Of a stretch of 64,000 bases of DNA, positions 1 through 64,000 are shown piece after piece. This stretch comes from Clostridia bacterium (GTDB lineage: Bacteria; Bacillota; Clostridia; Oscillospirales; Acutalibacteraceae): the NCBI GenBank assembly GCA_017517865.1, contig JAFWYB010000068.1, positions 105,007 through 169,006 of the forward strand. The letters are read 5' to 3'. How positions within the stretch are numbered: the stretch's first letter is position 1; every line of letters starts with the position of its first letter. The translations under genes were made by a program, and so were the position numbers. The notes beneath the pieces are model-generated. The model saw only the letters and a program-made list of their open reading frames with translations. It did no database searches and was not told where the DNA came from.

Positions 1-50
1 GCTTTCCGCAGAGATAATAAGAACTAAGCTTTCAGCCGGATGATTTGAAA

Positions 51-398
51 TTATTTATCTTCACTGCTTTTACAGATAGAAGTCAGAAGAAATATAATTG
101 CCTTGATATCTGATTCCATACTTTGATATTCTTTTCCTGTAAGAAAATCAGTTTCGTGCAAAAGCCTTAACCAATAATAAGTTTCGTTGGATTCCTTAAG
201 AGCGATGCTCATCTTGGAGTGAAAGTCTGCTTTCGATTGCGCTCGTTGTGCCTCTGATACATTAGCACCGATACTTGTGCCGCATCTGAGCAATTGCTTT
301 GACAGAGTATATTCCTTTTTTACTTTTGTCAGATGCTTGTGAAGATTAACTATTCTGACAGCAAATTTAAAGCTTTTATCTTCAATTGTGTTGTCCAT
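51..398 (-). CDS. Four helix bundle protein (23S rRNA IVS-protein / TIGR02436-like), copy 1
   Basis: A 115-aa, mostly helical protein. The family signature is visible as FKFAVRIVNLHKHL near the N-terminus, then KQLLRCGTSIGANVSEAQ in the middle and FHSKMSIALKESNETYYWL further on; this matches the family of proteins first found as ORFs inside 23S rRNA intervening sequences. Relatives form pentameric four-helix bundles and include the Avd accessory proteins of diversity-generating retroelements, but no reverse transcriptase is seen here. The biochemical role of the stand-alone form is unknown. It is a close paralogue of the protein at 1359-1718, with tpiA lying between them on the same strand. 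A GAGG ribosome-binding site precedes the start. A heptamer repeat lies on its upstream side (461-498). Confidence 0.85.
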   Translation of the reverse strand: MDNTIEDKSFKFAVRIVNLHKHLTKVKKEYTLSKQLLRCGTSIGANVSEAQRAQSKADFHSKMSIALKESNETYYWLRLLHETDFLTGKEYQSMESDIKAIIFLLTSICKSSEDK

Positions 399-460
399 AT
401 CAAAACCTCACAGTTGTCTTTAGTCGGCGGGATAAACGTTCATTTCAGCACATAGTTACA

Positions 461-498
461 GCGCAATTTTGCATTTTGCACTTTGCATTCTGCATTTA
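461..498. repeat. Heptameric short tandem repeat (R1)
   Basis: A 38-bp block of about five TGCATTY-type 7-mers, beginning GCGCAATTTTGCATTTTGCA. It is nearly identical, about 34 of 38 positions, to the block at 1773-1810, which sits at the same place relative to the other four-helix-bundle gene. Confidence 0.85.
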
Positions 499-522
499 AA
501 AAGGGCTCAACGAGCCCTTTTT
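498..522 (-). terminator. Rho-independent terminator of tpiA
   Basis: AAAAAGGGCTC-aac-GAGCCCTTTTT directly after the tpiA stop codon. It has a perfect stem with T-tracts on both strands, so it could also stop transcription from the other side. Confidence 0.85.
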
Positions 523-524
523 AC

Positions 525-1298
525 TTATTTCTGTTCAGAAGCTGCCTTTACAATAACTGAGAAGTCCTCAGCCTTGAGTGAAGCACCGCCGATAAGACCG
601 CCGTCAACGTTAACCTTAGCAACAAGGCCTGCAGCGTTCTTAGCGTTCATTGAGCCGCCGTACTGGATTGTGATAGCTTCTGCAGCCTCTGCACCGTATG
701 CTTCAGCAACAGCTGCGCGGCAGTAGCCGTTACCCTCGTCAGCCTGGTCGTCAGTAGCAGTTACACCTGTACCGATAGCCCAAACGGGTTCGTAAGCGAT
801 AACAACGTCCTTGAGCTGATCGGCAGTAACGTTTGTAAGAGCCATCTTTGTCTGGAACTTGAGGAGAGTTTCGGTGTAGCCGAGCTCTCTCTGCTCAAGG
901 GTTTCACCAACGCAAACGATGGGCTTAAGACCTGCATTAAGAGCAGCAAGAGTACGAAGGTTAACAGTCTGGTCTGTTTCACCGAAGTATGTTCTTCTTT
1001 CGCTGTGGCCGATAACAACGTATTCAACGCCGAGCTCCTTGAGCATATCAGCTGAGATTTCACCTGTGTATGCGCCTGAAGCCTTGAAGTGTACGTTTTC
1101 AGCACCGATTCTGATGTTTGAGCCCTTAGCTGCTTCAATAGCTGCAGGGATATCTACGAAAGGTACGCAGAGAACAACTTCACAGTCAGCACCTGCAACG
1201 AGGGGCTTCATTTCATTGATGAGTGCAGTTGCCTGAGAGGGGGTCATATTCATTTTCCAGTTACCTGCGATAACTGCTTTACGTGTAGCTTTATTCAT
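525..1298 (-). CDS. tpiA: Triosephosphate isomerase
   Basis: Interconverts dihydroxyacetone phosphate and glyceraldehyde 3-phosphate in cytosolic glycolysis and gluconeogenesis. The 257-aa length is normal for a single TIM barrel. Visible hallmarks are NWKMN near residue 11 (substrate lysine), VIGHSERR (the electrophilic histidine), AYEPVWAIGTG (catalytic glutamate and flexible loop 6) and a C-terminal QYGGSM phosphate-binding motif. The ATG at 1298 is preferred over the GTG six codons upstream, because AAAGGAG lies 8 bases before it and the protein then begins MNKATRKAVIAGNWKMN as is usual. It is downstream of pgk on the same strand, but a four-helix-bundle gene has been interposed between the two, breaking the usual contiguous glycolytic layout. 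Confidence 0.97.
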   Translation of the reverse strand: MNKATRKAVIAGNWKMNMTPSQATALINEMKPLVAGADCEVVLCVPFVDIPAAIEAAKGSNIRIGAENVHFKASGAYTGEISADMLKELGVEYVVIGHSERRTYFGETDQTVNLRTLAALNAGLKPIVCVGETLEQRELGYTETLLKFQTKMALTNVTADQLKDVVIAYEPVWAIGTGVTATDDQADEGNGYCRAAVAEAYGAEAAEAITIQYGGSMNAKNAAGLVAKVNVDGGLIGGASLKAEDFSVIVKAASEQK

Positions 1299-1321
1299 TT
1301 TAATTACTCCTTTCACTCACA

Positions 1322-1344
1322 ATGCAGAGTGCAGAATGCAGAAT
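1322..1344. repeat. 23-bp inverted repeat, left arm (R2)
   Basis: ATGCAGAGTGCAGAATGCAG followed by AAT. It is the exact reverse complement of 1778-1800. The two arms bracket the second four-helix-bundle gene. The sequence is itself 7-bp periodic. Confidence 0.85.
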
Positions 1345-1358
1345 GCAGAATGAAGTGA

Positions 1359-1718
1359 TTATTTTGTTTGTGTATTTTTACAAATTGTTGTAAGAATCGA
1401 GATGAGTTCATCTGCATCAGCAGAGATATCATCGAACTCTTTTTGAGTTAAATAATCAGTTTCTTTTAAAAGTCTCAACCAATAAAAGGTCTCATTGGCT
1501 TCTTTTAGTGCAATGCACATTTTTGTATAGAAATCAGCTTTAGATTGAGCTTTTTGAGCTTCTGATACATTAGCTCCTATACTTGTACCGCTTCGTAATA
1601 ATTGCTTTGACAAAATATATTCTTTCTTGGTTGCGGTCAAATGTTTATAAAGATTTACTGTTCTGACTGCAAATTTAAAAGATTTGGACTCAATTATATT
1701 TTTGATTTGAACCATCAT
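1359..1718 (-). CDS. Four helix bundle protein (TIGR02436-like), copy 2
   Basis: A 119-aa paralogue of the protein at 51-398; both share the FKFAVR-VNL-KHL, KQLLR-GTSIGANVSEAQ and ETFYWL-type stretches. The family is small, helical and cytosolic, related to proteins encoded in 23S rRNA intervening sequences. No clear Shine-Dalgarno sequence is visible before the ATG, unlike its neighbours. Perfect 23-bp inverted repeats lie on both sides (1322-1344 and 1778-1800), so gene plus flanks looks like a roughly 480-bp cassette dropped between pgk and tpiA. Whether the cassette moves is inference: no target-site duplication was identified by eye. The function is not known. Confidence 0.85.
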   Translation of the reverse strand: MMVQIKNIIESKSFKFAVRTVNLYKHLTATKKEYILSKQLLRSGTSIGANVSEAQKAQSKADFYTKMCIALKEANETFYWLRLLKETDYLTQKEFDDISADADELISILTTICKNTQTK

Positions 1719-1772
1719 TTCGTATAAGAATGTTACTAAGCGGGTTTAACTTATATAATTGCAGTGTGCAGG

Positions 1773-1810
1773 GCGCAATTCTGCATTCTGCACTCTGCAT
1801 TTTGCATTTA
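1773..1810. repeat. Heptameric short tandem repeat (R3), containing the right 23-bp inverted-repeat arm
   Basis: Begins GCGCAATTCTGCATTCTGCA; positions 1778-1800 are the reverse complement of 1322-1344. The whole 38-bp block is a near copy of R1 at 461-498. Confidence 0.85.
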
Positions 1811-1811
1811 A

Positions 1812-3002
1812 TTACTTGTCGTTAAGTGCAACAACGCCGGGAAGGTCCTTACCTTCGAGAAATTCAAGTGAAGCACCGCCGCCTGTTGAGATGTGGCTCA
1901 TCTTGTCAGCGAAGCCGAGCTTCTGAACTGCAGCAGCTGAGTCGCCGCCGCCAACGATTGAGATTGAACCGCTTTCAGCAATAGCTGTTGCAACTGCGAT
2001 AGTACCTGATGCGAAGTTCTTCCATTCGGAAACTCCCATGGGACCGTTCCAGATAACTGTGCCTGCGCCCTTGATAGCGTCAGCGAAAAGAGCCTCTGTC
2101 TTGGGACCGATGTCAAGACCCATCCAGTCGTCGGGGATAGCATCTGAATCAACAACCATAACGTCTGTATCCTCAGCATATTCCTTACCGAGTCTGTTGT
2201 CAACGGGGATAAGGAACTTAACGCCCTTAGCTTCAGCGGCAGCCATCATTTCTCTTGCCATATCAATCTTGTCTTCTTCACAGATTGAAGTACCGACGCT
2301 GTAGCCCTTAGCTGCAAAGAAGGTATAAGCCATACCGCCGCCTACGATGAGGGTATCAACCTTTTCCATGAGGTTTGTGATAACGCCGATCTTATCTGAA
2401 ACCTTTGCACCGCCGAGGATAGCAACGAGAGGTCTCTGGGGATTTTCAAGAGCGCCGCCGATGTATTCGAGCTCCTTACGGATAAGGTAGCCGCCTACTG
2501 CGGGAAGGTAATCAGCAACACCTGTTGTTGAGCAGTGAGCTCTGTGAGCTGAACCGAAAGCATCGTTTACATAGATTTCTGCAAGTGAAGCAAGAGCCTT
2601 TGAGAATTCGGGATCGTTCTTTGTTTCTTCCTTGTGGAAACGAACGTTTTCAAGAAGGAGAACCTCGCCTTCCTTAAGGTCAGCAGCAAGAGTCTGAGCG
2701 CTTTCACCGATAACGTCCTTAGCCATCTTAACCTCGATGCCGAGAAGCTCGCCGAGTCTTACAGCAACAGGAGCGAGTGAAAATTCGGGCTTGAATTCAC
2801 CTTTGGGTCTGCCGAGGTGTGAGCAAGCGATAACCTTTGCGCCGTTGTCAAGAAGATATTTGATAGTGGGAAGGGAAGCAACAATTCTCTTATCGCTTGT
2901 GATAACGCCGTTTTCCATCTTAACGTTGAAATCGCAGCGGATGAGAACTTTTTTGCCTCTTACGTCAATGTCTTCAACTGATTTCTTGTTTAATACGTTC
3001 AT
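1812..3002 (-). CDS. pgk: Phosphoglycerate kinase
   Basis: Transfers phosphate between 1,3-bisphosphoglycerate and ADP, the first ATP-forming step of glycolysis; cytosolic. At 396 aa it has the normal bacterial length, with a two-domain hinge architecture. Seen in sequence: [14 protein letters not shown] near residue 20 (substrate binding), [45 protein letters not shown] and the C-terminal nucleotide-binding loop VGGGDSAAA. The ATG at 3002 has GAAAGGA upstream and gives the usual MN-start, so the seven-codon extension starting at 3023 is not used. A good sigma-A promoter lies just upstream on the minus strand. It is followed by the four-helix-bundle gene and tpiA. Confidence 0.97.
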
Positions 3003-3054
3003 TGTGTTTCGTCCTTTCGTCATTTATATATACTATAAAAAATTGCCATTGACT

Positions 3055-3083
3055 ATTTTATAATATTATGCCCTTTTTTTCAA
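3055..3083 (-). promoter_or_regulatory. Predicted sigma-A promoter of pgk
   Basis: On the minus strand TTGAAA (3083-3078), 17-bp spacer, TAAAAT (3060-3055), about 55 bp before the pgk start codon. Confidence 0.6.
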
Positions 3084-3238
3084 GTGTTTTGATATAAAAA
3101 ATAATGATAGCGGTATGTTAAATTTAAAATGCGCAATCGCGCCCGACACTGCCGAAGCGGCAAAGCCTATCCCGCCCCGCAAGGCTTTTATTATATAGTG
3201 CGCGGGGAACACATTATTGTTTATGCTTACGACGGCGC

Positions 3239-3258
3239 GTGACTACTGACTACTTTTT
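3239..3258. repeat. Heptameric repeat, TGACTAC type
   Basis: Two consecutive TGACTAC units followed by a T run. The same unit occurs at 39429-39458. The surrounding 3084-3417 is a repeat-rich spacer without a gene: hairpins such as TGCCG-aag-CGGCA and remnants of dispersed extragenic repeats. Confidence 0.7.
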
Positions 3259-3298
3259 AGGTATGCGGGTGAGGTGGTGCTGATGGCAAATTTTCTTC

Positions 3299-3364
3299 CG
3301 CCACTCTTGCCGTCCCTGAAAGGGAAGGGGGACCGCGTCAGCGGTGGAAGGGTTCAGCAACCCC
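3299..3364. repeat. Dispersed extragenic repeat, GC-rich
   Basis: The stretch CCGCCACTCTTGCCGTCCCT through the inverted repeat CCGC-gtca-GCGG to CAGCAACCCC resembles the non-coding repeats with C/G-tracts around CCGC-GCGG stems that are scattered through genomes of gut Clostridia. The identification rests on general resemblance; no second full copy lies in this window. Confidence 0.4.
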
Positions 3365-3389
3365 ACCGCATAATACCTCTCACCCCAAA

Positions 3390-3417
3390 CCCGTAGGGGC
3401 GGCCATCGGCCGTCCTG
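3390..3417. repeat. Dispersed repeat, GTAGGGGCGGCC type
   Basis: GTAGGGGCGGCC-atc-GGCCGTCC is an imperfect palindrome of a kind that recurs in intergenic regions of Clostridia. Its right end supplies the start of the possible -35 box TTGACA at 3418. Confidence 0.5.
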
Positions 3418-3446
3418 TTGACAAGACTATCGCTTTGTGATAAATT
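3418..3446 (+). promoter_or_regulatory. Possible sigma-A promoter for the lipoprotein gene
   Basis: TTGACA (3418-3423), 17-bp spacer, TAAATT (3441-3446). The -35 is perfect and the -10 matches at four of six bases. A leader of about 100 nt precedes the gene at 3554. Confidence 0.4.
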
Positions 3447-3553
3447 AGAATTACAGATTGACGGACATTGTTTCTGGTTTGGTAAGTAAACATTATCAAC
3501 ACAGAAAACCGTACGCTGCGTAAGACAGACTTAGTTTTATTGGGAGGTATAAT

Positions 3554-4027
3554 ATGTTTATAAAACAAAACAGTAAAGGTATCTTGAGAGTAATATCATT
3601 TTTTCTTATAATCAGCACAATGGTAATATTATTTACAGGTTGCTTTGGCGGCGTGAGCGATTGGGCATATAGCTTACCTAATGATTATGAGATTTGGCGT
3701 GTAAATTCCAATAGTGTAGTTTTCGGAAAAAATGAAGGCGATCGTTTTGAACAGGAGATTGACAGATATGTGATATCTTTTAGCTATAATGATAGGTATA
3801 TCGGCTTGATAAGGATTCCGATGGACGATATTCCACATGATAAGGATATTGATATTGAAACTATGGATCGATCTGATTCGGAATACTATATTGTCGATTC
3901 GGAAAATGATATAATATATGGACCGTATACCGAAAAGGAGTATGAAAAACAATTAGATGACCTCGGTATACAAGATATGTGTGAATGGATTGAAACATTG
4001 CAAAGACCTGAAAACGCAAAAGATTAA
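3554..4027 (+). CDS. Small secreted lipoprotein, DUF3997-like
   Basis: A 157-aa protein with a hydrophobic N-terminal segment ending in a lipobox, ILFTGC with the lipidated Cys at about residue 30, so it should be anchored on the outer face of the membrane. The mature part starts FGGVSDWAYSLPNDYEIWRV, which resembles the small Firmicute lipoprotein family DUF3997; I am only moderately sure of that assignment and the function is unknown. A GGGAGG ribosome-binding site lies six bases before the ATG. It is clearly more AT-rich than the flanking genes and stands alone between a repeat-rich spacer and the topB operon, which would fit relatively recent acquisition. A hairpin terminator follows at 4075. 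Confidence 0.75.
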   Translation: MFIKQNSKGILRVISFFLIISTMVILFTGCFGGVSDWAYSLPNDYEIWRVNSNSVVFGKNEGDRFEQEIDRYVISFSYNDRYIGLIRIPMDDIPHDKDIDIETMDRSDSEYYIVDSENDIIYGPYTEKEYEKQLDDLGIQDMCEWIETLQRPENAKD

Positions 4028-4074
4028 TTTTAAAAATAAGTATAGTTAATTTTTTGCTGATATCTAAAAACACA

Positions 4075-4113
4075 AGCCTCAGCTTTCCTCTAAAGGATAG
4101 CCGAGGCTCTTTT
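4075..4113. terminator. Hairpin terminator between convergent genes
   Basis: AGCCTCAGCT and AGCCGAGGCT form a 10-bp stem with one mismatch, followed by CTTTT on the plus strand. On the minus strand it is followed by GTGTTTTT, so it may serve the lipoprotein gene and the topB operon both. Confidence 0.65.
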
Positions 4114-4157
4114 CATATATTCTGCGGTCTCAGCCTATCTTTTTAATCAAACCTTCC

Positions 4158-4196
4158 CCGCAATTCCGCAATTCCAAATTCCGCAATTCCGAATTC
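4158..4196. repeat. Short tandem repeat, CCGCAATT type
   Basis: CCGCAATTCCGCAATTCCAA and onwards: seven- to eight-bp units of CGCAATTC just after the topB stop codon. The unit is related to the ATTCGCA heptamers at 36101-36127. Confidence 0.75.
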
Positions 4197-4197
4197 A

Positions 4198-6366
4198 TCA
4201 AAATCCTTTCAGCAAATCCGCAAAGGGATTATTCTTCTCTTCCTTCTTCTGCTGATTTTCCTGCTTTCTCATATAGCTGAGCACGTCAGCCTTGCCTGCG
4301 CCTGCCTGCTCCTTTCTCTTCTGAAAATCGGTGAGCTTTTCACGGTAGCCACATACACAGACAAACATCTTTTTATCACCCTCGCCGCGAAGCTCCATCT
4401 TTTTGTGGCAGTCGGGGCAGCGTGCATTTGTAACCTGGGTAAGTCCCTTGCGGTAGCCGCATTCTCTGTCCTGGCAGATGAGCATTTTACCCTTTTTACC
4501 GTTGACCTCGAGCATATATTTGCCGCATACGGGGCAGGCGGTACGGGTAAGGTTATCGTGAGCGTACTTTGCGTCCGAGGCGATAACCATTGAAACAAGA
4601 GAGGTAGAGTAATCACGCATCTCTCTGATGAATTTCTTCTGGTCGGCAGTACCCTTTGAGATATTCTGTAACTGCTGCTCCCATTTGGCGGTAAGCTCTG
4701 CACTCTTGAGGTCAGCAGGTACAATGCTTATGAGCTGTTTGCCCTTGGCAGTGGGGTGAATTTCCTTGCCCACACGCTCAATTGAGAAATTGTCAAACAG
4801 CTTTTCAATAATGTCCGCTCTCGTTGCGGGGGTACCGAGACCGCTTGTCTGACTGATGACCGCCTTGAGATTTTTGTCCTCAATCTGCTTCGAGGGGTTT
4901 TCCATAGCCGAAAGCAGAGTAGCCTCGGTGTATCTTGCAGGAGGTCTTGTCTTGCCCTCGGTGATTTTGGTGCTCATTACGGGCAGCTTCATACCCTCCT
5001 TAAGCACGGGGAGAGACTGTGAGCGGTTTTCCGCCTCGTCCTCATCCTCGTCCTCGTCGGCTGAGCCGTAAAACTCCTTCCAGCCCATAGCCTTTGGCGT
5101 TTTACCCTTGGCAAAGAAGCTGTTACCCTCAATATCCACCTCAACCTTTACCTCGTCGTATTCGTATGGTGCGGAGAGTACCGCAAAAAAGCGGCGTACA
5201 ACAAGGTCGTATATGTTTCTCTCGTCGTAGCTGAGCTTTTGCAGATTGGGCGACTGCTCTGTGGGGATAATAGCGTGGTGGTCGCTTACCTTTGCATTGT
5301 TTACGATGTACTTTGTTTCGATTTTACCTCTTGCAATACCCATTGCCCACTTTGCATAGGGTCCCACTGCGGCGGCGCGGAGTCTTTCGGGAATGGTTGC
5401 AACAACATCGTCGGTTATGTAGCGTGAGTCTGTTCGGGGGTAGGTGAGTACCTTGTGGTATTCGTAAAGACTCTGCATAAGTGAAAGCGTCTGCTTCGCA
5501 CTGTAACCGTACTTTTTGTTGGCATCTCTCTGAAGCTCCGTAAGGTCATAAGCGGCAGGGGGAGCCTGCTTTTTACTGCTCTTTTCGAGCTTTGCAACCG
5601 TTGCGGTTTTATTTCTGATTGCAGCTTCAATTTTCTCTGCAAACTCACGGTCAGAGAAGCGTGTGTTACCCTTCTTATCTCGGAAGGTTGCCTTGAAGCC
5701 GTTAAAATAAGCCTGAAGAGTATAGTAGGTTTTGGGCTTGAAGCTCAGAATTTCCTCTTCTCTTGCAACGATGAGTGCAAGGGTGGGGGTCTGCACTCTG
5801 CCTGCTGAAAGAGAGGCGTTATATTTGCAGGTGAGGGCTCTCGTGGTGTTGAGACCTACAAGCCAGTCTGCCTCTGCTCTTGCCTGCGCGGATTTATAAA
5901 GGTTATCGTAATCCTTGGCGGGCTTCAGATTTTTAAAGCCGTCCTTTATTGCCTTGTCTGTCTGTGAAGAAATCCACAGACGGTAGGCTGGCTTTTTGAA
6001 GCCCGCCTTCATCATAATCCAACGTGCAACAAGCTCACCCTCACGTCCCGCGTCGGTAGCGATGACGAGGGAGTCAACGTCGGGGCGCTTCATAAGGGCA
6101 GAAACGGCTCTGTACTGCTTTGAGGTCTGCTTTATGACCACAAGCTTCATCTTATCGGGGAGCATGGGCAGATCGTCCATTTCCCATTTCTTATATCTTT
6201 CGTCGTAGGCATCGGGGTCAGCGAGAGTTACAAGGTGACCGAGCGCCCAGGTGATAATGTATTTATCACCAACGATACAGCCGTCACCCTTGCCCTTGCA
6301 GCCGAGAACCCTTGCAATATCTCTTGCAACAGAGGGCTTTTCAGCCAATACTAATTGTTTTCCCAT
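4198..6366 (-). CDS. topB: DNA topoisomerase III
   Basis: Type IA topoisomerase that passes a single strand through a transient break and resolves recombination and replication intermediates. 722 aa. The Toprim domain at the N-terminus shows KQLVLAEKPSVARDIA and TDAGREGELVARW (acidic metal-binding residues). The catalytic tyrosine lies in TYPRTDSRYI near residue 311. The C-terminus carries two zinc-ribbon pairs, CPVCGKYM...CQDRECGY and CPDCHKKM...CVCGY, like Firmicute TopB proteins. An acidic run (DEDEDEDEAE, around residue 440) sits in the middle. It is the last gene of an operon with the two M16-family genes; 10 bp separate it from the preceding stop codon. Confidence 0.95.
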   Translation of the reverse strand: MGKQLVLAEKPSVARDIARVLGCKGKGDGCIVGDKYIITWALGHLVTLADPDAYDERYKKWEMDDLPMLPDKMKLVVIKQTSKQYRAVSALMKRPDVDSLVIATDAGREGELVARWIMMKAGFKKPAYRLWISSQTDKAIKDGFKNLKPAKDYDNLYKSAQARAEADWLVGLNTTRALTCKYNASLSAGRVQTPTLALIVAREEEILSFKPKTYYTLQAYFNGFKATFRDKKGNTRFSDREFAEKIEAAIRNKTATVAKLEKSSKKQAPPAAYDLTELQRDANKKYGYSAKQTLSLMQSLYEYHKVLTYPRTDSRYITDDVVATIPERLRAAAVGPYAKWAMGIARGKIETKYIVNNAKVSDHHAIIPTEQSPNLQKLSYDERNIYDLVVRRFFAVLSAPYEYDEVKVEVDIEGNSFFAKGKTPKAMGWKEFYGSADEDEDEDEAENRSQSLPVLKEGMKLPVMSTKITEGKTRPPARYTEATLLSAMENPSKQIEDKNLKAVISQTSGLGTPATRADIIEKLFDNFSIERVGKEIHPTAKGKQLISIVPADLKSAELTAKWEQQLQNISKGTADQKKFIREMRDYSTSLVSMVIASDAKYAHDNLTRTACPVCGKYMLEVNGKKGKMLICQDRECGYRKGLTQVTNARCPDCHKKMELRGEGDKKMFVCVCGYREKLTDFQKRKEQAGAGKADVLSYMRKQENQQKKEEKNNPFADLLKGF

Positions 6367-6376
6367 GGTGTTTACC

Positions 6377-7639
6377 TCATTTTATAACTGAAAGGCAGCA
6401 GCCTTCCTCTTTAAATTTTTCTATTATTACCTTTTCAACCTCGGCCCTTGTGATTGTTTTATAAAGGTCGAGAGTGTCAAAAAGACCGTAGCCTGCGAAA
6501 TAGCAGTCCACAAGGTTGTTGGCAAGAGAGTCGGTGTCGTTGAAGAAAAATACATCCTTGCCGTACATTCTTTTGAGTGAGATTTCAAAATCCTCGTCGG
6601 AGATGCCCTTTGACTGAAGCCTTTTTATTTCGGCGGCTATTTCGTCACGCACCTTTTCCGGGTTGTTGCTTTCACCGCTGATAAGAAGGCAGGAAAAGCC
6701 TCTGCCGTTGAAGTATTCCTTGCCGAAGCTTGAATTGATGAGACCTTCATCAAGAAGTCTGCAGTAAAGAGGGGAGACCTTGCCGAGAAGCACGTCCAAA
6801 GCAAGGTTTGTAACGAGATTATCTCTTTCGGTGTCGTTTGCGGCAGGCGTGCATTTGTATCCTATTGCAAATTTAGGCATATCAACGCCCATATTTTCCT
6901 CTGTGTATGCCGTAACTGCATTTTTGCTTTCCTCCGGAATAATCTGTTCGTAATATACGGGTGCTTCTTTTTTCAGAACCTTATCTGCAATAGCGACAAT
7001 GTCATCCTTTTTAACGTTACCGGCAACGGCGAGTGCCATATTCGAGTTGTTATAGAAGGTACGGTAGCAGGAATAAAGTAAATCTGCATTGATTTGTGCT
7101 ATTGATTCAACAGTACCCGCAATATCGATGCGTACGGGGTTATTGTGGTAAAGACCTCTGAGCAGATTGAAAAGCACCTGCCAGTCGGGGTCGTCCTGAT
7201 ACATTTTTATTTCCTGACCGATAATGCCCTGCTCCTTGAGCACCGTTTCTTCGGTAAAATAAGGAGCTTTTACAAAATCGAGAAGTATTTCAAGGTTTTC
7301 ATTGAAATTGTCTGCGCACTGGAAAAGATAGCAGGTACGGTCAAAGGATGTGAAGGCGTTAGCTGATGCACCTGTTTTTGCAAAGCGCTCAAAGGCGTCA
7401 AGCTCCTCGCTTTCAAAAAGCTTGTGCTCAAGAAAATGAGCAATGCCCTCAGGTACCTCTGTGTAGCTTTCCTCGCCCTTTATTCTGAAGCAGGTGTCAA
7501 CAGAGCCGTACTTTGTGCCGAAAATTGCAAATGCACCCGAATAATCGGGTTTTTCCATAACGAAAATTTTAAGTCCCGAGGCGTGGTCGATTTCATAGTA
7601 TTCTTCGCCCAGAAGTTCGTTTTTTATAAGCTTTTCCAT
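6377..7639 (-). CDS. ymfH: M16 family peptidase, YmfH-type (active-site subunit)
   Basis: A 420-aa inverzincin-type protein. The zinc-binding HxxEH motif is intact in EGIAHFLEHKLFE near residue 70, with the distal glutamate region downstream. Family knowledge: Firmicutes encode adjacent M16 proteins YmfF and YmfH, of which YmfH keeps the motif; in Bacillus the pair has been linked to the 5-aminopentanol modification of elongation factor P. The start ATG directly abuts the ymfF stop codon, which implies translational coupling and a 1:1 complex. The substrate cannot be told from sequence. Confidence 0.85.
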   Translation of the reverse strand: MEKLIKNELLGEEYYEIDHASGLKIFVMEKPDYSGAFAIFGTKYGSVDTCFRIKGEESYTEVPEGIAHFLEHKLFESEELDAFERFAKTGASANAFTSFDRTCYLFQCADNFNENLEILLDFVKAPYFTEETVLKEQGIIGQEIKMYQDDPDWQVLFNLLRGLYHNNPVRIDIAGTVESIAQINADLLYSCYRTFYNNSNMALAVAGNVKKDDIVAIADKVLKKEAPVYYEQIIPEESKNAVTAYTEENMGVDMPKFAIGYKCTPAANDTERDNLVTNLALDVLLGKVSPLYCRLLDEGLINSSFGKEYFNGRGFSCLLISGESNNPEKVRDEIAAEIKRLQSKGISDEDFEISLKRMYGKDVFFFNDTDSLANNLVDCYFAGYGLFDTLDLYKTITRAEVEKVIIEKFKEEGCCLSVIK

Positions 7640-8908
7640 TTATTCCGCCTCACTTTCAAGTATAAACACGGTATCTTCGGTAACCATATTTGCCGCAACA
7701 ATAATTTCCTCGCGGCTTACATCCTTCATCATAGCAGCGTAGTCTTCGGGGGAGCGGAAATCAGGCTTATTGCACTGCATTGTTGCCCACATATCAATAT
7801 AGAGCACGCTGTCGGAAAACGATTTGTATGAATCGGTGATGCTGAGCTTAGCCTGTTCAATAATTTCGTCGGTGAAATCGCCCCTTCTGACTGCGTCAAG
7901 CTCATTTCTTATGGCTTCAAGAGCTTTATTGGCGTTTTCGGTTTCAACACCGCTTTCAACGGTGATAATACCCTTTGAGTCGATGAGTCTTGCAGAGCAG
8001 TAATAGCAAAGGCTCATTTTTTCTCTTACATTCATAAAGAGCTTTGAGAAAGTGCCGCTGCCGAAAATAGCGGTCATTATCTTAAGGGCGGGGAAGTTAT
8101 CGCCCTCATAGGTCATACCGGCTCTCATACCGATAACAAGCTTACCCTGCTTTATCTTCTGCTTTTCGGTAACGGTTCTGCTTTCATAAGCCTCTGAAAT
8201 AAACTCTGTGCGGACCTCGGTTATATTCTCGGCCTTTCTTCCTATGGCGTTGAAGCGGTCGGTGAAGAGCTTTTCGGTTTCTGCCTTGTCAAAGTTACCG
8301 GTGACGTTTATCTGTATGGGACAGTTGAAAAGCATATTCTTCCACACTCTGAAAAGCTCCTTGCCGTCAAGAGCGGAAATTGTATCTTTGTCGCCGAGTC
8401 TGTCGGTACCGTAAAACTCGTCACGGCACATCTCTTCTGTCATACGTGTGAGAGCATAAACTCTTTTATCGTCTCTTTCACTGTCAATTTTTTCAATAAG
8501 GAGTCTCTTTTCTCTGGTTATATTTTCCTCCTTGAAGCCTGTGGGTGTAATATCGGGCTTGAGAAAAGCATTGACAAGAAGATCAACACCCTCACTGAGC
8601 ACGCTTTCACCTTTGAGGGCAAAGCGGTCATCGAGGCATACGAGTACAAGAGAAAGCACCTGAGCCTCACCAATTTTTTTAACTGACGCTGAAAGGCCTG
8701 CGCCGTAAAGAGATGCAAGCCTTCTGTTCATTTCATATACTGTGGGATAATTCATACTTGTGCGGGCAAGCGTATGAATAAGAAGCGCTCTTGCGGAGGT
8801 GTCACCGTCAAGAGGGGCGGTTATATTAAGTGAAACAACGGCGTTTTTAAACTGTGCCGTGTTGTGGGTGAAAAGCCTTACTCCCGGAGCAATGTTTTTT
8901 CTTTCCAT
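7640..8908 (-). CDS. ymfF: M16 family protein, YmfF-type (inactive partner)
   Basis: A 422-aa M16-fold protein. At the position where an HxxEH would fall the sequence reads ALLIHTLARTSMN, so the zinc site is missing and this should be the non-catalytic half of a heterodimer with the downstream YmfH-like protein. The later M16 glycine-rich stretch (MTAIFGSGTFSKLFMNVREK) is preserved. The ATG at 8908 has AAGGAT seven bases upstream and starts MERKNIAPGVRLF; the ORF extends 22 codons further upstream without a good ribosome-binding site. First gene of the ymfF-ymfH-topB operon, with a promoter at 8945-8974. Confidence 0.82.
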   Translation of the reverse strand: MERKNIAPGVRLFTHNTAQFKNAVVSLNITAPLDGDTSARALLIHTLARTSMNYPTVYEMNRRLASLYGAGLSASVKKIGEAQVLSLVLVCLDDRFALKGESVLSEGVDLLVNAFLKPDITPTGFKEENITREKRLLIEKIDSERDDKRVYALTRMTEEMCRDEFYGTDRLGDKDTISALDGKELFRVWKNMLFNCPIQINVTGNFDKAETEKLFTDRFNAIGRKAENITEVRTEFISEAYESRTVTEKQKIKQGKLVIGMRAGMTYEGDNFPALKIMTAIFGSGTFSKLFMNVREKMSLCYYCSARLIDSKGIITVESGVETENANKALEAIRNELDAVRRGDFTDEIIEQAKLSITDSYKSFSDSVLYIDMWATMQCNKPDFRSPEDYAAMMKDVSREEIIVAANMVTEDTVFILESEAE

Positions 8909-8944
8909 AGATGCTATCCTTCTTTCGGAAATATTATCTTTTCT

Positions 8945-8974
8945 ATTATAGCATAAACCTGCAACAATATGCAA
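8945..8974 (-). promoter_or_regulatory. Predicted sigma-A promoter of the ymfF-ymfH-topB operon
   Basis: Minus strand TTGCAT (8974-8969), 18-bp spacer, perfect TATAAT (8950-8945), about 37 bp before the ymfF start codon. Confidence 0.65.
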
Positions 8975-8985
8975 TGCAATAAATG

Positions 8986-9011
8986 AAAAAGACAGACTGC
9001 GGAAGTCTGCC
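8986..9011 (-). terminator. Rho-independent terminator of the regulator operon
   Basis: Minus strand GGCAGACT-tccgc-AGTCTGTC followed by TTTTT, ten bases after the stop codon of the small coiled-coil gene. Confidence 0.8.
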
Positions 9012-9020
9012 CTTTCGTTA

Positions 9021-9236
9021 TTATTGCTTTACAGCCTTAAGGTAGCTGTCAATTTCCCTTTTCTTTTCCTCCAGCTCCCATTTTTCCTCGTAAAGCACTC
9101 TTATAAGGCTTTTGAGGTGCTGTATTTCGCTTCGCTTCCCGCGGGCTGCTGCATCCTTCAGCTTGAGCCGTGCGCTTTCAAGCGCTTCCGTCTGCATATC
9201 AAGCGAAGCTTCGTATGTTTTATAAAGCTGTTTCAT
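9021..9236 (-). CDS. Small coiled-coil protein of unknown function
   Basis: 71 aa, almost entirely charged helix with heptad spacing (for example LYEEKWELEEKKREIDSYL), so a coiled coil is likely; no membrane segment or signal peptide. AAAGGAG five bases before the ATG makes it a real gene. It starts 11 bp after the stop of the HTH/XRE regulator and shares its promoter and terminator, so the two form a dedicated two-gene operon. I do not recognise a family. A partner or modulator of the regulator is one possibility, by inference from context only. Confidence 0.7.
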   Translation of the reverse strand: MKQLYKTYEASLDMQTEALESARLKLKDAAARGKRSEIQHLKSLIRVLYEEKWELEEKKREIDSYLKAVKQ

Positions 9237-9247
9237 TTAAACTCCTT

Positions 9248-9841
9248 TCAATCAGTTCCGAATATGATATAGTTGCAGCTAACTCTGTAAAAAGCTGTAA
9301 GCTTTTTAAGCTCGGCCATAGTCATAACGCTGCCTCTTTTTTCTATCTGCTTAAGCCGCAGCTGACTTATATCTGTTTTTATGCTGAGATGTTCTACAGT
9401 AAGACATTCCCGGGCACGTAAAGATTTGAGGCGGGTTGATATTTCATCTGCATTTATGTGAGAACTGAGTGTTTTGCTGTTTTCCGTTATTGCTTTTATT
9501 TCTTTTTCACTGTTGCCACCGTAAATAAGCTCAACTGCGTATTTCAGCTTTTCATAAACCGTTTCATTTATTTTTGTAAAGTGTCGGTGTACCGTTGTAC
9601 GGTCTACCGAAAGCATTTCTGCTACGGTGCTTTTTGAAAGCCCTTTGTACCAATGAAGCTCGACAAGCCTTCTGTCAAACTCGTCAAGCTCTTCTCTGAT
9701 TACTTTTCTTACTAACCTTTGCAGCTCTTCCTTTCTTCTGAGAAGCATTTCTTCCCTCTCGGCCTCACGTGCTTTTGACTGCCAGCTTCTGAAGGCTTCT
9801 GCATCAAAGCACCTCTCAAGGCTCTCATCGTTGATATTCAT
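9248..9841 (-). CDS. Two-headed DNA-binding regulator: sigma-region-4-like HTH plus XRE-type HTH
   Basis: 197 aa. Residues about 35-90 form a helical region with a sigma-70 region 4-like helix-turn-helix (LDEFDRRLVELHWYKGLSKS then TVAEMLSVDRTTVHRHF). Residues about 132-195 look like an XRE/Cro HTH (ISTRLKSLRARECLTVEHLS, then KTDISQLRLKQIEKRG) and end SCNYIIFGTD, a typical tail of XRE proteins. No sigma region 2 is present, so it is not a sigma factor. GGGAGGA lies before the start. Upstream are a near-consensus promoter with a perfect palindrome across its -35 and a LexA-like box between the -10 and the gene. Autoregulation and damage control are inferences from these sites. Confidence 0.75.
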   Translation of the reverse strand: MNINDESLERCFDAEAFRSWQSKAREAEREEMLLRRKEELQRLVRKVIREELDEFDRRLVELHWYKGLSKSTVAEMLSVDRTTVHRHFTKINETVYEKLKYAVELIYGGNSEKEIKAITENSKTLSSHINADEISTRLKSLRARECLTVEHLSIKTDISQLRLKQIEKRGSVMTMAELKKLTAFYRVSCNYIIFGTD

Positions 9842-9874
9842 TTTGAATCATTCCTCCCATACCGGAACCGGCAA

Positions 9875-9888
9875 CGAACATTTGTTCT
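9875..9888. promoter_or_regulatory. Candidate LexA (SOS) box
   Basis: CGAACATTTGTTCT agrees with the Gram-positive LexA consensus CGAACRNRYGTTYC at 12 of 14 positions, and its core GAACATTTGTTC differs from a perfect palindrome at one base. It lies between the -10 box and the start codon of the HTH/XRE regulator, where a bound repressor would block transcription. Confidence 0.5.
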
Positions 9889-9899
9889 CTATATCTTTT

Positions 9900-9928
9900 A
9901 TTTTAGTTGCGATTGCGATTGCTGTCAA
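9900..9928 (-). promoter_or_regulatory. Strong predicted sigma-A promoter of the HTH/XRE regulator
   Basis: Minus strand TTGACA (9928-9923), 17-bp spacer, TAAAAT (9905-9900): perfect -35, optimal spacing, five of six in the -10. Confidence 0.75.
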
Positions 9929-9937
9929 TAGCAATCG
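9916..9937. promoter_or_regulatory. Palindromic operator candidate over the -35 box
   Basis: CGATTGCT-gtcaat-AGCAATCG, a perfect 8-bp inverted repeat with 6-bp spacer. It covers the -35 of the regulator promoter, the position expected for an autorepressor such as an XRE-type protein. Confidence 0.55.
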
Positions 9938-10059
9938 GTCATATTGACTGTCAAGACCTCAAAAAAGGACTAAGGCTGATTTAAGCAATATTTTTCGAAA
10001 AAATTTATGTGATTTTTAAGTGTTTGGGTTATAGTGAAAAAACAAAAGGGTTTAGGTAC

Positions 10060-10088
10060 TTGAAATTTTTATTGAAATGGTATAAAAT
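10060..10088 (+). promoter_or_regulatory. Predicted sigma-A promoter of the first parvulin gene
   Basis: TTGAAA (10060-10065), 17-bp spacer, TAAAAT (10083-10088), 55 bp before the chosen start codon. Confidence 0.65.
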
Positions 10089-10142
10089 AACCCTTAGTTG
10101 TGTGCTTCGGCTCATAAATTAAATCAGAAAAGGATGAAACTA

Positions 10143-11993
10143 ATGGCAAAACAGGAAAAGAGTGCTGCAGAGCTTTACCGTGAGGAAAGAAAGGCACGTC
10201 TTGCAAAAGCTGCAAAAAAGAACTCAAAAAAACAGAATAAGATTATCTGGAACAAGAAGAACAAGTCTTTTGCTACAGTAGCATTTATTCTTGCTCTCGT
10301 TATCGGTATATCAGCTATAGTTCTTAATTCACTCGGTATGTTTGACAGAAACAAGAAGATGATGACCGTAGGTGAAGCTGAGGTTGATAAATACGAGGTT
10401 GTTTATTACAGCTCAAGAGTTTATCAGAATCTGTTTGAGATGTCTATGCAGTATGATCAGTACGGTGAAGGCTACGGACAGATGCTCACAGGCCTTGACT
10501 GGCAGACACAGCCCGACAAGCAGGCATTTTCGGGCGTTGTTGAGGGTGTAGAAAACCCCACAGTTGCAGACTATATCGTTTCTCAGGCAAAAACAGAGAT
10601 TCAGAGAGTAAAGGCTTACGTTAAGTATGCAGAGGATAACGGTATAACACTTGACGCTGAAGGACTTGCTGAGGTGCAGAGTGTTATCAACGATATGAAA
10701 ACAGCTGCCCAAAACAGCGGTTACGGTTATGCAAACTTCCTTCGTTCAGAGTACGGCTACGGCAAGGGTATGACTCCCAAGCTTTTTGAAAAGATTATCA
10801 CCGAGGCTGTTCTCGCCGAAAAGGTTCAGGAGCTCAAGAATGAAGAAATTACAGCGAGCTACGATGCTTTATCAGATGCAGAAATTGAAAAGCTCTTCAC
10901 AGACAACCTCAAGAAGTTCGGTGTTGTTTCATACAGAAGCTACACAGTAAATGCTGCAGATGAGGCAGAGATGGAGGCAGCAAAGAAGACTGCTGAAACT
11001 CTTGCTACGGTTGAAGGTGAGGAGGCATTCCTCAAAACGGTTTCAGAGCTTGAAGAAGCTCTCAAAAACGAAAAGTTCGCGGATTATCTTACAGACGATA
11101 CACTTACTCTCACTGAAGACGAAAGCTATGAATCAGTGGCAGGTGTTGCTCACGACCATGACTACGACCACGGTGAGGCAGGTGCAAGCGAGGCTGAAAA
11201 GTGCGGCGAATGGCTCTTCGACGCTGAAAGAGAAGCCGGTGACACATATATCGCTGAAAATACCGGCAAGGGTTATACTGTTTATATGGTTACAGAGCCC
11301 GTTCACAAGGTAGACAGCGAATACACATACGATGTAAGACACATCCTTGTCAAGTTCCCCGAGGAAAATGAGGAAGAAGCAGCTGCGGATGAAACTGCAG
11401 AAGATGCCGATGAGACCGAGAATAAGACAGAGGACAAGGAAGAAGAAAAGGAGCCCGTTAAGGCTGAGCTTCTTGATACATCAGCATATGAAGCAGTTGT
11501 TGATATAGATGTTGATATCGAAAATGTTAAGAACCCCGAGCTTTATATGAAGGCTCAGGATATTCTCAAGGAATATCTTGACGGTGAAAACACAGAAGAA
11601 GCATTCGCTGAACTTGCTAAAAAGTATTCAGAGGACGGCAACGCAGAAGATGGCGGTATCTATGAGGATGTAACCAAGGGTTATATGGTTGCCGAGTTTG
11701 AAAACTGGGCATACGAGGAAGGCAGAAAGGCCGGAGACGTAGGTATTGTTGAAACAGAGTTCGGATATCATATTATGTACTTTATCAAGACTGAAGAGGC
11801 ATCAAGCTGGATAAGCGTTATCAAGGATACAGGTATCTCAGAGGATTATACCGAATTTGAGGAAGGTATAATTGAAGCTGTCCCTGTTGCAGATTACAAC
11901 ACAAAGTACATTTCAGACGTTAAGGATTTCCTCAAATTAAATGCAAGAACACTTATTTCAAACAACACACAGAGTACACAGATTACATTCTGA
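10143..11993 (+). CDS. Membrane-anchored parvulin-type peptidyl-prolyl isomerase (PrsA/SurA-like), copy 1
   Basis: 616 aa. A very basic cytosolic N-terminus (about 45 residues with many Lys/Arg) is followed by one membrane segment (FATVAFILALVIGISAIVL, about residues 45-65), so the rest faces outside. The C-terminal part is a parvulin domain: VRHILVKF, then LAKKYSEDGNAEDGGIYEDV, then ETEFGYHIMYF. About 75 residues, very rich in Glu/Asp, are inserted after the VRHILVKF strand. Further upstream is a His/Asp stretch, HDHDYDHGE, absent from copy 2. Expected role: folding of exported proteins at the membrane surface. The start at 10143 has AAAAGGA eight bases upstream and is chosen over two in-frame upstream starts. 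It is followed by a perfect terminator. Confidence 0.88.
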   Translation: MAKQEKSAAELYREERKARLAKAAKKNSKKQNKIIWNKKNKSFATVAFILALVIGISAIVLNSLGMFDRNKKMMTVGEAEVDKYEVVYYSSRVYQNLFEMSMQYDQYGEGYGQMLTGLDWQTQPDKQAFSGVVEGVENPTVADYIVSQAKTEIQRVKAYVKYAEDNGITLDAEGLAEVQSVINDMKTAAQNSGYGYANFLRSEYGYGKGMTPKLFEKIITEAVLAEKVQELKNEEITASYDALSDAEIEKLFTDNLKKFGVVSYRSYTVNAADEAEMEAAKKTAETLATVEGEEAFLKTVSELEEALKNEKFADYLTDDTLTLTEDESYESVAGVAHDHDYDHGEAGASEAEKCGEWLFDAEREAGDTYIAENTGKGYTVYMVTEPVHKVDSEYTYDVRHILVKFPEENEEEAAADETAEDADETENKTEDKEEEKEPVKAELLDTSAYEAVVDIDVDIENVKNPELYMKAQDILKEYLDGENTEEAFAELAKKYSEDGNAEDGGIYEDVTKGYMVAEFENWAYEEGRKAGDVGIVETEFGYHIMYFIKTEEASSWISVIKDTGISEDYTEFEEGIIEAVPVADYNTKYISDVKDFLKLNARTLISNNTQSTQITF

Positions 11994-11999
11994 TAACAA

Positions 12000-12028
12000 A
12001 AAGCTGCCGGATTTCCGGCAGCTTTTTA
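12000..12028 (+). terminator. Rho-independent terminator of parvulin copy 1
   Basis: AGCTGCCGG-attt-CCGGCAGCT flanked by A and T runs: a perfect 9-bp stem followed by TTTTT. Confidence 0.92.
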
Positions 12029-12120
12029 TATGTCACCCAGTGGTAGGATTTATCGCGTGTTCTGTTTGCTGAGCAGACGGAATTAACCCCGTTCTGTTTT
12101 ACGCGGACGAAACAAGGGGA

Positions 12121-12234
12121 GGCGGCTCCCTGCCCGAGGACTTGCCTTCGCAAGTCCTCGGGGCTTTTGCGCGGGCACAGCCCCGCAAAAGCAAGCGGTG
12201 CGACCGAAAGGTCGCACCGCTTCAGGGAGCCGCC
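12121..12234. repeat. 114-nt perfect four-way-junction palindromic element
   Basis: Outer arms GGCGGCTCCCTG (12121-12132) and CAGGGAGCCGCC (12223-12234) pair perfectly over 12 bp. Between them lie three hairpins of exactly 30 nt each with no unpaired base at the junction: 12133-12162 (13-bp perfect stem, loop CTTC), 12163-12192 (8-bp stem GCTTTTGC plus an inner GGGC/GCCC stem) and 12193-12222 (13-bp perfect stem, GAAA tetraloop). The result is a cloverleaf or Holliday-junction-like fold on either strand. It sits between two converging genes in a 253-bp spacer and codes for nothing evident. Weak complementarity continues outward for about 20 bp. Confidence 0.85.
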
Positions 12235-12281
12235 GCTCTGCTTTTCCGTTACGTTGTTCACAAAGAATACACTGTTCTTTT

Positions 12282-13346
12282 TTACGGCACTGCATAAAAA
12301 TTAGATTCCCAGGCAGGGATATAAGGATGATGTCGGAAATATAATTTATATCCCTCATAAAGCTCTTTTATTTTAAAGGGCAGAACGAACATATCCTCGT
12401 TTCTGTGGTAGGCGCACACATAAAGCTTCGGCTTAAAGGCTTCTATCGTTTTACGGGCGCCCTCAAGGGCCTTCAGCTCAGCACCCTCAATATCCATCTT
12501 TATAAAAGTAACTGCGTCTTTGATAACGTTATCAACGCTGTCAAAGGCTACCGCCTTACCCGTGCTTCCCTGACGCGAATTTCTTCCGCCTTTTGTTTCA
12601 AAAAAACGGAGCTCATTCTTATCCCAGGCACCCAGGTTGAAAAGGCTGATATTTTCCATGCCCTCAGTTTTTCTTGCGAGCTTTCTGAAGTTTTTTTCAT
12701 CGGGCTCAAAGGCATAAATATTCTTATAGCTGCCATCAGTTGCAGCGAGAAATTCCCTTATTGTGTCACCGTCGTAGGCACCGAGGTCAACTATTGTTTC
12801 TCTGTCGGTGAGTCTGAGAATATCGCTGTACACCTCGTCCTTTCCGCTTTCACAGTCAGAAAGGTACTTTATTTTACCGCTGATTTTGAATTTGAGCACG
12901 TCGGTAAAGGCTTTTTTCGATTTTTCATCACAGAGCATATCATAAGCTTTTCTGAAGGAAGCGGCGTTTCCTTTAAGATATTCCATTGTGAAAAGCCCCT
13001 TGCCGGCTATGGGTACCGTAGGCGAATAAAGCTCATAGCTTTCCGACATTTCCTTTATTCTGTCCAAAGTGGGTCTGTCGTGTATTGCAAAGGTGAGCAG
13101 TATTATAAAATCACCGTATTTTTCTTTTGCCTGAGAAAAGCTGAGCACTTTTTTTCCGTGAAAGCTGTGGCCTCTCACAAAGCCGTCGCTGGCAAACGTG
13201 TCTGCATAATCAAGATTGAGAGAATGAAGCACATCAATAATCATATCGGCACCGTTACCCATACCGTAAAGCAGTATAGGCTTATCTGAAGATTTAAGAT
13301 GCTCCCATAAAGGCTTTTCACAAATAAAATCGGTCAAAACATACAC
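12282..13346 (-). CDS. FkbM-family SAM-dependent methyltransferase with N-terminal Rossmann-like domain
   Basis: 354 aa in two parts. Residues about 20-110 begin PILLYGMGNGADMIIDVL, a glycine-rich nucleotide-binding-like fold. Residues about 175-345 are an FkbM-type methyltransferase, with TIVDLGAYDGDTI (motif I, SAM binding) and the family hallmark VTFIKMDIEGAELKALEGA. FkbM enzymes O-methylate sugars, lipids or natural products; the substrate here is unknown and no polysaccharide cluster surrounds the gene. AAGGCGG precedes the ATG, and the promoter at 13368-13396 carries a palindrome. Transcribed convergently with parvulin copy 1 and divergently from copy 2. Confidence 0.85.
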   Translation of the reverse strand: MYVLTDFICEKPLWEHLKSSDKPILLYGMGNGADMIIDVLHSLNLDYADTFASDGFVRGHSFHGKKVLSFSQAKEKYGDFIILLTFAIHDRPTLDRIKEMSESYELYSPTVPIAGKGLFTMEYLKGNAASFRKAYDMLCDEKSKKAFTDVLKFKISGKIKYLSDCESGKDEVYSDILRLTDRETIVDLGAYDGDTIREFLAATDGSYKNIYAFEPDEKNFRKLARKTEGMENISLFNLGAWDKNELRFFETKGGRNSRQGSTGKAVAFDSVDNVIKDAVTFIKMDIEGAELKALEGARKTIEAFKPKLYVCAYHRNEDMFVLPFKIKELYEGYKLYFRHHPYIPAWESNFYAVP

Positions 13347-13367
13347 CGCCTTAAAAGTTTTAAGGTT

Positions 13368-13396
13368 ATTTTAACATAGTTGATATTAAATATCAA
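13368..13396 (-). promoter_or_regulatory. Predicted sigma-A promoter of the FkbM gene, with overlapping palindrome
   Basis: Minus strand TTGATA (13396-13391), 17-bp spacer, TAAAAT (13373-13368). The 17-bp perfect palindrome TTGATATT-a-AATATCAA at 13380-13396 covers the -35 box and may be an operator or simply AT-rich symmetry. Confidence 0.6.
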
Positions 13397-13449
13397 TAGC
13401 GACAAAATTTGTGAAAAAGTTAACAATTTTGAAAGCAGAAAAAAATTAC

Positions 13450-13478
13450 TGTACAAATCGGTTTTTGTGTGATAAAAT
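13450..13478 (+). promoter_or_regulatory. Possible sigma-A promoter of parvulin copy 2
   Basis: TGTACA (13450-13455), 17-bp spacer, TAAAAT (13473-13478). The -35 matches only four of six bases. Confidence 0.4.
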
Positions 13479-13511
13479 ACAGTGAAAAGATTCCGAGAGG
13501 GGTTACGTCAG

Positions 13512-15287
13512 ATGAAAAACAATAAAATCGTAAAAATCATAATTTCTGTTGTGGTTTTTGCTTTGTGCTTTGCGTCAGGCTTCTTTATCGCAAAGGAGGT
13601 GGCTTCCCGCAAGGTTAAAACAGACACCGACTCATCACAGACTACAAATGCAGCGGATGAAGCACAGTCAGAAGAAATCAGTGAGGCTGAACTTGCAGTA
13701 GACCACAGCCTTTACACCTATCTTAAAGACAGTGAAAATATCGGCGGCGGTAAAATAACCGTTGATTCAGCCGAATATTATTACTATTGTGCTTCACTTT
13801 ATGACCAGCTTATTTCCTATGCCGTACAGTATGATTACTATTACGGTGAGGGTAGCGGACTTGCTATGACGGGCTTTGATATTACAAAGCCTGCAGATGA
13901 GCAGAAATATGACGGTGAGGTGGAGGGCATCAAAGATCCCACCTACGCTGATTATATTGAATATACTGCAAGAAAGCAGATGGAAGCTGTAAAGAGCATA
14001 GTTGAATATGCAAAGCTTAACTCAATAGAGCTTACCGAAAAAGAAAAGCAGTTCCTTGCAAATAATATCGAAAGTGCAAGAGCGGGCATTAAAGAGCAGT
14101 ATGACCAGACTATTGAAGAATATCTCAAGAGTGTTTACGGCCCTAAAATGACCGAGGAGCTTTTTGTTCGTATAACCGAAGAACAGTATCTTACCAATAA
14201 GGTTGACGAAATAAAGACAAAGCTTTACTCTGACAGCTACACCGACGAAATGCTGGAAAAAATCTATGAAGAAAAGGAAAAGACCTACGCCGTTGCGGAC
14301 CTCAGAGTGTATATAGTGGTTGCAAAAACTGCCCTTGACGATGAAGGAAACGAAAAGATTACAAATGAAACAATGGCTCAGGCCAAAAAGGATGCGGAGC
14401 AGCTTGCTGCCTCTGTCATTGACGACACAACCTTCAAGGAAAAGGCTTCATATTATGAGCAACTTGAAAACAATTCAGATTATGAAAAGCTTCTTTCAGA
14501 CGATTCCTACACTCTCGTTGAGGCAATAACCTACGATAATATAACAGCTCAGCTCGGAAGCGGTGAGCTTGCGGAATGGGTGTTTGAGGAAGGAAGAAAG
14601 GTTGGTGACACCTTCGTCTTTGAGCGTGAGGATACAGGCTACGGAGTATGTATGATTTCAAATACTCCGCACAAGCCCGAAACAACCTACACCTACAGCG
14701 TAAGACATATTCTTTTTGAGTTTACTAAAGACGGCAATGTTGATACCAATGCCGACGCAATAATTCTTGATACAAATAAATACGACACGGTTATTGATAT
14801 AGATGTCAAGCCCGAAACAACAAAAGAGCCGGCACTTTATATGAAGGCTCAGGATGTACTTATTGACTACCTTGAGGGTGAGCGTACCGAAGAAAGCTTC
14901 GGCGAGCTTGCAAAAGAGTATTCAGCAGACGGTAATGCTGCCCAGGGCGGTATATATACCGATGTTCCTCAGGGACAGATGGTTCCCGAGTTTGAAAACT
15001 GGAGTATTGCCGAGGGCAGAAAGCCCGGCGACGTTGGTATTGTAGAAACCACCTACGGCTATCACGTTATGTATGCGGTAGACAAAAAGGTTGCAACAAG
15101 CTGGGAAACAACGCTCAGAGATGCTGAGGCAAATGATGATATAAATACATTCTTAGAAGTTCTTGCCGATTCATACACTTGTGAAATTAAAAATTACAGT
15201 GAGCTTGATATCGCAAAGGATCTTGAAGAAATTGGCAACGGTCTTATAAACTTCTATAAACAGGCATTAAGCGCGCAGACCGCTTAA
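13512..15287 (+). CDS. Membrane-anchored parvulin-type peptidyl-prolyl isomerase (PrsA/SurA-like), copy 2
   Basis: 591 aa, a paralogue of the protein at 10143-11993. A short N-terminal signal anchor (IVKIIISVVVFALCFASGFF, about residues 5-25) is followed by a helical SurA-like region and a C-terminal parvulin domain: VRHILFEF, then LAKEYSADGNAAQGGIYTDV, then VPEFENW and ETTYGYHVMYA. As in copy 1 there is an insert after the first strand, but shorter (about 45 residues), and the His-rich stretch is missing. The ATG at 13512 has GAGAGGGG nine bases upstream; an in-frame GTG 10 codons earlier lacks a ribosome-binding site. It is followed at short distance by two small membrane-anchored beta proteins, perhaps one transcription unit up to the terminator at 15727. 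Confidence 0.87.
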   Translation: MKNNKIVKIIISVVVFALCFASGFFIAKEVASRKVKTDTDSSQTTNAADEAQSEEISEAELAVDHSLYTYLKDSENIGGGKITVDSAEYYYYCASLYDQLISYAVQYDYYYGEGSGLAMTGFDITKPADEQKYDGEVEGIKDPTYADYIEYTARKQMEAVKSIVEYAKLNSIELTEKEKQFLANNIESARAGIKEQYDQTIEEYLKSVYGPKMTEELFVRITEEQYLTNKVDEIKTKLYSDSYTDEMLEKIYEEKEKTYAVADLRVYIVVAKTALDDEGNEKITNETMAQAKKDAEQLAASVIDDTTFKEKASYYEQLENNSDYEKLLSDDSYTLVEAITYDNITAQLGSGELAEWVFEEGRKVGDTFVFEREDTGYGVCMISNTPHKPETTYTYSVRHILFEFTKDGNVDTNADAIILDTNKYDTVIDIDVKPETTKEPALYMKAQDVLIDYLEGERTEESFGELAKEYSADGNAAQGGIYTDVPQGQMVPEFENWSIAEGRKPGDVGIVETTYGYHVMYAVDKKVATSWETTLRDAEANDDINTFLEVLADSYTCEIKNYSELDIAKDLEEIGNGLINFYKQALSAQTA

Positions 15288-15317
15288 CATAAATTCATTT
15301 TTAAGGAGGACATTATT

Positions 15318-15719
15318 ATGAAAATCGTTAAAGTACTTATTGCAGTGGTACTTGTTGCCGCAATCGGTGTCGGCGCATTCCTTTACTTCACTGCTCCCGA
15401 GGTGCAGATTGTAGGTGAGTGGGACGGCGAATATACCGACTACGAATTCACAAAGGACGGCAAGGTAAAGGTTACCTATCTTGACACAGTAATTCCCGGC
15501 ATCAACACGCCCGTTACAGGCACCTATGAGGGTGACTATGTAATTGAAAAGGACGGCAAGGACGTAACTCTTACAATCAAGACCACAATCAACATCATCG
15601 TTGACATTCATAACGAAGAGAATTTCGAGCTTGGCTTTGAAGACGGTGAAATGGTACTTACAAGAGTTTTCAGCGACGGCAGCAAGGGCGAAAGCTACAG
15701 CTTTGAAAAGCAGAAATAA
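15318..15719 (+). CDS. Small membrane-anchored beta-rich protein (lipocalin-like / DUF5640-like)
   Basis: 133 aa. An N-terminal membrane segment (IVKVLIAVVLVAAIGVGAFL) is followed by one outward-facing beta-rich domain with the pattern VGEWDG..DYEFTKDGKVKV and repeated EGDYVIEKDGKDVTLT-type turns. Similar domains, sometimes listed as DUF5640 or lipocalin-like, occur on surface proteins of Clostridia; function unknown. AAGGAGG seven to eight bases before the ATG supports the start. Its domain matches the two repeats of the protein at 15769-16584, so the two genes look like products of duplication. Confidence 0.75.
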   Translation: MKIVKVLIAVVLVAAIGVGAFLYFTAPEVQIVGEWDGEYTDYEFTKDGKVKVTYLDTVIPGINTPVTGTYEGDYVIEKDGKDVTLTIKTTINIIVDIHNEENFELGFEDGEMVLTRVFSDGSKGESYSFEKQK

Positions 15720-15726
15720 AAAATAG

Positions 15727-15755
15727 AGGGAGTTCCTTAACTCCCTTGATTTTTT
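15727..15755 (+). terminator. Rho-independent terminator
   Basis: AGGGAGTT-cctt-AACTCCCT followed by TGATTTTTT, between the two beta-protein genes. Its T-run reaches to within 20 bp of the next start codon, so partial read-through may feed the next gene. Confidence 0.8.
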
Positions 15756-15768
15756 AAGGAGAAAAGCT

Positions 15769-16584
15769 ATGTTAAGTAAAAAAATCATTACGGTTATAAT
15801 AACTGCAGTTCTTGCTCTCGCAGTGGGTATAGGCGGCACTGTTATATTTTTCAATGCAACGGATGACGGCGATAAAAATGATAGGGACACGGAAAACACC
15901 ACAAGTGCCGAAGGTGGCAACGCCGATATAAACGACATTATTCCCGGACTGCTGCCCGATGATACCGACAGCGAAGAAACCACAGCGCCCGCAAACGAAA
16001 GTACGCCTCTCGAAGAGGCTATTCTCGGCTCGTGGCGAGACAGCGCAGATATGAGCGGCTACGATTTCTATGAGGGCGGAAAGTTTGACTGGACATACGT
16101 AAATTTAACCATCGGCGGTAAAACCATAAACGGTAAGACTTCGGGAGCCTATACCCTTGAGGGAGACACTCTCACTCTTACCTATTCAATTGTTACAGCA
16201 AGTATTACCGATGTCTATACTGTAAGCATTGTAAATAATAAACTTACTATTAAGAATAAAGAAAACGGAAATACCTTCTCATATACGCGTGTAGTTACTG
16301 CACCTTCACCTGAGGATGAGGTTTATGCCGATCCTCAGCTTGCAGGCAAGTGGCTTGACAGCAATCAGGCGTACGGCTATGAGTTCAAGGCAAACGGTGT
16401 TGTTGATATTTATCTTTTCGTCGGCAGTGTTGAGGGTTATTACACGGTGGACGGTGACACTGTCACTATCGCTTATTCATTATACGGACCTGAAATCGGC
16501 GGCACATATACTTATGCCGTAAAGGATAATATACTTACCCTTACATCGTCTGAGGGTAATGTATCCACCTATATCAAACAGTGA
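15769..16584 (+). CDS. Membrane-anchored protein with two lipocalin-like/DUF5640-like domains
   Basis: 271 aa. An N-terminal membrane segment (IITVIITAVLALAVGIGGTV) is followed by a low-complexity Asp/Thr/Glu linker (about residues 30-80) and two copies of the same beta domain, starting near LGSWRDSADMSGYDFYEGGK (about residue 85) and AGKWLDSNQAYGYEFKANG (about residue 190). Each repeat has the GxW...YxFxxxG...W/Y...GxYxxxGDTxTxxY layout seen in the single-domain protein upstream. Likely exposed on the cell surface; the ligand is unknown. AAGGAG precedes the ATG. The YbaK-type gene starts eight bases after its stop. Confidence 0.75.
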   Translation: MLSKKIITVIITAVLALAVGIGGTVIFFNATDDGDKNDRDTENTTSAEGGNADINDIIPGLLPDDTDSEETTAPANESTPLEEAILGSWRDSADMSGYDFYEGGKFDWTYVNLTIGGKTINGKTSGAYTLEGDTLTLTYSIVTASITDVYTVSIVNNKLTIKNKENGNTFSYTRVVTAPSPEDEVYADPQLAGKWLDSNQAYGYEFKANGVVDIYLFVGSVEGYYTVDGDTVTIAYSLYGPEIGGTYTYAVKDNILTLTSSEGNVSTYIKQ

Positions 16585-16592
16585 GGTAAAGT

Positions 16593-17087
16593 ATGACACA
16601 GCAGGAAAAGGTATATGCAGCTCTTGATGAGCTGGGAATTGAATATAAGGTTATTCACCACGAGGCGGTAACAACCATAGAGGATATGGATGCTATGGGT
16701 ATTTTTACCGACGGCGAGGTTTGCAAAAATCTCTTTCTGAGAAACGCCAACGGCAAGACTCATTACGTTGTTTCAATGCTCAAGGATAAGCACCCGGATA
16801 TTCAGCAGGATATAAGAGGTCAGCTCGGTTGCTCAAGACTTTCCTTCGGCTCTGACGAAAGACTTATGAAGCATCTCGGTCTTGCTCCCGGCGCGGTTTC
16901 TCCCTTCGGTATAATCAACGACGGTGACGCAGATGTAAATGTTGTTCTTGACAGCGACCTTAAAAACACAGAGGGCTATATCGGCTTTCATCCCAACGAC
17001 AACACAGCCTTCCTCTGGCTTAAGTTCAGTGACCTTATAAAGTTCATCAAATCAAGAGGAAACGATATCTATTACATAAATATATAA
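16593..17087 (+). CDS. YbaK/ProX-type aminoacyl-tRNA deacylase
   Basis: 164 aa, the full length of a single YbaK domain. Proteins of this family hydrolyse mischarged tRNA in trans, for example Ala- or Cys-tRNA(Pro). Visible family features are the start YAALDELGIEYKVIHHEAV, GEVCKNLFLRNANGKTHYV (with the conserved KNLFL lysine), LGCSRLSFGSDERL, APGAVSPFGIIND and GYIGFHPNDNTAFLWL. The C-terminal pattern is closest to the PrdX/ProXp-ala group. The stop of the upstream gene is eight bases away, so it is likely cotranscribed with the beta protein. A terminator follows directly. Confidence 0.88.
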   Translation: MTQQEKVYAALDELGIEYKVIHHEAVTTIEDMDAMGIFTDGEVCKNLFLRNANGKTHYVVSMLKDKHPDIQQDIRGQLGCSRLSFGSDERLMKHLGLAPGAVSPFGIINDGDADVNVVLDSDLKNTEGYIGFHPNDNTAFLWLKFSDLIKFIKSRGNDIYYINI

Positions 17088-17090
17088 TTG

Positions 17091-17116
17091 AAAAAGGGGC
17101 TGAAACAGCCTCTTTT
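17091..17116 (+). terminator. Rho-independent terminator of the YbaK-type gene
   Basis: AAAAGGGGCTG-aaa-CAGCCTCTTTT: a stem with one G-T pair, directly after the stop codon. Confidence 0.85.
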
Positions 17117-17133
17117 AATTATGCTGTAAGCAC

Positions 17134-17168
17134 AAAAAAGTCCGTCGGAATGTTTCCGACGGACTTTT
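17134..17168 (-). terminator. Rho-independent terminator of the M23/GtaA-like operon
   Basis: AAAAAGTCCGTCGGAA-tgt-TTCCGACGGACTTTT: a near-perfect 15-bp stem with T-runs on both strands, ten bases beyond the minus-strand stop codon. Confidence 0.9.
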
Positions 17169-17178
17169 GCTTTATTTA

Positions 17179-19101
17179 TCAGTATTTCCCGAATTTATCA
17201 AAGAGCACGGGCATCCAGAGACCTGCCTGAACGGTTCTGTGGTCAAAGCCGCTCTGCTTGGGCTCCTTTGTCTCAATCCAGTCTGAGAAGCAGTTTCTGT
17301 CCTTGGTGTCTGCAAGGTAATCGCAGATACACTTTGAGAAAAGGCTGATGTTTTCCTTGGTTTCGTCAAGGCAGGCAGCCCAGAGCATCCAGTCTGTTTT
17401 TGTAAAGGTGCGGCGGTAATCAAGGGGAGTGCCGTAAGTGTTGAGCTCAACGCGGTATTTTTCACTTTCAGCCTTATAAAGCTCCTTATCAAAGATATTG
17501 AAATCAAAGAGTATATCCCATACAAGGTTATATTTAAGGCTCCATGAATTCTTTTTATCAACGCTGAAGGGAAGAGCACCCTTACCCGTACCGCAGGCAT
17601 CAACAAGCTCTTTTGCATAGGACTTTGCAACTGCGGTGTGCTCATCTAGATTGCCTAAAAGCTCACTGATACGGCCGAAGGCGGCAAGACCCATAACAGA
17701 CTTGATTGCAAGGTTTACGTTTTTCTTGCTGTGACCTGCAAAGTCGTCGGTACAAAGCTGATTGTCAAGAATAATACCCTTGTTTTTGAGGTAATCAGCC
17801 CATTTTCTGAGTATGGGAAGATTTTCTTCGAGAAAAGCCTTATCGTCTGAAACCCTGTAGTATGCGTATGAAAGAAGAAGCATATTGCCGCATTCCTCAA
17901 CGGGCATCTGGAACTGAGGCAAATACATACCGAACCTGTTGCTCTTATATACCTTTCTGTATGTATATGAGTGAGGAAGAAGATGGTTGTGCACGTTAAG
18001 GGCATAAACCTGTCCGTTTGCAATGGGATATCTGCCTATATCATGGGGAGCAAAATCGGCTGTCCATAAGGGCATATTTGCAAATTCGATAATACCCACA
18101 AGCATAGCCTTTACAAGCTCAGGGGTGTAAATAAGAAACATAGGCATAGCGGGGTAGGAAACGTCAACGGTGTTTATACAGCCGTTTGAGTGACATTCCT
18201 TTGACATATAAAGAAGCTGACCCTTGCCGTTTCTTACAAGCTTGTGAGCGGCAAGCACCTGCCTTGCGGCTGCACAGAGAATATTCTGATAATCGGCCCC
18301 GAACTTTGCACTGTCCTCAAGGATGACGCTTTCCTGCTTTTCAAGCTCGGCAAGTATTTCAGCTCTGTTGTCAAGACAGTATTTCATACCCTCGTCGATG
18401 CTCTTGAATTTTTCCGTCCATAAGCCCTTGAGCTTTTCACCGAAATATTCTATTGAGTAAACGTCGTCATAACCGATTACCGTTGTAAATGAAAGATTAT
18501 CACTGCAGAGCGCACCACTCTTTGCTTCTATGCCCTGCTTGCATACTGAGCACTCACCGCCCATAAAGGCGTAATAGCCCCAGTCGGGAGCGAAGGTATC
18601 GCCCGAATCTCTGAGCGGGGTCTGGTTTGTACAACCCATTTTTACAAAGCGTCTGCCCTCAAAAATGTCGGTATATTTAGTAATCTGCTTTTTCTTTTTG
18701 CTATAGCAAAGCTCGTCGAAAGCGGTGAACTTAACCTCTATAGAATGCTCATTGCCGTCAAGCACGGTAACCTCAGTATCAAAGAAGGATACGGGCAGGC
18801 TGAAAAGCTGTAAATCCTTAAAGGTAAAGGGGGAGTAGGTGCTCAGTGTGAGTCTTATCTTGTTGTTTTCAAAGGTGTAAACACTTACGTAGGGCCTGAT
18901 TTTTGCAGATACCTGGTATATTACCTTTCCCTTGCCTGCGCCGAGAAAACAGTAATCCTCACCGTCAACGCTTACGGTGCCTTCAATTCTTTTTCTGATA
19001 CCGCACCAGAGATAGGTGTCGTCTGCATTGAGCCGATCGGCTCTTGACCATATACTGAAGTGGGGGTCGATAGTAGCTACGGGATAAGCCGGAAGTTTCA
19101 T
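17179..19101 (-). CDS. GtaA/DUF4965-like protein (putative glycoside hydrolase-like enzyme)
   Basis: 640 aa, no signal peptide. The middle region is typical of the family annotated as glutaminase A or DUF4965: QVLAAHKLVRNGKGQLLYMS, then SYPAMPMFLIYTPELVKAML and WTADFAPHDIGRYPIANGQ, followed by an alpha/alpha-barrel-like C-terminal half (DUF1793-like). The N-terminal beta part (about residues 1-200) corresponds to DUF5127. The name comes from a fungal glutaminase; in bacteria the fold is more like that of glycoside hydrolases and the substrate is not established. AAAGGAG precedes the ATG. It lies 16 bp after the M23 gene and shares its promoter, which hints at a cell-wall or saccharide substrate. 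Confidence 0.75.
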   Translation of the reverse strand: MKLPAYPVATIDPHFSIWSRADRLNADDTYLWCGIRKRIEGTVSVDGEDYCFLGAGKGKVIYQVSAKIRPYVSVYTFENNKIRLTLSTYSPFTFKDLQLFSLPVSFFDTEVTVLDGNEHSIEVKFTAFDELCYSKKKKQITKYTDIFEGRRFVKMGCTNQTPLRDSGDTFAPDWGYYAFMGGECSVCKQGIEAKSGALCSDNLSFTTVIGYDDVYSIEYFGEKLKGLWTEKFKSIDEGMKYCLDNRAEILAELEKQESVILEDSAKFGADYQNILCAAARQVLAAHKLVRNGKGQLLYMSKECHSNGCINTVDVSYPAMPMFLIYTPELVKAMLVGIIEFANMPLWTADFAPHDIGRYPIANGQVYALNVHNHLLPHSYTYRKVYKSNRFGMYLPQFQMPVEECGNMLLLSYAYYRVSDDKAFLEENLPILRKWADYLKNKGIILDNQLCTDDFAGHSKKNVNLAIKSVMGLAAFGRISELLGNLDEHTAVAKSYAKELVDACGTGKGALPFSVDKKNSWSLKYNLVWDILFDFNIFDKELYKAESEKYRVELNTYGTPLDYRRTFTKTDWMLWAACLDETKENISLFSKCICDYLADTKDRNCFSDWIETKEPKQSGFDHRTVQAGLWMPVLFDKFGKY

Positions 19102-19117
19102 AGGTATATCTCCTTTT

Positions 19118-21148
19118 TTAATTTCTTACATATTTTAGCGGGTTGGTGGTTGAGCCGTTGACGATAACCTCAAAGTGAAGATGAGGACCCGTAGAGTTAC
19201 CGGTATTGCCTATACGTCCGATCTGCTGACCCTTTGAAACGTGCTGACCGACGTAAACGGTCAGTGAGCCGGGCTGCATATGAGCGTATCTTGTCTTGAT
19301 GCCGTTGCCGTGGTTTATGAGTATCATATGACCGTAGCCGCGGTAGCCCTTATCCACTCTTTCAACGGTACCCGAGGCTGCTGCAACAACGGGTACACCC
19401 GTGGAGCCCTTACCGCCGATTACAATGTCAATACCGCTGTGCCATGAGGACCAGCCGGAAATGCTGTAATCTCTGTAGCCGTAATATGACGAGATGTGAT
19501 ATGCGCCTCTTGTGGGCCATGTCCAACCGGATGAGGAGGACGAGCCGCTTGAGTAGGTCTTGGTGCCTATAAGAATAATTTTATCTGTGGGCTTTCTTAT
19601 CGTCTTTTCGGAAACAACGGTGGTGTAAGACGCAACACCGTCAATATATGTGATAAGCTCGGTTATTTCCTTTGTACCGTTTCTGCCCTCTTGAGAGGTC
19701 TTTTTTGTACCCTTGGCAAGAGAGGAGCTGTTTCTCTCAACTGTCTGGAAGGGTATTTCTTCCGTTCTGACGTTTGTTTTCATAACCTTTACCCGTACGT
19801 AATTTTCCTGCCGTGAAACCAGCAGTCTGATTTGCTTGGGCTTCTCGGACTCAGCGGGTGCGGTCTGGGAACCATCCTCAGATTCGGCTTCCTGCTCCTC
19901 CTGAGAAGCTGATGTCAGTGAAGCCTCAAGTGCCTCAAGGTCAACGTCAGGGTTAAGAGCTTGAAGCTGACTGAGAGTAAGGCCGTATTTAAGCCGTACG
20001 CTCTTTACGGTATCACCCTCACCGAAGGTGTGATAAACCGCTTCCTGCTTCGGGTTTGAAAGCATATCGCGAAGAGCAGAGGTATCCCATATAAGCTCAC
20101 TGTTTTCGGGATAAAGACCTGAAACGTAGTCAATTTCTTCAACGAAGGCAACCGTTGCTTCTTCTTCAACCTGCTTTTTATAGGGCTCCAGCAGAGCCTC
20201 GAAAACGGTAATAGCGTCAGATTCGTGCTTTACCGCACAAAGGAATTCGCCGTCAATATAAATACCGCAGGCTCTTGTGTAGCTTATATCTGAGGTTTCA
20301 ATAATTTTTTCGCTTATCATAGCGGAATTGCTGAGCTCGTTTACACCGACCCTTGCCATTTTGTAAACGGGCATAACCGAAAGCGTGCTCAGAGTAGCGG
20401 AATCGCTGTCGGCGGTTTTAATAAGTGAAGTTGCTCTGGCCTTACCGTCTTCAAAAACCTCTTTGCTTTCAACATAGCCGAGCTCAGTGCCGTTATATAT
20501 AACCTGCAAAGCAAAAATATCCGTTCTGTTTTCAAGGTACACATTTACTGCTGCAGCGATCATAATAAGCGGAAGTGCAAGGTTTACTGCAGTTTTGAGA
20601 AGTCTTTTTCCGCTGAACAGAAGGCTTAAAACGGCTCTTAAAGCAGGAGCTTTTTTAGGAGTACCCTTTTTTGTCTGCTCCTTTGCTTTTTCAAGAGCAA
20701 GAGCTTTTATTTTAGCTGCAAAGGATGCGGGCGCTTTTTTTATAAGACTGAAAACGTCTTTTCTTACGGTGTTTATTATCTTTACTGCAACACGGAAGGG
20801 GAACAGTATAAAGGGCTTGAGCTTGCTGAAAAAAAGCCTGAAAACTGCTATGGTGCTGTCGCCCGTAAGGAAGATTATATTTATAACAGCGGGCATAAAT
20901 CCTTTTAGAAGCTTAAAAAGCAGCTCTTTGCCAGAAGGCTTCAGGGTGCGTGAAAGCTGAGGCTCCTTACGGTTGGCGGAAGCAGTTTCCGTCTGCTCTT
21001 CATTTTCCTCTGTCGGTATTATAATTTCATAGTCCTCAGATTCGCTGAAGGGCGCATATACGGTATCGTCCTCATAATAAGTATCGTTAGCATTGAAAGA
21101 AGCGGTTGCGTCAGCCTCTTTACTGCTTTGAGAATATTTTTCTTCCAC
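19118..21148 (-). CDS. Membrane-anchored M23 metallopeptidase with LysM and G5 domains
   Basis: 676 aa. A hydrophilic N-terminus (about 75 residues) is followed by hydrophobic segments near residues 80-105 and 185-207; the later part should be outside. A LysM-like peptidoglycan-binding module starts near residue 369 (YHTFGEGDTVKSVRLKYGLT). A G5-like domain follows (VKVMKTNVRTEEIPFQTVER ... ITYIDGVASYTTVVSEKTIR). The C-terminal peptidase M23 domain keeps the zinc ligands HSGID (near 568) and HLHFE (near 658). Expected role: cleavage of peptidoglycan crosslinks during growth or division, or a spore-stage function as in related Clostridia. First gene of the operon with the GtaA-like gene; promoter at 21192-21220. 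Confidence 0.9.
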   Translation of the reverse strand: MEEKYSQSSKEADATASFNANDTYYEDDTVYAPFSESEDYEIIIPTEENEEQTETASANRKEPQLSRTLKPSGKELLFKLLKGFMPAVINIIFLTGDSTIAVFRLFFSKLKPFILFPFRVAVKIINTVRKDVFSLIKKAPASFAAKIKALALEKAKEQTKKGTPKKAPALRAVLSLLFSGKRLLKTAVNLALPLIMIAAAVNVYLENRTDIFALQVIYNGTELGYVESKEVFEDGKARATSLIKTADSDSATLSTLSVMPVYKMARVGVNELSNSAMISEKIIETSDISYTRACGIYIDGEFLCAVKHESDAITVFEALLEPYKKQVEEEATVAFVEEIDYVSGLYPENSELIWDTSALRDMLSNPKQEAVYHTFGEGDTVKSVRLKYGLTLSQLQALNPDVDLEALEASLTSASQEEQEAESEDGSQTAPAESEKPKQIRLLVSRQENYVRVKVMKTNVRTEEIPFQTVERNSSSLAKGTKKTSQEGRNGTKEITELITYIDGVASYTTVVSEKTIRKPTDKIILIGTKTYSSGSSSSSGWTWPTRGAYHISSYYGYRDYSISGWSSWHSGIDIVIGGKGSTGVPVVAAASGTVERVDKGYRGYGHMILINHGNGIKTRYAHMQPGSLTVYVGQHVSKGQQIGRIGNTGNSTGPHLHFEVIVNGSTTNPLKYVRN

Positions 21149-21191
21149 ATTTTCACCTGCCTTTTCTGTTTTCTCTCGGAAACAGTTAAAT

Positions 21192-21220
21192 ATTATAGCA
21201 TAAAAGAATTATCTTTGCAA
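21192..21220 (-). promoter_or_regulatory. Predicted sigma-A promoter of the M23 gene
   Basis: Minus strand TTGCAA (21220-21215), 17-bp spacer, perfect TATAAT (21197-21192). It begins immediately after the luxS stop codon. Confidence 0.65.
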
Positions 21221-21685
21221 TTATTTTGTGGGATAAGTGAGCATTTCTTCATTCCAGCCCTCTAACACTTCACACATAAGAGCGCTTTCTTTTCTTGCAC
21301 CGAAAAGGTCGTGGTCAAGATAGTTGCCGCATTCTTCAGGCGATACTCCCGGAACCTCACCTTCAAAATCTGCACAGAAGCGAAGAGCCTTTTTCGTAAG
21401 CTCAACGGCATCTGCTTTTGAAAGAGTATCCGTTGTGATGAAATAAAAGCCGGTTCTGCAGCCCATAGGTCCGAAGTAGATGATTTTGTCTGAAACATCG
21501 CTGTTTCTTACGTAGGTAGCAAAAAGGTGCTCAAGGGTATGAATCGCACCGTTTTCCATAACGCTTTCAAGGTTGGGTCTGCGGAATCTTATATCATAGG
21601 TGACGGCATTTGCGTCAACTCTTGAAAGATACATACCCTTGGGTAAAATTGTGTGATCTATTGTGAAGCTTGCTATTTTTTTCAT
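21221..21685 (-). CDS. luxS: S-ribosylhomocysteine lyase (autoinducer-2 synthase)
   Basis: Cleaves S-ribosylhomocysteine to homocysteine and DPD, the precursor of autoinducer-2, in the activated methyl cycle. 154 aa, the normal length. Metal ligands are visible in AIHTLEHLFATYVRN (HxxEH near residue 54) and the later cysteine in the C-terminal half (PEECGNYLDHDL region). FGPMGCRTGFYF carries the catalytic cysteine near residue 84. AAAGGA precedes the ATG. It lies 14 bp after recG on the same strand. No pfs (nucleosidase) gene is in the window. Confidence 0.95.
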   Translation of the reverse strand: MKKIASFTIDHTILPKGMYLSRVDANAVTYDIRFRRPNLESVMENGAIHTLEHLFATYVRNSDVSDKIIYFGPMGCRTGFYFITTDTLSKADAVELTKKALRFCADFEGEVPGVSPEECGNYLDHDLFGARKESALMCEVLEGWNEEMLTYPTK

Positions 21686-21699
21686 AATAATATTCCTTT

Positions 21700-23736
21700 C
21701 TAATTAAAAGATAAGCTTTTTTCACTGCTGAAAAGTCTGTCAACTGCCGCCGCAAGACTCTTGTGACACTCCAACGAAAGAGTGGGGTCTGCCGCGAGAA
21801 TCATATCGCAGGCTTTTTTGGACTGCCTTACCGTTGGCATATCCGTCGTAAGGTCGGCAATTTTAAGGTCGGGCAATCCGTGCTGACGTGCACCGAAGAA
21901 ATCTCCGGGGCCCCGGATTTTAAGGTCCTCATCTGCAATAAGAAAGCCGTCGTTGGTGCGGCACATAATACCCAGCCTTTTACGGGTTTCCTCACCGCTG
22001 CCGTCGCTTATGAGAATGCAGTAGGATTTTTCCCTGCCTCTTCCCACTCTGCCGCGAAGCTGATGAAGCTGAGAAAGTCCGAAGCGGTCAGCATCCTCAA
22101 TTACCATAATTACGGAATTGGGAACGTCAACACCGACCTCAATAACCGTTGTTGAAATAAGAAGCTGAATTTCGCCCGAAAGGAAGTCGGCCATAACTCT
22201 TTCTTTATCCTTAGGTTTCATTTTTCCGTGAAGAAGTCCTACTCTGTAATCGGAGAATTCATTCTCTGAAAGGCTTTCGCAGTAATCGGTTACATTCGTT
22301 ATATCACTGTCGGGGTTATCCTCAACCGCAGGACAGACAATATATGCCTGCAGACCGGAATCAAGGTGTTTTTTTATAAAGCTGTAAATTCTTGGTCGGT
22401 ATGAGGTGCCAACACAGTAGGTATCGGTTTTCTGCCTGCCCTTGGGCCGCTCATCTATAACCGTAAGGTCGAGGTCACCGTAAATAATAAGTGAAAGAGT
22501 TCTCGGTATAGGCGTTGCACTCATAACAAGTGTGTGCGGATTTGCACCTTTGAAAATGAGCTTTCCTCTTTGAGCAACACCGAAGCGGTGCTGTTCATCG
22601 GTAATTACAAGACCGAGGTTTGAAAATTCAACGTCATCGCTTAAAAGAGCGTGAGTGCCCACTATGATATGGACTTCTCCGTTTCTGAGCCTTTCCTTGA
22701 TTTCTCTTTTTTTCTTAGCCGTAACCGAGCCTGTAAGAAACTCAACGGTTATACCTTTTTCACCGAGCATATTGCAAAGAGTGTTGTAGTGCTGCTTTGC
22801 AAGAATTTCCGTCGGAGCCATAAAAGCACTTTGCAGACCGTTTTTTGCACTCACATAAAGCAGACAGGCGGCAACTGCGGTTTTACCGCTGCCGACGTCA
22901 CCCTGAATCAGTCTGTTCATAGGCTTGCCCGATTTCATATCTGAAAGGGAGTCGGCTATTGCTCTTTTCTGTGCAGACGTAAGCTCAAAGGGCAGCAGAC
23001 TCATAAATTCCTCCGAGTAATCCTTTTTTATGATATGCTCGGTATGCTTTTCGTTACTGCTTCTGAGCCTTTTCATACCGATCTGAAGGATAAGAAGCTC
23101 TTCAAAGGCAAGGCGTCTTTTAGCAATTTCAAGGTCGTGGGGATTTTCGGGGAAATGGATGTTTTTTACGGCAAACTGACCGTGGCAAAGCTTAAAGCCC
23201 TGCCTTATCTTATCGGGTATTATATCCGGTATATTTCTTGAAAGGTAAAGGTTTACCGCCTGATGCATAATTCTTTCGGTCATTCTCGACGTAAGCGAAG
23301 CAGTCTGATGATAAATCGGGCGCATTGCCACGCCTTCATCGGCACTTTCAACTATGGGGTTTGAAATTTCAAGACTGCCCCTTGAAGCGGTGACCTTGCC
23401 GTAAAAAATATATTCCTTACCCGTTTCAAGGCTTTCCGCAAGATATGAATTATTGAATATGGTTATATTTACTCCGTTTACACCGTCGGTCACCATTGTC
23501 TTGTAAACAGTCATATTTTTTCTTATCAGATGCTTTATAGGGTCATAGCCTACAACGGCACTGAAGCAGCACACCGTGTCGGGTACTATTTCGCTTATCG
23601 GTGTAAGTGATGAAAAATCAAGATAGGTGCGGGGGTAAAAACGGACAGCATCATAAAGAGTGAATATGCCCATACGGTTAAGAAGTTGAGCTCTTTTTTC
23701 ACCCACGCCCTTTATAAATTTTACGGGTGTATCCAT
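21700..23736 (-). CDS. recG: ATP-dependent DNA helicase RecG
   Basis: Branch-migration helicase that rewinds stalled forks and Holliday junctions. 678 aa, normal length. An N-terminal wedge/OB region is followed by two helicase lobes: Walker A QGDVGSGKTAVAAC, motif II as DEQHRFGV (the RecG-type DEQH), motif III VMSATPIPRTL, and motif VI QLHQLRGRVGRG. The start at 23736 (MDTPVKFIKGVG) has GGGAGG five bases upstream; an in-frame ATG 16 codons earlier lacks one. It follows the solute-binding protein gene and precedes luxS in a run of closely spaced minus-strand genes. Confidence 0.95.
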   Translation of the reverse strand: MDTPVKFIKGVGEKRAQLLNRMGIFTLYDAVRFYPRTYLDFSSLTPISEIVPDTVCCFSAVVGYDPIKHLIRKNMTVYKTMVTDGVNGVNITIFNNSYLAESLETGKEYIFYGKVTASRGSLEISNPIVESADEGVAMRPIYHQTASLTSRMTERIMHQAVNLYLSRNIPDIIPDKIRQGFKLCHGQFAVKNIHFPENPHDLEIAKRRLAFEELLILQIGMKRLRSSNEKHTEHIIKKDYSEEFMSLLPFELTSAQKRAIADSLSDMKSGKPMNRLIQGDVGSGKTAVAACLLYVSAKNGLQSAFMAPTEILAKQHYNTLCNMLGEKGITVEFLTGSVTAKKKREIKERLRNGEVHIIVGTHALLSDDVEFSNLGLVITDEQHRFGVAQRGKLIFKGANPHTLVMSATPIPRTLSLIIYGDLDLTVIDERPKGRQKTDTYCVGTSYRPRIYSFIKKHLDSGLQAYIVCPAVEDNPDSDITNVTDYCESLSENEFSDYRVGLLHGKMKPKDKERVMADFLSGEIQLLISTTVIEVGVDVPNSVIMVIEDADRFGLSQLHQLRGRVGRGREKSYCILISDGSGEETRKRLGIMCRTNDGFLIADEDLKIRGPGDFFGARQHGLPDLKIADLTTDMPTVRQSKKACDMILAADPTLSLECHKSLAAAVDRLFSSEKSLSFN

Positions 23737-23765
23737 TTTAACCTCCCTTGAGTGATGAGTTGAAA

Positions 23766-25316
23766 TCAGTAAATTATTTTCCACGAAGCGGCATTCATAA
23801 AAGGCTCATATTCGGTTATATCGCCGCTGAAGGTGAACTCTCTTGAGAAATAAGCAACACCGTCGCGGAAGCAGATAGGGATGAAGGGCTTTTCGGCGTC
23901 GAATACCCTTGCAAAGGTTGAAATATCGGTGGTGCCGGCGCTGAAGGCACCGTAAGATGCGGCAACGGTTGAATTGTTGTCTATGCCGTAGCTCAGACTG
24001 CCGTCTTCAGAAAAGAAGGCTGATAAATCCATATTCGGCGGAAGAATAACCTCTCCGACATACAGATCGAATTCTCCTTCTTCGAGCGCTGTAATATAAT
24101 CCTCGTAGGAAAGAGCCATAAGCTCTGCGTCAATGCCGATTGATTCGAGTGTGTCGTGAATATACTCAGCGCACTGAAGCTTCTGAGAGCTGTCCTTGCT
24201 GACTGCAATTCTGAGCTGCAGAAATTCAAATTCCTTTGAACGGTACTTATTATCCTCGTAGGCGTAAATATAGCCTCCGTTCTCGAGATGTTCGCGGGCT
24301 CTTGTAAGCGAGGGCTCCTCACTGTCAAAGCTCAGTGATGCCGTAGCATACCAGTCAGGGTTAAAGGGCAGTGAGGAATGTCTGCACATACTGCTGAAAA
24401 CAGAATCGGCAATCGTTTTTGTGTTTATTGCAGAAGCAACGGCGTTTTTGACGTAAGGGTCAGCCATAACCTCAGAGCTTGTGCCGTTGATGCCTATGAA
24501 CACCATATTGTTGAGACTGAGCTGAACGGTATTGGCTCCTATTTTAGTGTATTCGCCCTGAGAAAGGTCGTTGAAGTAATATGAAAGGTCGCCGCTCTGA
24601 AGAAGATAAAGCTCACTTTCGTCGGCAGTAATGCTCTTGAGCAGAATCTTTTCCGTCAGGAGGCTTTCACCCCTTGTGTTATCCGCATTAGCCTTGAGAA
24701 ATTTGCCGTTATCGTCATAGCCTGCCTCATAACGGCCTGAGCCTATGGGCATTTCGTTGCTTCCTGTTGAAGAAAGTACAATCGGAAAAGTTAGTGCGCT
24801 TTCGGCGAAAATATCGGGACTGCCGAGAGTGAAAATAACACTGTCTGCCGTGGGAACGGCCGAAACGAAGTTGCTGAGCCTTTGAGAATAAAAGGCACTC
24901 TGCTTTGCCGTGGTAAAGGAGTAGGCAACATCGGAGGCTGTTACGGGAGCACCGTTTGAAAAAAGGAGCCCTTCTTTTATTCTGACGGTCAGAGTGTTAC
25001 CGCTGAGTTCACCTGCTTCGGCAATAAGGGGAACCGGCTTATAGGATTTATCGAGCACATAAAGTGAATCAAAAACAAGCGATGCGATGCTTCTGTTTGT
25101 GGGGCTGTCTGTCAGAAAGGGGTTAAGGGAACTGTCCGCATAATAGCCCAGAGAAATATTTTTTTGTATAGCGGGTGCGGTGGTATCCTCCTGCGTTTCC
25201 TCCGTCACATCCGGCTCACGGCTCTGGTCGGGAGTGATTGTGAGAGCGAGACATATGCAAAGAAGAAGTGCGGTCACCGCGATAATATATTTTTTTACAG
25301 ATTTCATAACTTTCAT
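23766..25316 (-). CDS. ABC-type peptide/solute-binding protein (SBP family 5)
   Basis: 516 aa. An N-terminal hydrophobic segment (KYIIAVTALLLCICLALTI) acts as signal peptide or membrane anchor; it contains two cysteines but no proper lipobox. The mature part has the OppA/DppA-like order: SLNPFLTDSPTNRSIASLVF, IKEGLLFSNGAPVTASDVAY (family hallmark), and later AVASAINTKTI. Such proteins capture oligopeptides or similar solutes for an ABC importer. No permease or ATPase genes accompany it, so it is an orphan binding protein. GAGGA lies about nine bases before the ATG. It is followed by recG after 29 bp. Confidence 0.85.
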   Translation of the reverse strand: MKVMKSVKKYIIAVTALLLCICLALTITPDQSREPDVTEETQEDTTAPAIQKNISLGYYADSSLNPFLTDSPTNRSIASLVFDSLYVLDKSYKPVPLIAEAGELSGNTLTVRIKEGLLFSNGAPVTASDVAYSFTTAKQSAFYSQRLSNFVSAVPTADSVIFTLGSPDIFAESALTFPIVLSSTGSNEMPIGSGRYEAGYDDNGKFLKANADNTRGESLLTEKILLKSITADESELYLLQSGDLSYYFNDLSQGEYTKIGANTVQLSLNNMVFIGINGTSSEVMADPYVKNAVASAINTKTIADSVFSSMCRHSSLPFNPDWYATASLSFDSEEPSLTRAREHLENGGYIYAYEDNKYRSKEFEFLQLRIAVSKDSSQKLQCAEYIHDTLESIGIDAELMALSYEDYITALEEGEFDLYVGEVILPPNMDLSAFFSEDGSLSYGIDNNSTVAASYGAFSAGTTDISTFARVFDAEKPFIPICFRDGVAYFSREFTFSGDITEYEPFMNAASWKIIY

Positions 25317-25470
25317 AATTTCCGTTCCTCAGGGGGTAATCGAACCCGATAAGCCTTAAAGGTCCGATTTACAGCACCTATAATGATTTTTCTTCTCGCA
25401 AGAAGCGAGTATACTGAGCTTTGTGCCTCAGCCTGAAAACTTTGTTGATAATTCTTTCAGACTGTTTCGG

Positions 25471-26244
25471 TTAAGAAAGGCGTACGGGTTCTGCACCGGT
25501 ACATCTGCCGGTTTTTTCATCAACGGTAAAAATACAGCCGTTTATCATACATTTGCCGTCAGCGGCATCAAAGCGTACGGGCATATTTGTCATAAACTTT
25601 TCTATAATCAGTTCTTTTTTTACACCGAGTACACTGTTTTCAACCCCGCACATACCTATGTCGGTTATGTAACCGGTACCGCCGGGTAAAACTCTCTCAT
25701 CGTTTGTCAGCACGTGGGTATGAGTGCCGAACACAGCACTTACCCTGCCGTCGAGGTAGTAGGCAAGAGCCTGCTTTTCCGAGGTTGCCTCGGCGTGAAA
25801 ATCCACGAGTATTATATTTGTTCTGCCCTCAAGTTCCATAAGCGCTCTGTCAGCTGCCCGGAACGGATTTTCAAGACTTTCACTGAACATCGTGCCCATA
25901 AGGTTTATAACACCCACGGAGCATCTGCCCAGGTCAACAACGGCAAAGCCTCTGCCCGGGTTTGATTCCGGGTAGTTATAAGGCCTTATGACGAATTCGT
26001 TTTCGTCAAGAAGCTCATAAACCTCTTTGCGTCTGTAAACATGGTTACCGGTGGTTATGAAATCAACGCCGCTTGCAAAAAGCTCCCTTACGGAAAGGGG
26101 ACTAATACCGTTTCCGGCGGCTGAGTTTTCACCGTTTGCAACACAGAAATCTATATTCTTAAGCTTTTTGAAGGCGGGAAGCTTTTTTCTCAGAAAGCGG
26201 CAGCCGATGTCGCTTACCACATCACCAAGGACAAGTATATTCAT
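25471..26244 (-). CDS. ymdB: YmdB-type metallophosphoesterase
   Basis: 257 aa calcineurin-like phosphoesterase of the TIGR00282/YmdB family. Metal-binding motifs are visible as ILVLGDVVSDIG (D near residue 8), VANGENSA (N and E), TGNHVY and the late GTHTHVLTNDE. In Bacillus subtilis YmdB has 2',3'-cyclic-nucleotide phosphodiesterase activity and affects biofilm versus motility fate. It lies 13 bp downstream of the histidine phosphatase gene on the same strand. A 154-bp spacer without a recognisable gene separates it from the solute-binding protein gene downstream. Confidence 0.92.
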   Translation of the reverse strand: MNILVLGDVVSDIGCRFLRKKLPAFKKLKNIDFCVANGENSAAGNGISPLSVRELFASGVDFITTGNHVYRRKEVYELLDENEFVIRPYNYPESNPGRGFAVVDLGRCSVGVINLMGTMFSESLENPFRAADRALMELEGRTNIILVDFHAEATSEKQALAYYLDGRVSAVFGTHTHVLTNDERVLPGGTGYITDIGMCGVENSVLGVKKELIIEKFMTNMPVRFDAADGKCMINGCIFTVDEKTGRCTGAEPVRLS

Positions 26245-26257
26245 TTTATACCTCTTT

Positions 26258-26965
26258 TCAGTCGTTGAGATATTCGCTTATATCGAAATCGTCGTCGTTG
26301 GGGTAATAATCCCAGCCGTCGTAGTAGTTGCCCTGCTTTTCCTCCTCGGGAAGCTCGGGTATTTCTCTTACGGCCTCAAGCTTTCTGCCCGACATCCACA
26401 GAAAATGTGAAGCAAGAAGAGTGTAGCCGCAGCCTGAGGGAGTCAGCCATTCAGATGCCGAGGCTTCGGGAATGGCAAAGTTTGCCATAATTGTTGAAAT
26501 AACACCGCCGTGTGTTACTATCACCACATTGTCGCTGTCAGATTTTATTATACCGTCAACGATTTTTGCAAAGCCGCCGCAGACTCTTGATGTAAACTCC
26601 TCGTTGGTTTCACCGAAGGGGGGAGCGATGCCCTCCTCGCCTCTTATCCATCTGTCAAACAGAGGCTGCTTTTCGTGAAGCTCGTCAGCGGTCTTGCCTT
26701 CAAATTCACCGAAGTTGTATTCCGTCAGTGCATCGATTATAACGGGCTCACAGCCGGGATAAATAAGCCTTGCGGTTTCCGTACATCTTTTCAGAGGTGA
26801 AGAAAAAACAAAGTCTGCGTGAGGGTAGACGTAGCATTTCTTAAGCTCTGCCAGCTGCTCGGCGCCCTGAGAGCAGAGGGGAGAGTCGGTGTGGCCTGCA
26901 TAAATGCCCCTGAGGTTATCCTCGGTGAGGCCGTGGCGGATCAGATGTATCTTGTAGGTTTTCAT
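26258..26965 (-). CDS. Histidine phosphatase family protein (phosphoglycerate mutase-like)
   Basis: 235 aa. The catalytic phospho-histidine motif is at the very start, IHLIRHGLTEDNLRGIYAG (RHG near residue 10). FSSPLKRCTETARLI, NFGEFEG and the second histidine in VIVTHGGVIS complete the set of the family. Members dephosphorylate small metabolites such as alpha-ribazole phosphate or sugar phosphates, and the exact substrate cannot be predicted. The C-terminus has an acidic, aromatic tail (YYDGWDYYPNDDDFDI) not needed for the fold. Its own promoter lies back-to-back with that of addB, and ymdB follows after 13 bp. Confidence 0.88.
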   Translation of the reverse strand: MKTYKIHLIRHGLTEDNLRGIYAGHTDSPLCSQGAEQLAELKKCYVYPHADFVFSSPLKRCTETARLIYPGCEPVIIDALTEYNFGEFEGKTADELHEKQPLFDRWIRGEEGIAPPFGETNEEFTSRVCGGFAKIVDGIIKSDSDNVVIVTHGGVISTIMANFAIPEASASEWLTPSGCGYTLLASHFLWMSGRKLEAVREIPELPEEEKQGNYYDGWDYYPNDDDFDISEYLND

Positions 26966-27000
26966 ATTTAATTACTCCGTATATTTATATAATATCTTTT

Positions 27001-27029
27001 ATTATAACTCAAAATTAAATGAATTTCAA
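27001..27029 (-). promoter_or_regulatory. Predicted sigma-A promoter of the histidine phosphatase-ymdB unit
   Basis: Minus strand TTGAAA (27029-27024), 17-bp spacer, perfect TATAAT (27006-27001). Confidence 0.7.
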
Positions 27030-27046
27030 TAAAAACGCAAATAGAA

Positions 27047-27075
27047 TTGAAAAAAGACTCAGTCTGATGTATAAT
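27047..27075 (+). promoter_or_regulatory. Predicted sigma-A promoter of addB-addA
   Basis: TTGAAA (27047-27052), 17-bp spacer, perfect TATAAT (27070-27075), 29 bp before the addB start codon. Divergent to the promoter at 27001. Confidence 0.75.
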
Positions 27076-27104
27076 ATTTTCATAAATTCGTTGGAGGACG
27101 GCTT

Positions 27105-30100
27105 ATGCTTAATTTGATTACAGGTGAAAAAGGCAGCGGAAAAACCTCTTATGCCCACAAAATTGCAGGTGAGGCGGCATCAAGAGGCGAAAGAGTTATG
27201 CTTATCGTACCAAGACAGTACAGCTTTGAAACAGACAGAAGCATACTGTCTCTTCTCGGTCCGCGCCTTGCAAGTGAAATTGAGGTGCTTTCCTTCAGAA
27301 GACTCTGCGACGAGGCGCAGAAAAGCTGCGGCAGTGTTAACAGACCGCTTGCCGCTTCAGGTATAAAAAGCATACTTATGTCCCTTGCGGTTGAGGCTGT
27401 GTCGGAAAATCTTACTGTTTATGCAAAGCATAAAAACGATATTGCTCTTTCACAGAAGCTTCTCAGCAGCGTTGAGGAAATGAAAAACTCCGGTGTAACC
27501 CGTGAGGAGCTTTTAAGCTGTGCAGCTTCACAGCAGGATAAGCTTCTGAAAGATAAAATAAAAGAGACGGTTCTTATCTTCGATGCCTACGGGGTACTTC
27601 TTGAAGAAGGCTATTTTGACGAAGCTGATCTTCTTTCCCATGTGGCGGAGTCTCTTTTAAAAACAGACTTCTTCGACGGCAGAACCGTTATCATAGACGG
27701 CTATTCCTCGTTCAGCAGTGCTGAGCTTAAAATGATAGAGGTTATGCTGAGAAAGGCAAAGCAGGTGTGGGTTACTCTCTGCTTGAGAGAGGATACCGAC
27801 GTCAGTGATATGAGTCCCTTTGCGCTTCCTGCAAAGACCCTCAGGAGACTGAGACTTCTTGCGGGTAACAACGGTGTTCCGGTAGGTGATATTACCCTTA
27901 CCTGCAGAAAAAGAGCATACCCTGACGATCTTGCATATCTTGAAAAGAATATCTTTTCTCTTTCACCCTTGCCCTTTGAGGGTGAGTGCAGAAATATTGT
28001 TCTTACCGCGAGCAACACCGTTGAGGCTGAATGCGAAGCGGCTGCAAGAAAAATAAAGGCTATGATAAGAAAAGGCGAATACCGTTGCCGTGATATAGCC
28101 GTTGTTTTCAGAAGTGAGGGTGCGTATGAAAAAAGCATAAGGCTTGCCTTCAGAAAATACGGCGTTCCTTATTTTGAGGATAAGCGTCAGCCGGTTATCA
28201 ATCAGCCTCTGATAAGCTTTGCTTCGGCACTGCTTGATATAGCGAGTGCGGGCTTTACAACCGAAAGTATATTCAGATATCTTAAAACGGGACTTGCCGG
28301 CTTTACTCAGGAGGAGATAACCGCCCTGGAAAACTATGTATACGCCTGGGATATTGACGGCAGAAAGTGGCTTTCTGAGTGGACCGACAATCCTGACGGC
28401 TTCGGTGTGGAGCTTGATGAAAAGAGAAAAGCAAGGCTTGGTGCGCTCAACGGAATAAGAAAAAGAGCGGTTGAGCCGTTAGCCGCCTTCAGAGAAGCGG
28501 CTGAGGGAGCAAGCGGCAGGGAGCTTGCCTCGGCTCTTTACTTCTACCTTACGGAAAACGGTGTGGATGAGGAGCTTAAAAAATACGCTGTTTATCTTGA
28601 AGAAAAGGCTATGACCGAGCTGGCTCTTGAGCAGGAGCAGGTCTGGGATATACTTATGGAAAGCCTTGATGAGCTTTCACGTACCGTAGGTGACAGAGTG
28701 ATTACCGCTAAGCGGTTTTACGAGCTTTTTATGCTTTGCATTCACAGCAAGAGTCTGGGCAAGGTGCCCGACGGCTTTGATGAGGTAACGGTATGTCCCG
28801 CCCAGAGAATACTCACCGTTAGCCGTAAGGTGGTTTTTGCCGTAGGTATGAATAACGGCGTTTTCCCCATGCACCGTGGTGAATCAGGAGTATTCTCCTT
28901 AAGAGAAAAGCTTAAGCTTGCACAGGGCGGAATTGAAGCGGTTAACGACAGCAGGGATCAGCAGCTCTTTGAAAGATTTCTTGCATATAACACTCTCAGC
29001 TGTGCTACGGATAAGCTTTATCTGAGCTATTGCCTTTCCGATGCCCGCGATCAGGCTCTTGCCGAAAGCGAATATATCGGCAGTGTAAAGGCGCTTTTCC
29101 CTGCACTTAAGGAAAGCTTTTCCTCCGACGCCTCGCTTGAGGAGCTTATTGAAAGTGAGCAGTCTGCTTTTGAGATAATGGCAAAAAACTGGAACAGTGA
29201 CAGACCGGAAATCAAGGCACTAAAGGAATATTTCAGCACCAGAGAGGAATATGCGGGCCGCATTGTAACGATAAAAAGAGCAGTCGAAAAAAGAAATCTC
29301 AGCTTCGAAAGCCGAGAAAATGCTCTTGAATTTTTCGGCAGAAACCTTTATTTTTCAGCAACTCAGCTTGATGATTACGGCCTTTGTCCTTTTATGTATT
29401 TCTGCCGCCACGGTCTTAAGGCATACCCGAGACTGAAGGCGAAATTCGACCCCGCACAGACGGGTACGGCTATTCACTACGTTCTTGAATGCCTTTTGCA
29501 GAAGTTCAGGGGCAAGGAGTTCCTTTCTCTTTCGGCAGAGGAGCTTGACGGCGAAATCAGTTGTCTTTTAAACGAATACCTCGAGTCCTCGCTTTCAGGC
29601 TCTGAAAATAAAACTGAGCGCTTCAACTATCTTTATTTCAGAATGCACAGAATAATTTCCGATATTCTCGCACGTCTTCAGGGTGAATTCTGCGAAAGCG
29701 ACTTCGAGCCCTGCGATTTTGAATTAAGCATAGACCGTGAGGGTGATGTACAGCCCTTTACGGTGGAACTTCGCGAGGGTAAGGTTGACTTCTGCGGAAA
29801 AATTGACAGAATAGATAAGCTTGACACGGAGGGTAAAAGATATATCCGTGTTGTTGATTACAAAACGGGCATAAAGGATTTTAAGCTCAACGACGCCATG
29901 AACGGCATAAATATGCAGATGCTTCTTTATCTTGTTAGTATCTGGCGCAACGGCAGAGGCTTTTACGAGGGTATAACTCCCGCCGGTGTGCTTTATTTCC
30001 CGGCAAGAGTCGATACGGTCAGAAGTGACAGAGAAAGCGATGAAGCCGACCGTATGCGCACAAGATATCAGAATAACAGAATGAAGGGCCTGCTTCTTGA

Positions 30101-30455
30101 CGATGAGGCGATTATACGCCGTATGGATAAAAAGGGTGAGGGACTTTTTCTGCCCGTTAAGTTTGATTCTAAAACAGGTCAGATAAAGGGCAATCTAATA
30201 AGCCTTGAGGCTCTCGGCAGACTTGCGGTGCGTATGGACGGAATAATAAGAGATATGGGCAACAGCCTTCACGAGGGTAAGGTTGAGGCGCGTCCGCTAA
30301 TGGGCGGGGGACATACAAATACTTGTCTTTACTGTAAATACGGTGATATATGTATGCAGGAAAAGCCACGCTACAGATTTATCGAAACCGAAAGCCATTC
30401 CGAATGTATAAAAAAGCTTATGGAGGAGGATGAAAATGAGCAGAAACTGGACTAA
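27105..30455 (+). CDS. addB: Helicase-nuclease AddAB, subunit AddB
   Basis: 1116 aa, the usual AddB size. With AddA it resects double-strand breaks to 3' tails for RecA. The N-terminus holds an intact Walker A, TGEKGSGKTSYAHKIAG. The C-terminal nuclease domain shows the PD-(D/E)XK core (GKIDRIDKL ... VVDYKTGIKDF and QMLLYLV). The AddB iron-sulfur cluster cysteines are visible: one in GLCPFMYFC (about residue 761) and three in CLYCKYGDIC near residue 1072. GGAGG lies before the ATG. It overlaps addA by 20 bp, indicating translational coupling. Confidence 0.95.
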   Translation: MLNLITGEKGSGKTSYAHKIAGEAASRGERVMLIVPRQYSFETDRSILSLLGPRLASEIEVLSFRRLCDEAQKSCGSVNRPLAASGIKSILMSLAVEAVSENLTVYAKHKNDIALSQKLLSSVEEMKNSGVTREELLSCAASQQDKLLKDKIKETVLIFDAYGVLLEEGYFDEADLLSHVAESLLKTDFFDGRTVIIDGYSSFSSAELKMIEVMLRKAKQVWVTLCLREDTDVSDMSPFALPAKTLRRLRLLAGNNGVPVGDITLTCRKRAYPDDLAYLEKNIFSLSPLPFEGECRNIVLTASNTVEAECEAAARKIKAMIRKGEYRCRDIAVVFRSEGAYEKSIRLAFRKYGVPYFEDKRQPVINQPLISFASALLDIASAGFTTESIFRYLKTGLAGFTQEEITALENYVYAWDIDGRKWLSEWTDNPDGFGVELDEKRKARLGALNGIRKRAVEPLAAFREAAEGASGRELASALYFYLTENGVDEELKKYAVYLEEKAMTELALEQEQVWDILMESLDELSRTVGDRVITAKRFYELFMLCIHSKSLGKVPDGFDEVTVCPAQRILTVSRKVVFAVGMNNGVFPMHRGESGVFSLREKLKLAQGGIEAVNDSRDQQLFERFLAYNTLSCATDKLYLSYCLSDARDQALAESEYIGSVKALFPALKESFSSDASLEELIESEQSAFEIMAKNWNSDRPEIKALKEYFSTREEYAGRIVTIKRAVEKRNLSFESRENALEFFGRNLYFSATQLDDYGLCPFMYFCRHGLKAYPRLKAKFDPAQTGTAIHYVLECLLQKFRGKEFLSLSAEELDGEISCLLNEYLESSLSGSENKTERFNYLYFRMHRIISDILARLQGEFCESDFEPCDFELSIDREGDVQPFTVELREGKVDFCGKIDRIDKLDTEGKRYIRVVDYKTGIKDFKLNDAMNGINMQMLLYLVSIWRNGRGFYEGITPAGVLYFPARVDTVRSDRESDEADRMRTRYQNNRMKGLLLDDEAIIRRMDKKGEGLFLPVKFDSKTGQIKGNLISLEALGRLAVRMDGIIRDMGNSLHEGKVEARPLMGGGHTNTCLYCKYGDICMQEKPRYRFIETESHSECIKKLMEEDENEQKLD

Positions 30456-33400
30456 ACAGCAAAGTGATGCCATAAAGGCAAGAAGAGGCTCAGTGCTTGT
30501 TTCTGCCGCAGCGGGCTCGGGTAAAACTGCCGTACTTGTTCAGCGCGTGATTGAGCGCATAACCGACGAAGAAAATCCCACTGATGCAGACAGACTTCTC
30601 ATCGTAACCTTCACAAGGCTTGCGGCAGAGGAAATGAGAGAGAGAATTGCAAAGGCTGTTTCCGAGCTTCTGAGAAAGGATCCGGGAAACGCCCGCCTTA
30701 TAAGGCAGCAGATGCTTCTTTCCGAGGCAAAAATATGCACTATAGACAGCTTTTGCTCAAGCCTTGTAAAAGAAAATTTCGAGCTTCTTGACATTTCACC
30801 CGATTTCCGTACTGCCGATGAGGGCGAGCTCAGCATAATAAAAAAGCAAGCGGCCGATGAAGCTCTTGAGCAGATGTATAAAGAGGGCGGTGAGCCCTTC
30901 AGAAAGCTTGTTGAGCTTCTTTTCACGGGCAGTAACGATTCAGCCGTTGAAGAAGCTGTTGAAAGGCTTTACGAAGTATCCTGCTCATACGCTTTCCCGT
31001 CAAAATGGCTTGACAGCCTGGCTGATATTTACTGTGTTGAAGAGGACGTAAAGGACAGCATTCACGGCAAGTTTATTCTCGATAACCTTACTCAGGCGGT
31101 AAATTACAGCCTTGCTCTTTTTGAGCGTGTGCTCACAGAAAGCGAGGGTAATGAGGTTTACGAAAAGATATTCAATAATGCGGTAAGCACCGATAAGGCT
31201 CAGTGTGAATACATTCTTTCCCGCATAGCGGAGGGCAGCTGGGATGAAATAAGAGCTGCCGTTGACCGTTTTGCCCCCGCAAGAAGAGGCAACACCCCAA
31301 AAGAATATAAAGAGGATGTATATCTTGCTTCACTTGTAAGTATGCGCGACACGGGCGTAAAGAATATGAAAGAGCTTTCGGGCGTGCTCTGCTGCAGCGG
31401 AGCTGATTACAGGGCCGACAAGCTTTATTTTGCCGATGCCGTCAGAAGCCTTGTTGAAGCAACGAAGCTTTTTGCAGAAAAATATTCGGAACTGAAAAAA
31501 AGCAGAAAGCTTGCCGATTTTGCCGACATTATGTTTATGGCACTGTCGCTGCTTGTTGAGAGCAGGGGTGACGGTTGGGAAAGCACGCCTCTGGCGAAAA
31601 GCATAAGTGAATGCTACGACGAAATTCTCATAGACGAATATCAGGACACAAACGGAGCACAGAGTCTTCTTTTCACCTCGATTTCAAGAAATAACATATT
31701 CAGGGTGGGAGACGTCAAGCAAAGCATTTATTCCTTCAGACAGGCTATGCCGGAAATCTTTACGGGACTAAAGGACAGCGTTGAGCTTTACGATGAACAA
31801 AGGGATAATTACCCCTGTAAGATAATACTTGCAAACAATTTCAGAAGCCGCAAGGGTGTAACTGATACGGTAAACTTTATTTTTGAACAGATAATGAGCA
31901 GGGAATGCGGCGGTATAGAATATGACTGTGAGGAGCGTCTGACCGCCTCGGCACAGTACGGTGAAAAGCAGTGTGCCGACAGTGAGCTTCATCTTATCGA
32001 GCTCGCTACCGACGAGGATACCGATGAAAGCTCCCACGAATACCAGGCAAGGTATGTAGCCTCGCTTATAAACCAGATGATAGCGCAGGGCTATACCGTA
32101 AAAGAGGGCGACGGTGAGCGCAGAGCCACCTATAAGGATTTTGCGGTGCTTATGCGTTCTCTGAGCTCGGGAAAGGGAGTTATATATGCAGATACCTTCC
32201 GCAGTAAGGGCATACCCTGCTTTACCGAGGTGTCGGATTCCTTCCTTACCTCAAAGGAGATTGCTCTCGTTCTCAATCTCTTACGCGTAATAGATAATCC
32301 GGCTCAGGATATACCGATGCTCAGCGTTATGATGTCACCGCTTTTCGGCTTTTCCGTTGACAAGGTGGCTCAGATAAAAAAGAAAAACCGCAAGAGCAGT
32401 GTATATTCCTGCCTGCTTGAAAAGAGCAGTCAGGGCGACGGTCAGTGTATATCTTTTCTTGAAAAGCTTTCCGAATGGCGGTCGATGAGCGTCTGCCTTC
32501 CCACACAGGAGCTTATAAGCGGAATATATGACGAAACCGCCTTGCTTTCTGTCTTTGATGCCGTTGATACCTCGGGAACGAAAAGCGCAAATCTCAGACT
32601 CCTTCTTGACTATGCACTGACCTATGAAAAATCGGGCTACAGAGGTCTCGGCGGCTTTGTAAGCTTCATTGACCGTCTCAGCAGCCGCAAGCAGGATCTT
32701 ACCGGTGCACTCAATGCCTGCGGCAATGCGGATGTTGTGAGAATAATGACCGTTCATAAATCAAAGGGTCTGGAGTTCCCGGTTTGTATTGTTGCAAACT
32801 GCGGCGGAGCCTTCAACAGTCAGGACGAGAAGGCAAACCTGGTGCTTAACAGAAGATGCGGAGTTGCAATAAAACGCCGCGACGTTGAAACCTATGAGGT
32901 TTTTGAAAGTGTACCGCACAATGCGGTAAAGCTTGCAATTCACGGTGATGCGGTAAGTGAGGAGCTCAGAGTGCTTTACGTTGCTCTTACCAGAGCCAAA
33001 GAAAAGCTTATAATGGTTCACGGTGAAAAGAAGCTTGACGATGCACTGAGAAGATACGGTACTGCGCTTAACCGTGACAGTAAAAAAATTGTACCATACG
33101 CCGTAAGAAATGCAAAAAGCTTCGGTCAGTGGATTATAACCGCGCTTATGCGCCATAAGGACGCTCAGCAGCTCAGAAGTGTCGCGGGCTTAGATGAAAG
33201 CTTCGTTCTTGCTTCAGAGTCACCGCTTAAAGTGGTTATAAGCCATAGAGATACCGTTCCTTGCGCCGAAGAAGCGGCAGCTGTCAGCACAGAGTCTGAC
33301 AGAGAGTTCCTTGAGCTTGTAAAGGAAAGGTCGCAGTTCAGATACAAATATGAAAGGCTTTCGGGCATAACCGTAAAAAGAACCGCCTCCTCAGCTGATA

Positions 33401-33981
33401 AGGGCGGTGTTGACCGGGAATATTTTGCTTCCTCAAGACCTGCCTTTCTTTGCGAGGGCGGCCTTACGGGCGCACAGAAGGGTACTGCAACCCATCATTT
33501 TGTTCAGTTTGCAGACTATGAAAAGGCAAAGGAAAATCTGGAGCAGGAAATTGCAAGGCTTGAAAGCAGCGGAATGCTCAGCAGTGCAGAAGCTAAGGCT
33601 ATAAACCGCAGAACGGTCAGTGCTTTCCTTAAGAGCAAGCTTTTTGAAAGAATACTGGCTTCCTCAAACGTGCTCAGGGAAAAGCGCTTTATAATAGAGG
33701 TGCCCATAAGTGATGTTTATGAAAACGTTGAAGACTTCCCCGATGAAAAGGTTATGATTCAGGGTGCCTGCGACTGTGCTTTTGAAGAAGACGGTAAGCT
33801 TGTGGTTATCGACTATAAAACCGACCTTATTGACAGTGAAGAGGAATTCAGAGAAAAATACAGCTCGCAGCTTCTTCTTTACAAAAAGGCTCTTGCGCTT
33901 TGCACGGGTCTTGAGGTTAAGGAGGCTCTGATTTATTCCTTCCACTTATCCGCTGTAATTGAGATAAATGAAAAAAATTGA
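30436..33981 (+). CDS. addA: Helicase-nuclease AddAB, subunit AddA
   Basis: 1181 aa UvrD-type helicase with C-terminal nuclease. Walker A is SAAAGSGKTAVLVQR near residue 25; motif II is ILIDEYQDTNGAQ; motif III/IV region RVGDVKQSIYSFRQA; motif VI ELRVLYVALTRAKEKL; the nuclease core is VVIDYKTDLID near residue 1130 with QLLLYKKAL after it. The start at 30436 (MSRNWTKQQSDAIKARRGS) has GGAGGA just upstream and overlaps the addB end by 20 bp; an ATG two codons earlier is too close to the ribosome-binding site. No terminator is evident before rpmE. Confidence 0.96.
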   Translation: MSRNWTKQQSDAIKARRGSVLVSAAAGSGKTAVLVQRVIERITDEENPTDADRLLIVTFTRLAAEEMRERIAKAVSELLRKDPGNARLIRQQMLLSEAKICTIDSFCSSLVKENFELLDISPDFRTADEGELSIIKKQAADEALEQMYKEGGEPFRKLVELLFTGSNDSAVEEAVERLYEVSCSYAFPSKWLDSLADIYCVEEDVKDSIHGKFILDNLTQAVNYSLALFERVLTESEGNEVYEKIFNNAVSTDKAQCEYILSRIAEGSWDEIRAAVDRFAPARRGNTPKEYKEDVYLASLVSMRDTGVKNMKELSGVLCCSGADYRADKLYFADAVRSLVEATKLFAEKYSELKKSRKLADFADIMFMALSLLVESRGDGWESTPLAKSISECYDEILIDEYQDTNGAQSLLFTSISRNNIFRVGDVKQSIYSFRQAMPEIFTGLKDSVELYDEQRDNYPCKIILANNFRSRKGVTDTVNFIFEQIMSRECGGIEYDCEERLTASAQYGEKQCADSELHLIELATDEDTDESSHEYQARYVASLINQMIAQGYTVKEGDGERRATYKDFAVLMRSLSSGKGVIYADTFRSKGIPCFTEVSDSFLTSKEIALVLNLLRVIDNPAQDIPMLSVMMSPLFGFSVDKVAQIKKKNRKSSVYSCLLEKSSQGDGQCISFLEKLSEWRSMSVCLPTQELISGIYDETALLSVFDAVDTSGTKSANLRLLLDYALTYEKSGYRGLGGFVSFIDRLSSRKQDLTGALNACGNADVVRIMTVHKSKGLEFPVCIVANCGGAFNSQDEKANLVLNRRCGVAIKRRDVETYEVFESVPHNAVKLAIHGDAVSEELRVLYVALTRAKEKLIMVHGEKKLDDALRRYGTALNRDSKKIVPYAVRNAKSFGQWIITALMRHKDAQQLRSVAGLDESFVLASESPLKVVISHRDTVPCAEEAAAVSTESDREFLELVKERSQFRYKYERLSGITVKRTASSADKGGVDREYFASSRPAFLCEGGLTGAQKGTATHHFVQFADYEKAKENLEQEIARLESSGMLSSAEAKAINRRTVSAFLKSKLFERILASSNVLREKRFIIEVPISDVYENVEDFPDEKVMIQGACDCAFEEDGKLVVIDYKTDLIDSEEEFREKYSSQLLLYKKALALCTGLEVKEALIYSFHLSAVIEINEKN

Positions 33982-34010
33982 AAATAAAATCAATAATTTT
34001 CAAAAAAATG

Positions 34011-34039
34011 TTGATTTTTTAATTTCACTGTGATACAAT
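34011..34039 (+). promoter_or_regulatory. Predicted sigma-A promoter of rpmE
   Basis: TTGATT (34011-34016), 17-bp spacer, TACAAT (34034-34039), 46 bp before the start codon. Confidence 0.65.
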
Positions 34040-34085
34040 ACCTTGCGTTAATGTAAATAATAATGTCCGAAAGAGGTGACACATA

Positions 34086-34295
34086 ATGAAAAACGGTATC
34101 CATCCCGGTTACGAACAGACAGAAGTAAAGTGCGCTTGCGGTGCTGTTATCAATACAGGCTCCACAAAGAAGGATATGCACGTTGATATCTGCTCAAACT
34201 GCCATCCCTACTTCACAGGTAAGCAGAAGCTTGTAGATACAGGCGGACGTGTTGATAAGTTCAATAAGCGTATCAATCTTGCAAAGAACAAATAA
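34086..34295 (+). CDS. rpmE: 50S ribosomal protein L31 (zinc-binding type)
   Basis: 69 aa. Starts [20 protein letters not shown] and has the zinc-binding cysteines of the C+ type, CAC near residues 16-18 and CSNC near 36-39 ([16 protein letters not shown]), then the conserved [10 protein letters not shown]. It sits at the central protuberance of the large subunit. The zinc-binding form is normally made in zinc-replete cells and can act as a zinc store; no zinc-free paralogue is in the window. GAGGTG precedes the ATG, and it has its own promoter. Confidence 0.97.
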
Positions 34296-34398
34296 TTGGC
34301 TTAATTAAAGAATTTAGACGGTGCAAATTTTTTGTTCCGTCTTATTTTCATTTATTAAGTCGGTGAGTATATATACCGATTGAAAAGGGGGCAGCACC

Positions 34399-35019
34399 TT
34401 GGCAAGCTACAAAACCGTCAAATATGAGTCAAGTGACGAATTTATAACGAAAAAATCTCGCTTTATAGGCTACGTAAAGCCTGTAAAGACTGTTGAGGAG
34501 GCAACTGCCTTTATTTCAGAAATAAAGTCAAAGCACTGGGATGCTACCCACAATGTATACGCTTACAGCCTTAAAGAGGGTCAGATAAAGCGCTTCAGCG
34601 ATGACGGCGAGCCCTCGGGCACTGCGGGCATGCCTGCTCTTGACGTAATAATAAAGCAGGACGTGGTTGATTGCTGTGTTGTTGTTACCCGATATTTCGG
34701 GGGAATAATGCTTGGTGCAGGCGGACTTGTCAGAGCCTACTCCCACGGCTCAAAAATTGCCCTTGATGCGGGTCAGGTTATAACCATGTCCCTTTGCAAA
34801 ATAGTCAGCGTCAAAACCGACTACAATTTTTACGGCAGACTTGTGCCTCTCATATGTGAAGAGGGCGGAATAGTTGAGGATACTATTTTCACCGATGCGG
34901 TAGAGGTCGTTTTCAGAATTCCCGAAGAAAAGCTTCCCTTTTTTGAAGCAAGACTCACCGATGTTTCCTGCGGTAAGTTCAGCTGTCGGGTTACGGATGA
35001 AAAATATTGCGAAATATAA
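34399..35019 (+). CDS. yigZ: YigZ/IMPACT family protein
   Basis: 206 aa, normal length of this family. The N-terminal UPF0029 domain shows the family signature AYSLKEGQIKRFSDDGEPSG and VVVTRYFGGIMLGAGGLVRAY; a ferredoxin-like C-terminal domain follows (DUF1949). Relatives are predicted to act in translation or amino-acid starvation control, but no enzymatic activity is firmly established. It appears to start with TTG at 34399, since AAAAGGGGG lies just upstream and no ATG or GTG would give the conserved N-terminus MASYKTVKYESSDEF. It lies between rpmE and dgt on the same strand. Confidence 0.9.
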   Translation: MASYKTVKYESSDEFITKKSRFIGYVKPVKTVEEATAFISEIKSKHWDATHNVYAYSLKEGQIKRFSDDGEPSGTAGMPALDVIIKQDVVDCCVVVTRYFGGIMLGAGGLVRAYSHGSKIALDAGQVITMSLCKIVSVKTDYNFYGRLVPLICEEGGIVEDTIFTDAVEVVFRIPEEKLPFFEARLTDVSCGKFSCRVTDEKYCEI

Positions 35020-35097
35020 TAAAAAAAGAGGGAAAACCGAAAAAAACGCGTATATAGATATAAATGCATAAAAACTGCAGTGAAAGGCGGTAAAGAT

Positions 35098-36096
35098 ATG
35101 GCTCTTATCAGAGAAAGAACTCTTCTTAACGAAAGAAACACCCTTTCCGAATATGCAATGCTCTGTGAAAACACAAGGGGCAGGCAGAGCTTTGAGCCCG
35201 AATGTCCCGTAAGGACTGCTTATCAGCGGGACAGAGACAGAATTATCCACTGTGCCGCATTCAGGCGTCTTATGCATAAAACACAGGTTTTTCTTGCTCC
35301 CGACAGCGAGCATTACAGAACCAGACTCACTCACACTCTTGAGGTTTCGCAGATTGCAAGAACAATCGCCGTAGGACTCGGACTGAACGAGGACCTTACC
35401 GAAGCCATAGCACTCGGTCATGATCTTGGACACACTCCCTTCGGACATGCGGGCGAAAGAGCACTTAATGAGGTTATGCCCGGCGGCTTCAAGCACTATG
35501 AGCAGAGCTTGAGAGTTGTTGATTTAATAGAAAACAAGGGCAAGGGGCTTAATCTTACCTACGAGGTAAGAAACGGTATTGTCTGCCATACAAGAGGTGA
35601 GGAGGCAAAAACCCTTGAGGGCAGAATAGTAAAGCTTGCTGATAAAATAGCATATATCAACCACGATATAGACGATGCTGTAAGGGGCGGAGTAATCTCC
35701 GAGGGGAACATACCCGTTGAGGCAAGAAAATATCTGGGCGAAACAAAAAGCAAGCGTATAGATACCCTTGTGACCTCACTTATAGAAAATACATACGACG
35801 AGGTCGCATTTGACAGAGATGTGCAGAGTGCCTTTGATATACTTCATGAGTTTATGTTTGACAGAGTATATACAAATCCCATATGTAAAAGCGAAGAAGG
35901 CAAGGCTATGGCGATGATTCAGAGGCTTTATCACTTCTTTGAGGAAAACCCCAACGAGCTTCCCAACGAATATATAGAAATTGCCTGGCGCGACGGTACC
36001 CAGAGAGCTGCCTGCGATTACATAGCCGGCATGAGCGACTCTTACGCCCTTAAGGTATATAACGATTACTTTATACCGAGCGGCTGGAGTAAGTGA
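35098..36096 (+). CDS. dgt: Deoxyguanosinetriphosphate triphosphohydrolase-like HD protein
   Basis: 332 aa. HD-domain dNTPase that removes tripolyphosphate from dGTP or other dNTPs. HD residues are seen in HTLEVSQIARTIAVGL, then ALGHDLGHTPFGHAGE (the H-D pair) and the late ADKIAYINHDIDDA. The length fits the shorter Gram-positive dGTPase-like group. The ATG at 35098 has AAAGGCGG seven bases upstream; an in-frame GTG six codons earlier is less likely. It precedes dnaG and rpoD, an arrangement common in Clostridia, and is separated from dnaG by a 235-bp spacer flanked by heptamer repeats. Confidence 0.92.
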   Translation: MALIRERTLLNERNTLSEYAMLCENTRGRQSFEPECPVRTAYQRDRDRIIHCAAFRRLMHKTQVFLAPDSEHYRTRLTHTLEVSQIARTIAVGLGLNEDLTEAIALGHDLGHTPFGHAGERALNEVMPGGFKHYEQSLRVVDLIENKGKGLNLTYEVRNGIVCHTRGEEAKTLEGRIVKLADKIAYINHDIDDAVRGGVISEGNIPVEARKYLGETKSKRIDTLVTSLIENTYDEVAFDRDVQSAFDILHEFMFDRVYTNPICKSEEGKAMAMIQRLYHFFEENPNELPNEYIEIAWRDGTQRAACDYIAGMSDSYALKVYNDYFIPSGWSK

Positions 36097-36100
36097 GTCG

Positions 36101-36127
36101 ATTCGCAATTCGCAATTCGCAATTGCG
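36101..36127. repeat. Heptameric repeat, ATTCGCA type (left)
   Basis: Three consecutive ATTCGCA units followed by ATTGCG, directly after the dgt stop codon. It forms an imperfect inverted pair with 36284-36311. Confidence 0.85.
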
Positions 36128-36283
36128 AGTAAGGCAGATGAAAAAAATCAGCAGTATTCCGCCTAGAAAGGGCGCTGAAAATCTTTTTATAGAAAACTGT
36201 GTTACTTTTTCAGCTTTTTATAACTTGGTAGAAAAGAACATAAAATTGGCGGGCAGTAATTGCCCGATAAGATAACTTATCCC

Positions 36284-36311
36284 GCGATTGCGCATTGCGC
36301 ATTGCGAATTG
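36284..36311. repeat. Heptameric repeat, GCGCATT/GCGAATT type (right)
   Basis: GCGATTGCGCATTGCGCATT then GCGAATTG. The reverse complement contains CAATTCGCAAT, which is also in the left block. Between the two blocks (36128-36283) lie only a small hairpin, CGGGCA-gtaat-TGCCCG at 36250-36266, and no convincing gene. Confidence 0.8.
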
Positions 36312-36331
36312 AAATGAAAGGAGACAAGCCT

Positions 36332-38095
36332 ATGGCACAGCGTTTTTCAGACGAATTTCTCACAGAGCTTCATATGCGCTGTGATATAGAGCAGACCATA
36401 TCCTCTTATGTTCAGCTCAAGCGAAGAGGCAAAAATCTTGTTGGTCTTTGTCCCTTTCACAATGAAAAGACCCCATCCTTTACCGTGTACCCCGACAGTC
36501 AGAGCTATTACTGCTTCGGCTGCGGCGCAGGCGGTGAGGTTATAAACTTTATAAGACGTGCCGAAAATCTCGATTTTTACGAGGCTGTCAGGTTTTTATG
36601 CGACAGATACTCCCTTGTAATGCCGGCTGACGGTGTTGACGATTCTCTTGCGGTCAAGCGTAAAAGAATGTATGAAATAAACAGGGAAGCGGCAAGGTTT
36701 TTCAACAGCTGCCTTTTCAGCGAAGAGGGCAGAGCGGGGCTTGAATATTTCAAATCCCGCGGTTATAAAAAAAGCACCATTACAAAATTCGGTATGGGTT
36801 ATGCGCCTGACGATTGGCGTAAGCTTATAAATCACCTAAGAGAAAAGGGCTATTCCTATGAGGAGGCTTATGAGGCAAACCTTGCAAACAAGAGCGAAAA
36901 AAACGGCAAGGTGAGCTTTTACGATGCCTTCCGCAACCGTGTTATGGTTCCGATTATAGATGCAAGAGGTAACGTTGTTGCCTTCGGCGGCAGAGTCCTT
37001 GACGACAGCAAGCCGAAATATATCAACACTTCGGATACTCTCATATATAAAAAGAGCCTTGGTGTTTTCGGTCTTAACTTCGCAAAAAATTCCGCTGATA
37101 AAAGCCTTATTCTTGTGGAAGGCTATATGGATGCAATATCTCTTCATCAGGCGGGCTTTACCAATGCGATTGCCTGTCTCGGCACTGCGCTGACAAGTGA
37201 AATGGCACACCTGCTATCACGGTACGCCGATGAGATAATACTTTCCTACGATGCCGATGAGGCAGGGCAGAAGGCAACGCAGAGAGCGATCGGAATTTTC
37301 AATTCAATAGGTATGAGAATAAAGGTTGTTCATCTGAGCGGAGGCAAGGACCCGGATGAAATTCTCAGAAAGTATGGACCTGAAAGGTTTCAGAGCCTTA
37401 TCGACGGTGCGGCAAACGATATAGAGTTTGCAATAGTACGTCTGAGAATGCAGTACGATCTGCAGACAAGCGACGGCAAGATGAAATTCCTTGAAAAAGC
37501 GGCGGAGGTGCTTGCGTCACTTCAGAGTAAGATTTCGCAGGAAATATACGCCTCAAGGCTTTCAGAGGAGCTTGGTGTAAGCAAGCAGTCCATAATGATA
37601 AGGGTTGAACAGCTTGCAAGAAGAAGAAATACCACCGAAAAAAAGCAGTATTTCACACAGATTCAGCAGCAGTCAATGACCGCCAACAGCAAGGAGGCAC
37701 TTGCGGGGGGCACCAATGTCAGGGTGATAAAGGCAGAGCAGATGCTTATAGCCGCGCTGATGAAAAATCCCGAGTTTTTCGAAAGAATGAAAGGAAGCGT
37801 AAGTGCTGAGGATTTTTCGGTTTCAGAGCACGGAAGGCTTTTTTCAGCCATTACCGAAAAAATCACTGAGCACAGAAGCCTTGAGCTGACCTTCTTTTCT
37901 CAGGAGCTTACTGCTGAGCAGATGAATCTGCTCGTTAAAATATGCAAGCAGAATGAGGGCTTGGTGTTCAGCCTCACAATCTGCTCGGATTGCGTGCGGG
38001 TTATGAGAGACGAAAAAACAAAAAAACAGAAGATGCCGTCGGTCGAAAGTCTGTCTGACGAGGAGTTTGCGGCACTTTTTAAAAATAAAAAATAA
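36332..38095 (+). CDS. dnaG: DNA primase
   Basis: 587 aa, normal length. Synthesises RNA primers for replication. The N-terminal CHC2 zinc-binding domain is CPFHNEKTPSF ... YYCFGCGAGG (about residues 39-66). The Toprim catalytic core shows LILVEGYMDAISLHQAG and YDADEAGQKATQRA. The C-terminal part (about 440-587) is the DnaB-interacting domain. The start at 36332 (MAQRFSDEFLTELHMRCDIE) has GAAAGGAG upstream; the longer open frame to 36260 runs through a repeat. It is followed by rpoD after 38 bp, as in the macromolecular-synthesis operon without rpsU. Confidence 0.97.
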   Translation: MAQRFSDEFLTELHMRCDIEQTISSYVQLKRRGKNLVGLCPFHNEKTPSFTVYPDSQSYYCFGCGAGGEVINFIRRAENLDFYEAVRFLCDRYSLVMPADGVDDSLAVKRKRMYEINREAARFFNSCLFSEEGRAGLEYFKSRGYKKSTITKFGMGYAPDDWRKLINHLREKGYSYEEAYEANLANKSEKNGKVSFYDAFRNRVMVPIIDARGNVVAFGGRVLDDSKPKYINTSDTLIYKKSLGVFGLNFAKNSADKSLILVEGYMDAISLHQAGFTNAIACLGTALTSEMAHLLSRYADEIILSYDADEAGQKATQRAIGIFNSIGMRIKVVHLSGGKDPDEILRKYGPERFQSLIDGAANDIEFAIVRLRMQYDLQTSDGKMKFLEKAAEVLASLQSKISQEIYASRLSEELGVSKQSIMIRVEQLARRRNTTEKKQYFTQIQQQSMTANSKEALAGGTNVRVIKAEQMLIAALMKNPEFFERMKGSVSAEDFSVSEHGRLFSAITEKITEHRSLELTFFSQELTAEQMNLLVKICKQNEGLVFSLTICSDCVRVMRDEKTKKQKMPSVESLSDEEFAALFKNKK

Positions 38096-38133
38096 TCATC
38101 AAATATAAACCAGGAAAGGCAAGGAAGTAACTT

Positions 38134-39225
38134 ATGGAAAACCAGGAAAAAAACGCTTTACTGAAGGCTCTTGTTGACAGAGGTATTGCAACGGGTAAGC
38201 TTAACTCAACCGAGATTGATGCCGTGCTTGTTGAAGCCGATGTTGATATGGAGGAAATGGAAAAGGTATATGCCAAGCTTGAAGGCTACGGTGTTGAAAT
38301 CGTCGACGATCTGAGTGATGAAATACTCGATTCAATTTCGGTTGATATCGATCTTCCCAAGGATTATGACGGCGCCGCTATGGCAACGAGTGACGTTAAA
38401 AGTGTTATTGACGACCCGGTTAAGGTGTATCTTAAGGATATAGGCAGAGTACCCCTTCTTTCACCGGAGGAGGAAATTGACCTTGCAATCCGTATTTCAA
38501 ACGACGATAAAGAAGCTAAGGAAATCCTTACAAAGGCAAACCTCAGGCTTGTTGTTTCAATTGCAAAAAGATACGTGGGCAGAGGTATGATGTTCCTCGA
38601 CCTTATCCAGGAGGGTAACCTCGGTCTTATCAAGGCAGTTGACAAGTTTGACCACACCAAGGGCTTCAAGTTCTCAACCTACGCTACCTGGTGGATAAGA
38701 CAGGCAATCACAAGAGCTATTGCCGACCAGGGCAGAACAATACGTATTCCCGTTCATATGGTTGAAACCATAAATAAGGTTAAAAAGACAAGCAATATGC
38801 TTCTTCACCGCGACGGCAAGGACCCCTCGCCCGAGGATATTGCAAAGGAGCTTGGTATGCCCACCGATAAGGTGCGCGACATTCTCCGTATTTCACAGGA
38901 GCCCGTTTCACTTGAGACACCCATCGGTGAAGAGGAAGACAGCCATCTCGGTGACTTCATTCCCGACGAAGACGCACTTTCACCTGCCGATGCAGCAGCT
39001 ATGACCTTCCTCAAGGCAAAGGTTAACGAGGTTCTCGAAACTCTCACACCGAGAGAAGCAGAGGTACTCAGACTCCGCTTCGGTCTTCGTGACGGCACGC
39101 CCCAGACCCTTGAAGAGGTTGGTAAGGCTTTCAATGTTACAAGAGAGCGTATCAGACAGATTGAAGCTAAGGCCTTAAGAAAGCTTCGTCACCCCTCAAG
39201 AAGCAAGCATCTTAAGGATTTATAA
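38134..39225 (+). CDS. rpoD: Primary sigma factor (sigma-A / RpoD)
   Basis: 363 aa. Region 1.1 is short; region 1.2 is [22 protein letters not shown]. Region 2 contains [40 protein letters not shown] and [20 protein letters not shown] (the -10 recognition helix). Region 3 follows ([18 protein letters not shown]). Region 4 ends [20 protein letters not shown] and [20 protein letters not shown], the -35 recognition helix. Directs housekeeping transcription, consistent with the TTGACA/TATAAT promoters in this window. Transcribed with dnaG; terminator at 39295. Confidence 0.98.
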
Positions 39226-39294
39226 GAAAATATAAGGGGTTGTAAAAAAACTAAACGCTTGAAAAAGCTTATAAATAAAGAAAAAACAAATATT

Positions 39295-39339
39295 AAAACC
39301 GTTGTAAAAGCATAAAAATAAAGCTTTACAACGGTTTTT
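39295..39339 (+). terminator. Rho-independent terminator of dnaG-rpoD
   Basis: AAAACCGTTGTAAAAGC and GCTTTACAACGGTTTTT form a long stem around an A-rich loop, followed by a T-run, 70 bp after the rpoD stop. Confidence 0.85.
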
Positions 39340-39428
39340 ACTGTTGTATTTTAGACTTAATTTGGTTTTTATCAGTTTTGATTAAAGAGGGAAAACTGTA
39401 AAATCAGCAGATTTTATAAGGTTAATCC

Positions 39429-39458
39429 TGACTACTGGCTACTAACTACTGACTACTT
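39429..39458. repeat. Heptameric repeat, TGACTAC type
   Basis: Units TGACTAC, TGGCTAC, TAACTAC, TGACTAC in a row. The same unit is at 3239-3258. A second hairpin terminator follows immediately. The rest of the 39340-39559 spacer holds no recognisable element. Confidence 0.85.
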
Positions 39459-39459
39459 G

Positions 39460-39489
39460 AAAGGGGCTGTATTTTTTCAGCCCCTTTTT
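39460..39489 (+). terminator. Second hairpin terminator after rpoD
   Basis: AAAGGGGCTG-tatttttt-CAGCCCCTTTTT, directly downstream of the heptamer repeat; perhaps carried in with it. Confidence 0.8.
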
Positions 39490-39559
39490 ATCTCAATTGT
39501 TACATCTGAGAGAATTTCGCACAAAATATAAGAATTCAAACAATATGTACTAAATTATG

Positions 39560-39588
39560 TTGACTTTTGTGACAGGGTATGTTAAAAT
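39560..39588 (+). promoter_or_regulatory. Predicted sigma-A promoter of the membrane protein gene
   Basis: TTGACT (39560-39565), 17-bp spacer, TAAAAT (39583-39588). Confidence 0.7.
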
Positions 39589-39626
39589 CCTGAATAAGTT
39601 AGAAGTAAAAAAACGGAGGTTTAACA

Positions 39627-40226
39627 ATGAACAACGAAACAAAAAAAGAAGGCTTTAAGCTTATCCAAAAGCCTGCAAAGGGAAAAATGGGAGCATTACT
39701 TATTGTGTTCGCATGGATCGCTGTATGGAATGTAATTTATCAGGCGCTTCACCCGACACTTGAGGCATCCGGCTTACATATCGTCAACTGGGCATTCTTC
39801 GTAACTGTTACCCTTTTCTTTATGCAGGAAGAGCTTACATACAAGCAGAGATTCTGGCATACACTTGTAGGTGGCGCTGTGGGTCTGCTTATTGCTGCAG
39901 CTATTATATTGGTATATGTTGAGCTTTTAAAGAAGGGGACAGCTCCTCTTGTGTCAATAAGCATACCTCTGGTTATAGGTATAGGCCTGCTTATTCTTGC
40001 ACATCCCTATATGCCGGCTGTTTTCAATAATGTAGGCTTCGTTTATCTTATAGTTGCATTTATAGACGCTGATAATCTTATCCCGATGCTCCCCTGGTAC
40101 CTTGTGTCCCTTGCGGCAGGCTCACTTATACTCAATCTTCCTTGCGGTGTATTTATCAATCTTTATGTAAAGAACCTTACAAAGAAGGCTATTGCCGCCG
40201 CTAAGAAAGCAGAGGCAGTAAAGTAA
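39627..40226 (+). CDS. Polytopic membrane protein of unknown function
   Basis: 199 aa with about six hydrophobic segments, around residues 21-41, 50-69, 76-100, 106-130, 131-148 and 151-181, and Lys-rich cytosolic ends. I do not recognise a family; no transporter motif or catalytic residue stands out. GGAGG lies seven to eight bases before the ATG, and it has its own promoter and terminator, so it is a single-gene unit placed between rpoD and the str operon. Small membrane proteins of this build are often transporters or energy-coupling components, but that is only a general possibility. Confidence 0.75.
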   Translation: MNNETKKEGFKLIQKPAKGKMGALLIVFAWIAVWNVIYQALHPTLEASGLHIVNWAFFVTVTLFFMQEELTYKQRFWHTLVGGAVGLLIAAAIILVYVELLKKGTAPLVSISIPLVIGIGLLILAHPYMPAVFNNVGFVYLIVAFIDADNLIPMLPWYLVSLAAGSLILNLPCGVFINLYVKNLTKKAIAAAKKAEAVK

Positions 40227-40241
40227 TTTTATCCGATGTGT

Positions 40242-40280
40242 ACATACTGCAGGTGCATTAGCTTCTGCGGTATGTTTTTC
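40242..40280 (+). terminator. Rho-independent terminator of the membrane protein gene
   Basis: ACATACTGCAG and CTGCGGTATGT form an 11-bp stem with one G-T pair, followed by TTTTC. Confidence 0.75.
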
Positions 40281-40396
40281 TTCTTGCTTACTGAGTATAA
40301 AATCCTTAGTTTTAGTCAATATTTACTACAAAATCTGCCAATAAGTGTTTGGAAAATAAGCAACTATACAAATTCACCCAAACAGAAAAATTGTTG

Positions 40397-40425
40397 TTGA
40401 CTTATTTGACATTATCCGTTATAAT
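40397..40425 (+). promoter_or_regulatory. Strong predicted sigma-A promoter of the str operon
   Basis: TTGACT (40397-40402), 17-bp spacer, perfect TATAAT (40420-40425), 54 bp before the rpsL start. Confidence 0.85.
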
Positions 40426-40479
40426 ATTCAAGCGTGCGATTATGCGCAAAACTATATTTTAAGAAAGGAGATGCTACAC

Positions 40480-40902
40480 TTGCCTACCTTTAACCAGTTA
40501 GTTCGTAACGGTAGAGAAACACTTGTTAAGAAGCCGAAGGCTCCCGCTCTTCTCAAAGGCCTCAACTCAAAGAAGAATGTTATGACAGACCATAACTCTC
40601 CTCAGAAGCGTGGCGTTTGCACAGCTGTTAAGACAGCTACACCGAAGAAGCCCAACTCAGCTCTTCGTAAGATCGCGAGAGTACGTCTTACAAACGGAAT
40701 CGAAGTAACAGCTTACATTCCCGGCGTAGGTCACAACCTTCAGGAGCACAGCGTTGTTCTCATTCGTGGCGGCCGTGTTAAGGACCTTCCCGGTGTTCGT
40801 TACCACATCGTTCGCGGTACTCTTGATACCCAGGGCGTTAACGGAAGAATGCAGTCCCGTTCAAAGTACGGTACTAAGCGTCCTAAGGCAGCTAAGAAAT
40901 AA
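40480..40902 (+). CDS. rpsL: 30S ribosomal protein S12
   Basis: 140 aa, typical length. Decoding-centre protein of the small subunit. The conserved loop [19 protein letters not shown] carries unmodified lysines at the streptomycin-relevant site, and [18 protein letters not shown] follows. The start is a TTG at 40480, which gives the canonical [13 protein letters not shown]-terminus. AAAGGAG lies nine bases upstream; the in-frame ATG at 40471 sits directly on the ribosome-binding site and cannot be used efficiently. First gene of rpsL-rpsG-fusA-tuf. A short hairpin TTCGGT-ccgtt-ACCGAA follows the stop. Confidence 0.97.
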
Positions 40903-40987
40903 TTTCGGTCCGTTACCGAAGAAAAAACTTTTTAAAAATCCGTAGTCAGACGGAAACAACTATGAATTGACAAATCTTCTTGCAGGC

Positions 40988-41038
40988 AGACGCTATGCGT
41001 CTTATGTGAGAGTGTATATATATAGTATATGCCTCACA
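40988..41038 (+). promoter_or_regulatory. Two hairpins in the rpsL-rpsG intercistronic leader
   Basis: AGACGC-tat-GCGTCT (40988-41002) is followed after two bases by a longer bulged hairpin pairing TGTGAG (41005-41010) with CTCACA (41033-41038) around an AT-rich inner stem. It lies in an unusually long 203-bp gap before rpsG. In Escherichia coli S7 represses its operon by binding the rpsL-rpsG spacer; a similar role here is inference. Confidence 0.5.
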
Positions 41039-41105
41039 ATTGGTGCCGACGGGAATTTGTCACTCGAGTACCTATGATATCATTACTATGAAGGAGGGAA
41101 GCGCA

Positions 41106-41576
41106 GTGCCAAGAAGAGGCCAGATAGCAAAACGTGACGTTTTGCCCGATCCGCTTTACAATTCAAAGCTTGTAACACGCCTTATCAACAGCGTTATGTA
41201 CGACGGTAAGAAGGGTGTTGCTCAGAAAATTGTTTATGATGCATTTGACATCATCAGAGAAAAGACAGGTAAGGAACCCCTCGAGGTTTTTGAAGCCGCT
41301 ATGGAAAACGTAATGCCTTTACTCGAAGTTAAGGCTCGTCGTGTTGGTGGTTCAACATACCAGGTTCCCATGGATGTCCGTCCCGAAAGAAGACAGACAC
41401 TCGGCCTTCGTTGGATTACTCTTTACAGCCGTCAGCGTTCAGAAAGAACAATGAAGGAAAGACTTGCCAACGAAATCATTGATGCTACAAACCAGACAGG
41501 TTCAGCATTCAAGAAGCGTGAAGATACCCATAAGATGGCAGAAGCTAACAAGGCTTTCGCACATTTCAGATGGTAA
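41106..41576 (+). CDS. rpsG: 30S ribosomal protein S7
   Basis: 156 aa, exactly the common bacterial length. Nucleates assembly of the 30S head. The sequence runs [20 protein letters not shown], then [37 protein letters not shown] and [15 protein letters not shown] at the C-terminus. It starts with GTG at 41106, seven bases after GGAGGGAA; the longer open frame upstream runs through the structured leader and is not conserved. Second gene of the str operon, followed by fusA after 39 bp. Confidence 0.96.
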
Positions 41577-41615
41577 TAATCTTATTTGCTTAAATACTAA
41601 TAGGAGGATAAAATT

Positions 41616-43694
41616 ATGCCAAGAAAGGTATCTCTTGAAAAAACAAGAAATATTGGTATTATGGCTCACATCGACGCCGGTAAGACTACAACCTCAGAGC
41701 GTATTCTTTACTACACCGGTGTTAACCATAAGATTGGTGAGACTCACGACGGTTCAGCAACTATGGACTGGATGGAGCAGGAGCAGGAAAGAGGTATTAC
41801 AATCACCTCCGCTGCTACAACCTGCTTCTGGAAAGAGCACCGTATCAATATCATCGACACTCCGGGCCACGTTGACTTTACCGTTGAAGTTCAGCGTTCA
41901 CTCCGCGTACTTGACGGTTCCGTAACCGTTCTTTGCGCTAAGGGCGGCGTTGAGCCTCAGAGTGAAACAGTTTGGCGTCAGGCTGACGAGTATAAAGTTC
42001 CCAGAATGATCTATGTTAATAAGATGGACATTATGGGTGCAGACTTCTACCGTGTTCTCAAGATGGTTAAGGAGCGTTTCAACTGTAATGCAGTTCCCAT
42101 TCAGCTCCCCATCGGCTCAGAAAACACCTTCAAGGGTATTGTTGACCTTGTTAACAATAACGCTATCGTTTATTACGATGACCTCGGTAAGGATGTAAGA
42201 GTAGAAGAAATCCCCGAAGAAATGAAGGACCTCGCTGAAGAGTACCGTAACAACCTCATCGAATCCGTTTGCGAAATGGATGAGGAGCTTATGGAAAAGT
42301 ACTTCGAAGGCGAAGAGCCCTCAGTTGCAGATATTAAGAGAGTTATTCGTATGGCAACTATTGCTAACGATATGGTTCCCGTTTGCTGCGGTACCTCATA
42401 CCGTAACAAGGGTGTTCAGCCTCTCCTCGATAATATCGTAGACTATATGCCCGCTCCCACAGACATCGAAGCTATCAAGGGTATCAACCCCGATACAGAA
42501 GAAGAAGAAGTAAGACATTCATCAGACGATGAGCCCTTTGCAGCTCTTGCTTTCAAGATTGCAACAGACCCCTTCATGGGTAAGCTTTGCTTCTTCCGCG
42601 TATATTCAGGTACTGTAGAAGCAGGTACAACAGTTTACAACTCAGTTAAGGATAACAGAGAAAGACTCGGTCGTATCCTTCAGATGCACGCTAACCACAG
42701 AGAAGACATTGATATCGTTTATTCAGGTGATATCGCTGCTACAGTAGGTCTTAAGAACACCACAACAGGTGATACTCTCTGCGATCAGAAGAATCCCATT
42801 ATTCTCGAATCAATGAACTTCCCCGAACCCGTTATCCGTGTTGCTATTGAGCCCAAGACCAAGGCAGGTCAGGAAAAGATGGGTATTGCTCTTCAGAAGC
42901 TTGCTGAAGAAGACCCCACCTTCCGTTGCTATACAGATGAAGAAACAGGCCAGACCATCATCGCAGGTATGGGTGAGCTTCATCTTGAAATCATCGTTGA
43001 CAGACTTCTCCGTGAATTCAAGGTAGAAGCAAACGTTGGTAAGCCTCAGGTTGCATACAGAGAAACAATCCGTATGGAAGCTGCTTCAGATATGAAGTAC
43101 GCACGTCAGTCAGGCGGTAAGGGTCAGTACGGTCACGTTAAGATCCGTATCGAGCCCAACCCCGACAAGGGCTACGAATTCGTTAACAGCATCGTCGGCG
43201 GTGCAGTTCCCAAGGAATACATCGGTCCCGTTGATGCAGGTATCCAGGGCGCTATGCAGTCAGGTGTTATCGCCGGCTACAGCATGGTTGACGTTAAGGT
43301 TACACTTTACGATGGTTCATACCACGAGGTTGACTCATCAGAAATGGCCTTTAAGATCGCAGGTTCAATGGCATTCAAGGATGCTGCTAAGAAGGCAAAT
43401 CCCGTTCTTCTTGAACCCATCATGAAGGTTGTTGTTATCACTCCGGAAGAGTATATGGGCGACGTTATCGGCGACCTTAACTCACGCCGTGGTGAAATTC
43501 AGGGCTTCGAAGACCGTACAGGCGTTAAGCAGATCAATGCAAGAGTACCTCTTGCTGAAATGTTCGGCTATGCTACAGACCTTCGTTCAAAGACTCAGGG
43601 TCGTGGCCAGTACGTAATGGAACCCGACGGTTATAAGGAAATTCCCAAGTCAATTTCTGAAGCAATCGTTACAGAAAGAGCTAAGAGAGACTAA
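41616..43694 (+). CDS. fusA: Elongation factor G
   Basis: 692 aa, the normal length of the main translocase. GTPase motifs: [20 protein letters not shown] (P-loop), [12 protein letters not shown] (switch I side), [13 protein letters not shown] (G3) and [11 protein letters not shown] (G4). Domain IV shows [20 protein letters not shown] and [14 protein letters not shown]. The C-terminus has [18 protein letters not shown]. Catalyses ribosomal translocation. AGGAGG precedes the ATG. Cotranscribed with rpsL and rpsG; a separate promoter for tuf lies just downstream. Confidence 0.98.
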
Positions 43695-43711
43695 TTTTTC
43701 TCAAAAAACTC

Positions 43712-43740
43712 TTGCAATTCTGTCATATAACTGATAGAAT
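43712..43740 (+). promoter_or_regulatory. Predicted promoter of tuf
   Basis: TTGCAA (43712-43717), 17-bp spacer, TAGAAT (43735-43740), in the 114-bp gap after fusA. It would let tuf be expressed above the rest of the operon. Confidence 0.6.
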
Positions 43741-43808
43741 ATAACTAATGCAGTCTATGCTGCAAACACCAAAAAATAATTATTGTCAATATTAAGGAGG
43801 AGATTCCA

Positions 43809-45011
43809 ATGGCAAAAGCAAAATTTGAAAGAACCAAGCCCCACGTTAACATTGGTACAATCGGCCACGTTGACCACGGCAAGACAACCCTTACAGCAGC
43901 TATCACAAAGACTCTCGCTATGAAGGGCGGCGCAGACTTCATCGACTACGCAAACATCGATAAGGCTCCCGAAGAAAGAGAAAGAGGTATTACAATCAAC
44001 ACAGCTCACGTTGAGTACGAGACAGAAACACGTCACTACGCTCACGTTGACTGCCCGGGCCACGCCGACTACATCAAGAACATGATCACAGGTGCTGCAC
44101 AGATGGACGGTGCTATCCTTGTTATCGCTTCAACAGACGGCCCCATGGCTCAGACTAAGGAACACCTTCTTCTTGCTCGTCAGGTTGGCGTTCCCTACAT
44201 CATCGTATTCATGAACAAGGTTGACCAGGTTGACGACGAAGAGCTTCTCGAACTCGTTGAAATGGAAATCCGTGAGACACTTGACGAATATGAATTCCCC
44301 GGCGATGATACACCCATCATCAAGGGTTCAGCTCTCAAGGCTCTCGAATATGCAGGCGGCGACGTAAACGCTCCCGAGCTTGCTCCCATCTGGGAACTCA
44401 TGGCTGCAGTTGACAGCTACATCCCCACTCCCGACCGTAAGGCAGACCTTCCCTTCCTTATGCCCGTTGAAGACGTATTCACCATCACAGGTCGTGGTAC
44501 CGTTGCAACAGGTAGAGTTGAAAGAGGTCAGCTCAAGACAGGTGAGGAACTTGAAATCGTTGGTCTTACAGACGAAAAGAGAAAGACTGTTTGCACAGGT
44601 ATCGAAATGTTCCGTAAGATCCTTGACTATGCAGAAGCAGGCGACAACATCGGTGCTCTTCTCCGTGGTATCCAGAGAACTGAAATCGAGCGTGGCCAGG
44701 TTCTTGCAAAGCCCGGTTCAATCCACCCCCACACAAAGTTCCGCGGTCAGGTTTACGTTCTTAACAAGGATGAAGGCGGCCGTCACACACCTTTCTTCAA
44801 CAACTACCGTCCCCAGTTCTACTTCCGTACAACTGACGTAACCGGCATCATCAAGCTTCCCGAAGGCACAGAAATGTGTATGCCCGGTGACAACGTTGAA
44901 ATGGACGTTGAACTTATCACAGAAATCGCTATCGAAGAAGGTCTTCGTTTCGCTATCCGTGAAGGTGGCCGTACAGTTGGTTCAGGCGTTGTTATCGCTA
45001 TCAACGACTAA
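43809..45011 (+). CDS. tuf: Elongation factor Tu
   Basis: 400 aa. Delivers aminoacyl-tRNA to the ribosome. Motifs: [20 protein letters not shown] (P-loop), [17 protein letters not shown] (switch I), [20 protein letters not shown] (G3 with the catalytic His) and [10 protein letters not shown] (G4). Domains II and III are intact up to [24 protein letters not shown] lies eight to nine bases before the ATG. Codon use is strongly biased, as expected for the most abundant protein. A hairpin terminator follows. Confidence 0.98.
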
Positions 45012-45028
45012 TTCAAAGGTATAAAATT

Positions 45029-45059
45029 ACAGCTCTCAGTTGATGAGAGCTGTTTTTTT
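45029..45059 (+). terminator. Rho-independent terminator of the str operon
   Basis: ACAGCTCTC-agttgat-GAGAGCTGT followed by TTTTTTT. Confidence 0.93.
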
Positions 45060-45082
45060 GTATTGTAAGAAAAATTTCAGTT

Positions 45083-45129
45083 TATCTTAAGCATATCTTA
45101 AGAAATAAGCCTTTCAAATGCGGTAAAAT
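45083..45129 (+). promoter_or_regulatory. Promoter region with 11-bp direct repeats (candidate response-regulator site)
   Basis: TATCTTAAGCA (45083-45093) is directly followed by TATCTTAAGAA (45094-45104). One helical turn separates the two copies, as in binding sites of OmpR/PhoB-type regulators. The second copy touches the expected -35 position of a TAAAAT -10 box at 45124-45129, and no good -35 hexamer is present, which fits an activator-dependent promoter. Confidence 0.45.
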
Positions 45130-45166
45130 GTTTACTGTAAGGGTTCAGACCCGAAGGAGGCTTACT

Positions 45167-45940
45167 GTGAAAAAGACAATTATTATTTTTATGACAGTTT
45201 CGGTACTTCTCTTTTGCGGATGCAGTGCACTGAGGGGCAGGCAAACCCCATCTGCCGCAAATACTCCGCTTATATGGGAGCAGGAAATGGATACGGGAAA
45301 TAATCAGGAAAAGCTTCAGGCTTATCTTGCTTCTCTTCCGGATGAAATCAGAGAGCTCTATGAAAGAAACCCGGACACGGCTGAGTTTGTGTTTTATTAT
45401 AACGCAATGAAGGGCGAAAAGGGAAAAATTGATATGAGCGGTTATATGAACGGCAACCGGGTGCCTCTTTTTATGCAGTGGGACAGAAGATGGGGATATA
45501 TGGATTACAGCGGGAGCTGTGTGGCTGTTACGGGTTGCGGACCCGTGTGCCTTTCTATGGTTGCTTTTTATCTTACCCGAAACGCCGAAATGTCACCTGA
45601 CAGAATTGTTGAGTTTGCCATAGAGGAGGGATACAGCCGTGACGGCTGCGGTTCGCTGTGGACTCTTATCAGCGAAGGCGGTGAAAAGCTTGGACTTTGT
45701 GTTGAGGAGCTTGTACTCAGTGAAGCGATTATAACAGAAAGGTTGGAGCAGGGGATACCGATTATATGTGTTATGGGCCCGGGCGACTTTACCTCAACAG
45801 GTCATTTCATAGTGATGCGCGGATATTCCGACGGTAAAATCTATATCAATGACCCGAACAGCTATCAGAACTCAGCAAAAGGCTGGGAATACGGGCAGAT
45901 CAAGTCCCAGATCAAAAATCTGTGGGCAGTAACATTATAA
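45167..45940 (+). CDS. C39-like cysteine peptidase lipoprotein
   Basis: 257 aa. Signal peptide with lipobox LLFCGC (Cys near residue 18), so outer-face lipoprotein. The second half is a papain-like C39-type domain: VPLFMQWDRRWGYMDY, the nucleophile region SCVAVTGCGPVCLSMVAFYL, the histidine in STGHFIVMRGYSD and an aspartate in YINDPNS. All three catalytic positions look intact, so an active surface peptidase or amidase is plausible; no bacteriocin exporter is attached. Start is GTG at 45167, with GAAGGAGG six bases upstream. Single gene between the tuf terminator and a bidirectional terminator. Confidence 0.82.
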   Translation: MKKTIIIFMTVSVLLFCGCSALRGRQTPSAANTPLIWEQEMDTGNNQEKLQAYLASLPDEIRELYERNPDTAEFVFYYNAMKGEKGKIDMSGYMNGNRVPLFMQWDRRWGYMDYSGSCVAVTGCGPVCLSMVAFYLTRNAEMSPDRIVEFAIEEGYSRDGCGSLWTLISEGGEKLGLCVEELVLSEAIITERLEQGIPIICVMGPGDFTSTGHFIVMRGYSDGKIYINDPNSYQNSAKGWEYGQIKSQIKNLWAVTL

Positions 45941-45941
45941 T

Positions 45942-45973
45942 AAAAAGCAGGCATCTTATTGATGTCTGCTTTT
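45942..45973. terminator. Bidirectional terminator between convergent genes
   Basis: AAAAGCAGGCATC-ttatt-GATGTCTGCTTTT: a 13-bp stem with one G-T pair and T-runs on both strands. Confidence 0.88.
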
Positions 45974-45989
45974 GCTGTTCTGAGATTAT

Positions 45990-46622
45990 TTATTTTGAGC
46001 GGTTAAGCAGCTCAAGATATCCCTCCATATCAAACTCATCAAGGCCGCTGTCTTTTTTGAGATAAAGCGGGTGGTGAGGGTGCCCCTTTTTGGAAATTGC
46101 TCCCGAGGAATACCACCTTGACTGATATTTCATTGAAATATCAACCATTTCTCGCAGACAGTCCTTTAAGTAGGGGCGCATTTCAACAATGGTACCCCAG
46201 GCGGCCCATACAGAAGGCTTTTCCTTCTCATAAAGCGAGAGTATATACTCAAAGGCCTTCATATTTTCTCTGTGCAGAGTCATATTTAGCTCGTCATCCA
46301 TATCGTCGGGTTTGGTTGCACGCTGAGCATAGACGTTGAACATAATGAAGCTGTCAAAGCCGTTGTGAAGTGCTATTCTTTCAACGGATTTAAGCGTGTT
46401 GTCCAGGTCGTTGGGAGCAGCGGTTGAGGGGTTTATGCCTATACATATAAGAGGATTTTTGCCTACGGTGCCGAGTATGTAACGGTACTCACCGTAATGA
46501 TTGGGCACGTAAAGCCAGTCCTCAACACTGTATTCTATATGATTTTGTATTTTACTTTCTTCAAGAGCCTCATAAAATTCCTTAATTTCAATAAGCTGGC
46601 TCTGACTTTTCGGTATGTGCAT
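45990..46622 (-). CDS. DUF1643 family protein
   Basis: 210 aa. The conserved DUF1643 core is visible: YRYILGTVG, then PLICIGINPSTAAPNDLDNT, FDSFIMFNVYAQRATKP and VWAAWGTIVEMRPYL, ending with SKKGHPHHPLYLKKDSGL. The family is widespread and often found near mobile or stress genes, but its function is not established. AAAAGGAAG lies upstream of the ATG. It stands alone on the minus strand, with its own promoter and a terminator shared with the convergent C39-like gene. Confidence 0.85.
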   Translation of the reverse strand: MHIPKSQSQLIEIKEFYEALEESKIQNHIEYSVEDWLYVPNHYGEYRYILGTVGKNPLICIGINPSTAAPNDLDNTLKSVERIALHNGFDSFIMFNVYAQRATKPDDMDDELNMTLHRENMKAFEYILSLYEKEKPSVWAAWGTIVEMRPYLKDCLREMVDISMKYQSRWYSSGAISKKGHPHHPLYLKKDSGLDEFDMEGYLELLNRSK

Positions 46623-46645
46623 GCTTTCACTTCCTTTTACTGATG

Positions 46646-46675
46646 ATTATATCAGTCGGAAGTGTATCTTGTCAA
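46646..46675 (-). promoter_or_regulatory. Predicted sigma-A promoter of the DUF1643 gene
   Basis: Minus strand perfect TTGACA (46675-46670), 18-bp spacer, perfect TATAAT (46651-46646). Confidence 0.75.
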
Positions 46676-46686
46676 CCTGCCTTAAC

Positions 46687-46715
46687 TTGACATACTGTAC
46701 TGTTTTGTATATAAT
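46687..46715 (+). promoter_or_regulatory. Full-consensus sigma-A promoter of the acyltransferase pair
   Basis: TTGACA (46687-46692), 17-bp spacer, TATAAT (46710-46715): a perfect match in both boxes. Confidence 0.85.
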
Positions 46716-46755
46716 GTGGTAGATTAGAAAAATAAAAAATCAAGGAGGTTTACCA

Positions 46756-47835
46756 ATGGCAGAAAAAAATATAAACAGTCCGCTTTTAAGAGACAGCTGG
46801 TTTGATAACGTTAAAGCCTTTCTCATTATCTGCGTAGTTGTAGGTCATCTTGCAAACGGTCTTTTCAGCACAACTACCTGGTGGGTGGTTGCGCTGCAGA
46901 ACTTCATCTATGTTTTCCATATGCCCGCATTTATGATTGTTTCGGGTCGTTTCGCCAAAAAGAGAATCGATAAAGGTGATTGGCCGACGGTTGTTTCAAA
47001 GATGGTCGTGCCTTATCTGATATTCCAGACCGCATTTTTAGTTCTTTACTCAGGTCTTGCATCTACTCCATCAAAGTTCAATTACTTCAATCCGCTTTTC
47101 GGTCTGTGGTACTTTATGAACGTGGCACTTTACTCTATAATCACCACACATCTTAAAAAGCATAAGTGGCTTTTCCCGGCATCGCTTATAATGGCTCTTC
47201 TTATAGGCTTTTCACAGGCACCGCTTTACGGCGGCTTCCACAGAATTGTTGCTTTTTATCCCTTCTTCCTTTTCGGTTATTATACTGCGGGTATGAAGTT
47301 CGATTTCTGTAAAAAGCCTTATTTCAGAGTGCTCAGCTACCTTATGTTTGTTGCTATCGGCATTTATGTGCTTTATAATTTCAAAAACAAAAACGGTGAT
47401 ATCAGCTGGAATCTTCTTTGTATGAATAAGGATTACGCTTATATAGAAAAGGCTATGAAGTGGAGCACCCTTGAAACCCTTGCTCACGCTGCATTCAGAT
47501 ATTTTATGGGCTTTGTCGGCTTCTTTATGGTTATAGGAATGATGCCGACGAAGAAAACCTTCTTCTCGTATGTTGGTAAGCATTCGGTTTACGTTTACGT
47601 TCTTCACTGTATGCTCATAGTTATACTTCGTGAAATTGATGAGGAACTCGATATACTCCGTGTTCTTACGAATAAATGGCGACTTCTTATTTATTGCTTC
47701 TCCGGTGTACCTCTTTCATTCATACTTGCAAGTAAGCCCGTGCGTAAGCTTACAGGCTGGTTTATAGCTCCCAACTTCGACCTTGCAAAAATTGTAAGGC
47801 GTCTTGCGGGTACTGAAGAAAAGGAGGCAAAATAA
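46756..47835 (+). CDS. Acyltransferase-3 family membrane protein (fucose 4-O-acetylase-like), copy 1
   Basis: 359 aa integral membrane protein with about ten hydrophobic segments. The family start is clear: WFDNVKAFLIICVVVGHLAN with the conserved VGH histidine, then YVFHMPAFMIVSGRFAKKRI. Further in are GLWYFMNVALYSI and the HSVYVYVLH region near the end. Family members transfer acetyl or other acyl groups to sugars of exopolysaccharides or wall glycans across the membrane (COG3594 type). Acceptor unknown. GGAGG precedes the ATG and the promoter is full consensus. The stop codon overlaps the start of copy 2 (TAATG), so both proteins are translationally coupled. Confidence 0.88.
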   Translation: MAEKNINSPLLRDSWFDNVKAFLIICVVVGHLANGLFSTTTWWVVALQNFIYVFHMPAFMIVSGRFAKKRIDKGDWPTVVSKMVVPYLIFQTAFLVLYSGLASTPSKFNYFNPLFGLWYFMNVALYSIITTHLKKHKWLFPASLIMALLIGFSQAPLYGGFHRIVAFYPFFLFGYYTAGMKFDFCKKPYFRVLSYLMFVAIGIYVLYNFKNKNGDISWNLLCMNKDYAYIEKAMKWSTLETLAHAAFRYFMGFVGFFMVIGMMPTKKTFFSYVGKHSVYVYVLHCMLIVILREIDEELDILRVLTNKWRLLIYCFSGVPLSFILASKPVRKLTGWFIAPNFDLAKIVRRLAGTEEKEAK

Positions 47836-48932
47836 TGACTGAAGCAAAGAGTCCTCTTCTTGCGAAAAAAGATAACAGAGACTATCTTTACGATAATATG
47901 AAGGCTTTTCTTATTATCAGCGTTGTTGTCGGTCACTTCGCTTCGGGCGGTACCGATGCGGGCTTCGGCGTTGATAAAGAGCTGCAGACAATTATTACAA
48001 TGCTCAAGAAATTTATCTATATTTATCATATGCCTGTGTTTATGATGGTTTCGGGTCGTTTTGCAAAAAGCCGTATTGATAAAGACGACTGGCCCAAGGT
48101 TATTTCAAAGGTATTCGTACCCTATATGTCAGCCCAGATTCTTATGATGCTTCTGTGCTGTCTTGTAAAGGATGTAATCCTCGTAAAAAATCTGTCCTTT
48201 ATCAATCCTCTTTACGGAATGTGGTATATGTTCAATGTAGCGGTTTATACCATATTCACAGCAAAAGTCAAGGATAAAAAGTGGTTGTTCCCTCTTTCGT
48301 GTGTATTGGCAATCGGTGTAGGATTTGCGTTTTCTATACTATACGGAGGCTTCCACCGATTGGTTTGCTATTATCCCTTCTTCCTTTTCGGCTATCTTAC
48401 CGCAAATGTGAAGTTTGACATCTGCAAAAAGCCATGGTTCAGAGTTCTTGCGGCAATAGCCTTTATTGCGCTTGCTTATTATGTCTTTACAAGAGGCAAG
48501 TATATCAATTACAGCCTTTTGAGCATAAACAAAACCTACTGGACAATCGCAAAAGCTACAAGAGCCTCTGTTTTCAGAGTAATGGTAAATGCGATAGGCA
48601 GATATATAATGGCGTTTGTTTTCTTCTTTATTATAATAGGTATAACACCGTCAAAGAAGACAATATTCTCGTTTATAGGTCAGCATTCGGTTTACGTTTA
48701 TATTTTACATCTGTTTATAGTTATTGCGCTCAGAAACTTTGACACAGACTATAAGCTTCTTTCCCACATCAACACCTGGTGGGAACTTGCGATATATTTC
48801 GGACTGACGATAGTTCTTTCATTCATCCTTGCAAGTAAGCCTATAAGAGTAATGGCACGGCCCTTCCTTGCTCCGAACTTTGATCTGAGCAAGGCGGCAA
48901 AAAAATTAGCAGGAACACTTAAAGATGAATAA
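47835..48932 (+). CDS. Acyltransferase-3 family membrane protein (fucose 4-O-acetylase-like), copy 2
   Basis: 365 aa, a paralogue of copy 1 with the same order of motifs: YDNMKAFLIISVVVGHFASG, YIYHMPVFMMVSGRFAKSRI, YGMWYMFNVAVYT, GGFHRLVCYYPFFLFGY and GQHSVYVYILH. About ten membrane segments. Its ATG shares one base with the copy 1 stop codon and GGAGG sits inside the end of copy 1. Two near-identical enzymes in one operon suggest either a heterodimer or two acceptor positions. Eight bases after the stop begins a GC-rich palindrome that may act as terminator. Confidence 0.88.
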   Translation: MTEAKSPLLAKKDNRDYLYDNMKAFLIISVVVGHFASGGTDAGFGVDKELQTIITMLKKFIYIYHMPVFMMVSGRFAKSRIDKDDWPKVISKVFVPYMSAQILMMLLCCLVKDVILVKNLSFINPLYGMWYMFNVAVYTIFTAKVKDKKWLFPLSCVLAIGVGFAFSILYGGFHRLVCYYPFFLFGYLTANVKFDICKKPWFRVLAAIAFIALAYYVFTRGKYINYSLLSINKTYWTIAKATRASVFRVMVNAIGRYIMAFVFFFIIIGITPSKKTIFSFIGQHSVYVYILHLFIVIALRNFDTDYKLLSHINTWWELAIYFGLTIVLSFILASKPIRVMARPFLAPNFDLSKAAKKLAGTLKDE

Positions 48933-48939
48933 TGCTTTG

Positions 48940-49102
48940 CCGCCGCACCTTAAGGTGCGGCGGTGCTTTTTTCAGTGCAAATTTCTTTGCACTGAAAAAA
49001 GCAAAGGCGGCGCCCTGCAGCAAGCTGCCGCGAGCAAAGCTCGCAGCGGCAGGGCGCCGCACTGCCGCAACTTCGTTGCGACTCTGCGGCGGCTTCGCCG
49101 CC
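48940..49102. repeat. GC-rich multi-hairpin element
   Basis: A series of strong palindromes: a 24-bp perfect palindrome centred on CCTTAAGG (48940-48963); a 17-bp perfect stem with TTTC loop (48965-48981 with 48986-49002); a 12-bp outer stem (49007-49018 with 49049-49060) enclosing a smaller GCGAGC-aaa-GCTCGC hairpin; CGCAAC-ttc-GTTGCG (49066-49080); GGCGGC-ttc-GCCGCC (49088-49102). Further GC-rich sequence reaches about 49139. It follows the acyltransferase operon and may terminate it, but is far larger than a terminator. In style it resembles the element at 12121-12234, with different arm sequences. Confidence 0.75.
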
Positions 49103-49208
49103 TTAAGCCTCGCGCCCTGCGGGGCTCGGCTCCTAACTTATAGTCAATATGCACAAAAGTGTAACGGTATTTTTTCCAACCGAACCTTAACAAAAACTTA
49201 AAATTCAC

Positions 49209-49237
49209 TTGATTTATTCTTTTTTGTTAACTATAAT
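49209..49237 (+). promoter_or_regulatory. Predicted sigma-A promoter of the giant Cys-rich protein gene
   Basis: TTGATT (49209-49214), 17-bp spacer, perfect TATAAT (49232-49237). The start codon is 190 bp further on. Confidence 0.7.
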
Positions 49238-49252
49238 AATACTGTGTAATTA

Positions 49253-49393
49253 TAAGGGTGAATTATACCCTTTTACCGTGAAGGATGAAAGTCATAGATT
49301 TCGGCGAAAACACAGGGAGGTCAGTTGTGTTCGGAATTTTTGTCCGAGTCTTTCAGCAAATTTTATTTACGGTAAGCCCTGCGCGGGCAAGCC
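49253..49393 (+). promoter_or_regulatory. Structured 5' leader of the giant Cys-rich protein gene
   Basis: Four hairpins follow one another: AAGGGT with ACCCTT (49254-49272); AACACA with TGTGTT (49309-49331); TCGGA with TCCGA (49331-49347); and GGTAAGCCC-tgcgc-GGGCAAGCC (49371-49393), whose stem contains an internal loop TAA/AAG. No T-run terminator is visible and no known riboswitch consensus was recognised. Confidence 0.5.
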
Positions 49394-49426
49394 GAATCCA
49401 CTTTATTTAAGGGGGAAAACAAAAAA

Positions 49427-52400
49427 ATGAAAAAGAATTTATTCAAGAAATCAATGTCAGTATTTTTGTCAGTACTCATGCTTATGTCATGCTGGGTGTT
49501 CTTCCCGGGTATGGTTACATTTGAAGCAGGTGCAGCAGCAACAGATACTACATACCGTGAGAATGCTGACCAATACGGCACACCCTACTGGACAGCCACC
49601 GATGATAACACACATTGGATGCTTTGGGGTGAGAGCAGAGATGCAAGTAAGGCTCATGTTTGGATCAAGGTTCCCAGAACTATTTATCTCGACAAGAGCG
49701 AAACTCTTCAGTCAGCAGGCTATAAAATTGAAGTCGAATGGTCATTGGGTGACGGTACAAGTTACCGTTGGGGCTTAGGTCCTGCTGCTTGGGGTTACGG
49801 TACCGGTATCAGTGGTCAGAGTGGTACAGAGCAGTTTACTATGACCAATATGTTCAAAGACTACAGCAGTAACTCAAGTATGAACGGCGAAAATGAATAT
49901 GGTGTTAACGGTTATAATGACGCTAACAAATACGATCTTAGAGTTCACGACAACTTTGATGGCAGTTCAGGATTTATCGTATATAAAAATACAGGTGGTA
50001 CATCCAATAGGACCAACTATATTTATCTTATTGGTACCCCTAATACTGTCGGTTCAGGCAGATACTCAACAACAGGTATCAATCCTTCACCGTTTAACTT
50101 CACACAGCAGTGGACCTGGAAGCAGAAATGGGAAACTAAGACCTCTCCTCTTAATGCTACAGGCAAGCCTAGTTCAGTTGAAGAACAGCTTTACGGTTAT
50201 AACGAAGTTTGGTGGGACATTGAAATATACGACAAGGCATCGCTTAAAACAGCTGTCGATTATGCTAACACTGTTTATGATAATAATATAAGCTACAGCT
50301 CATATGTTCTTAATAACGGTCTTGAAAATCTTAAACAGTTAGCAAACGAGGGTTATGATATGCTCGATGTCCGTGAACTGGCATCTCAGTCAGTTACGGA
50401 TAAGACTACTGCCATCAACAATGCAGCAAAAACAGTTCAGTTCCAGGCTAAGAATACCGATCTCATAAACAAGGTTGCAGAAGCCAGGGCTCTTCAGGCT
50501 AAGGCAGGTTATAACACATTATACACACAGGCTTCAAGACAGAATCTTCAGGCTGTAATTGAAAATGTAACAGCAAATACTCTCTATAAAGGTACTACTG
50601 TATATTCTACCGGTAACTATACAGACGCAGGTGCAAGAGCTGCAGCTGAACAGACTGAGATCAACAATCTTATAAACAGCATTACTGTAGCTTTGAACGG
50701 CCTTGTAAGAAGATACGATGTAGGTTACGATAACCTTTTCTCATTCACAGATTGGGCTCTCAATCCCGTTAAGGAAAATATGTCAAACGGTACAATCGAA
50801 ATTGATGCTGATAACGGCACAATTAAGATCACACACGACGGCAGTGCTGACGGCACCGACAACAACACAAGTCAGCAGCCCACATATTACAGAGCCAAGG
50901 TTGAAGGCAATACAGAATACGTTCTTACATGGAACACAGCAGGTTCAGGCAGAGGACAGATTCACGTATTCTACACCACGGGTGATCAGTATACATACAA
51001 TGTAAACAACAGCTATAACAGCGGTTCACATTGGTTTGTAAGTAACGGTGATCTTCCCTATTCAGAAGAAATGGGCAAGCACGAGGTTGCTTTCACAACT
51101 CTTCCCGAGACTGACGGTCTCGTATTCCGTTTCGGTACCTGTAATGCAGGTGACAGCATAACGTTCTCAAACATCAGACTCGTTAAGAAGTCAGATTACG
51201 ATGCTTATGCAAGTAAATATACAACTACCCGTGAAGCATTTGAAGTGGGCGATACAAAGGAGCTTACATACGCACCCACAAGAGAGGGCTATGTATTCGA
51301 CGGTTGGTACACAGCTGATGGTGTTAAGGTAACAAATATTTCAGGCTTTACGGCAAGTGACATTGTATATGCCCATTGGATTCAGAAGTTCGCAGTTACC
51401 TTCAAGAATCAGGACGGCACGGTTATCGAAACACAGTATGTTGCTCCCGGTGAAGCTGCCGTAGCTCCCTCGACTGCTGCTATTGATCCCGACGAAAATT
51501 ACGAATATGTTTTCGCCGGATGGGATAAGGACTTCTCAAATGTTACGTCAGACCTTGTAGTTACAGCTCAGTTTACTCAGCAGGCTCACAGCGGTATTAA
51601 ATATCAAAGAGTATCAGCTGCTACATGTACAACACCCGGTAAAATCACCAAGCTTTGTACCGCTTGTAACTATAAATGGAACAACGGTGAAGCTTTTGAA
51701 GATACAGCCGGTGAGTTTGCTCCCGCTCTCGGTCATACATATGATAGAGCTGAACCTACCGGAACTGTTGTTACAGATAAAGGCACTGAAACCGGTCACA
51801 CAGTAAAATGTAATGCATGTGATGCAACAACAACCAAAGCTCACGACTACAAACTTGACGCTAACCATCCCGCCTCAGACGCTACTTGTATAAAAGAAGG
51901 CGAAACATATTACAAGTGTGCTTGTCTTAGAGAAAAGACAGAAACAGGTTCAACAAACCCCAACAACCACGTTAACACAGAACTCAGAGATGTTGAAGCT
52001 GCTAAATGTGGCGTTGAAGGTTACACAGGTGACACATGGTGTAAGGATTGCGGCAGCAAGATCGCAACAGGTTCAGCAACACCTGCTCTCGAACACTCCT
52101 TCACAACCTATGTAGATCAGAACGATGCTACCTGCGATAAGGAAGGCACAGAAATCGCAACCTGTGACCGTGATGGCTGTAATGTAACCGATTCACGTTC
52201 AACAGGCAAAAAGCGTGAGCACTCCTTCACAAACTATGTAGATCAGGGCGATGCTACCTGCGATAAGGAAGGCACAGAAATCGCAACTTGTGATTATGAT
52301 GACTGTAATGCAACAGACTCACGCTCAACAGGCAAGAAGCGTGAACACAAGTTTGACGGTACCGTTAAGGATAACGGCAACGGCACACACTCATTCGAAT

Positions 52401-55400
52401 GTTCATACGACGACTGTGACGTTTACGGCGGTACAGTTGATTGCTCAAGCTGGAAAGAAAACGCAACAGAAGGCAAGTGCGAATGTGACGTCTGCGGTTA
52501 CACCAAGGTTCACACATGGAGCGATTGGTCACAGGCTGAGGGTAACACAGCTGATGCAGCAGGTAAGATGGTTCGTTCTTGCGGTGTCTGCGGTGCTGAA
52601 GAAACAACAGACTGTACTTATACATTCGTTAAGACACCCGCTACTTGCGAAGATGACGCTTATACTACATATACATGTACCGATGCAAACTGCGGTCACG
52701 GCTATGTTGTAGTAGAAATCGGTTCAGCAACCGGTCATAAATTCAACGGCGATTACAATTACGATTCACAGAATGATAAGCATCAGCAGAAGTGTGAAAA
52801 GTGTGATGCTTACGGTGTCGGCACAGCAAAGGATGCATGGGCAGATTGCTCATGGACTTACAATAATGCAGGCGAAGGTAAGCACACAGCTTCCTGCGTA
52901 TGCGGCAACAGCGAAGCTCAGGATTGCTCAGGCGGCACAGCTACATGTACAGCTAAGGCTGTATGTCAGTACTGCGGTGAGGCTTACGGCGAAAAGGCTC
53001 CTCACAGCTACACAGGCAATACATATTTTGACGGTGTAGAAAAAGCTAAGGATGCAACCTGTACAGCTCAGGCTGAATATTACACCTACTGCTCAGCTTG
53101 TAAGGCTTCAAGCAAGGGCACAGATAAGGAAGCAACCTTCGCATACGGCGACCTTCTTCCCCACACTTACACAGGCAACACTGAATACCTTTACAAGGCA
53201 ACAGACGCAGAGTGTGAAGTAAACGAAACATACTATGTATACTGTTCAGAATGTAAGGCTTCAAGTGAAGGCACAGCTGAAGAAGCTACCTTCGAAAAGG
53301 CTGACACAGCTCTTGAACACGTTTGGGTAGAGCCCCAGTACAACGGTGAAGAAACTCTCAAGCATACATTTACCTGTGAACGCGGTTGCGGCGAAACAAT
53401 GACTGCTAACTGCGCAGACTCAGCTATCGTATTTGGCTTTGAACCTGCTACTTGTACTTCACAGGGCTATGATATAGTACAGTGTTCTGCTTGTAACCAT
53501 ACCTGGAACATCAACTACACCGATGCTCTTGGTCACGATTACACCAAGAAAATTTATACAGGTGATTATCTTAAGGCTGCAGTTAACTGTGAGCACGCAA
53601 ACGAATATTGGTATGCATGTTCACGTTGCGGACGTAGCGCTGAAGATATTACAGATGACGAAGTTTATACAGGTGCAGGTTCTCTTTCATACTTCTCAGG
53701 TGAAGTAAGAAATCACGACTTCCAGAACAAGGTAGACGCTAAGTACCTTGCAGAACCTGCTACCTGCTTCGCAGCTGCTAAGTACTTCACATCCTGTAAG
53801 TATGAAGACTGCGGTAAGTCCTCAGAAGAGGTTTACGGCGTAGGTAAGGGCACAAAGTTCTCATCAGGCACAGCACTTGCTCACGACTGGACAGAGGTTG
53901 AAGCTGAAAAGTATCTTGCAACTCCCGCTGACTGCGCAAACGATGCAACATACTACTATGAATGTTCACTTTGTAAGAACTCCAGTAAGGATTACGGTGA
54001 CGGCGCAACATGGACTGATGTAGACTCCAAGTCAGGCCACAGCATGGCTTACACAGCTGCAAAGGCTGCAGACTGTTATGAAGCAGGTAACCTTGAATAC
54101 TGGTACTGCGATACTTGTAAGAAATATTACAAGGATGTTGACGGTACAGAAGCTTACCTCGGTCAGTCCGAAACAGTTGTCAAGAAGCGTGAACACGATT
54201 TAGCAACCTTCAGCTTCAAGGCTGCAACCTGTGAAGAAGACGGTCACCCCGCTTACGTTAAGTGTAAGTATGATGATTGTGATTACACAACTCTTCCTGC
54301 AGAGCTTCCTAACGGTTATAAAGCTACCGGCCATAACTTTACAGGTGCTTACTACTGCGATACAGCACATAACTACCATGCAAAGTATTGTGCAAATGAT
54401 AACTGTGATATGGTAACTCTTACTGATGCAGAAGGTAATCCTTATCAGGTTAAGACCTTCGGTATGGTTATTGACGGCAAGCAGGTTAAGTACAATGTTG
54501 AATATACTGGACTTGATTATGTAATCACCGGCGGCGAAGAGTGCTCATTCACTTACACAGAAAGCACAGTTGACGGTGTACACAGCCACGCTAACGCTTG
54601 CGTATGCGGCAACAGCACAGCAAAGACATATTCAGACGAAGAAACCTTCGTTGAAACTGTTGCTCCCACTTGTACAACAGACGGTTACGACAGCTATGCA
54701 TGTCCTGACTGTGGTACAACATGGACAAAGAACGTAGTTGCAAGAAACGGCCACACACCTGCTGCTAATCCCACGACAAACGGCGACGGCACACATTCAA
54801 TCTACTGTACAGTAGAAGGCTGTGGCTACAGAATCAGCACAGAAAAGTGCTCAGGCGGTACAGCAACATGCAGCAAGAAGGCTGAATGTACAGTCTGCGG
54901 TGCCGAATACGGCGATTTCGGTACACACGTATACGCTACAGAATGGGTATACCAGAATGACGCTGCTTGCGGCAAGAACGGCACAGAAAAGAACACATGT
55001 ACTGCATGTAACACAGAGCAGACCCGTGAAGCAGAGGGTACAGCTCTTAAGCACAGCTACTCAGATTATGTTTACGCACTTCCCGAAGGCGTAACAATTC
55101 CCGGTTTTGATACAGCTACACTTAAGGAACCCACTTGCGGCACAGAAGGTCGTGCAATCAGCTACTGTACACTTTGTAATGATGTTTACAAGACAAAGAT
55201 TGTTCCCGCAGATTCATCTGCACATGCTTGGGAAGTTGACGAAAACGGCGAACTCGTTTGGACAGCTGCAGGCGGCAACTGTGCAACAGGCGTTACAATG
55301 GTTAACAGATGTACAGTATGTGACAAGACTCAGAGCAAGGTTGTTAACGATGACCATCAGTGGGAAATCTATGCAAGAGTAGAAGCAAACTGTAAGGAAG

Positions 55401-55996
55401 ACGGCTACATCGTATTCAAGTGTGCAAACTGCTCATTCACACTCCTCTTCGATAAGAGCTATGAAGGCTATCCCGTATTCGAAGGCAAAGATTATGAGCT
55501 CACTGAAAAGCTCGGTCACAGCTGGGAGCGTGAAGGCTCAACAGACGAGCTTATCGTTGATAAGGAAGCAACCTGCGCAATCGAAGGCAGAGGCTATTAT
55601 GTATGTGCTGACTGTCAGGATAAGAGTGACAGCATTGCTATTGAAAAGCTCGAGCACAACCTCGTTGAGATCGCAGAGCAGAAGGTAACCTGCACAATTG
55701 ACGGCTATAAGGCATACGTAAAATGTATCGCTTGTTCTTATGACCAGCACCTTGACGAAGAATGGCTTGCAGTTGAAGGTAACTACACACCTGCAACAGG
55801 CCATATCGATGATAACAACGACGGCAAGTGTGACGGCTGTAAGAAGCAGATGGAAGGCGATGAAGCAGCAGATAACTGCAACTGTATCTGCCATAAGGAC
55901 GGATGGTTCTCACAGATTATCTACAAGATTCTCCGCTTCTTCTGGAAACTCTTCAAGATCGGTAAGTCATGTGATTGTGGTACAGTCCACTATTGA
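49427..55996 (+). CDS. Giant secreted cysteine-rich repeat protein
   Basis: 2189 aa. A signal peptide (about 1-38, ending AGAAA) is followed by an N-terminal beta region (about 40-270), a helical FIVAR-like stretch (about 270-426), a carbohydrate-binding-like beta-sandwich (about 434-594), two InlB/Listeria-Bacteroides type repeats (GYVFDGWYTADGVKV near 620; EYVFAGWDKDFSNV near 692) and a Cys-rich array from 721 to about 2110. The array holds about 22 units of form C-x(8-12)-C-x(2 or 4)-C followed by a GH or EH; in all about 107 cysteines. The C-terminus has DDNNDGKCDGC, then CNCICH, a basic hydrophobic helix (WFSQIIYKILRFFWKLFKIG) and CDCGTVHY. No LPXTG motif. Likely a surface adhesin or metal-binding scaffold; function unknown. 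Followed by its own terminator and two smaller relatives. Confidence 0.85.
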   Translation: MKKNLFKKSMSVFLSVLMLMSCWVFFPGMVTFEAGAAATDTTYRENADQYGTPYWTATDDNTHWMLWGESRDASKAHVWIKVPRTIYLDKSETLQSAGYKIEVEWSLGDGTSYRWGLGPAAWGYGTGISGQSGTEQFTMTNMFKDYSSNSSMNGENEYGVNGYNDANKYDLRVHDNFDGSSGFIVYKNTGGTSNRTNYIYLIGTPNTVGSGRYSTTGINPSPFNFTQQWTWKQKWETKTSPLNATGKPSSVEEQLYGYNEVWWDIEIYDKASLKTAVDYANTVYDNNISYSSYVLNNGLENLKQLANEGYDMLDVRELASQSVTDKTTAINNAAKTVQFQAKNTDLINKVAEARALQAKAGYNTLYTQASRQNLQAVIENVTANTLYKGTTVYSTGNYTDAGARAAAEQTEINNLINSITVALNGLVRRYDVGYDNLFSFTDWALNPVKENMSNGTIEIDADNGTIKITHDGSADGTDNNTSQQPTYYRAKVEGNTEYVLTWNTAGSGRGQIHVFYTTGDQYTYNVNNSYNSGSHWFVSNGDLPYSEEMGKHEVAFTTLPETDGLVFRFGTCNAGDSITFSNIRLVKKSDYDAYASKYTTTREAFEVGDTKELTYAPTREGYVFDGWYTADGVKVTNISGFTASDIVYAHWIQKFAVTFKNQDGTVIETQYVAPGEAAVAPSTAAIDPDENYEYVFAGWDKDFSNVTSDLVVTAQFTQQAHSGIKYQRVSAATCTTPGKITKLCTACNYKWNNGEAFEDTAGEFAPALGHTYDRAEPTGTVVTDKGTETGHTVKCNACDATTTKAHDYKLDANHPASDATCIKEGETYYKCACLREKTETGSTNPNNHVNTELRDVEAAKCGVEGYTGDTWCKDCGSKIATGSATPALEHSFTTYVDQNDATCDKEGTEIATCDRDGCNVTDSRSTGKKREHSFTNYVDQGDATCDKEGTEIATCDYDDCNATDSRSTGKKREHKFDGTVKDNGNGTHSFECSYDDCDVYGGTVDCSSWKENATEGKCECDVCGYTKVHTWSDWSQAEGNTADAAGKMVRSCGVCGAEETTDCTYTFVKTPATCEDDAYTTYTCTDANCGHGYVVVEIGSATGHKFNGDYNYDSQNDKHQQKCEKCDAYGVGTAKDAWADCSWTYNNAGEGKHTASCVCGNSEAQDCSGGTATCTAKAVCQYCGEAYGEKAPHSYTGNTYFDGVEKAKDATCTAQAEYYTYCSACKASSKGTDKEATFAYGDLLPHTYTGNTEYLYKATDAECEVNETYYVYCSECKASSEGTAEEATFEKADTALEHVWVEPQYNGEETLKHTFTCERGCGETMTANCADSAIVFGFEPATCTSQGYDIVQCSACNHTWNINYTDALGHDYTKKIYTGDYLKAAVNCEHANEYWYACSRCGRSAEDITDDEVYTGAGSLSYFSGEVRNHDFQNKVDAKYLAEPATCFAAAKYFTSCKYEDCGKSSEEVYGVGKGTKFSSGTALAHDWTEVEAEKYLATPADCANDATYYYECSLCKNSSKDYGDGATWTDVDSKSGHSMAYTAAKAADCYEAGNLEYWYCDTCKKYYKDVDGTEAYLGQSETVVKKREHDLATFSFKAATCEEDGHPAYVKCKYDDCDYTTLPAELPNGYKATGHNFTGAYYCDTAHNYHAKYCANDNCDMVTLTDAEGNPYQVKTFGMVIDGKQVKYNVEYTGLDYVITGGEECSFTYTESTVDGVHSHANACVCGNSTAKTYSDEETFVETVAPTCTTDGYDSYACPDCGTTWTKNVVARNGHTPAANPTTNGDGTHSIYCTVEGCGYRISTEKCSGGTATCSKKAECTVCGAEYGDFGTHVYATEWVYQNDAACGKNGTEKNTCTACNTEQTREAEGTALKHSYSDYVYALPEGVTIPGFDTATLKEPTCGTEGRAISYCTLCNDVYKTKIVPADSSAHAWEVDENGELVWTAAGGNCATGVTMVNRCTVCDKTQSKVVNDDHQWEIYARVEANCKEDGYIVFKCANCSFTLLFDKSYEGYPVFEGKDYELTEKLGHSWEREGSTDELIVDKEATCAIEGRGYYVCADCQDKSDSIAIEKLEHNLVEIAEQKVTCTIDGYKAYVKCIACSYDQHLDEEWLAVEGNYTPATGHIDDNNDGKCDGCKKQMEGDEAADNCNCICHKDGWFSQIIYKILRFFWKLFKIGKSCDCGTVHY
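52094..52345 (+). repeat. 126-bp tandem duplication inside the Cys-rich array
   Basis: Positions 52094-52219 and 52220-52345 are near-identical copies encoding 42 residues each (HSFT-YVDQ-DATCDKEGTEIA core). It shows how the array grows by in-frame unit duplication. Confidence 0.9.
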
Positions 55997-56014
55997 TTAA
56001 CCCCTTAAATAACG

Positions 56015-56045
56015 GAACTCCCTCATCTGAGGGAGTTCTTTTTTA
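56015..56045 (+). terminator. Rho-independent terminator of the giant gene
   Basis: GAACTCCCTC-atct-GAGGGAGTTC followed by TTTTTT. Confidence 0.93.
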
Positions 56046-56054
56046 TCCTTTTCA

Positions 56055-56083
56055 TTGACAAATGCTTTCTTAGATGATAAAAT
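56055..56083 (+). promoter_or_regulatory. Predicted sigma-A promoter of the two smaller Cys-rich genes
   Basis: TTGACA (56055-56060), 17-bp spacer, TAAAAT (56078-56083). Located between the terminator of the giant gene and the 281-aa gene. Confidence 0.78.
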
Positions 56084-56121
56084 AACATTGAATAAGTATA
56101 ATTTACGGGAGGTAAATGAAA

Positions 56122-56967
56122 ATGAAAAGAACATTAGCAATTATACTGTCCGTTGCAATGCTTTTTACAGCATTACCCTTTGCAGCTTTTGCTGAGCAGA
56201 ATGTATGTGCACATGAGGGTGAATACACCTGGCTCTATGAAAAGGTTGCTGATTGCACGGCAGCGGGCTGCACGATAAGCAGAAAAAAGCTCTGCAGTGA
56301 CTGCGGTGAGGTTTACGGTGAAACAGAAACAATTTCCGCACAGAAGGAGCATATTCTTACAGCTCTTCCTCTTTATGATGAAAACGGAAATATAATCGAG
56401 GCAAACTATATCCGTCCCACCTGCGAAGAAACGGGTATGCAGAAATATGCTTGTATGCTTTGTGAAACTACGGTTGAAAAGGTTATTCCTGCCAACGGTC
56501 ACAGCTACGGCGAAAGAGAAGTTTATGTCAAATGCTTTGATCCCGAAGACAGCAGTAATCAGGTAAGCAGAACGGAAAACGGCATATACAGAAGCTACTG
56601 CACTGAGCCCGGCTGTAAGGCATATCTTGAAGAAAGAATAAACGATCACGTTCATTTCGGATATGAAGCTAAAGAGGCAGACTGCTTCGGCCCCGGACAT
56701 ACAGCTTTTACATATTGCATTACCTGCGCCACAGAAACAGAGGTGTATGAGACACCTCAGCTTGAACATAAGGATGAGAATGATGACGGACGTTGCGATT
56801 TGTGCTTCTCGGAATACAGAGGAGACGGCGTGTTCTGTAGCTGCCTTTGCCATAGCGAAAAGCCCTTTATGCAGCTTCTTATGCCTCTTTTCAAGCTTAT
56901 CTGGCAGCTTCTCGGCATAGATAACTGTTACGGCACCTGTGATGCGGTGCATTACGTTAAGGAATAA
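56122..56967 (+). CDS. Secreted cysteine-rich protein with the shared C-terminal module (281 aa)
   Basis: Signal peptide about residues 1-25 (IILSVAMLFTALPFAAFAEQ). Three to four Cys-rich units follow, such as CSDCGEVYG, PTCEETGMQKYACMLC, and ADCFGPGHTAFTYCITC. The C-terminal module is DENDDGRCDLC, then CSCLCH, a hydrophobic helix (FMQLLMPLFKLIWQLLGI) and CYGTCDAVHYVKE, slightly different from its two neighbours (order of the last cysteines, four extra residues). The start at 56122 has GGGAGG nine bases upstream; the ATG at 56116 is too close. The stop is 15 bp before the next gene of the same family, so they form an operon. Function unknown; surface location likely. Confidence 0.8.
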   Translation: MKRTLAIILSVAMLFTALPFAAFAEQNVCAHEGEYTWLYEKVADCTAAGCTISRKKLCSDCGEVYGETETISAQKEHILTALPLYDENGNIIEANYIRPTCEETGMQKYACMLCETTVEKVIPANGHSYGEREVYVKCFDPEDSSNQVSRTENGIYRSYCTEPGCKAYLEERINDHVHFGYEAKEADCFGPGHTAFTYCITCATETEVYETPQLEHKDENDDGRCDLCFSEYRGDGVFCSCLCHSEKPFMQLLMPLFKLIWQLLGIDNCYGTCDAVHYVKE

Positions 56968-56982
56968 AACGGAGGTAGAATT

Positions 56983-58605
56983 ATGTTAACTGCAAAAAAA
57001 GTAATATCAATTATACTTTCCGTTGTAATGCTTATGTCAGCGGCATCTGTTGCTTTTTCCGCAAGTGCCGCAGATTGTAATCATAACATCGGACCGGAGT
57101 TTCCCGATTCAACTATGGTGATGTTCTCAGAAAAGCCCGGAACCTGCGTAAGTGTAGGCGTTCAGGCATACCGCTGTACTGAATGTACATATATCACAAA
57201 TGTTAAAACGACTATAGATCCCGACAACCATACAATGTCTGATTGGCAGACGGTTACAGAGCCTACCTGTAAGGATGAGGGCACAAGGACCCGTTTCTGT
57301 CTCAACTGCGGCGAAACGGAAGACGGTAAAATCCCCGCAAGTGATAATCATACCTTTATTGATGAAGCTGTTCTCAAATTCTGGTGGACAGCTGAAGACA
57401 AGAAAATCGGCTCTGTATATGAAGGCTGGGAAATAACTGCTCTTCCTACCTGCATTGACGAAGGTCAGGCTAAAACTGTATGCACCGTTTGCGGTGAGGC
57501 TGAAAAGACAGCAGTGCTTGATGCTCACAGCTACAGCTTTGTTGAAAACAAGGAGCTCAGCAAGGCTCCCGACTGTATAAGAACGGGTGAGTGTTATGTG
57601 TTCTGCGGTGAATGTAACGCTAACTACGTTCTCACAGTTCCCGTTGATGAAGATGCACACGTTATAAGATACAGAACTGTTACCGAAGCAACCTGTACCG
57701 CAGAGGGCACAGAACAGGCATACTGCATCTGGCACGATGACTATGAAGGTGAAATAAGACCCGTTGCAAAGAAAGAGCACTCGTTCACCGACTATAAGTT
57801 TGATAACAATGCAACCTGCACAAAGGACGGAACAAAAACCGCTAAGTGTGATTACTGTGACGAAACTGACACCGTTATTGCCGTCGGAACGAAGAGAGAG
57901 TGCGTTACAAAGTGGTTCTTTGCTGAAGGTGTAACCTGCAAAACCGGCGGCAAGGTTATCCTTGACTGTATTTATCCTGATTGCGAAAAGACCTACGGAG
58001 AAATAAAATATATCAATGCCGGACAGCATCCTAACCTTATAAGATATACGGTTGCTCCGACCTGCACACAGAACGGATATACCTATGAGGAATGTCCCGA
58101 CTGTAAACTGCTTACAACTGTTTCCGGCAGCGAAAAGCCCTCAACAGGTCATAAGTACAATTGGGTAACGGTAAAAGCCGGAAGCTGTATTGCTGACAAT
58201 GAAGGCAACCCTCAGCCTAAGGTTGAAAGCGGTGTGTGTGTTTATTGCGGCAACACAGAAACAAGAGAAACGGCTGTTGAACACGATTACTTCATTCTTG
58301 CTGACGAAATTGCCCCTTTATGTGACGAGGACGGCCGTACGGCACATCTTAAATGTTCTGCCTGCTTTGCAGAGGTTGAGTCTGAAGCTATTCCTGCTTT
58401 AGGTCACGAGGATTCAGACGGCAACGGCTGTTGCGACGTGTGCTACGAATGGTTCGTTGAAGGCCCCGACGGTAATGCTACAAGCTGCAGATGCCTTTGC
58501 CACAATACCAACGGACTTGCAGCCTTTTTCTATAAGATATACCTCTTCTTTATAAAGCTCTTCGGTGCGGCACAGCAATGCGATTGCGGAGCAATACATT
58601 ATTGA
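56983..58605 (+). CDS. Secreted cysteine-rich protein with the shared C-terminal module (540 aa)
   Basis: Signal peptide about residues 1-30 (ISIILSVVMLMSAASVAFSA). About seven Cys-rich units follow, for example EPTCKDEGTRTRFCLNC, PTCIDEGQAKTVCTVC, ATCTKDGTKTAKCDYC, and PTCTQNGYTYEECPDC, each followed by a spaced His. The C-terminal module is DSDGNGCCDVC, then CRCLCH, a hydrophobic helix (AAFFYKIYLFFIKLFGA) and CDCGAIHY. GGAGG precedes the ATG. Second gene of the operon with the 281-aa protein; a terminator follows. The repeated unit is the same as in the giant protein at 49427, indicating common descent. Function unknown. Confidence 0.8.
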   Translation: MLTAKKVISIILSVVMLMSAASVAFSASAADCNHNIGPEFPDSTMVMFSEKPGTCVSVGVQAYRCTECTYITNVKTTIDPDNHTMSDWQTVTEPTCKDEGTRTRFCLNCGETEDGKIPASDNHTFIDEAVLKFWWTAEDKKIGSVYEGWEITALPTCIDEGQAKTVCTVCGEAEKTAVLDAHSYSFVENKELSKAPDCIRTGECYVFCGECNANYVLTVPVDEDAHVIRYRTVTEATCTAEGTEQAYCIWHDDYEGEIRPVAKKEHSFTDYKFDNNATCTKDGTKTAKCDYCDETDTVIAVGTKRECVTKWFFAEGVTCKTGGKVILDCIYPDCEKTYGEIKYINAGQHPNLIRYTVAPTCTQNGYTYEECPDCKLLTTVSGSEKPSTGHKYNWVTVKAGSCIADNEGNPQPKVESGVCVYCGNTETRETAVEHDYFILADEIAPLCDEDGRTAHLKCSACFAEVESEAIPALGHEDSDGNGCCDVCYEWFVEGPDGNATSCRCLCHNTNGLAAFFYKIYLFFIKLFGAAQQCDCGAIHY

Positions 58606-58618
58606 TTTACTGAACTGT

Positions 58619-58652
58619 AAACAGGCAGAGAGAGCTCTCTGCCTGTTTTTTA
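58619..58652 (+). terminator. Rho-independent terminator of the Cys-rich operon
   Basis: AACAGGCAGAGA-gagc-TCTCTGCCTGTT followed by TTTT. Confidence 0.93.
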
Positions 58653-58698
58653 TATATCATTATACTAAAAAAATATATCGGATTTTGGTGTATAACTA

Positions 58699-58727
58699 TT
58701 GCAAAATATAATAAAAATAAGTATAAT
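58699..58727 (+). promoter_or_regulatory. Predicted sigma-A promoter of pckG
   Basis: TTGCAA (58699-58704), 17-bp spacer, perfect TATAAT (58722-58727), 80 bp before the start codon. Confidence 0.65.
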
Positions 58728-58806
58728 ACTTGAGAATGGTAGTATGGAGTACAATGAGTAATTTTAAGCTACTGAAATTTTGTAATGTAAGAAAGGAAAA
58801 TGTACT

Positions 58807-60597
58807 ATGCTTAACAATGCACCTACAAACAACAAGAGCATTCTCGACTGGCTTGAGGATAAGCTTGCACTCGTAAATCCTGATAAGGTTGTCTGGATTG
58901 ACGGCAGCGACGAGCAGATTGAAGCTCTCCGTGCTGAAGCTTGCTCAACAGGCGAAATGATTAAACTCAATCAGGAGCTTCTTCCCGATTGTTATCTTCA
59001 CAGAACTGCTGTAAACGACGTTGCTCGTGTTGAAGGCAGAACTTTCATCTGCGCTTCCACAAAGGAAGAGGCAGGCCCCACAAACAACTGGATGGATCCC
59101 GCAGAAGCATACGAAATGCTTTACGGTATTGCTAAGGACAGCTACAAGGGCAGAACAGCTTATATTATTCCTTACTCAATGGGTCCCGTAGGCTCAGAGT
59201 TCTCAAAGGCAGGTATTGAGCTTACAGACTCAATCTATGTTGTTCTTAATATGTGTATTATGACAAGAGTAGGCTTCAATGTTCTTGAGGCTCTCGGCGA
59301 CAGCAACGACTGGGTTCGCGGTCTTCACTGCCGTTGTGACATTGACGAAGAGAAGAGATACATCTGTCAGTTCCCCCAGGATAACACAATCATCTCAGTT
59401 AACTCAGGCTACGGCGGAAACGTTCTTCTCGGTAAGAAGTGCTTCGCACTCCGTATTGCTTCAAACCAGGGCAGAAAAGAAGGCTGGATGGCTGAACATA
59501 TGCTCATCCTCGGTATTGAAAAGCCCGACGGAGAGGTTAAGTACATCTGTGCCGCATTCCCCTCAGCTTGCGGTAAGACCAACCTTGCTATGCTCATTCC
59601 TCCCGAGGGATACAAGAACAAGGGCTACAAGGTATGGTGCGTAGGTGACGATATTGCCTGGATCCGTAAGGGCGCAGACGGCAGACTTTACGCTATCAAC
59701 CCCGAAAACGGCTTCTTCGGTGTTGCTCCCGGTACAAATATGAAGTCCAACCCCAACGCACTTCTTTCAACAAAGAAGGGTACAATCTTTACAAACGTTG
59801 CTCACAACCTCGACGATAACACTGTATGGTGGGAAGGTCTCGATAAGAATCCTCCCGAAAATGCAATGGAATGGACAGGCAAGCCCTGGAACGGTAAGGT
59901 TGACGAAATCAAGGGTGCACACCCCAACAGCCGTTTCACCGCTCCCGCAAAGAACTGCCCCTGCATCAGCAGCGAGTTCGAAAATCCCAACGGCGTACCC
60001 GTATCAGCTATCGTATTCGGTGGCCGTCGTGCAAAGCTTGCACCTCTTGTATATCAGTCACGTGACTGGAACCACGGTGTATTCGTTGGTTCAATTATGG
60101 CTTCGGAAACAACAGCTGCAGCAGCAGGTGCAGTAGGTGTTGTTCGTCGTGACCCTATGGCAATGCTTCCCTTCTGCGGTTACGATATGGCTGACTACTG
60201 GCAGCACTGGATTGACATCGGTGAAACTCTTGATCCTGAAAAGGCTCCCAAGATTTTCAACGTTAACTGGTTCCGTAAGGATGACGAAGGCAACTTCATG
60301 TGGCCCGGCTTCGGTGACAACCTTCGTGTACTTGACTGGATCATCGACAGATGTGAAGGTAAGGTTGGTGCAGAAGAAACCGCAATCGGTTTCCTTCCTA
60401 AGGCTGAGGATATCAACCTTGAAGGTCTCGAGGACGAAATCACAGTTGAAGGTCTCAAGAAGATTCTCGACGTTGATAAGGCTCTCTGGGCTGAAGATGC
60501 TAAGGGCATCGAAGAGTTCTACAGCAAGTTCGGCGACAAGCTTCCCAAGGAGCTTCGTGCAGAGCTTGAGACTCTCAAGAAGAATACAGCTGAATAA
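58807..60597 (+). CDS. pckG: Phosphoenolpyruvate carboxykinase (GTP)
   Basis: 596 aa. Interconverts oxaloacetate plus GTP with PEP, CO2 and GDP; in anaerobic gut bacteria it often runs in the carboxylating direction. The GTP-type family is clear from AAFPSACGKTNLAMLIPPEG (P-loop with the reactive cysteine, near residue 253), VWCVGDDIAWIRKGADGRLY (metal site), EFENPNGVPVSAIVFGGRR, and FNVNWFRKDDEGNFMWPGFG. The ATP-type signature is absent. AAAGGAAA precedes the ATG. Single-gene unit with promoter and terminator. Together with pgk and tpiA at the other end of the window it covers parts of central carbon flow. Confidence 0.96.
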   Translation: MLNNAPTNNKSILDWLEDKLALVNPDKVVWIDGSDEQIEALRAEACSTGEMIKLNQELLPDCYLHRTAVNDVARVEGRTFICASTKEEAGPTNNWMDPAEAYEMLYGIAKDSYKGRTAYIIPYSMGPVGSEFSKAGIELTDSIYVVLNMCIMTRVGFNVLEALGDSNDWVRGLHCRCDIDEEKRYICQFPQDNTIISVNSGYGGNVLLGKKCFALRIASNQGRKEGWMAEHMLILGIEKPDGEVKYICAAFPSACGKTNLAMLIPPEGYKNKGYKVWCVGDDIAWIRKGADGRLYAINPENGFFGVAPGTNMKSNPNALLSTKKGTIFTNVAHNLDDNTVWWEGLDKNPPENAMEWTGKPWNGKVDEIKGAHPNSRFTAPAKNCPCISSEFENPNGVPVSAIVFGGRRAKLAPLVYQSRDWNHGVFVGSIMASETTAAAAGAVGVVRRDPMAMLPFCGYDMADYWQHWIDIGETLDPEKAPKIFNVNWFRKDDEGNFMWPGFGDNLRVLDWIIDRCEGKVGAEETAIGFLPKAEDINLEGLEDEITVEGLKKILDVDKALWAEDAKGIEEFYSKFGDKLPKELRAELETLKKNTAE

Positions 60598-60610
60598 TTC
60601 AGTTTACGAT

Positions 60611-60642
60611 AACGGATGTCCTATGGGGCATCCGTTTTTTTT
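60611..60642 (+). terminator. Rho-independent terminator of pckG
   Basis: AACGGATG-tcctatgggg-CATCCGTT followed by TTTTTT. Confidence 0.92.
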
Positions 60643-60668
60643 GTACGCGGGCAGGGTAGTGCCGATAG
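60643..60668. repeat. Extragenic repeat, copy 1
   Basis: GTACGCGGGCAGGGTAGTGC followed by CGATAG, starting just after a terminator T-run. A second copy lies at 63613-63637, also just after a terminator. Here GCGGGCA can pair with TGCCCGC about 30 bp downstream. Confidence 0.85.
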
Positions 60669-60784
60669 AGTAGGGCAGTGCCCGCCGAGGAAAAATATTG
60701 GTGGAAAACGAGATTTTTTGTAACCTTTTTCTGTTTAGTATTGTTTATATATATGAAGATGCTAAAAAGAAAGAGGTTGATTAT

Positions 60785-61960
60785 ATGAAGAAAAAAACTG
60801 TATTACCTATATTGATGATAGCTTTTATACTTATTATATTTTACGGATGTTCTTCGGTTGGTGAATATGAATCAGAAACAACGGAAAAAAGTACAGCAAC
60901 TGCAAACAATAGCCCTATCTTTGGTAGCACGAAGAATCAAAATGAAACGACGTTGCCTTATTATGAGGATACAACTGATGATACTGACATATTATTTCCC
61001 GACACTACCGATAACAGTGAGCAGGTTTTAACAGAAACAGGAGAATATTCGCAGGAGCCTGCCTACGGCTTTGTATGGGCACTTGATGAAAGAAGCATTG
61101 CCAATGTTGACAAAAACCCCGAAACAATAGAATATATTACTTACGAGGGAGAACCGATAACAGTTTTTTGTCAGTTGACAAGTGCATCTTTGAATCCGTG
61201 GGAATTCGGTTTGTTTATTGAGGTTGAAGGTGTTTTGCAGCAGTTGACCGTTGATGAAACAAAGACTGAAATATACAAATTGGAATTACAGCCCTTTGAA
61301 ACTGCAACCGTAAAGATGAGTTTTGAACCCAATATAGGAAAAAAGGATGAAATATTGAACCTTTCCTGTGCAGTGTTGCTTTTGCCGGATTACATAGCTC
61401 AGGAGGACGAGGGGTACAGAATTTTTAATGATCCTCAGGCTTCGGGAAATTATCCTCTTGTTATGAATGCTGATTCTAAAACCAATGCAAATATAACTGA
61501 CGATAAATCCTTATATGAGATTTCCTCAGTTGACAGAAGAATTTTCTCTAATTACGAAGTAAGCAATAACCTGGAATGCTTTGAAGCCTTGCCGGGCTGT
61601 TATGTTTACGAAAAACTGACGGATTATCTGGAAAAAGAAGGCGGGTCCTATATCAGAAAAACAAAAATAACAACAAGGTCATCACAAAACAGTAAGCTGA
61701 TTATCAATATTCACGGCAAGCCGGGTACATACAGAGTATCTTTTTATTTGAACGGTGATAGGGTAAAGGCTTTTGACGGAAAAGAGTATCTTAACGTTAC
61801 AATCGGAAAGGAACAGCAGGCAGAAATACCCGTTCTGATAGATACGAGAGAAATGAAGGGTGCAAACCGTATAGAAGTATATTTAAAAGAAATAGGTTGC
61901 AATTTTGTCGAAGGAGACGTCATAAGCTCATCGGGTGCACAGAAGTATATAGTAAAATAA
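60785..61960 (+). CDS. Secreted lipoprotein of unknown function, upstream of the ECF sigma genes
   Basis: 391 aa. Signal peptide and lipobox (VLPILMIAFILIIFYGCSS, Cys near residue 22), then a Thr/Glu-rich low-complexity linker to about residue 85, and a beta-rich folded part with no recognised domain (for example YGFVWALDERSIANVDKNPE and ITVFCQLTSASLNPWEFGLF). The ATG at 60785 has AAAGAGG eight bases upstream; the longer open frame to 60698 has none. The ECF sigma gene follows after 43 bp, suggesting one unit in which the lipoprotein could be target or sensor of the sigma/anti-sigma pair. That link is inference. Confidence 0.75.
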   Translation: MKKKTVLPILMIAFILIIFYGCSSVGEYESETTEKSTATANNSPIFGSTKNQNETTLPYYEDTTDDTDILFPDTTDNSEQVLTETGEYSQEPAYGFVWALDERSIANVDKNPETIEYITYEGEPITVFCQLTSASLNPWEFGLFIEVEGVLQQLTVDETKTEIYKLELQPFETATVKMSFEPNIGKKDEILNLSCAVLLLPDYIAQEDEGYRIFNDPQASGNYPLVMNADSKTNANITDDKSLYEISSVDRRIFSNYEVSNNLECFEALPGCYVYEKLTDYLEKEGGSYIRKTKITTRSSQNSKLIINIHGKPGTYRVSFYLNGDRVKAFDGKEYLNVTIGKEQQAEIPVLIDTREMKGANRIEVYLKEIGCNFVEGDVISSSGAQKYIVK

Positions 61961-62003
61961 AACTTTAAATATATATTTGTAAAGCAAAGGAGGTTGCGAG
62001 AAA

Positions 62004-62540
62004 ATGCAATTTAAGGATGAATCCCATAAAAGTATGCTCGAACAGATATACAAAAAATATAAAAACCGTATGTATATTTCTGCATTCGGGATACTCAATG
62101 ATCCTCAGAAGGCAGAGGATGCGGTTCACGACAGCTTTATTGCAATTTCAAGACACCTCGATAAGCTCGGTGATATTGATTCGGTAGGTACGGCGTCATA
62201 CGTGATAAAAACGGCGAAAAACACGGCACTCAATTATGCGAGGAAGGGCTTTAACGAAATACCGTATCTTATAAGCGAGGAGGATATAGTTGCCGATGAA
62301 AATATGCTTGACAGACTTTGCACAAAAGAGAATTACCGTATAGTTGTTGAATCGATAATGAGTCTTGGCGAGAAATATCGTGATGTGTTGAGTCTTTATT
62401 ATCTGAATGAGCTTTCTGTATCTGAGATTGCATCTCTGCTTTTGCGTAAGGAAAATACGGTGAAGCAACAGCTTGCACGAGGCAGACGTAAGCTTATAAA
62501 TATGATAGAAAAGGAGCTCGAGGATTATGGCAGAGAATAG
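62004..62540 (+). CDS. ECF-type RNA polymerase sigma factor
   Basis: 178 aa with regions 2 and 4 only. Region 2: YKNRMYISAFGILNDPQKAE then DAVHDSFIAISRHLDKL (about residues 18-55). Region 4: LGEKYRDVLSLYYLNELSVS then EIASLLLRKENTVKQQLARG and RRKL (about 125-170). Such factors direct extracytoplasmic-function genes when released from an anti-sigma factor. AAAGGAGG precedes the ATG. Its end overlaps the start of the next gene by 14 bp, and that gene encodes a single-pass membrane protein, the usual anti-sigma arrangement. Confidence 0.9.
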   Translation: MQFKDESHKSMLEQIYKKYKNRMYISAFGILNDPQKAEDAVHDSFIAISRHLDKLGDIDSVGTASYVIKTAKNTALNYARKGFNEIPYLISEEDIVADENMLDRLCTKENYRIVVESIMSLGEKYRDVLSLYYLNELSVSEIASLLLRKENTVKQQLARGRRKLINMIEKELEDYGRE

Positions 62541-63576
62541 AAATCCGTTGCTCAAACAGGCTTTTGAGGAAGCGGCGAGGCGTGAAATCGATATCCTTAC
62601 CAAAGAAGGAAGTATCATAGATTATCATAATAACCGTGCCGAAGCCTTGTTTACGTCATCTGAGCCTGACAAAAGTAGAAAGCACTTTAAACGTACAGTA
62701 ACTTTTATTGTTGCGGCGGTTATTACTATGGCTTTTCTTGCGGTAGGATCTTTTGGTATTGCCGAAAGGCTCGGTAAGGATTATATATTCAGCAGTGCCT
62801 GGCGTGATAGTATGAAGGATAACATTGTTAATACAAGTAACGGGATGAATGCAGAAGAATTCGATGCAGAACTCGAAAGGTCAACGGATCCTTTCGTAGC
62901 AGCAGGCAGGGAAAGCGGTTCGGTTAACCGATTTTTATTGGATTATACTCAAAGTATAGAGTATAATAGTGTTATTGATGAAGATGAAGGATATAGATTT
63001 GAGCTTACAAGCATAACAAAAGCCCGACAAAAGAGAAGACATAAAACAGGTGGAAATATATCCGACGGTACGGCGATTTATGAGTGGCAGGTAAGCGACG
63101 GTTATTATGCGATTGTGGAAGTGTCAAGAGTCGATGGAAATAAACTGACTCAGGAAGAAAGGAGTACACATATAAATTTACAGTGGAATTATATTCTTGC
63201 CGGATACTCACCGAGCCTTACCAACCTTCATTTCAAAGGTGGCGCAATTTACAGTTATTCCGATGATTACAGAATATACTTCGCTGTTGAAATAACAGAA
63301 ATGATGCCGTTTGCAAAAACAGACTTTGCTCTCATAGCTATCGGCTCTGATTGGGACAGAGACAGCAGAGATATGAATAAGGATACTTTATATGCAGACG
63401 CCGACGGGAATCTCGCTCTTGTAAATGAAGATGAGTATTTAGGTGTTTTATTGAGGTTTAAGGCTCCAGATAAATATGCATCTGATGACGAACGGTACGG
63501 CGAAAAATACTTTGGTGTTTCTTCAAATCAGCTTACAGATTGGGAGCGCAGTTATCAGAAAAATAAAGCGGAATGA
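62527..63576 (+). CDS. Probable membrane anti-sigma factor
   Basis: 349 aa. Cytosolic N-terminus of about 57 residues, one membrane segment (VTFIVAAVITMAFLAVGSFG, about residues 59-78), and an external domain of about 270 residues with no recognised motif except a resemblance in layout to DUF4179-type anti-sigma proteins of Clostridia. Its start lies 14 bp inside the ECF sigma gene, and a GGAG is present in the sigma coding sequence (AAAAGGAGCTC) upstream of the ATG. The N-terminus lacks the HxxxCxxC of ZAS-type anti-sigma factors. Assignment rests mainly on context and topology. Confidence 0.75.
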   Translation: MAENRNPLLKQAFEEAARREIDILTKEGSIIDYHNNRAEALFTSSEPDKSRKHFKRTVTFIVAAVITMAFLAVGSFGIAERLGKDYIFSSAWRDSMKDNIVNTSNGMNAEEFDAELERSTDPFVAAGRESGSVNRFLLDYTQSIEYNSVIDEDEGYRFELTSITKARQKRRHKTGGNISDGTAIYEWQVSDGYYAIVEVSRVDGNKLTQEERSTHINLQWNYILAGYSPSLTNLHFKGGAIYSYSDDYRIYFAVEITEMMPFAKTDFALIAIGSDWDRDSRDMNKDTLYADADGNLALVNEDEYLGVLLRFKAPDKYASDDERYGEKYFGVSSNQLTDWERSYQKNKAE

Positions 63577-63583
63577 AAAATGT

Positions 63584-63611
63584 CCCCTTCGGTAAAAGGG
63601 GGCTGTTTTTC
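63584..63611 (+). terminator. Rho-independent terminator of the ECF operon
   Basis: CCCCTT with AAGGGG (63584-63601), followed by GGCTGTTTTT. Confidence 0.7.
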
Positions 63612-63612
63612 T

Positions 63613-63637
63613 GTACGCGGGCAGGGTAGTGCGATAG
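63613..63637. repeat. Extragenic repeat, copy 2
   Basis: GTACGCGGGCAGGGTAGTGC followed by GATAG; 20 of 20 bases match the copy at 60643. Confidence 0.85.
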
Positions 63638-63727
63638 GAGAAAAGTGTGCCGCCGATCCTATTGCTCACAATTGTTTACAAACACACGGATTCGTGTTCA
63701 AGTTCTCAAAAAACTGTGTAAAACTTG

Positions 63728-63756
63728 TTGACATTTGTTTTTATAAGTGATATTAT
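63728..63756 (+). promoter_or_regulatory. rRNA operon promoter P1 (predicted)
   Basis: TTGACA (63728-63733), 17-bp spacer, TATTAT (63751-63756). Confidence 0.75.
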
Positions 63757-63835
63757 GGTCAAGCTCTCTCCCGAAAATGTGGAAAGTGAGCAAAACAAGT
63801 CAAAAACTTTTTTTGAAAAAACTTCAAAAAAAGTA

Positions 63836-63865
63836 TTGACAAGATAGAGTATAATGTGGTATACT
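63836..63865 (+). promoter_or_regulatory. rRNA operon promoter P2 (predicted)
   Basis: TTGACA (63836-63841), 18-bp spacer, TATACT (63860-63865), preceded by an A-rich UP-like element (63800-63835). Confidence 0.75.
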
Positions 63866-64000
63866 CTTTGAGCTGTCTCGCGAAAGCGGGAAGCGATTGG
63901 ACCTTGAAAATTAAACAACGAGATAAGAAAAGGAACCCGAGATTCGATGGTAAAAGACCATCAAGAAGAGTTTTAAAAAGTACTTTTCAAACAGTAATAC
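63866..64000 (+). other. Leader of a ribosomal RNA operon (16S rRNA expected just beyond the window)
   Basis: After P2 comes a hairpin CTCGC-gaaa-GCGGG and then ACCTTGAAAATTAAACAACG (63901-63920), which matches the boxA-like CTTTGAAAACTGAACAA sequence that precedes 16S rRNA in Firmicutes. The 16S start (AGAGTTTGATCCTGG) is not reached before the window ends. Confidence 0.75.

What the first reader, a model, noticed from the sequence alone, without database searches (positions are those of the whole stretch)
55797..58605. A shared C-terminal module, D-x-x-x-DG-x-CD-x-C / CxCxCH / helix / Cys-rich-xxHY, in three tandem secreted proteins
Seen directly: the three consecutive proteins end with the same order of elements: (1) an acidic loop (DDNNDGKCDGC, DENDDGRCDLC, DSDGNGCCDVC), (2) CNCICH, CSCLCH or CRCLCH, (3) a 17-20 residue basic/aromatic hydrophobic helix, (4) CDCGTVHY, CDAVHYVKE or CDCGAIHY at the very C-terminus. 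The rest of each protein varies greatly in length. A conserved extreme C-terminus on otherwise divergent secreted repeat proteins is what sorting or anchoring signals look like (LPXTG, PEP-CTERM, type IX CTD), but none of those match. Two Cys/His clusters flanking an amphipathic helix could form a metal- or disulfide-closed hairpin that attaches the protein to the membrane or wall. This could be an undescribed anchoring domain of gut Clostridia.
Basis: partly seen in the sequence, partly recalled or inferred. Interest (0 to 1): 0.87.

Follow-up and report, generated by a model that had tools for sequence, protein, structure and literature searches.

The report
New C-terminal tail on surface proteins
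A short tail of about 39 amino acids, two cysteine/histidine clusters around a sticky positively charged helix, closes many otherwise unrelated secreted proteins of uncultured gut Clostridia, and most likely holds them on the cell surface in a way not yet described.

Summary
The shared unit is a ~39-residue tail, C-x-[C/H]-x-C-H – 24-25 residues with an amphipathic cationic helix – C-x-C-G-x-x-H-[Y/W]. The acidic DxxxDGxCDxC loop is a separable spacer (before 37 of 118 tails). The window's genome has 12 canonical tails. All 34 genomes held for its genus match, but only 5 of 100 drawn from the family. None of 118 distinct tails is internal. 68 of 70 tail ORFs have a signal peptide, against 133 of 435 other ORFs in the fetched loci. 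Passengers are typical surface cargo: BspA-type LRRs, InlB- and Ig-like repeats, C-type lectin, phosphoesterases, lipases. They show no other recognisable anchor. Neither Pfam nor NCBIfam covers the tail. Position 3 is Cys (61) or His (57) only, as expected of a metal ligand; the helix is amphipathic, not transmembrane. Best reading: a metal-clasped amphipathic helix that retains proteins at the membrane surface. Retention, metal and membrane contact are inferred.

The parts
49427..55996 (+). ORF 1, 2189 aa, signal peptide, List_Bact repeat, about 18 C..C-x-x-C..H repeats, acidic loop, C-terminal module
56116..56967 (+). ORF 2, 283 aa, signal peptide, cysteine repeats, acidic loop, module plus three residues VKE
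56983..58605 (+). ORF 3, 540 aa, signal peptide, cysteine repeats, acidic loop, module; starts 15 bases after ORF 2's stop, so probably one transcript with ORF 2 (inferred)
55877..55993 (+). C-terminal module of ORF 1, CNCICH - helix - CDCGTVHY
56836..56964 (+). C-terminal module of ORF 2, CSCLCH - helix - CYGTCDAVHYVKE; the most divergent of the three at the C-terminal cluster
58486..58602 (+). C-terminal module of ORF 3, CRCLCH - helix - CDCGAIHY
55808..55840 (+). acidic loop DDNNDGKCDGC; separable spacer, not part of the module
56773..56805 (+). acidic loop DENDDGRCDLC; separable spacer
58411..58443 (+). acidic loop DSDGNGCCDVC; separable spacer
56014..56049 (+). terminator-like hairpin with T run after ORF 1
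   Evidence: pattern only
56055..56083 (+). promoter-like site before ORF 2 (11 of 12 matches, TG before the second hexamer)
   Evidence: pattern only; 7 such sites in the stretch against 5.2 in shuffles
58619..58658 (+). terminator-like hairpin with T run after ORF 3
   Evidence: pattern only

Best explanation
The tail is a self-contained surface-retention module. The protein leaves the cell by Sec, and the last ~39 residues then keep it at the cell surface. The stretch between the clusters forms an amphipathic helix: Phe/Ile/Leu on one face, Lys/Arg on the other, Trp/Tyr on the boundary. It lies flat in the outer leaflet of the anionic cytoplasmic membrane, or against anionic wall polymer. 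The two flanking Cys/His clusters, C-x-[C/H]-x-C-H before and C-x-C-G-x-x-H after it, bind metal (most likely zinc) and so cap or clasp the helix. Shown here: strict C-terminal position, export signal, unrelated passengers, lack of another recognisable anchor, amphipathic pattern, Cys/His exchange at position 3. Inferred: helix as such, metal binding, that both clusters share one site, membrane as the target, and retention itself.
For: Position: 0 of 118 distinct tails internal. Export: 68 of 70 tail ORFs with a signal peptide against 133 of 435 other ORFs in the fetched loci, Fisher p 2e-28. Passengers: in 71 carriers scanned, LRR_5 in 35, Flg_new_2 in 7, Big_2, Metallophos and A2M in 3 each, Lectin_C and Lipase_3 in 2 each, papain, esterase and GH123 domains in single members; one is related, far below the curated cut-off, to the model Nt5e_LPXTG of an LPXTG-anchored ecto-5'-nucleotidase. 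No other anchor in the 71 carriers (an overlapping, not identical set): 0 internal TM-like segments, 0 LPXTG, 1 lipobox-like. Metal: C5 and H6 in 118 of 118, C32, C34 and H38 in 117, C1 in 115, position 3 C in 61 and H in 57 and nothing else, and no extra Cys in 49 of 57 H-type tails. Helix: hydrophobic moment median 2.6 sd above shuffles; best 19-residue hydropathy median 1.04, only 3 of 116 above 1.6, so not a usual TM; net charge of the linker +2 to +6 in 107 of 116. Two clusters may touch: acid at position 33 accompanies H at position 3 (47 of 57) but less often C (16 of 61); among 34 nearest pairs, 22 go that way, 2 the other, 10 do not differ. The same bacterial family has a second C-terminal tail with one Cys/His knuckle plus a like helix, and some secreted proteins end in a similar helix without Cys, as if the helix were the working part.
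Against: No localisation, metal or membrane-binding data. The 118 tails were collected with a profile of the same kind, so invariance is partly selected. The 3/33 covariation is not shown free of shared descent: the tree of 37 columns has 1 supported independent pair; columns 30 (14 to 2) and 2 (9 to 1) shift charge the same way in the pair test, and W16 and A37 also follow position 3. The last residues are conserved up to the C-terminus (Y/W or free His end), more than a mere membrane helix would need, which leaves room for a specific receptor. The window's genome also has a sortase/LPXTG pilus-like cluster, so the tail is not a simple replacement for sortase. One window protein has a lipobox-like string.
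Confidence: 0.45

Rival explanations
1. Docking module: the tail binds a cognate receptor on the cell surface, or itself, as dockerins bind cohesins, and so loads many proteins on one scaffold.
For: Many-to-one logic (1-23 matches per genome); the conserved polar ends and the free C-terminus look like a recognition surface; enzymes and LRR adhesins mixed among carriers.
Against: No receptor candidate is at hand (none was searched for beyond sortases); the helix is cationic and aromatic with a fully hydrophobic face, more membrane-like; no dockerin model matches in the Pfam scans of single proteins.
Confidence: 0.23
2. Sorting signal: a transpeptidase or protease (sortase-like, rhombosortase-like) cuts in or before the tail and attaches the protein to wall or lipid.
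For: Same genomic habit as LPXTG, PEP-CTERM and GlyGly-CTERM tails: extreme C-terminus, signal peptide, unrelated passengers, several per genome, patchy spread (PMC3237569, abstract and outline). A long sortase frame is found in 33 of 34 genus genomes, and in 12 genomes it is the only sortase match. A class B sortase is known to anchor a streptococcal protein whose signal has no hydrophobic domain (PMC4974636, passages read), so lack of a TM helix does not by itself exclude a sortase; I raised this rival from 0.12 to 0.15 for that reason and lowered two others slightly.
Against: The usual motif / TM helix / basic end is not met. The long sortase has relatives in 93 of 100 family genomes, with or without the tail. 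No whole-genome profile could be run to look for another partner.
Confidence: 0.15
3. Disulfide-closed amphipathic hairpin, saposin- or bacteriocin-like, with no metal.
For: Extracellular, and four cysteines (C1, C5, C32, C34) are nearly invariant, enough for two bridges.
Against: Position 3 is Cys or His at nearly equal frequency, mostly without a compensating cysteine, and two histidines are (nearly) invariant; the hosts are presumably gut anaerobes (inferred from the sample names).
Confidence: 0.12
4. Folding, export or metal-storage tag without any role in attachment.
For: Nothing here shows attachment; the window's carriers are themselves cysteine-rich repeat proteins (107, 21 and 40 Cys).
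Against: About half of the scanned carriers (35 of 71) are LRR proteins and others are enzymes, which have no evident need of a metal store.
Confidence: 0.05

Closest known systems
LPXTG / sortase A sorting signal
   Same: C-terminal, on signal-peptide proteins with unrelated passengers; one carrier matches, far below cut-off, the NCBIfam model Nt5e_LPXTG of a sortase-anchored ecto-nucleotidase
   Different: no LPXTG (0 of 71), no usual TM helix, no basic end after a TM; conserved Cys/His instead
AbpA / SrtB signal of oral streptococci
   Same: C-terminal cell-wall signal without the usual hydrophobic domain, used by a class B sortase (PMC4974636, passages)
   Different: a short KAGKALPKTSAVK motif; no Cys/His clusters, no amphipathic helix, one protein
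GlyGly-CTERM / rhombosortase and PEP-CTERM / exosortase
   Same: C-terminal homology domain on otherwise unrelated proteins, up to thirteen per genome for GlyGly-CTERM, sporadic spread (PMC3237569, abstract and outline)
   Different: no TM helix; no partner enzyme found; no NCBIfam match
Type IX secretion C-terminal domain
   Same: C-terminal, shared by unrelated secreted proteins (recalled)
   Different: that domain is a longer beta-rich domain of Bacteroidota (recalled); no model matched
Dockerin
   Same: acidic DxNxDG-like loop upstream in some carriers, many-to-one habit
   Different: the loop is not part of the module (37 of 118), single not paired; no match to a dockerin model in the single scans
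Phenol-soluble modulin alpha-3 and similar membrane-active amphipathic peptides
   Same: cationic amphipathic helix; the only hit of the PDB sequence search, E 1.3, which is chance level
   Different: no homology claimed; free peptide, no Cys/His clusters
Second tail in the same bacterial family, CxxCGxxHxGFFGKIxxFFHxIxxFFxxLF
   Same: C-terminal; export signal in the two carriers whose start was seen; Pro/Thr/Asp/Glu-rich linkers or the same acidic loop before several of them; one Cys/His knuckle with a helix-like stretch
   Different: knuckle only before the helix, conserved His inside the helix; found in 4 of 100 family genomes, three of which had no canonical tail

Membership tests
LPXTG cell-wall sorting signal | LPXTG-like motif near the C-terminus | tested here: not met
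   0 of 71 carriers
LPXTG cell-wall sorting signal | hydrophobic transmembrane helix followed by basic end | tested here: not met
   best 19-residue hydropathy above 1.6 in 3 of 116; end is CxCGxxHY
LPXTG cell-wall sorting signal | sortase in the genome | tested here: met
   34 of 34 genus genomes have a sortase match, but so do most family genomes without the tail (93 of 100 in all), and the window's genome has ordinary LPXTG proteins for it
GlyGly-CTERM / PEP-CTERM type signal | match to the curated NCBIfam tail models | tested here: not met
   no match on the window proteins or two isolated tails
GlyGly-CTERM / PEP-CTERM type signal | extreme C-terminus, signal peptide, unrelated passengers | tested here: met
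GlyGly-CTERM / PEP-CTERM type signal | co-distributed processing enzyme | tested here: inconclusive
   only sortases were tried; no whole-genome profile comparison possible
Dockerin | paired calcium-loop repeats, Pfam dockerin match | tested here: not met
   no match for the 3 window proteins or 10 further proteins (8 of them canonical carriers); in the scan of 71 only the first 25 of 35 families were shown; single loop, absent before most tails
Any described Pfam or NCBIfam domain | model match over the tail | tested here: not met
   3 window proteins and two isolated tails with E limit 10
Zinc-binding module | conserved Cys/His ligands with Cys/His exchange | tested here: met
   position 3 C 61, H 57 of 118
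Zinc-binding module | bound metal | not testable with these tools

The most novel reading that the evidence does not exclude
An enzyme-free way for Gram-positive-type bacteria to display proteins: a genetically portable ~39-residue tail whose amphipathic helix is clasped by one zinc site made from both flanking clusters and inserts into the outer membrane leaflet after export. With the second tail (one knuckle plus helix) and the helix-only tails it would form a new class of C-terminal surface anchors in gut Clostridia.
Probability: 0.3. Interest if true: 0.85.

Novelty: new variant of a known kind. Interest (0 to 1): 0.66.

Why it matters
It marks, by sequence alone, which secreted proteins of uncultured gut Clostridia probably stay on the cell: LRR adhesins, lipases, phosphoesterases, proteases. 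The carriers looked at would otherwise show no recognisable anchor. It gives a ~39-residue tag that can be tested outside the native host, and it makes the question of how these bacteria hold surface proteins besides sortase directly testable.

Tried and rejected
Acidic loop as part of the module: rejected (37 of 118). Known domain: none. A dedicated sortase: a long sortase frame (example L177:4119-6002; I call it class-B-like from recall, not from a call) looked promising because 33 of 34 genus genomes have such a frame (in G110 only frames of 286 and 294 aa were seen), but 93 of 100 family genomes have relatives of it. Transmembrane tail: rejected by hydropathy. CXXCH haem site: the spacing is CxCH, not CXXCH (sequence). 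Viral spread: the IMG/VR scan found none, but it works by short peptide patterns and can miss, as one phage record with two diverged tails shows; plasmids none. Class-wide spread: only the window's own genome among 393 for either tail, and 3 of 395 in the order; these runs scored at most 19-20 candidates per genome, so misses are possible (with the canonical profile the window's genome still gave its 12 copies and the remnant). The genome-contig scan also works by two peptide patterns and reaches close relatives only. Covariation 3/33 on a tree: inconclusive. In print: paper searches. One search matched 2,279 papers and showed 15; the others showed all they matched (1, 0, 3, 8 and 11). Nothing in the titles and abstract starts listed describes such a tail; the exact strings CSCNCHK, CDHLCHK, KLFGINK, CECGAAHY, CXCXCH, CACGVAHY occur in no held paper. 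Of papers, I saw abstract and outline of PMC3237569 and passages of PMC4974636; the rest as listings only. That both tails looked familiar before the searches was recall, and no recalled sequence was used as a query.

Rows dropped before counts: the 118 tails come from L001-L167 and the window; hits weaker than 1e-5 or covering less than model positions 2-36 (including the four CC-D variant sequences and the remnants L152 and L167) and frames open at the 3' end were left out; two of the 118 could not be parsed for the linker statistics; L140, counted in the 118, is an orphan 57-aa frame. The signal-peptide test is a home-made heuristic. In one search it chose the best of several starts; the 68 of 70 and 133 of 435 come from the stricter version (complete, non-overlapping frames of at least 170 aa in the window and the loci from L083 on, including some fetched for sortases). 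One search counts 71 of 77 closed frames: five under 150 aa from the chosen start and L155, without a signal peptide, were dropped. The Pfam and NCBIfam tallies used 71 of 73 listed carriers (ORF 1 scanned separately, L099 left out as a near copy); this set includes L155, L148 cut at 120 aa, and L165 with the CC-D variant, and only the first 25 families of each tally were shown.


Full report
What is there. The three tandem genes at 49427-58605 encode secreted cysteine-repeat proteins of 2189, 283 and 540 residues. Their last 39-43 residues align with invariant Cys and His positions (coordinates). ORF 1 has its own terminator-like hairpin; ORFs 2 and 3 are 15 bases apart, with a promoter-like site before and a terminator-like site after the pair (pattern matches only). 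No Pfam or NCBIfam model covers the tails, either in the whole proteins or in two isolated tails with an E limit of 10.

The module is not local. A profile of the three tails finds further proteins on other contigs of the same genome. Reading these showed that the shared part begins at C-x-[C/H]-x-C-H: a metallophosphoesterase, an alpha/beta-hydrolase, a class 3 lipase and an LRR protein carry the tail without the acidic loop (tails, domains). With a 12-row profile the genome has 12 canonical tails at E <= 2.3e-13, two weaker CC-D variants and one remnant with a stop (the profile was built from the 12).

Spread. All 34 genomes held for the genus match, with 1-23 matches each at E <= 0.001. In the family 5 of 100 genomes match, two of them of this genus. 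In an order-wide draw 3 of 395 match, all of this family, and in a class-wide draw only the window's own genome among 393. The last two runs scored at most 19 candidates per genome. A peptide-pattern scan of the genome-contig collection (84,980 species) gave 75 confirmed loci, all from MAGs titled Clostridia, Clostridiales, Oscillospiraceae, Ruminococcaceae or Ruminococcus. 43 titles name a goat, sheep, cattle, buffalo, deer, horse or rabbit sample; 32 name no source. So the tail belongs to one lineage of uncultured gut Clostridia with patchy presence in sister genera, as far as these draws reach.

Position and export. From L001-L167 and the window, 118 distinct full tails were collected. None is internal; 105 end exactly at the model's end and 13 have 1-10 further residues. 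With a strict home-made test, 68 of 70 tail ORFs have a signal peptide against 133 of 435 other ORFs of the fetched loci (Fisher p 2e-28). The two exceptions are L117, which has one from an upstream GTG start, and a 210-aa frame (L155). Of 71 carriers with a signal peptide by the laxer test, none has another TM-like segment or LPXTG, and one, ORF 1 of the window, has a lipobox-like string.

Passengers. Among 71 carriers scanned one by one (E <= 0.001), 35 have BspA-type LRRs, 7 InlB B-like repeats, 3 each Big_2, metallophosphoesterase and A2M domains, 2 each C-type lectin and class 3 lipase, and single members papain, esterase, GH123 and CopC domains (first 25 of 35 families shown). One metallophosphoesterase carrier matches the NCBIfam model of an LPXTG-anchored ecto-5'-nucleotidase at 69.8 bits against a cut-off of 1050, alongside other nucleotidase models. 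A metallophosphoesterase with the tail (L161) has a homologue without it (L104, 32% identity over 323 residues). Linkers before the tail are rich in Pro, Thr, Asp and Glu in 17 of 118.

Chemistry. Over 118 tails, C5 and H6 are invariant, C32, C34 and H38 occur in 117, C1 and G35 in 115. Position 3 is Cys in 61 and His in 57 and never anything else. On the best, poorly supported tree it changed at least 17 times. His-type tails have no extra cysteine in 49 of 57 cases. This is what a metal ligand does and a disulfide cysteine does not. Acid at position 33, inside the C-terminal cluster, goes with His at position 3 (47 of 57) more than with Cys (16 of 61); in 34 near pairs it goes that way in 22, the other way in 2 and does not differ in 10. 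That is as if a site charge were kept constant, which would put both clusters at one metal site. Against this: only one pair lies on supported branches, columns 30 and 2 shift charge in the same direction (14 to 2 and 9 to 1), and W16 and A37 follow position 3 too, so shared descent is not excluded.

Helix. The linker of mostly 24-25 residues has a hydrophobic moment 2.6 sd (median) above its own shuffles, net charge +2 to +6 in 107 of 116, and hydropathy too low for a usual TM segment (median 1.04; 3 of 116 above 1.6). Consensus residues F11, F14, I15, I18, F21, F22, L25, F26 fall on one face, K17, R20, K24, G/K27 on the other, W16 and W23 on the boundary (helical-wheel reading). The only hit of a PDB sequence search is a phenol-soluble modulin at E 1.3, chance level.

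Related tails. A phosphodiesterase gene (PF01663) directly upstream of the tail-bearing hydrolase in L163 ends in CAYCGVTHKGFIESFRAFFHSLKLFFNRSFGC. Relatives of this second tail occur in three other genera (7, 3 and 2 matches), which showed no canonical tail; 11 of the 13 loci fetched show the full pattern at a C-terminus (alignment A6). The acidic loop (L191, L192) or acidic/Pro/Thr-rich linkers precede several of them. Some secreted proteins in the fetched loci end in a similar helix with no Cys (L122, L145, L053).

Partner enzyme. 34 of 34 genus genomes have a sortase match. In 33 of them one match lies in a long frame (489-725 aa), and in 12 genomes that is the only sortase match. But 93 of 100 family genomes have relatives of it at E <= 1e-10. 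The window's genome also has an LPXTG pilus-like cluster with two further sortases. A class B sortase can use a signal without a hydrophobic domain (PMC4974636, passages), so a sortase is not excluded. No specific partner was found; whole-genome profiling was not possible.

Mechanism and its limits. I take the tail as a surface-retention module that works by a metal-clasped amphipathic helix. Position, export, cargo, amphipathic pattern and Cys/His exchange are shown. Metal, common site, membrane contact and retention are inferred. A receptor-binding tail remains the strongest rival.

Print. Six paper searches listed nothing on such a tail, and the exact consensus strings occur in no held paper. 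Only open-licence PMC papers are held, and most were seen as listings, so absence is not proof.

Noticed in passing
L163:1544-2599 (window's genome, C5) and L183-L193: A second C-terminal tail, CxxCGxxHxGFFGKIxxFFHxIxxFFxxLF, on proteins of at least 4 genera of the family; no Pfam match over the tail of L163's protein and only a chance-level NCBIfam match to the isolated tail
   Followed up: partly
L165 (C26), L166 (C36), L046, L053/L054: Variant tail CxCxCH - helix - CC-x-D or similar in place of CxCGxxHY, with a few residues after it; four sequences only
   Followed up: no
L122 (527 aa), L145 (1080 aa), L053 (276 aa): Secreted proteins that end in a cationic aromatic amphipathic helix (e.g. 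FWQKLINFFKNLFAKLFNF) without any cysteine cluster
   Followed up: no
L167:3588-3692, L152:6000-6096, L140:6001-6114: Three orphan or degenerate tails with little or no gene body in three genomes share the same 17-base string encoding GFIRK where the other tails have W, Y or F at that Arg position almost throughout; perhaps relics of deleted genes, perhaps a moved cassette
   Followed up: partly
PV036458.1 (Oscillospirales phage IMGVR 15609780, human faeces), 64252-70725 and 71605-75312: Two large proteins with cysteine repeats and identical canonical tails flank a small gene that reads like a TetR-type regulator (my reading; annotated hypothetical) at the right end of the phage record; the one read from its start begins with a signal-peptide-like stretch. 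Either phage-carried surface cargo or flanking host DNA; it places the tail in a human gut sample
   Followed up: partly
window 49427-58605: Repeats of the form C-x(6-16)-C-x-x-C...H, about 18, 3 and 7 in ORFs 1-3, with no Pfam domain over them; three Cys and one His per unit suggests a zinc-binding extracellular repeat
   Followed up: no
L177:4119-6002, L179:4587-6494 and 31 further genus genomes: Long sortase frame with an extended, low-complexity N-terminal region, between a cinA-like and a SpoIID-like gene (names recalled) in the two genomes read, with relatives in most of the family
   Followed up: partly
L178:54-8124 (window's genome, C5): Pilus-like cluster: two proteins with LPETG ends, a third with a similar C-terminal end, and two further sortases
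   Followed up: no
L162:8134-11364 and neighbours (C47): Another tandem set: two canonical-tail genes follow a 1270-aa frame, related to LRR carriers by BLAST, that ends in a different tail (CKYCGREVHEENGIAQYICVIIMFVKLVVSFVKMLQGAAA)
   Followed up: partly
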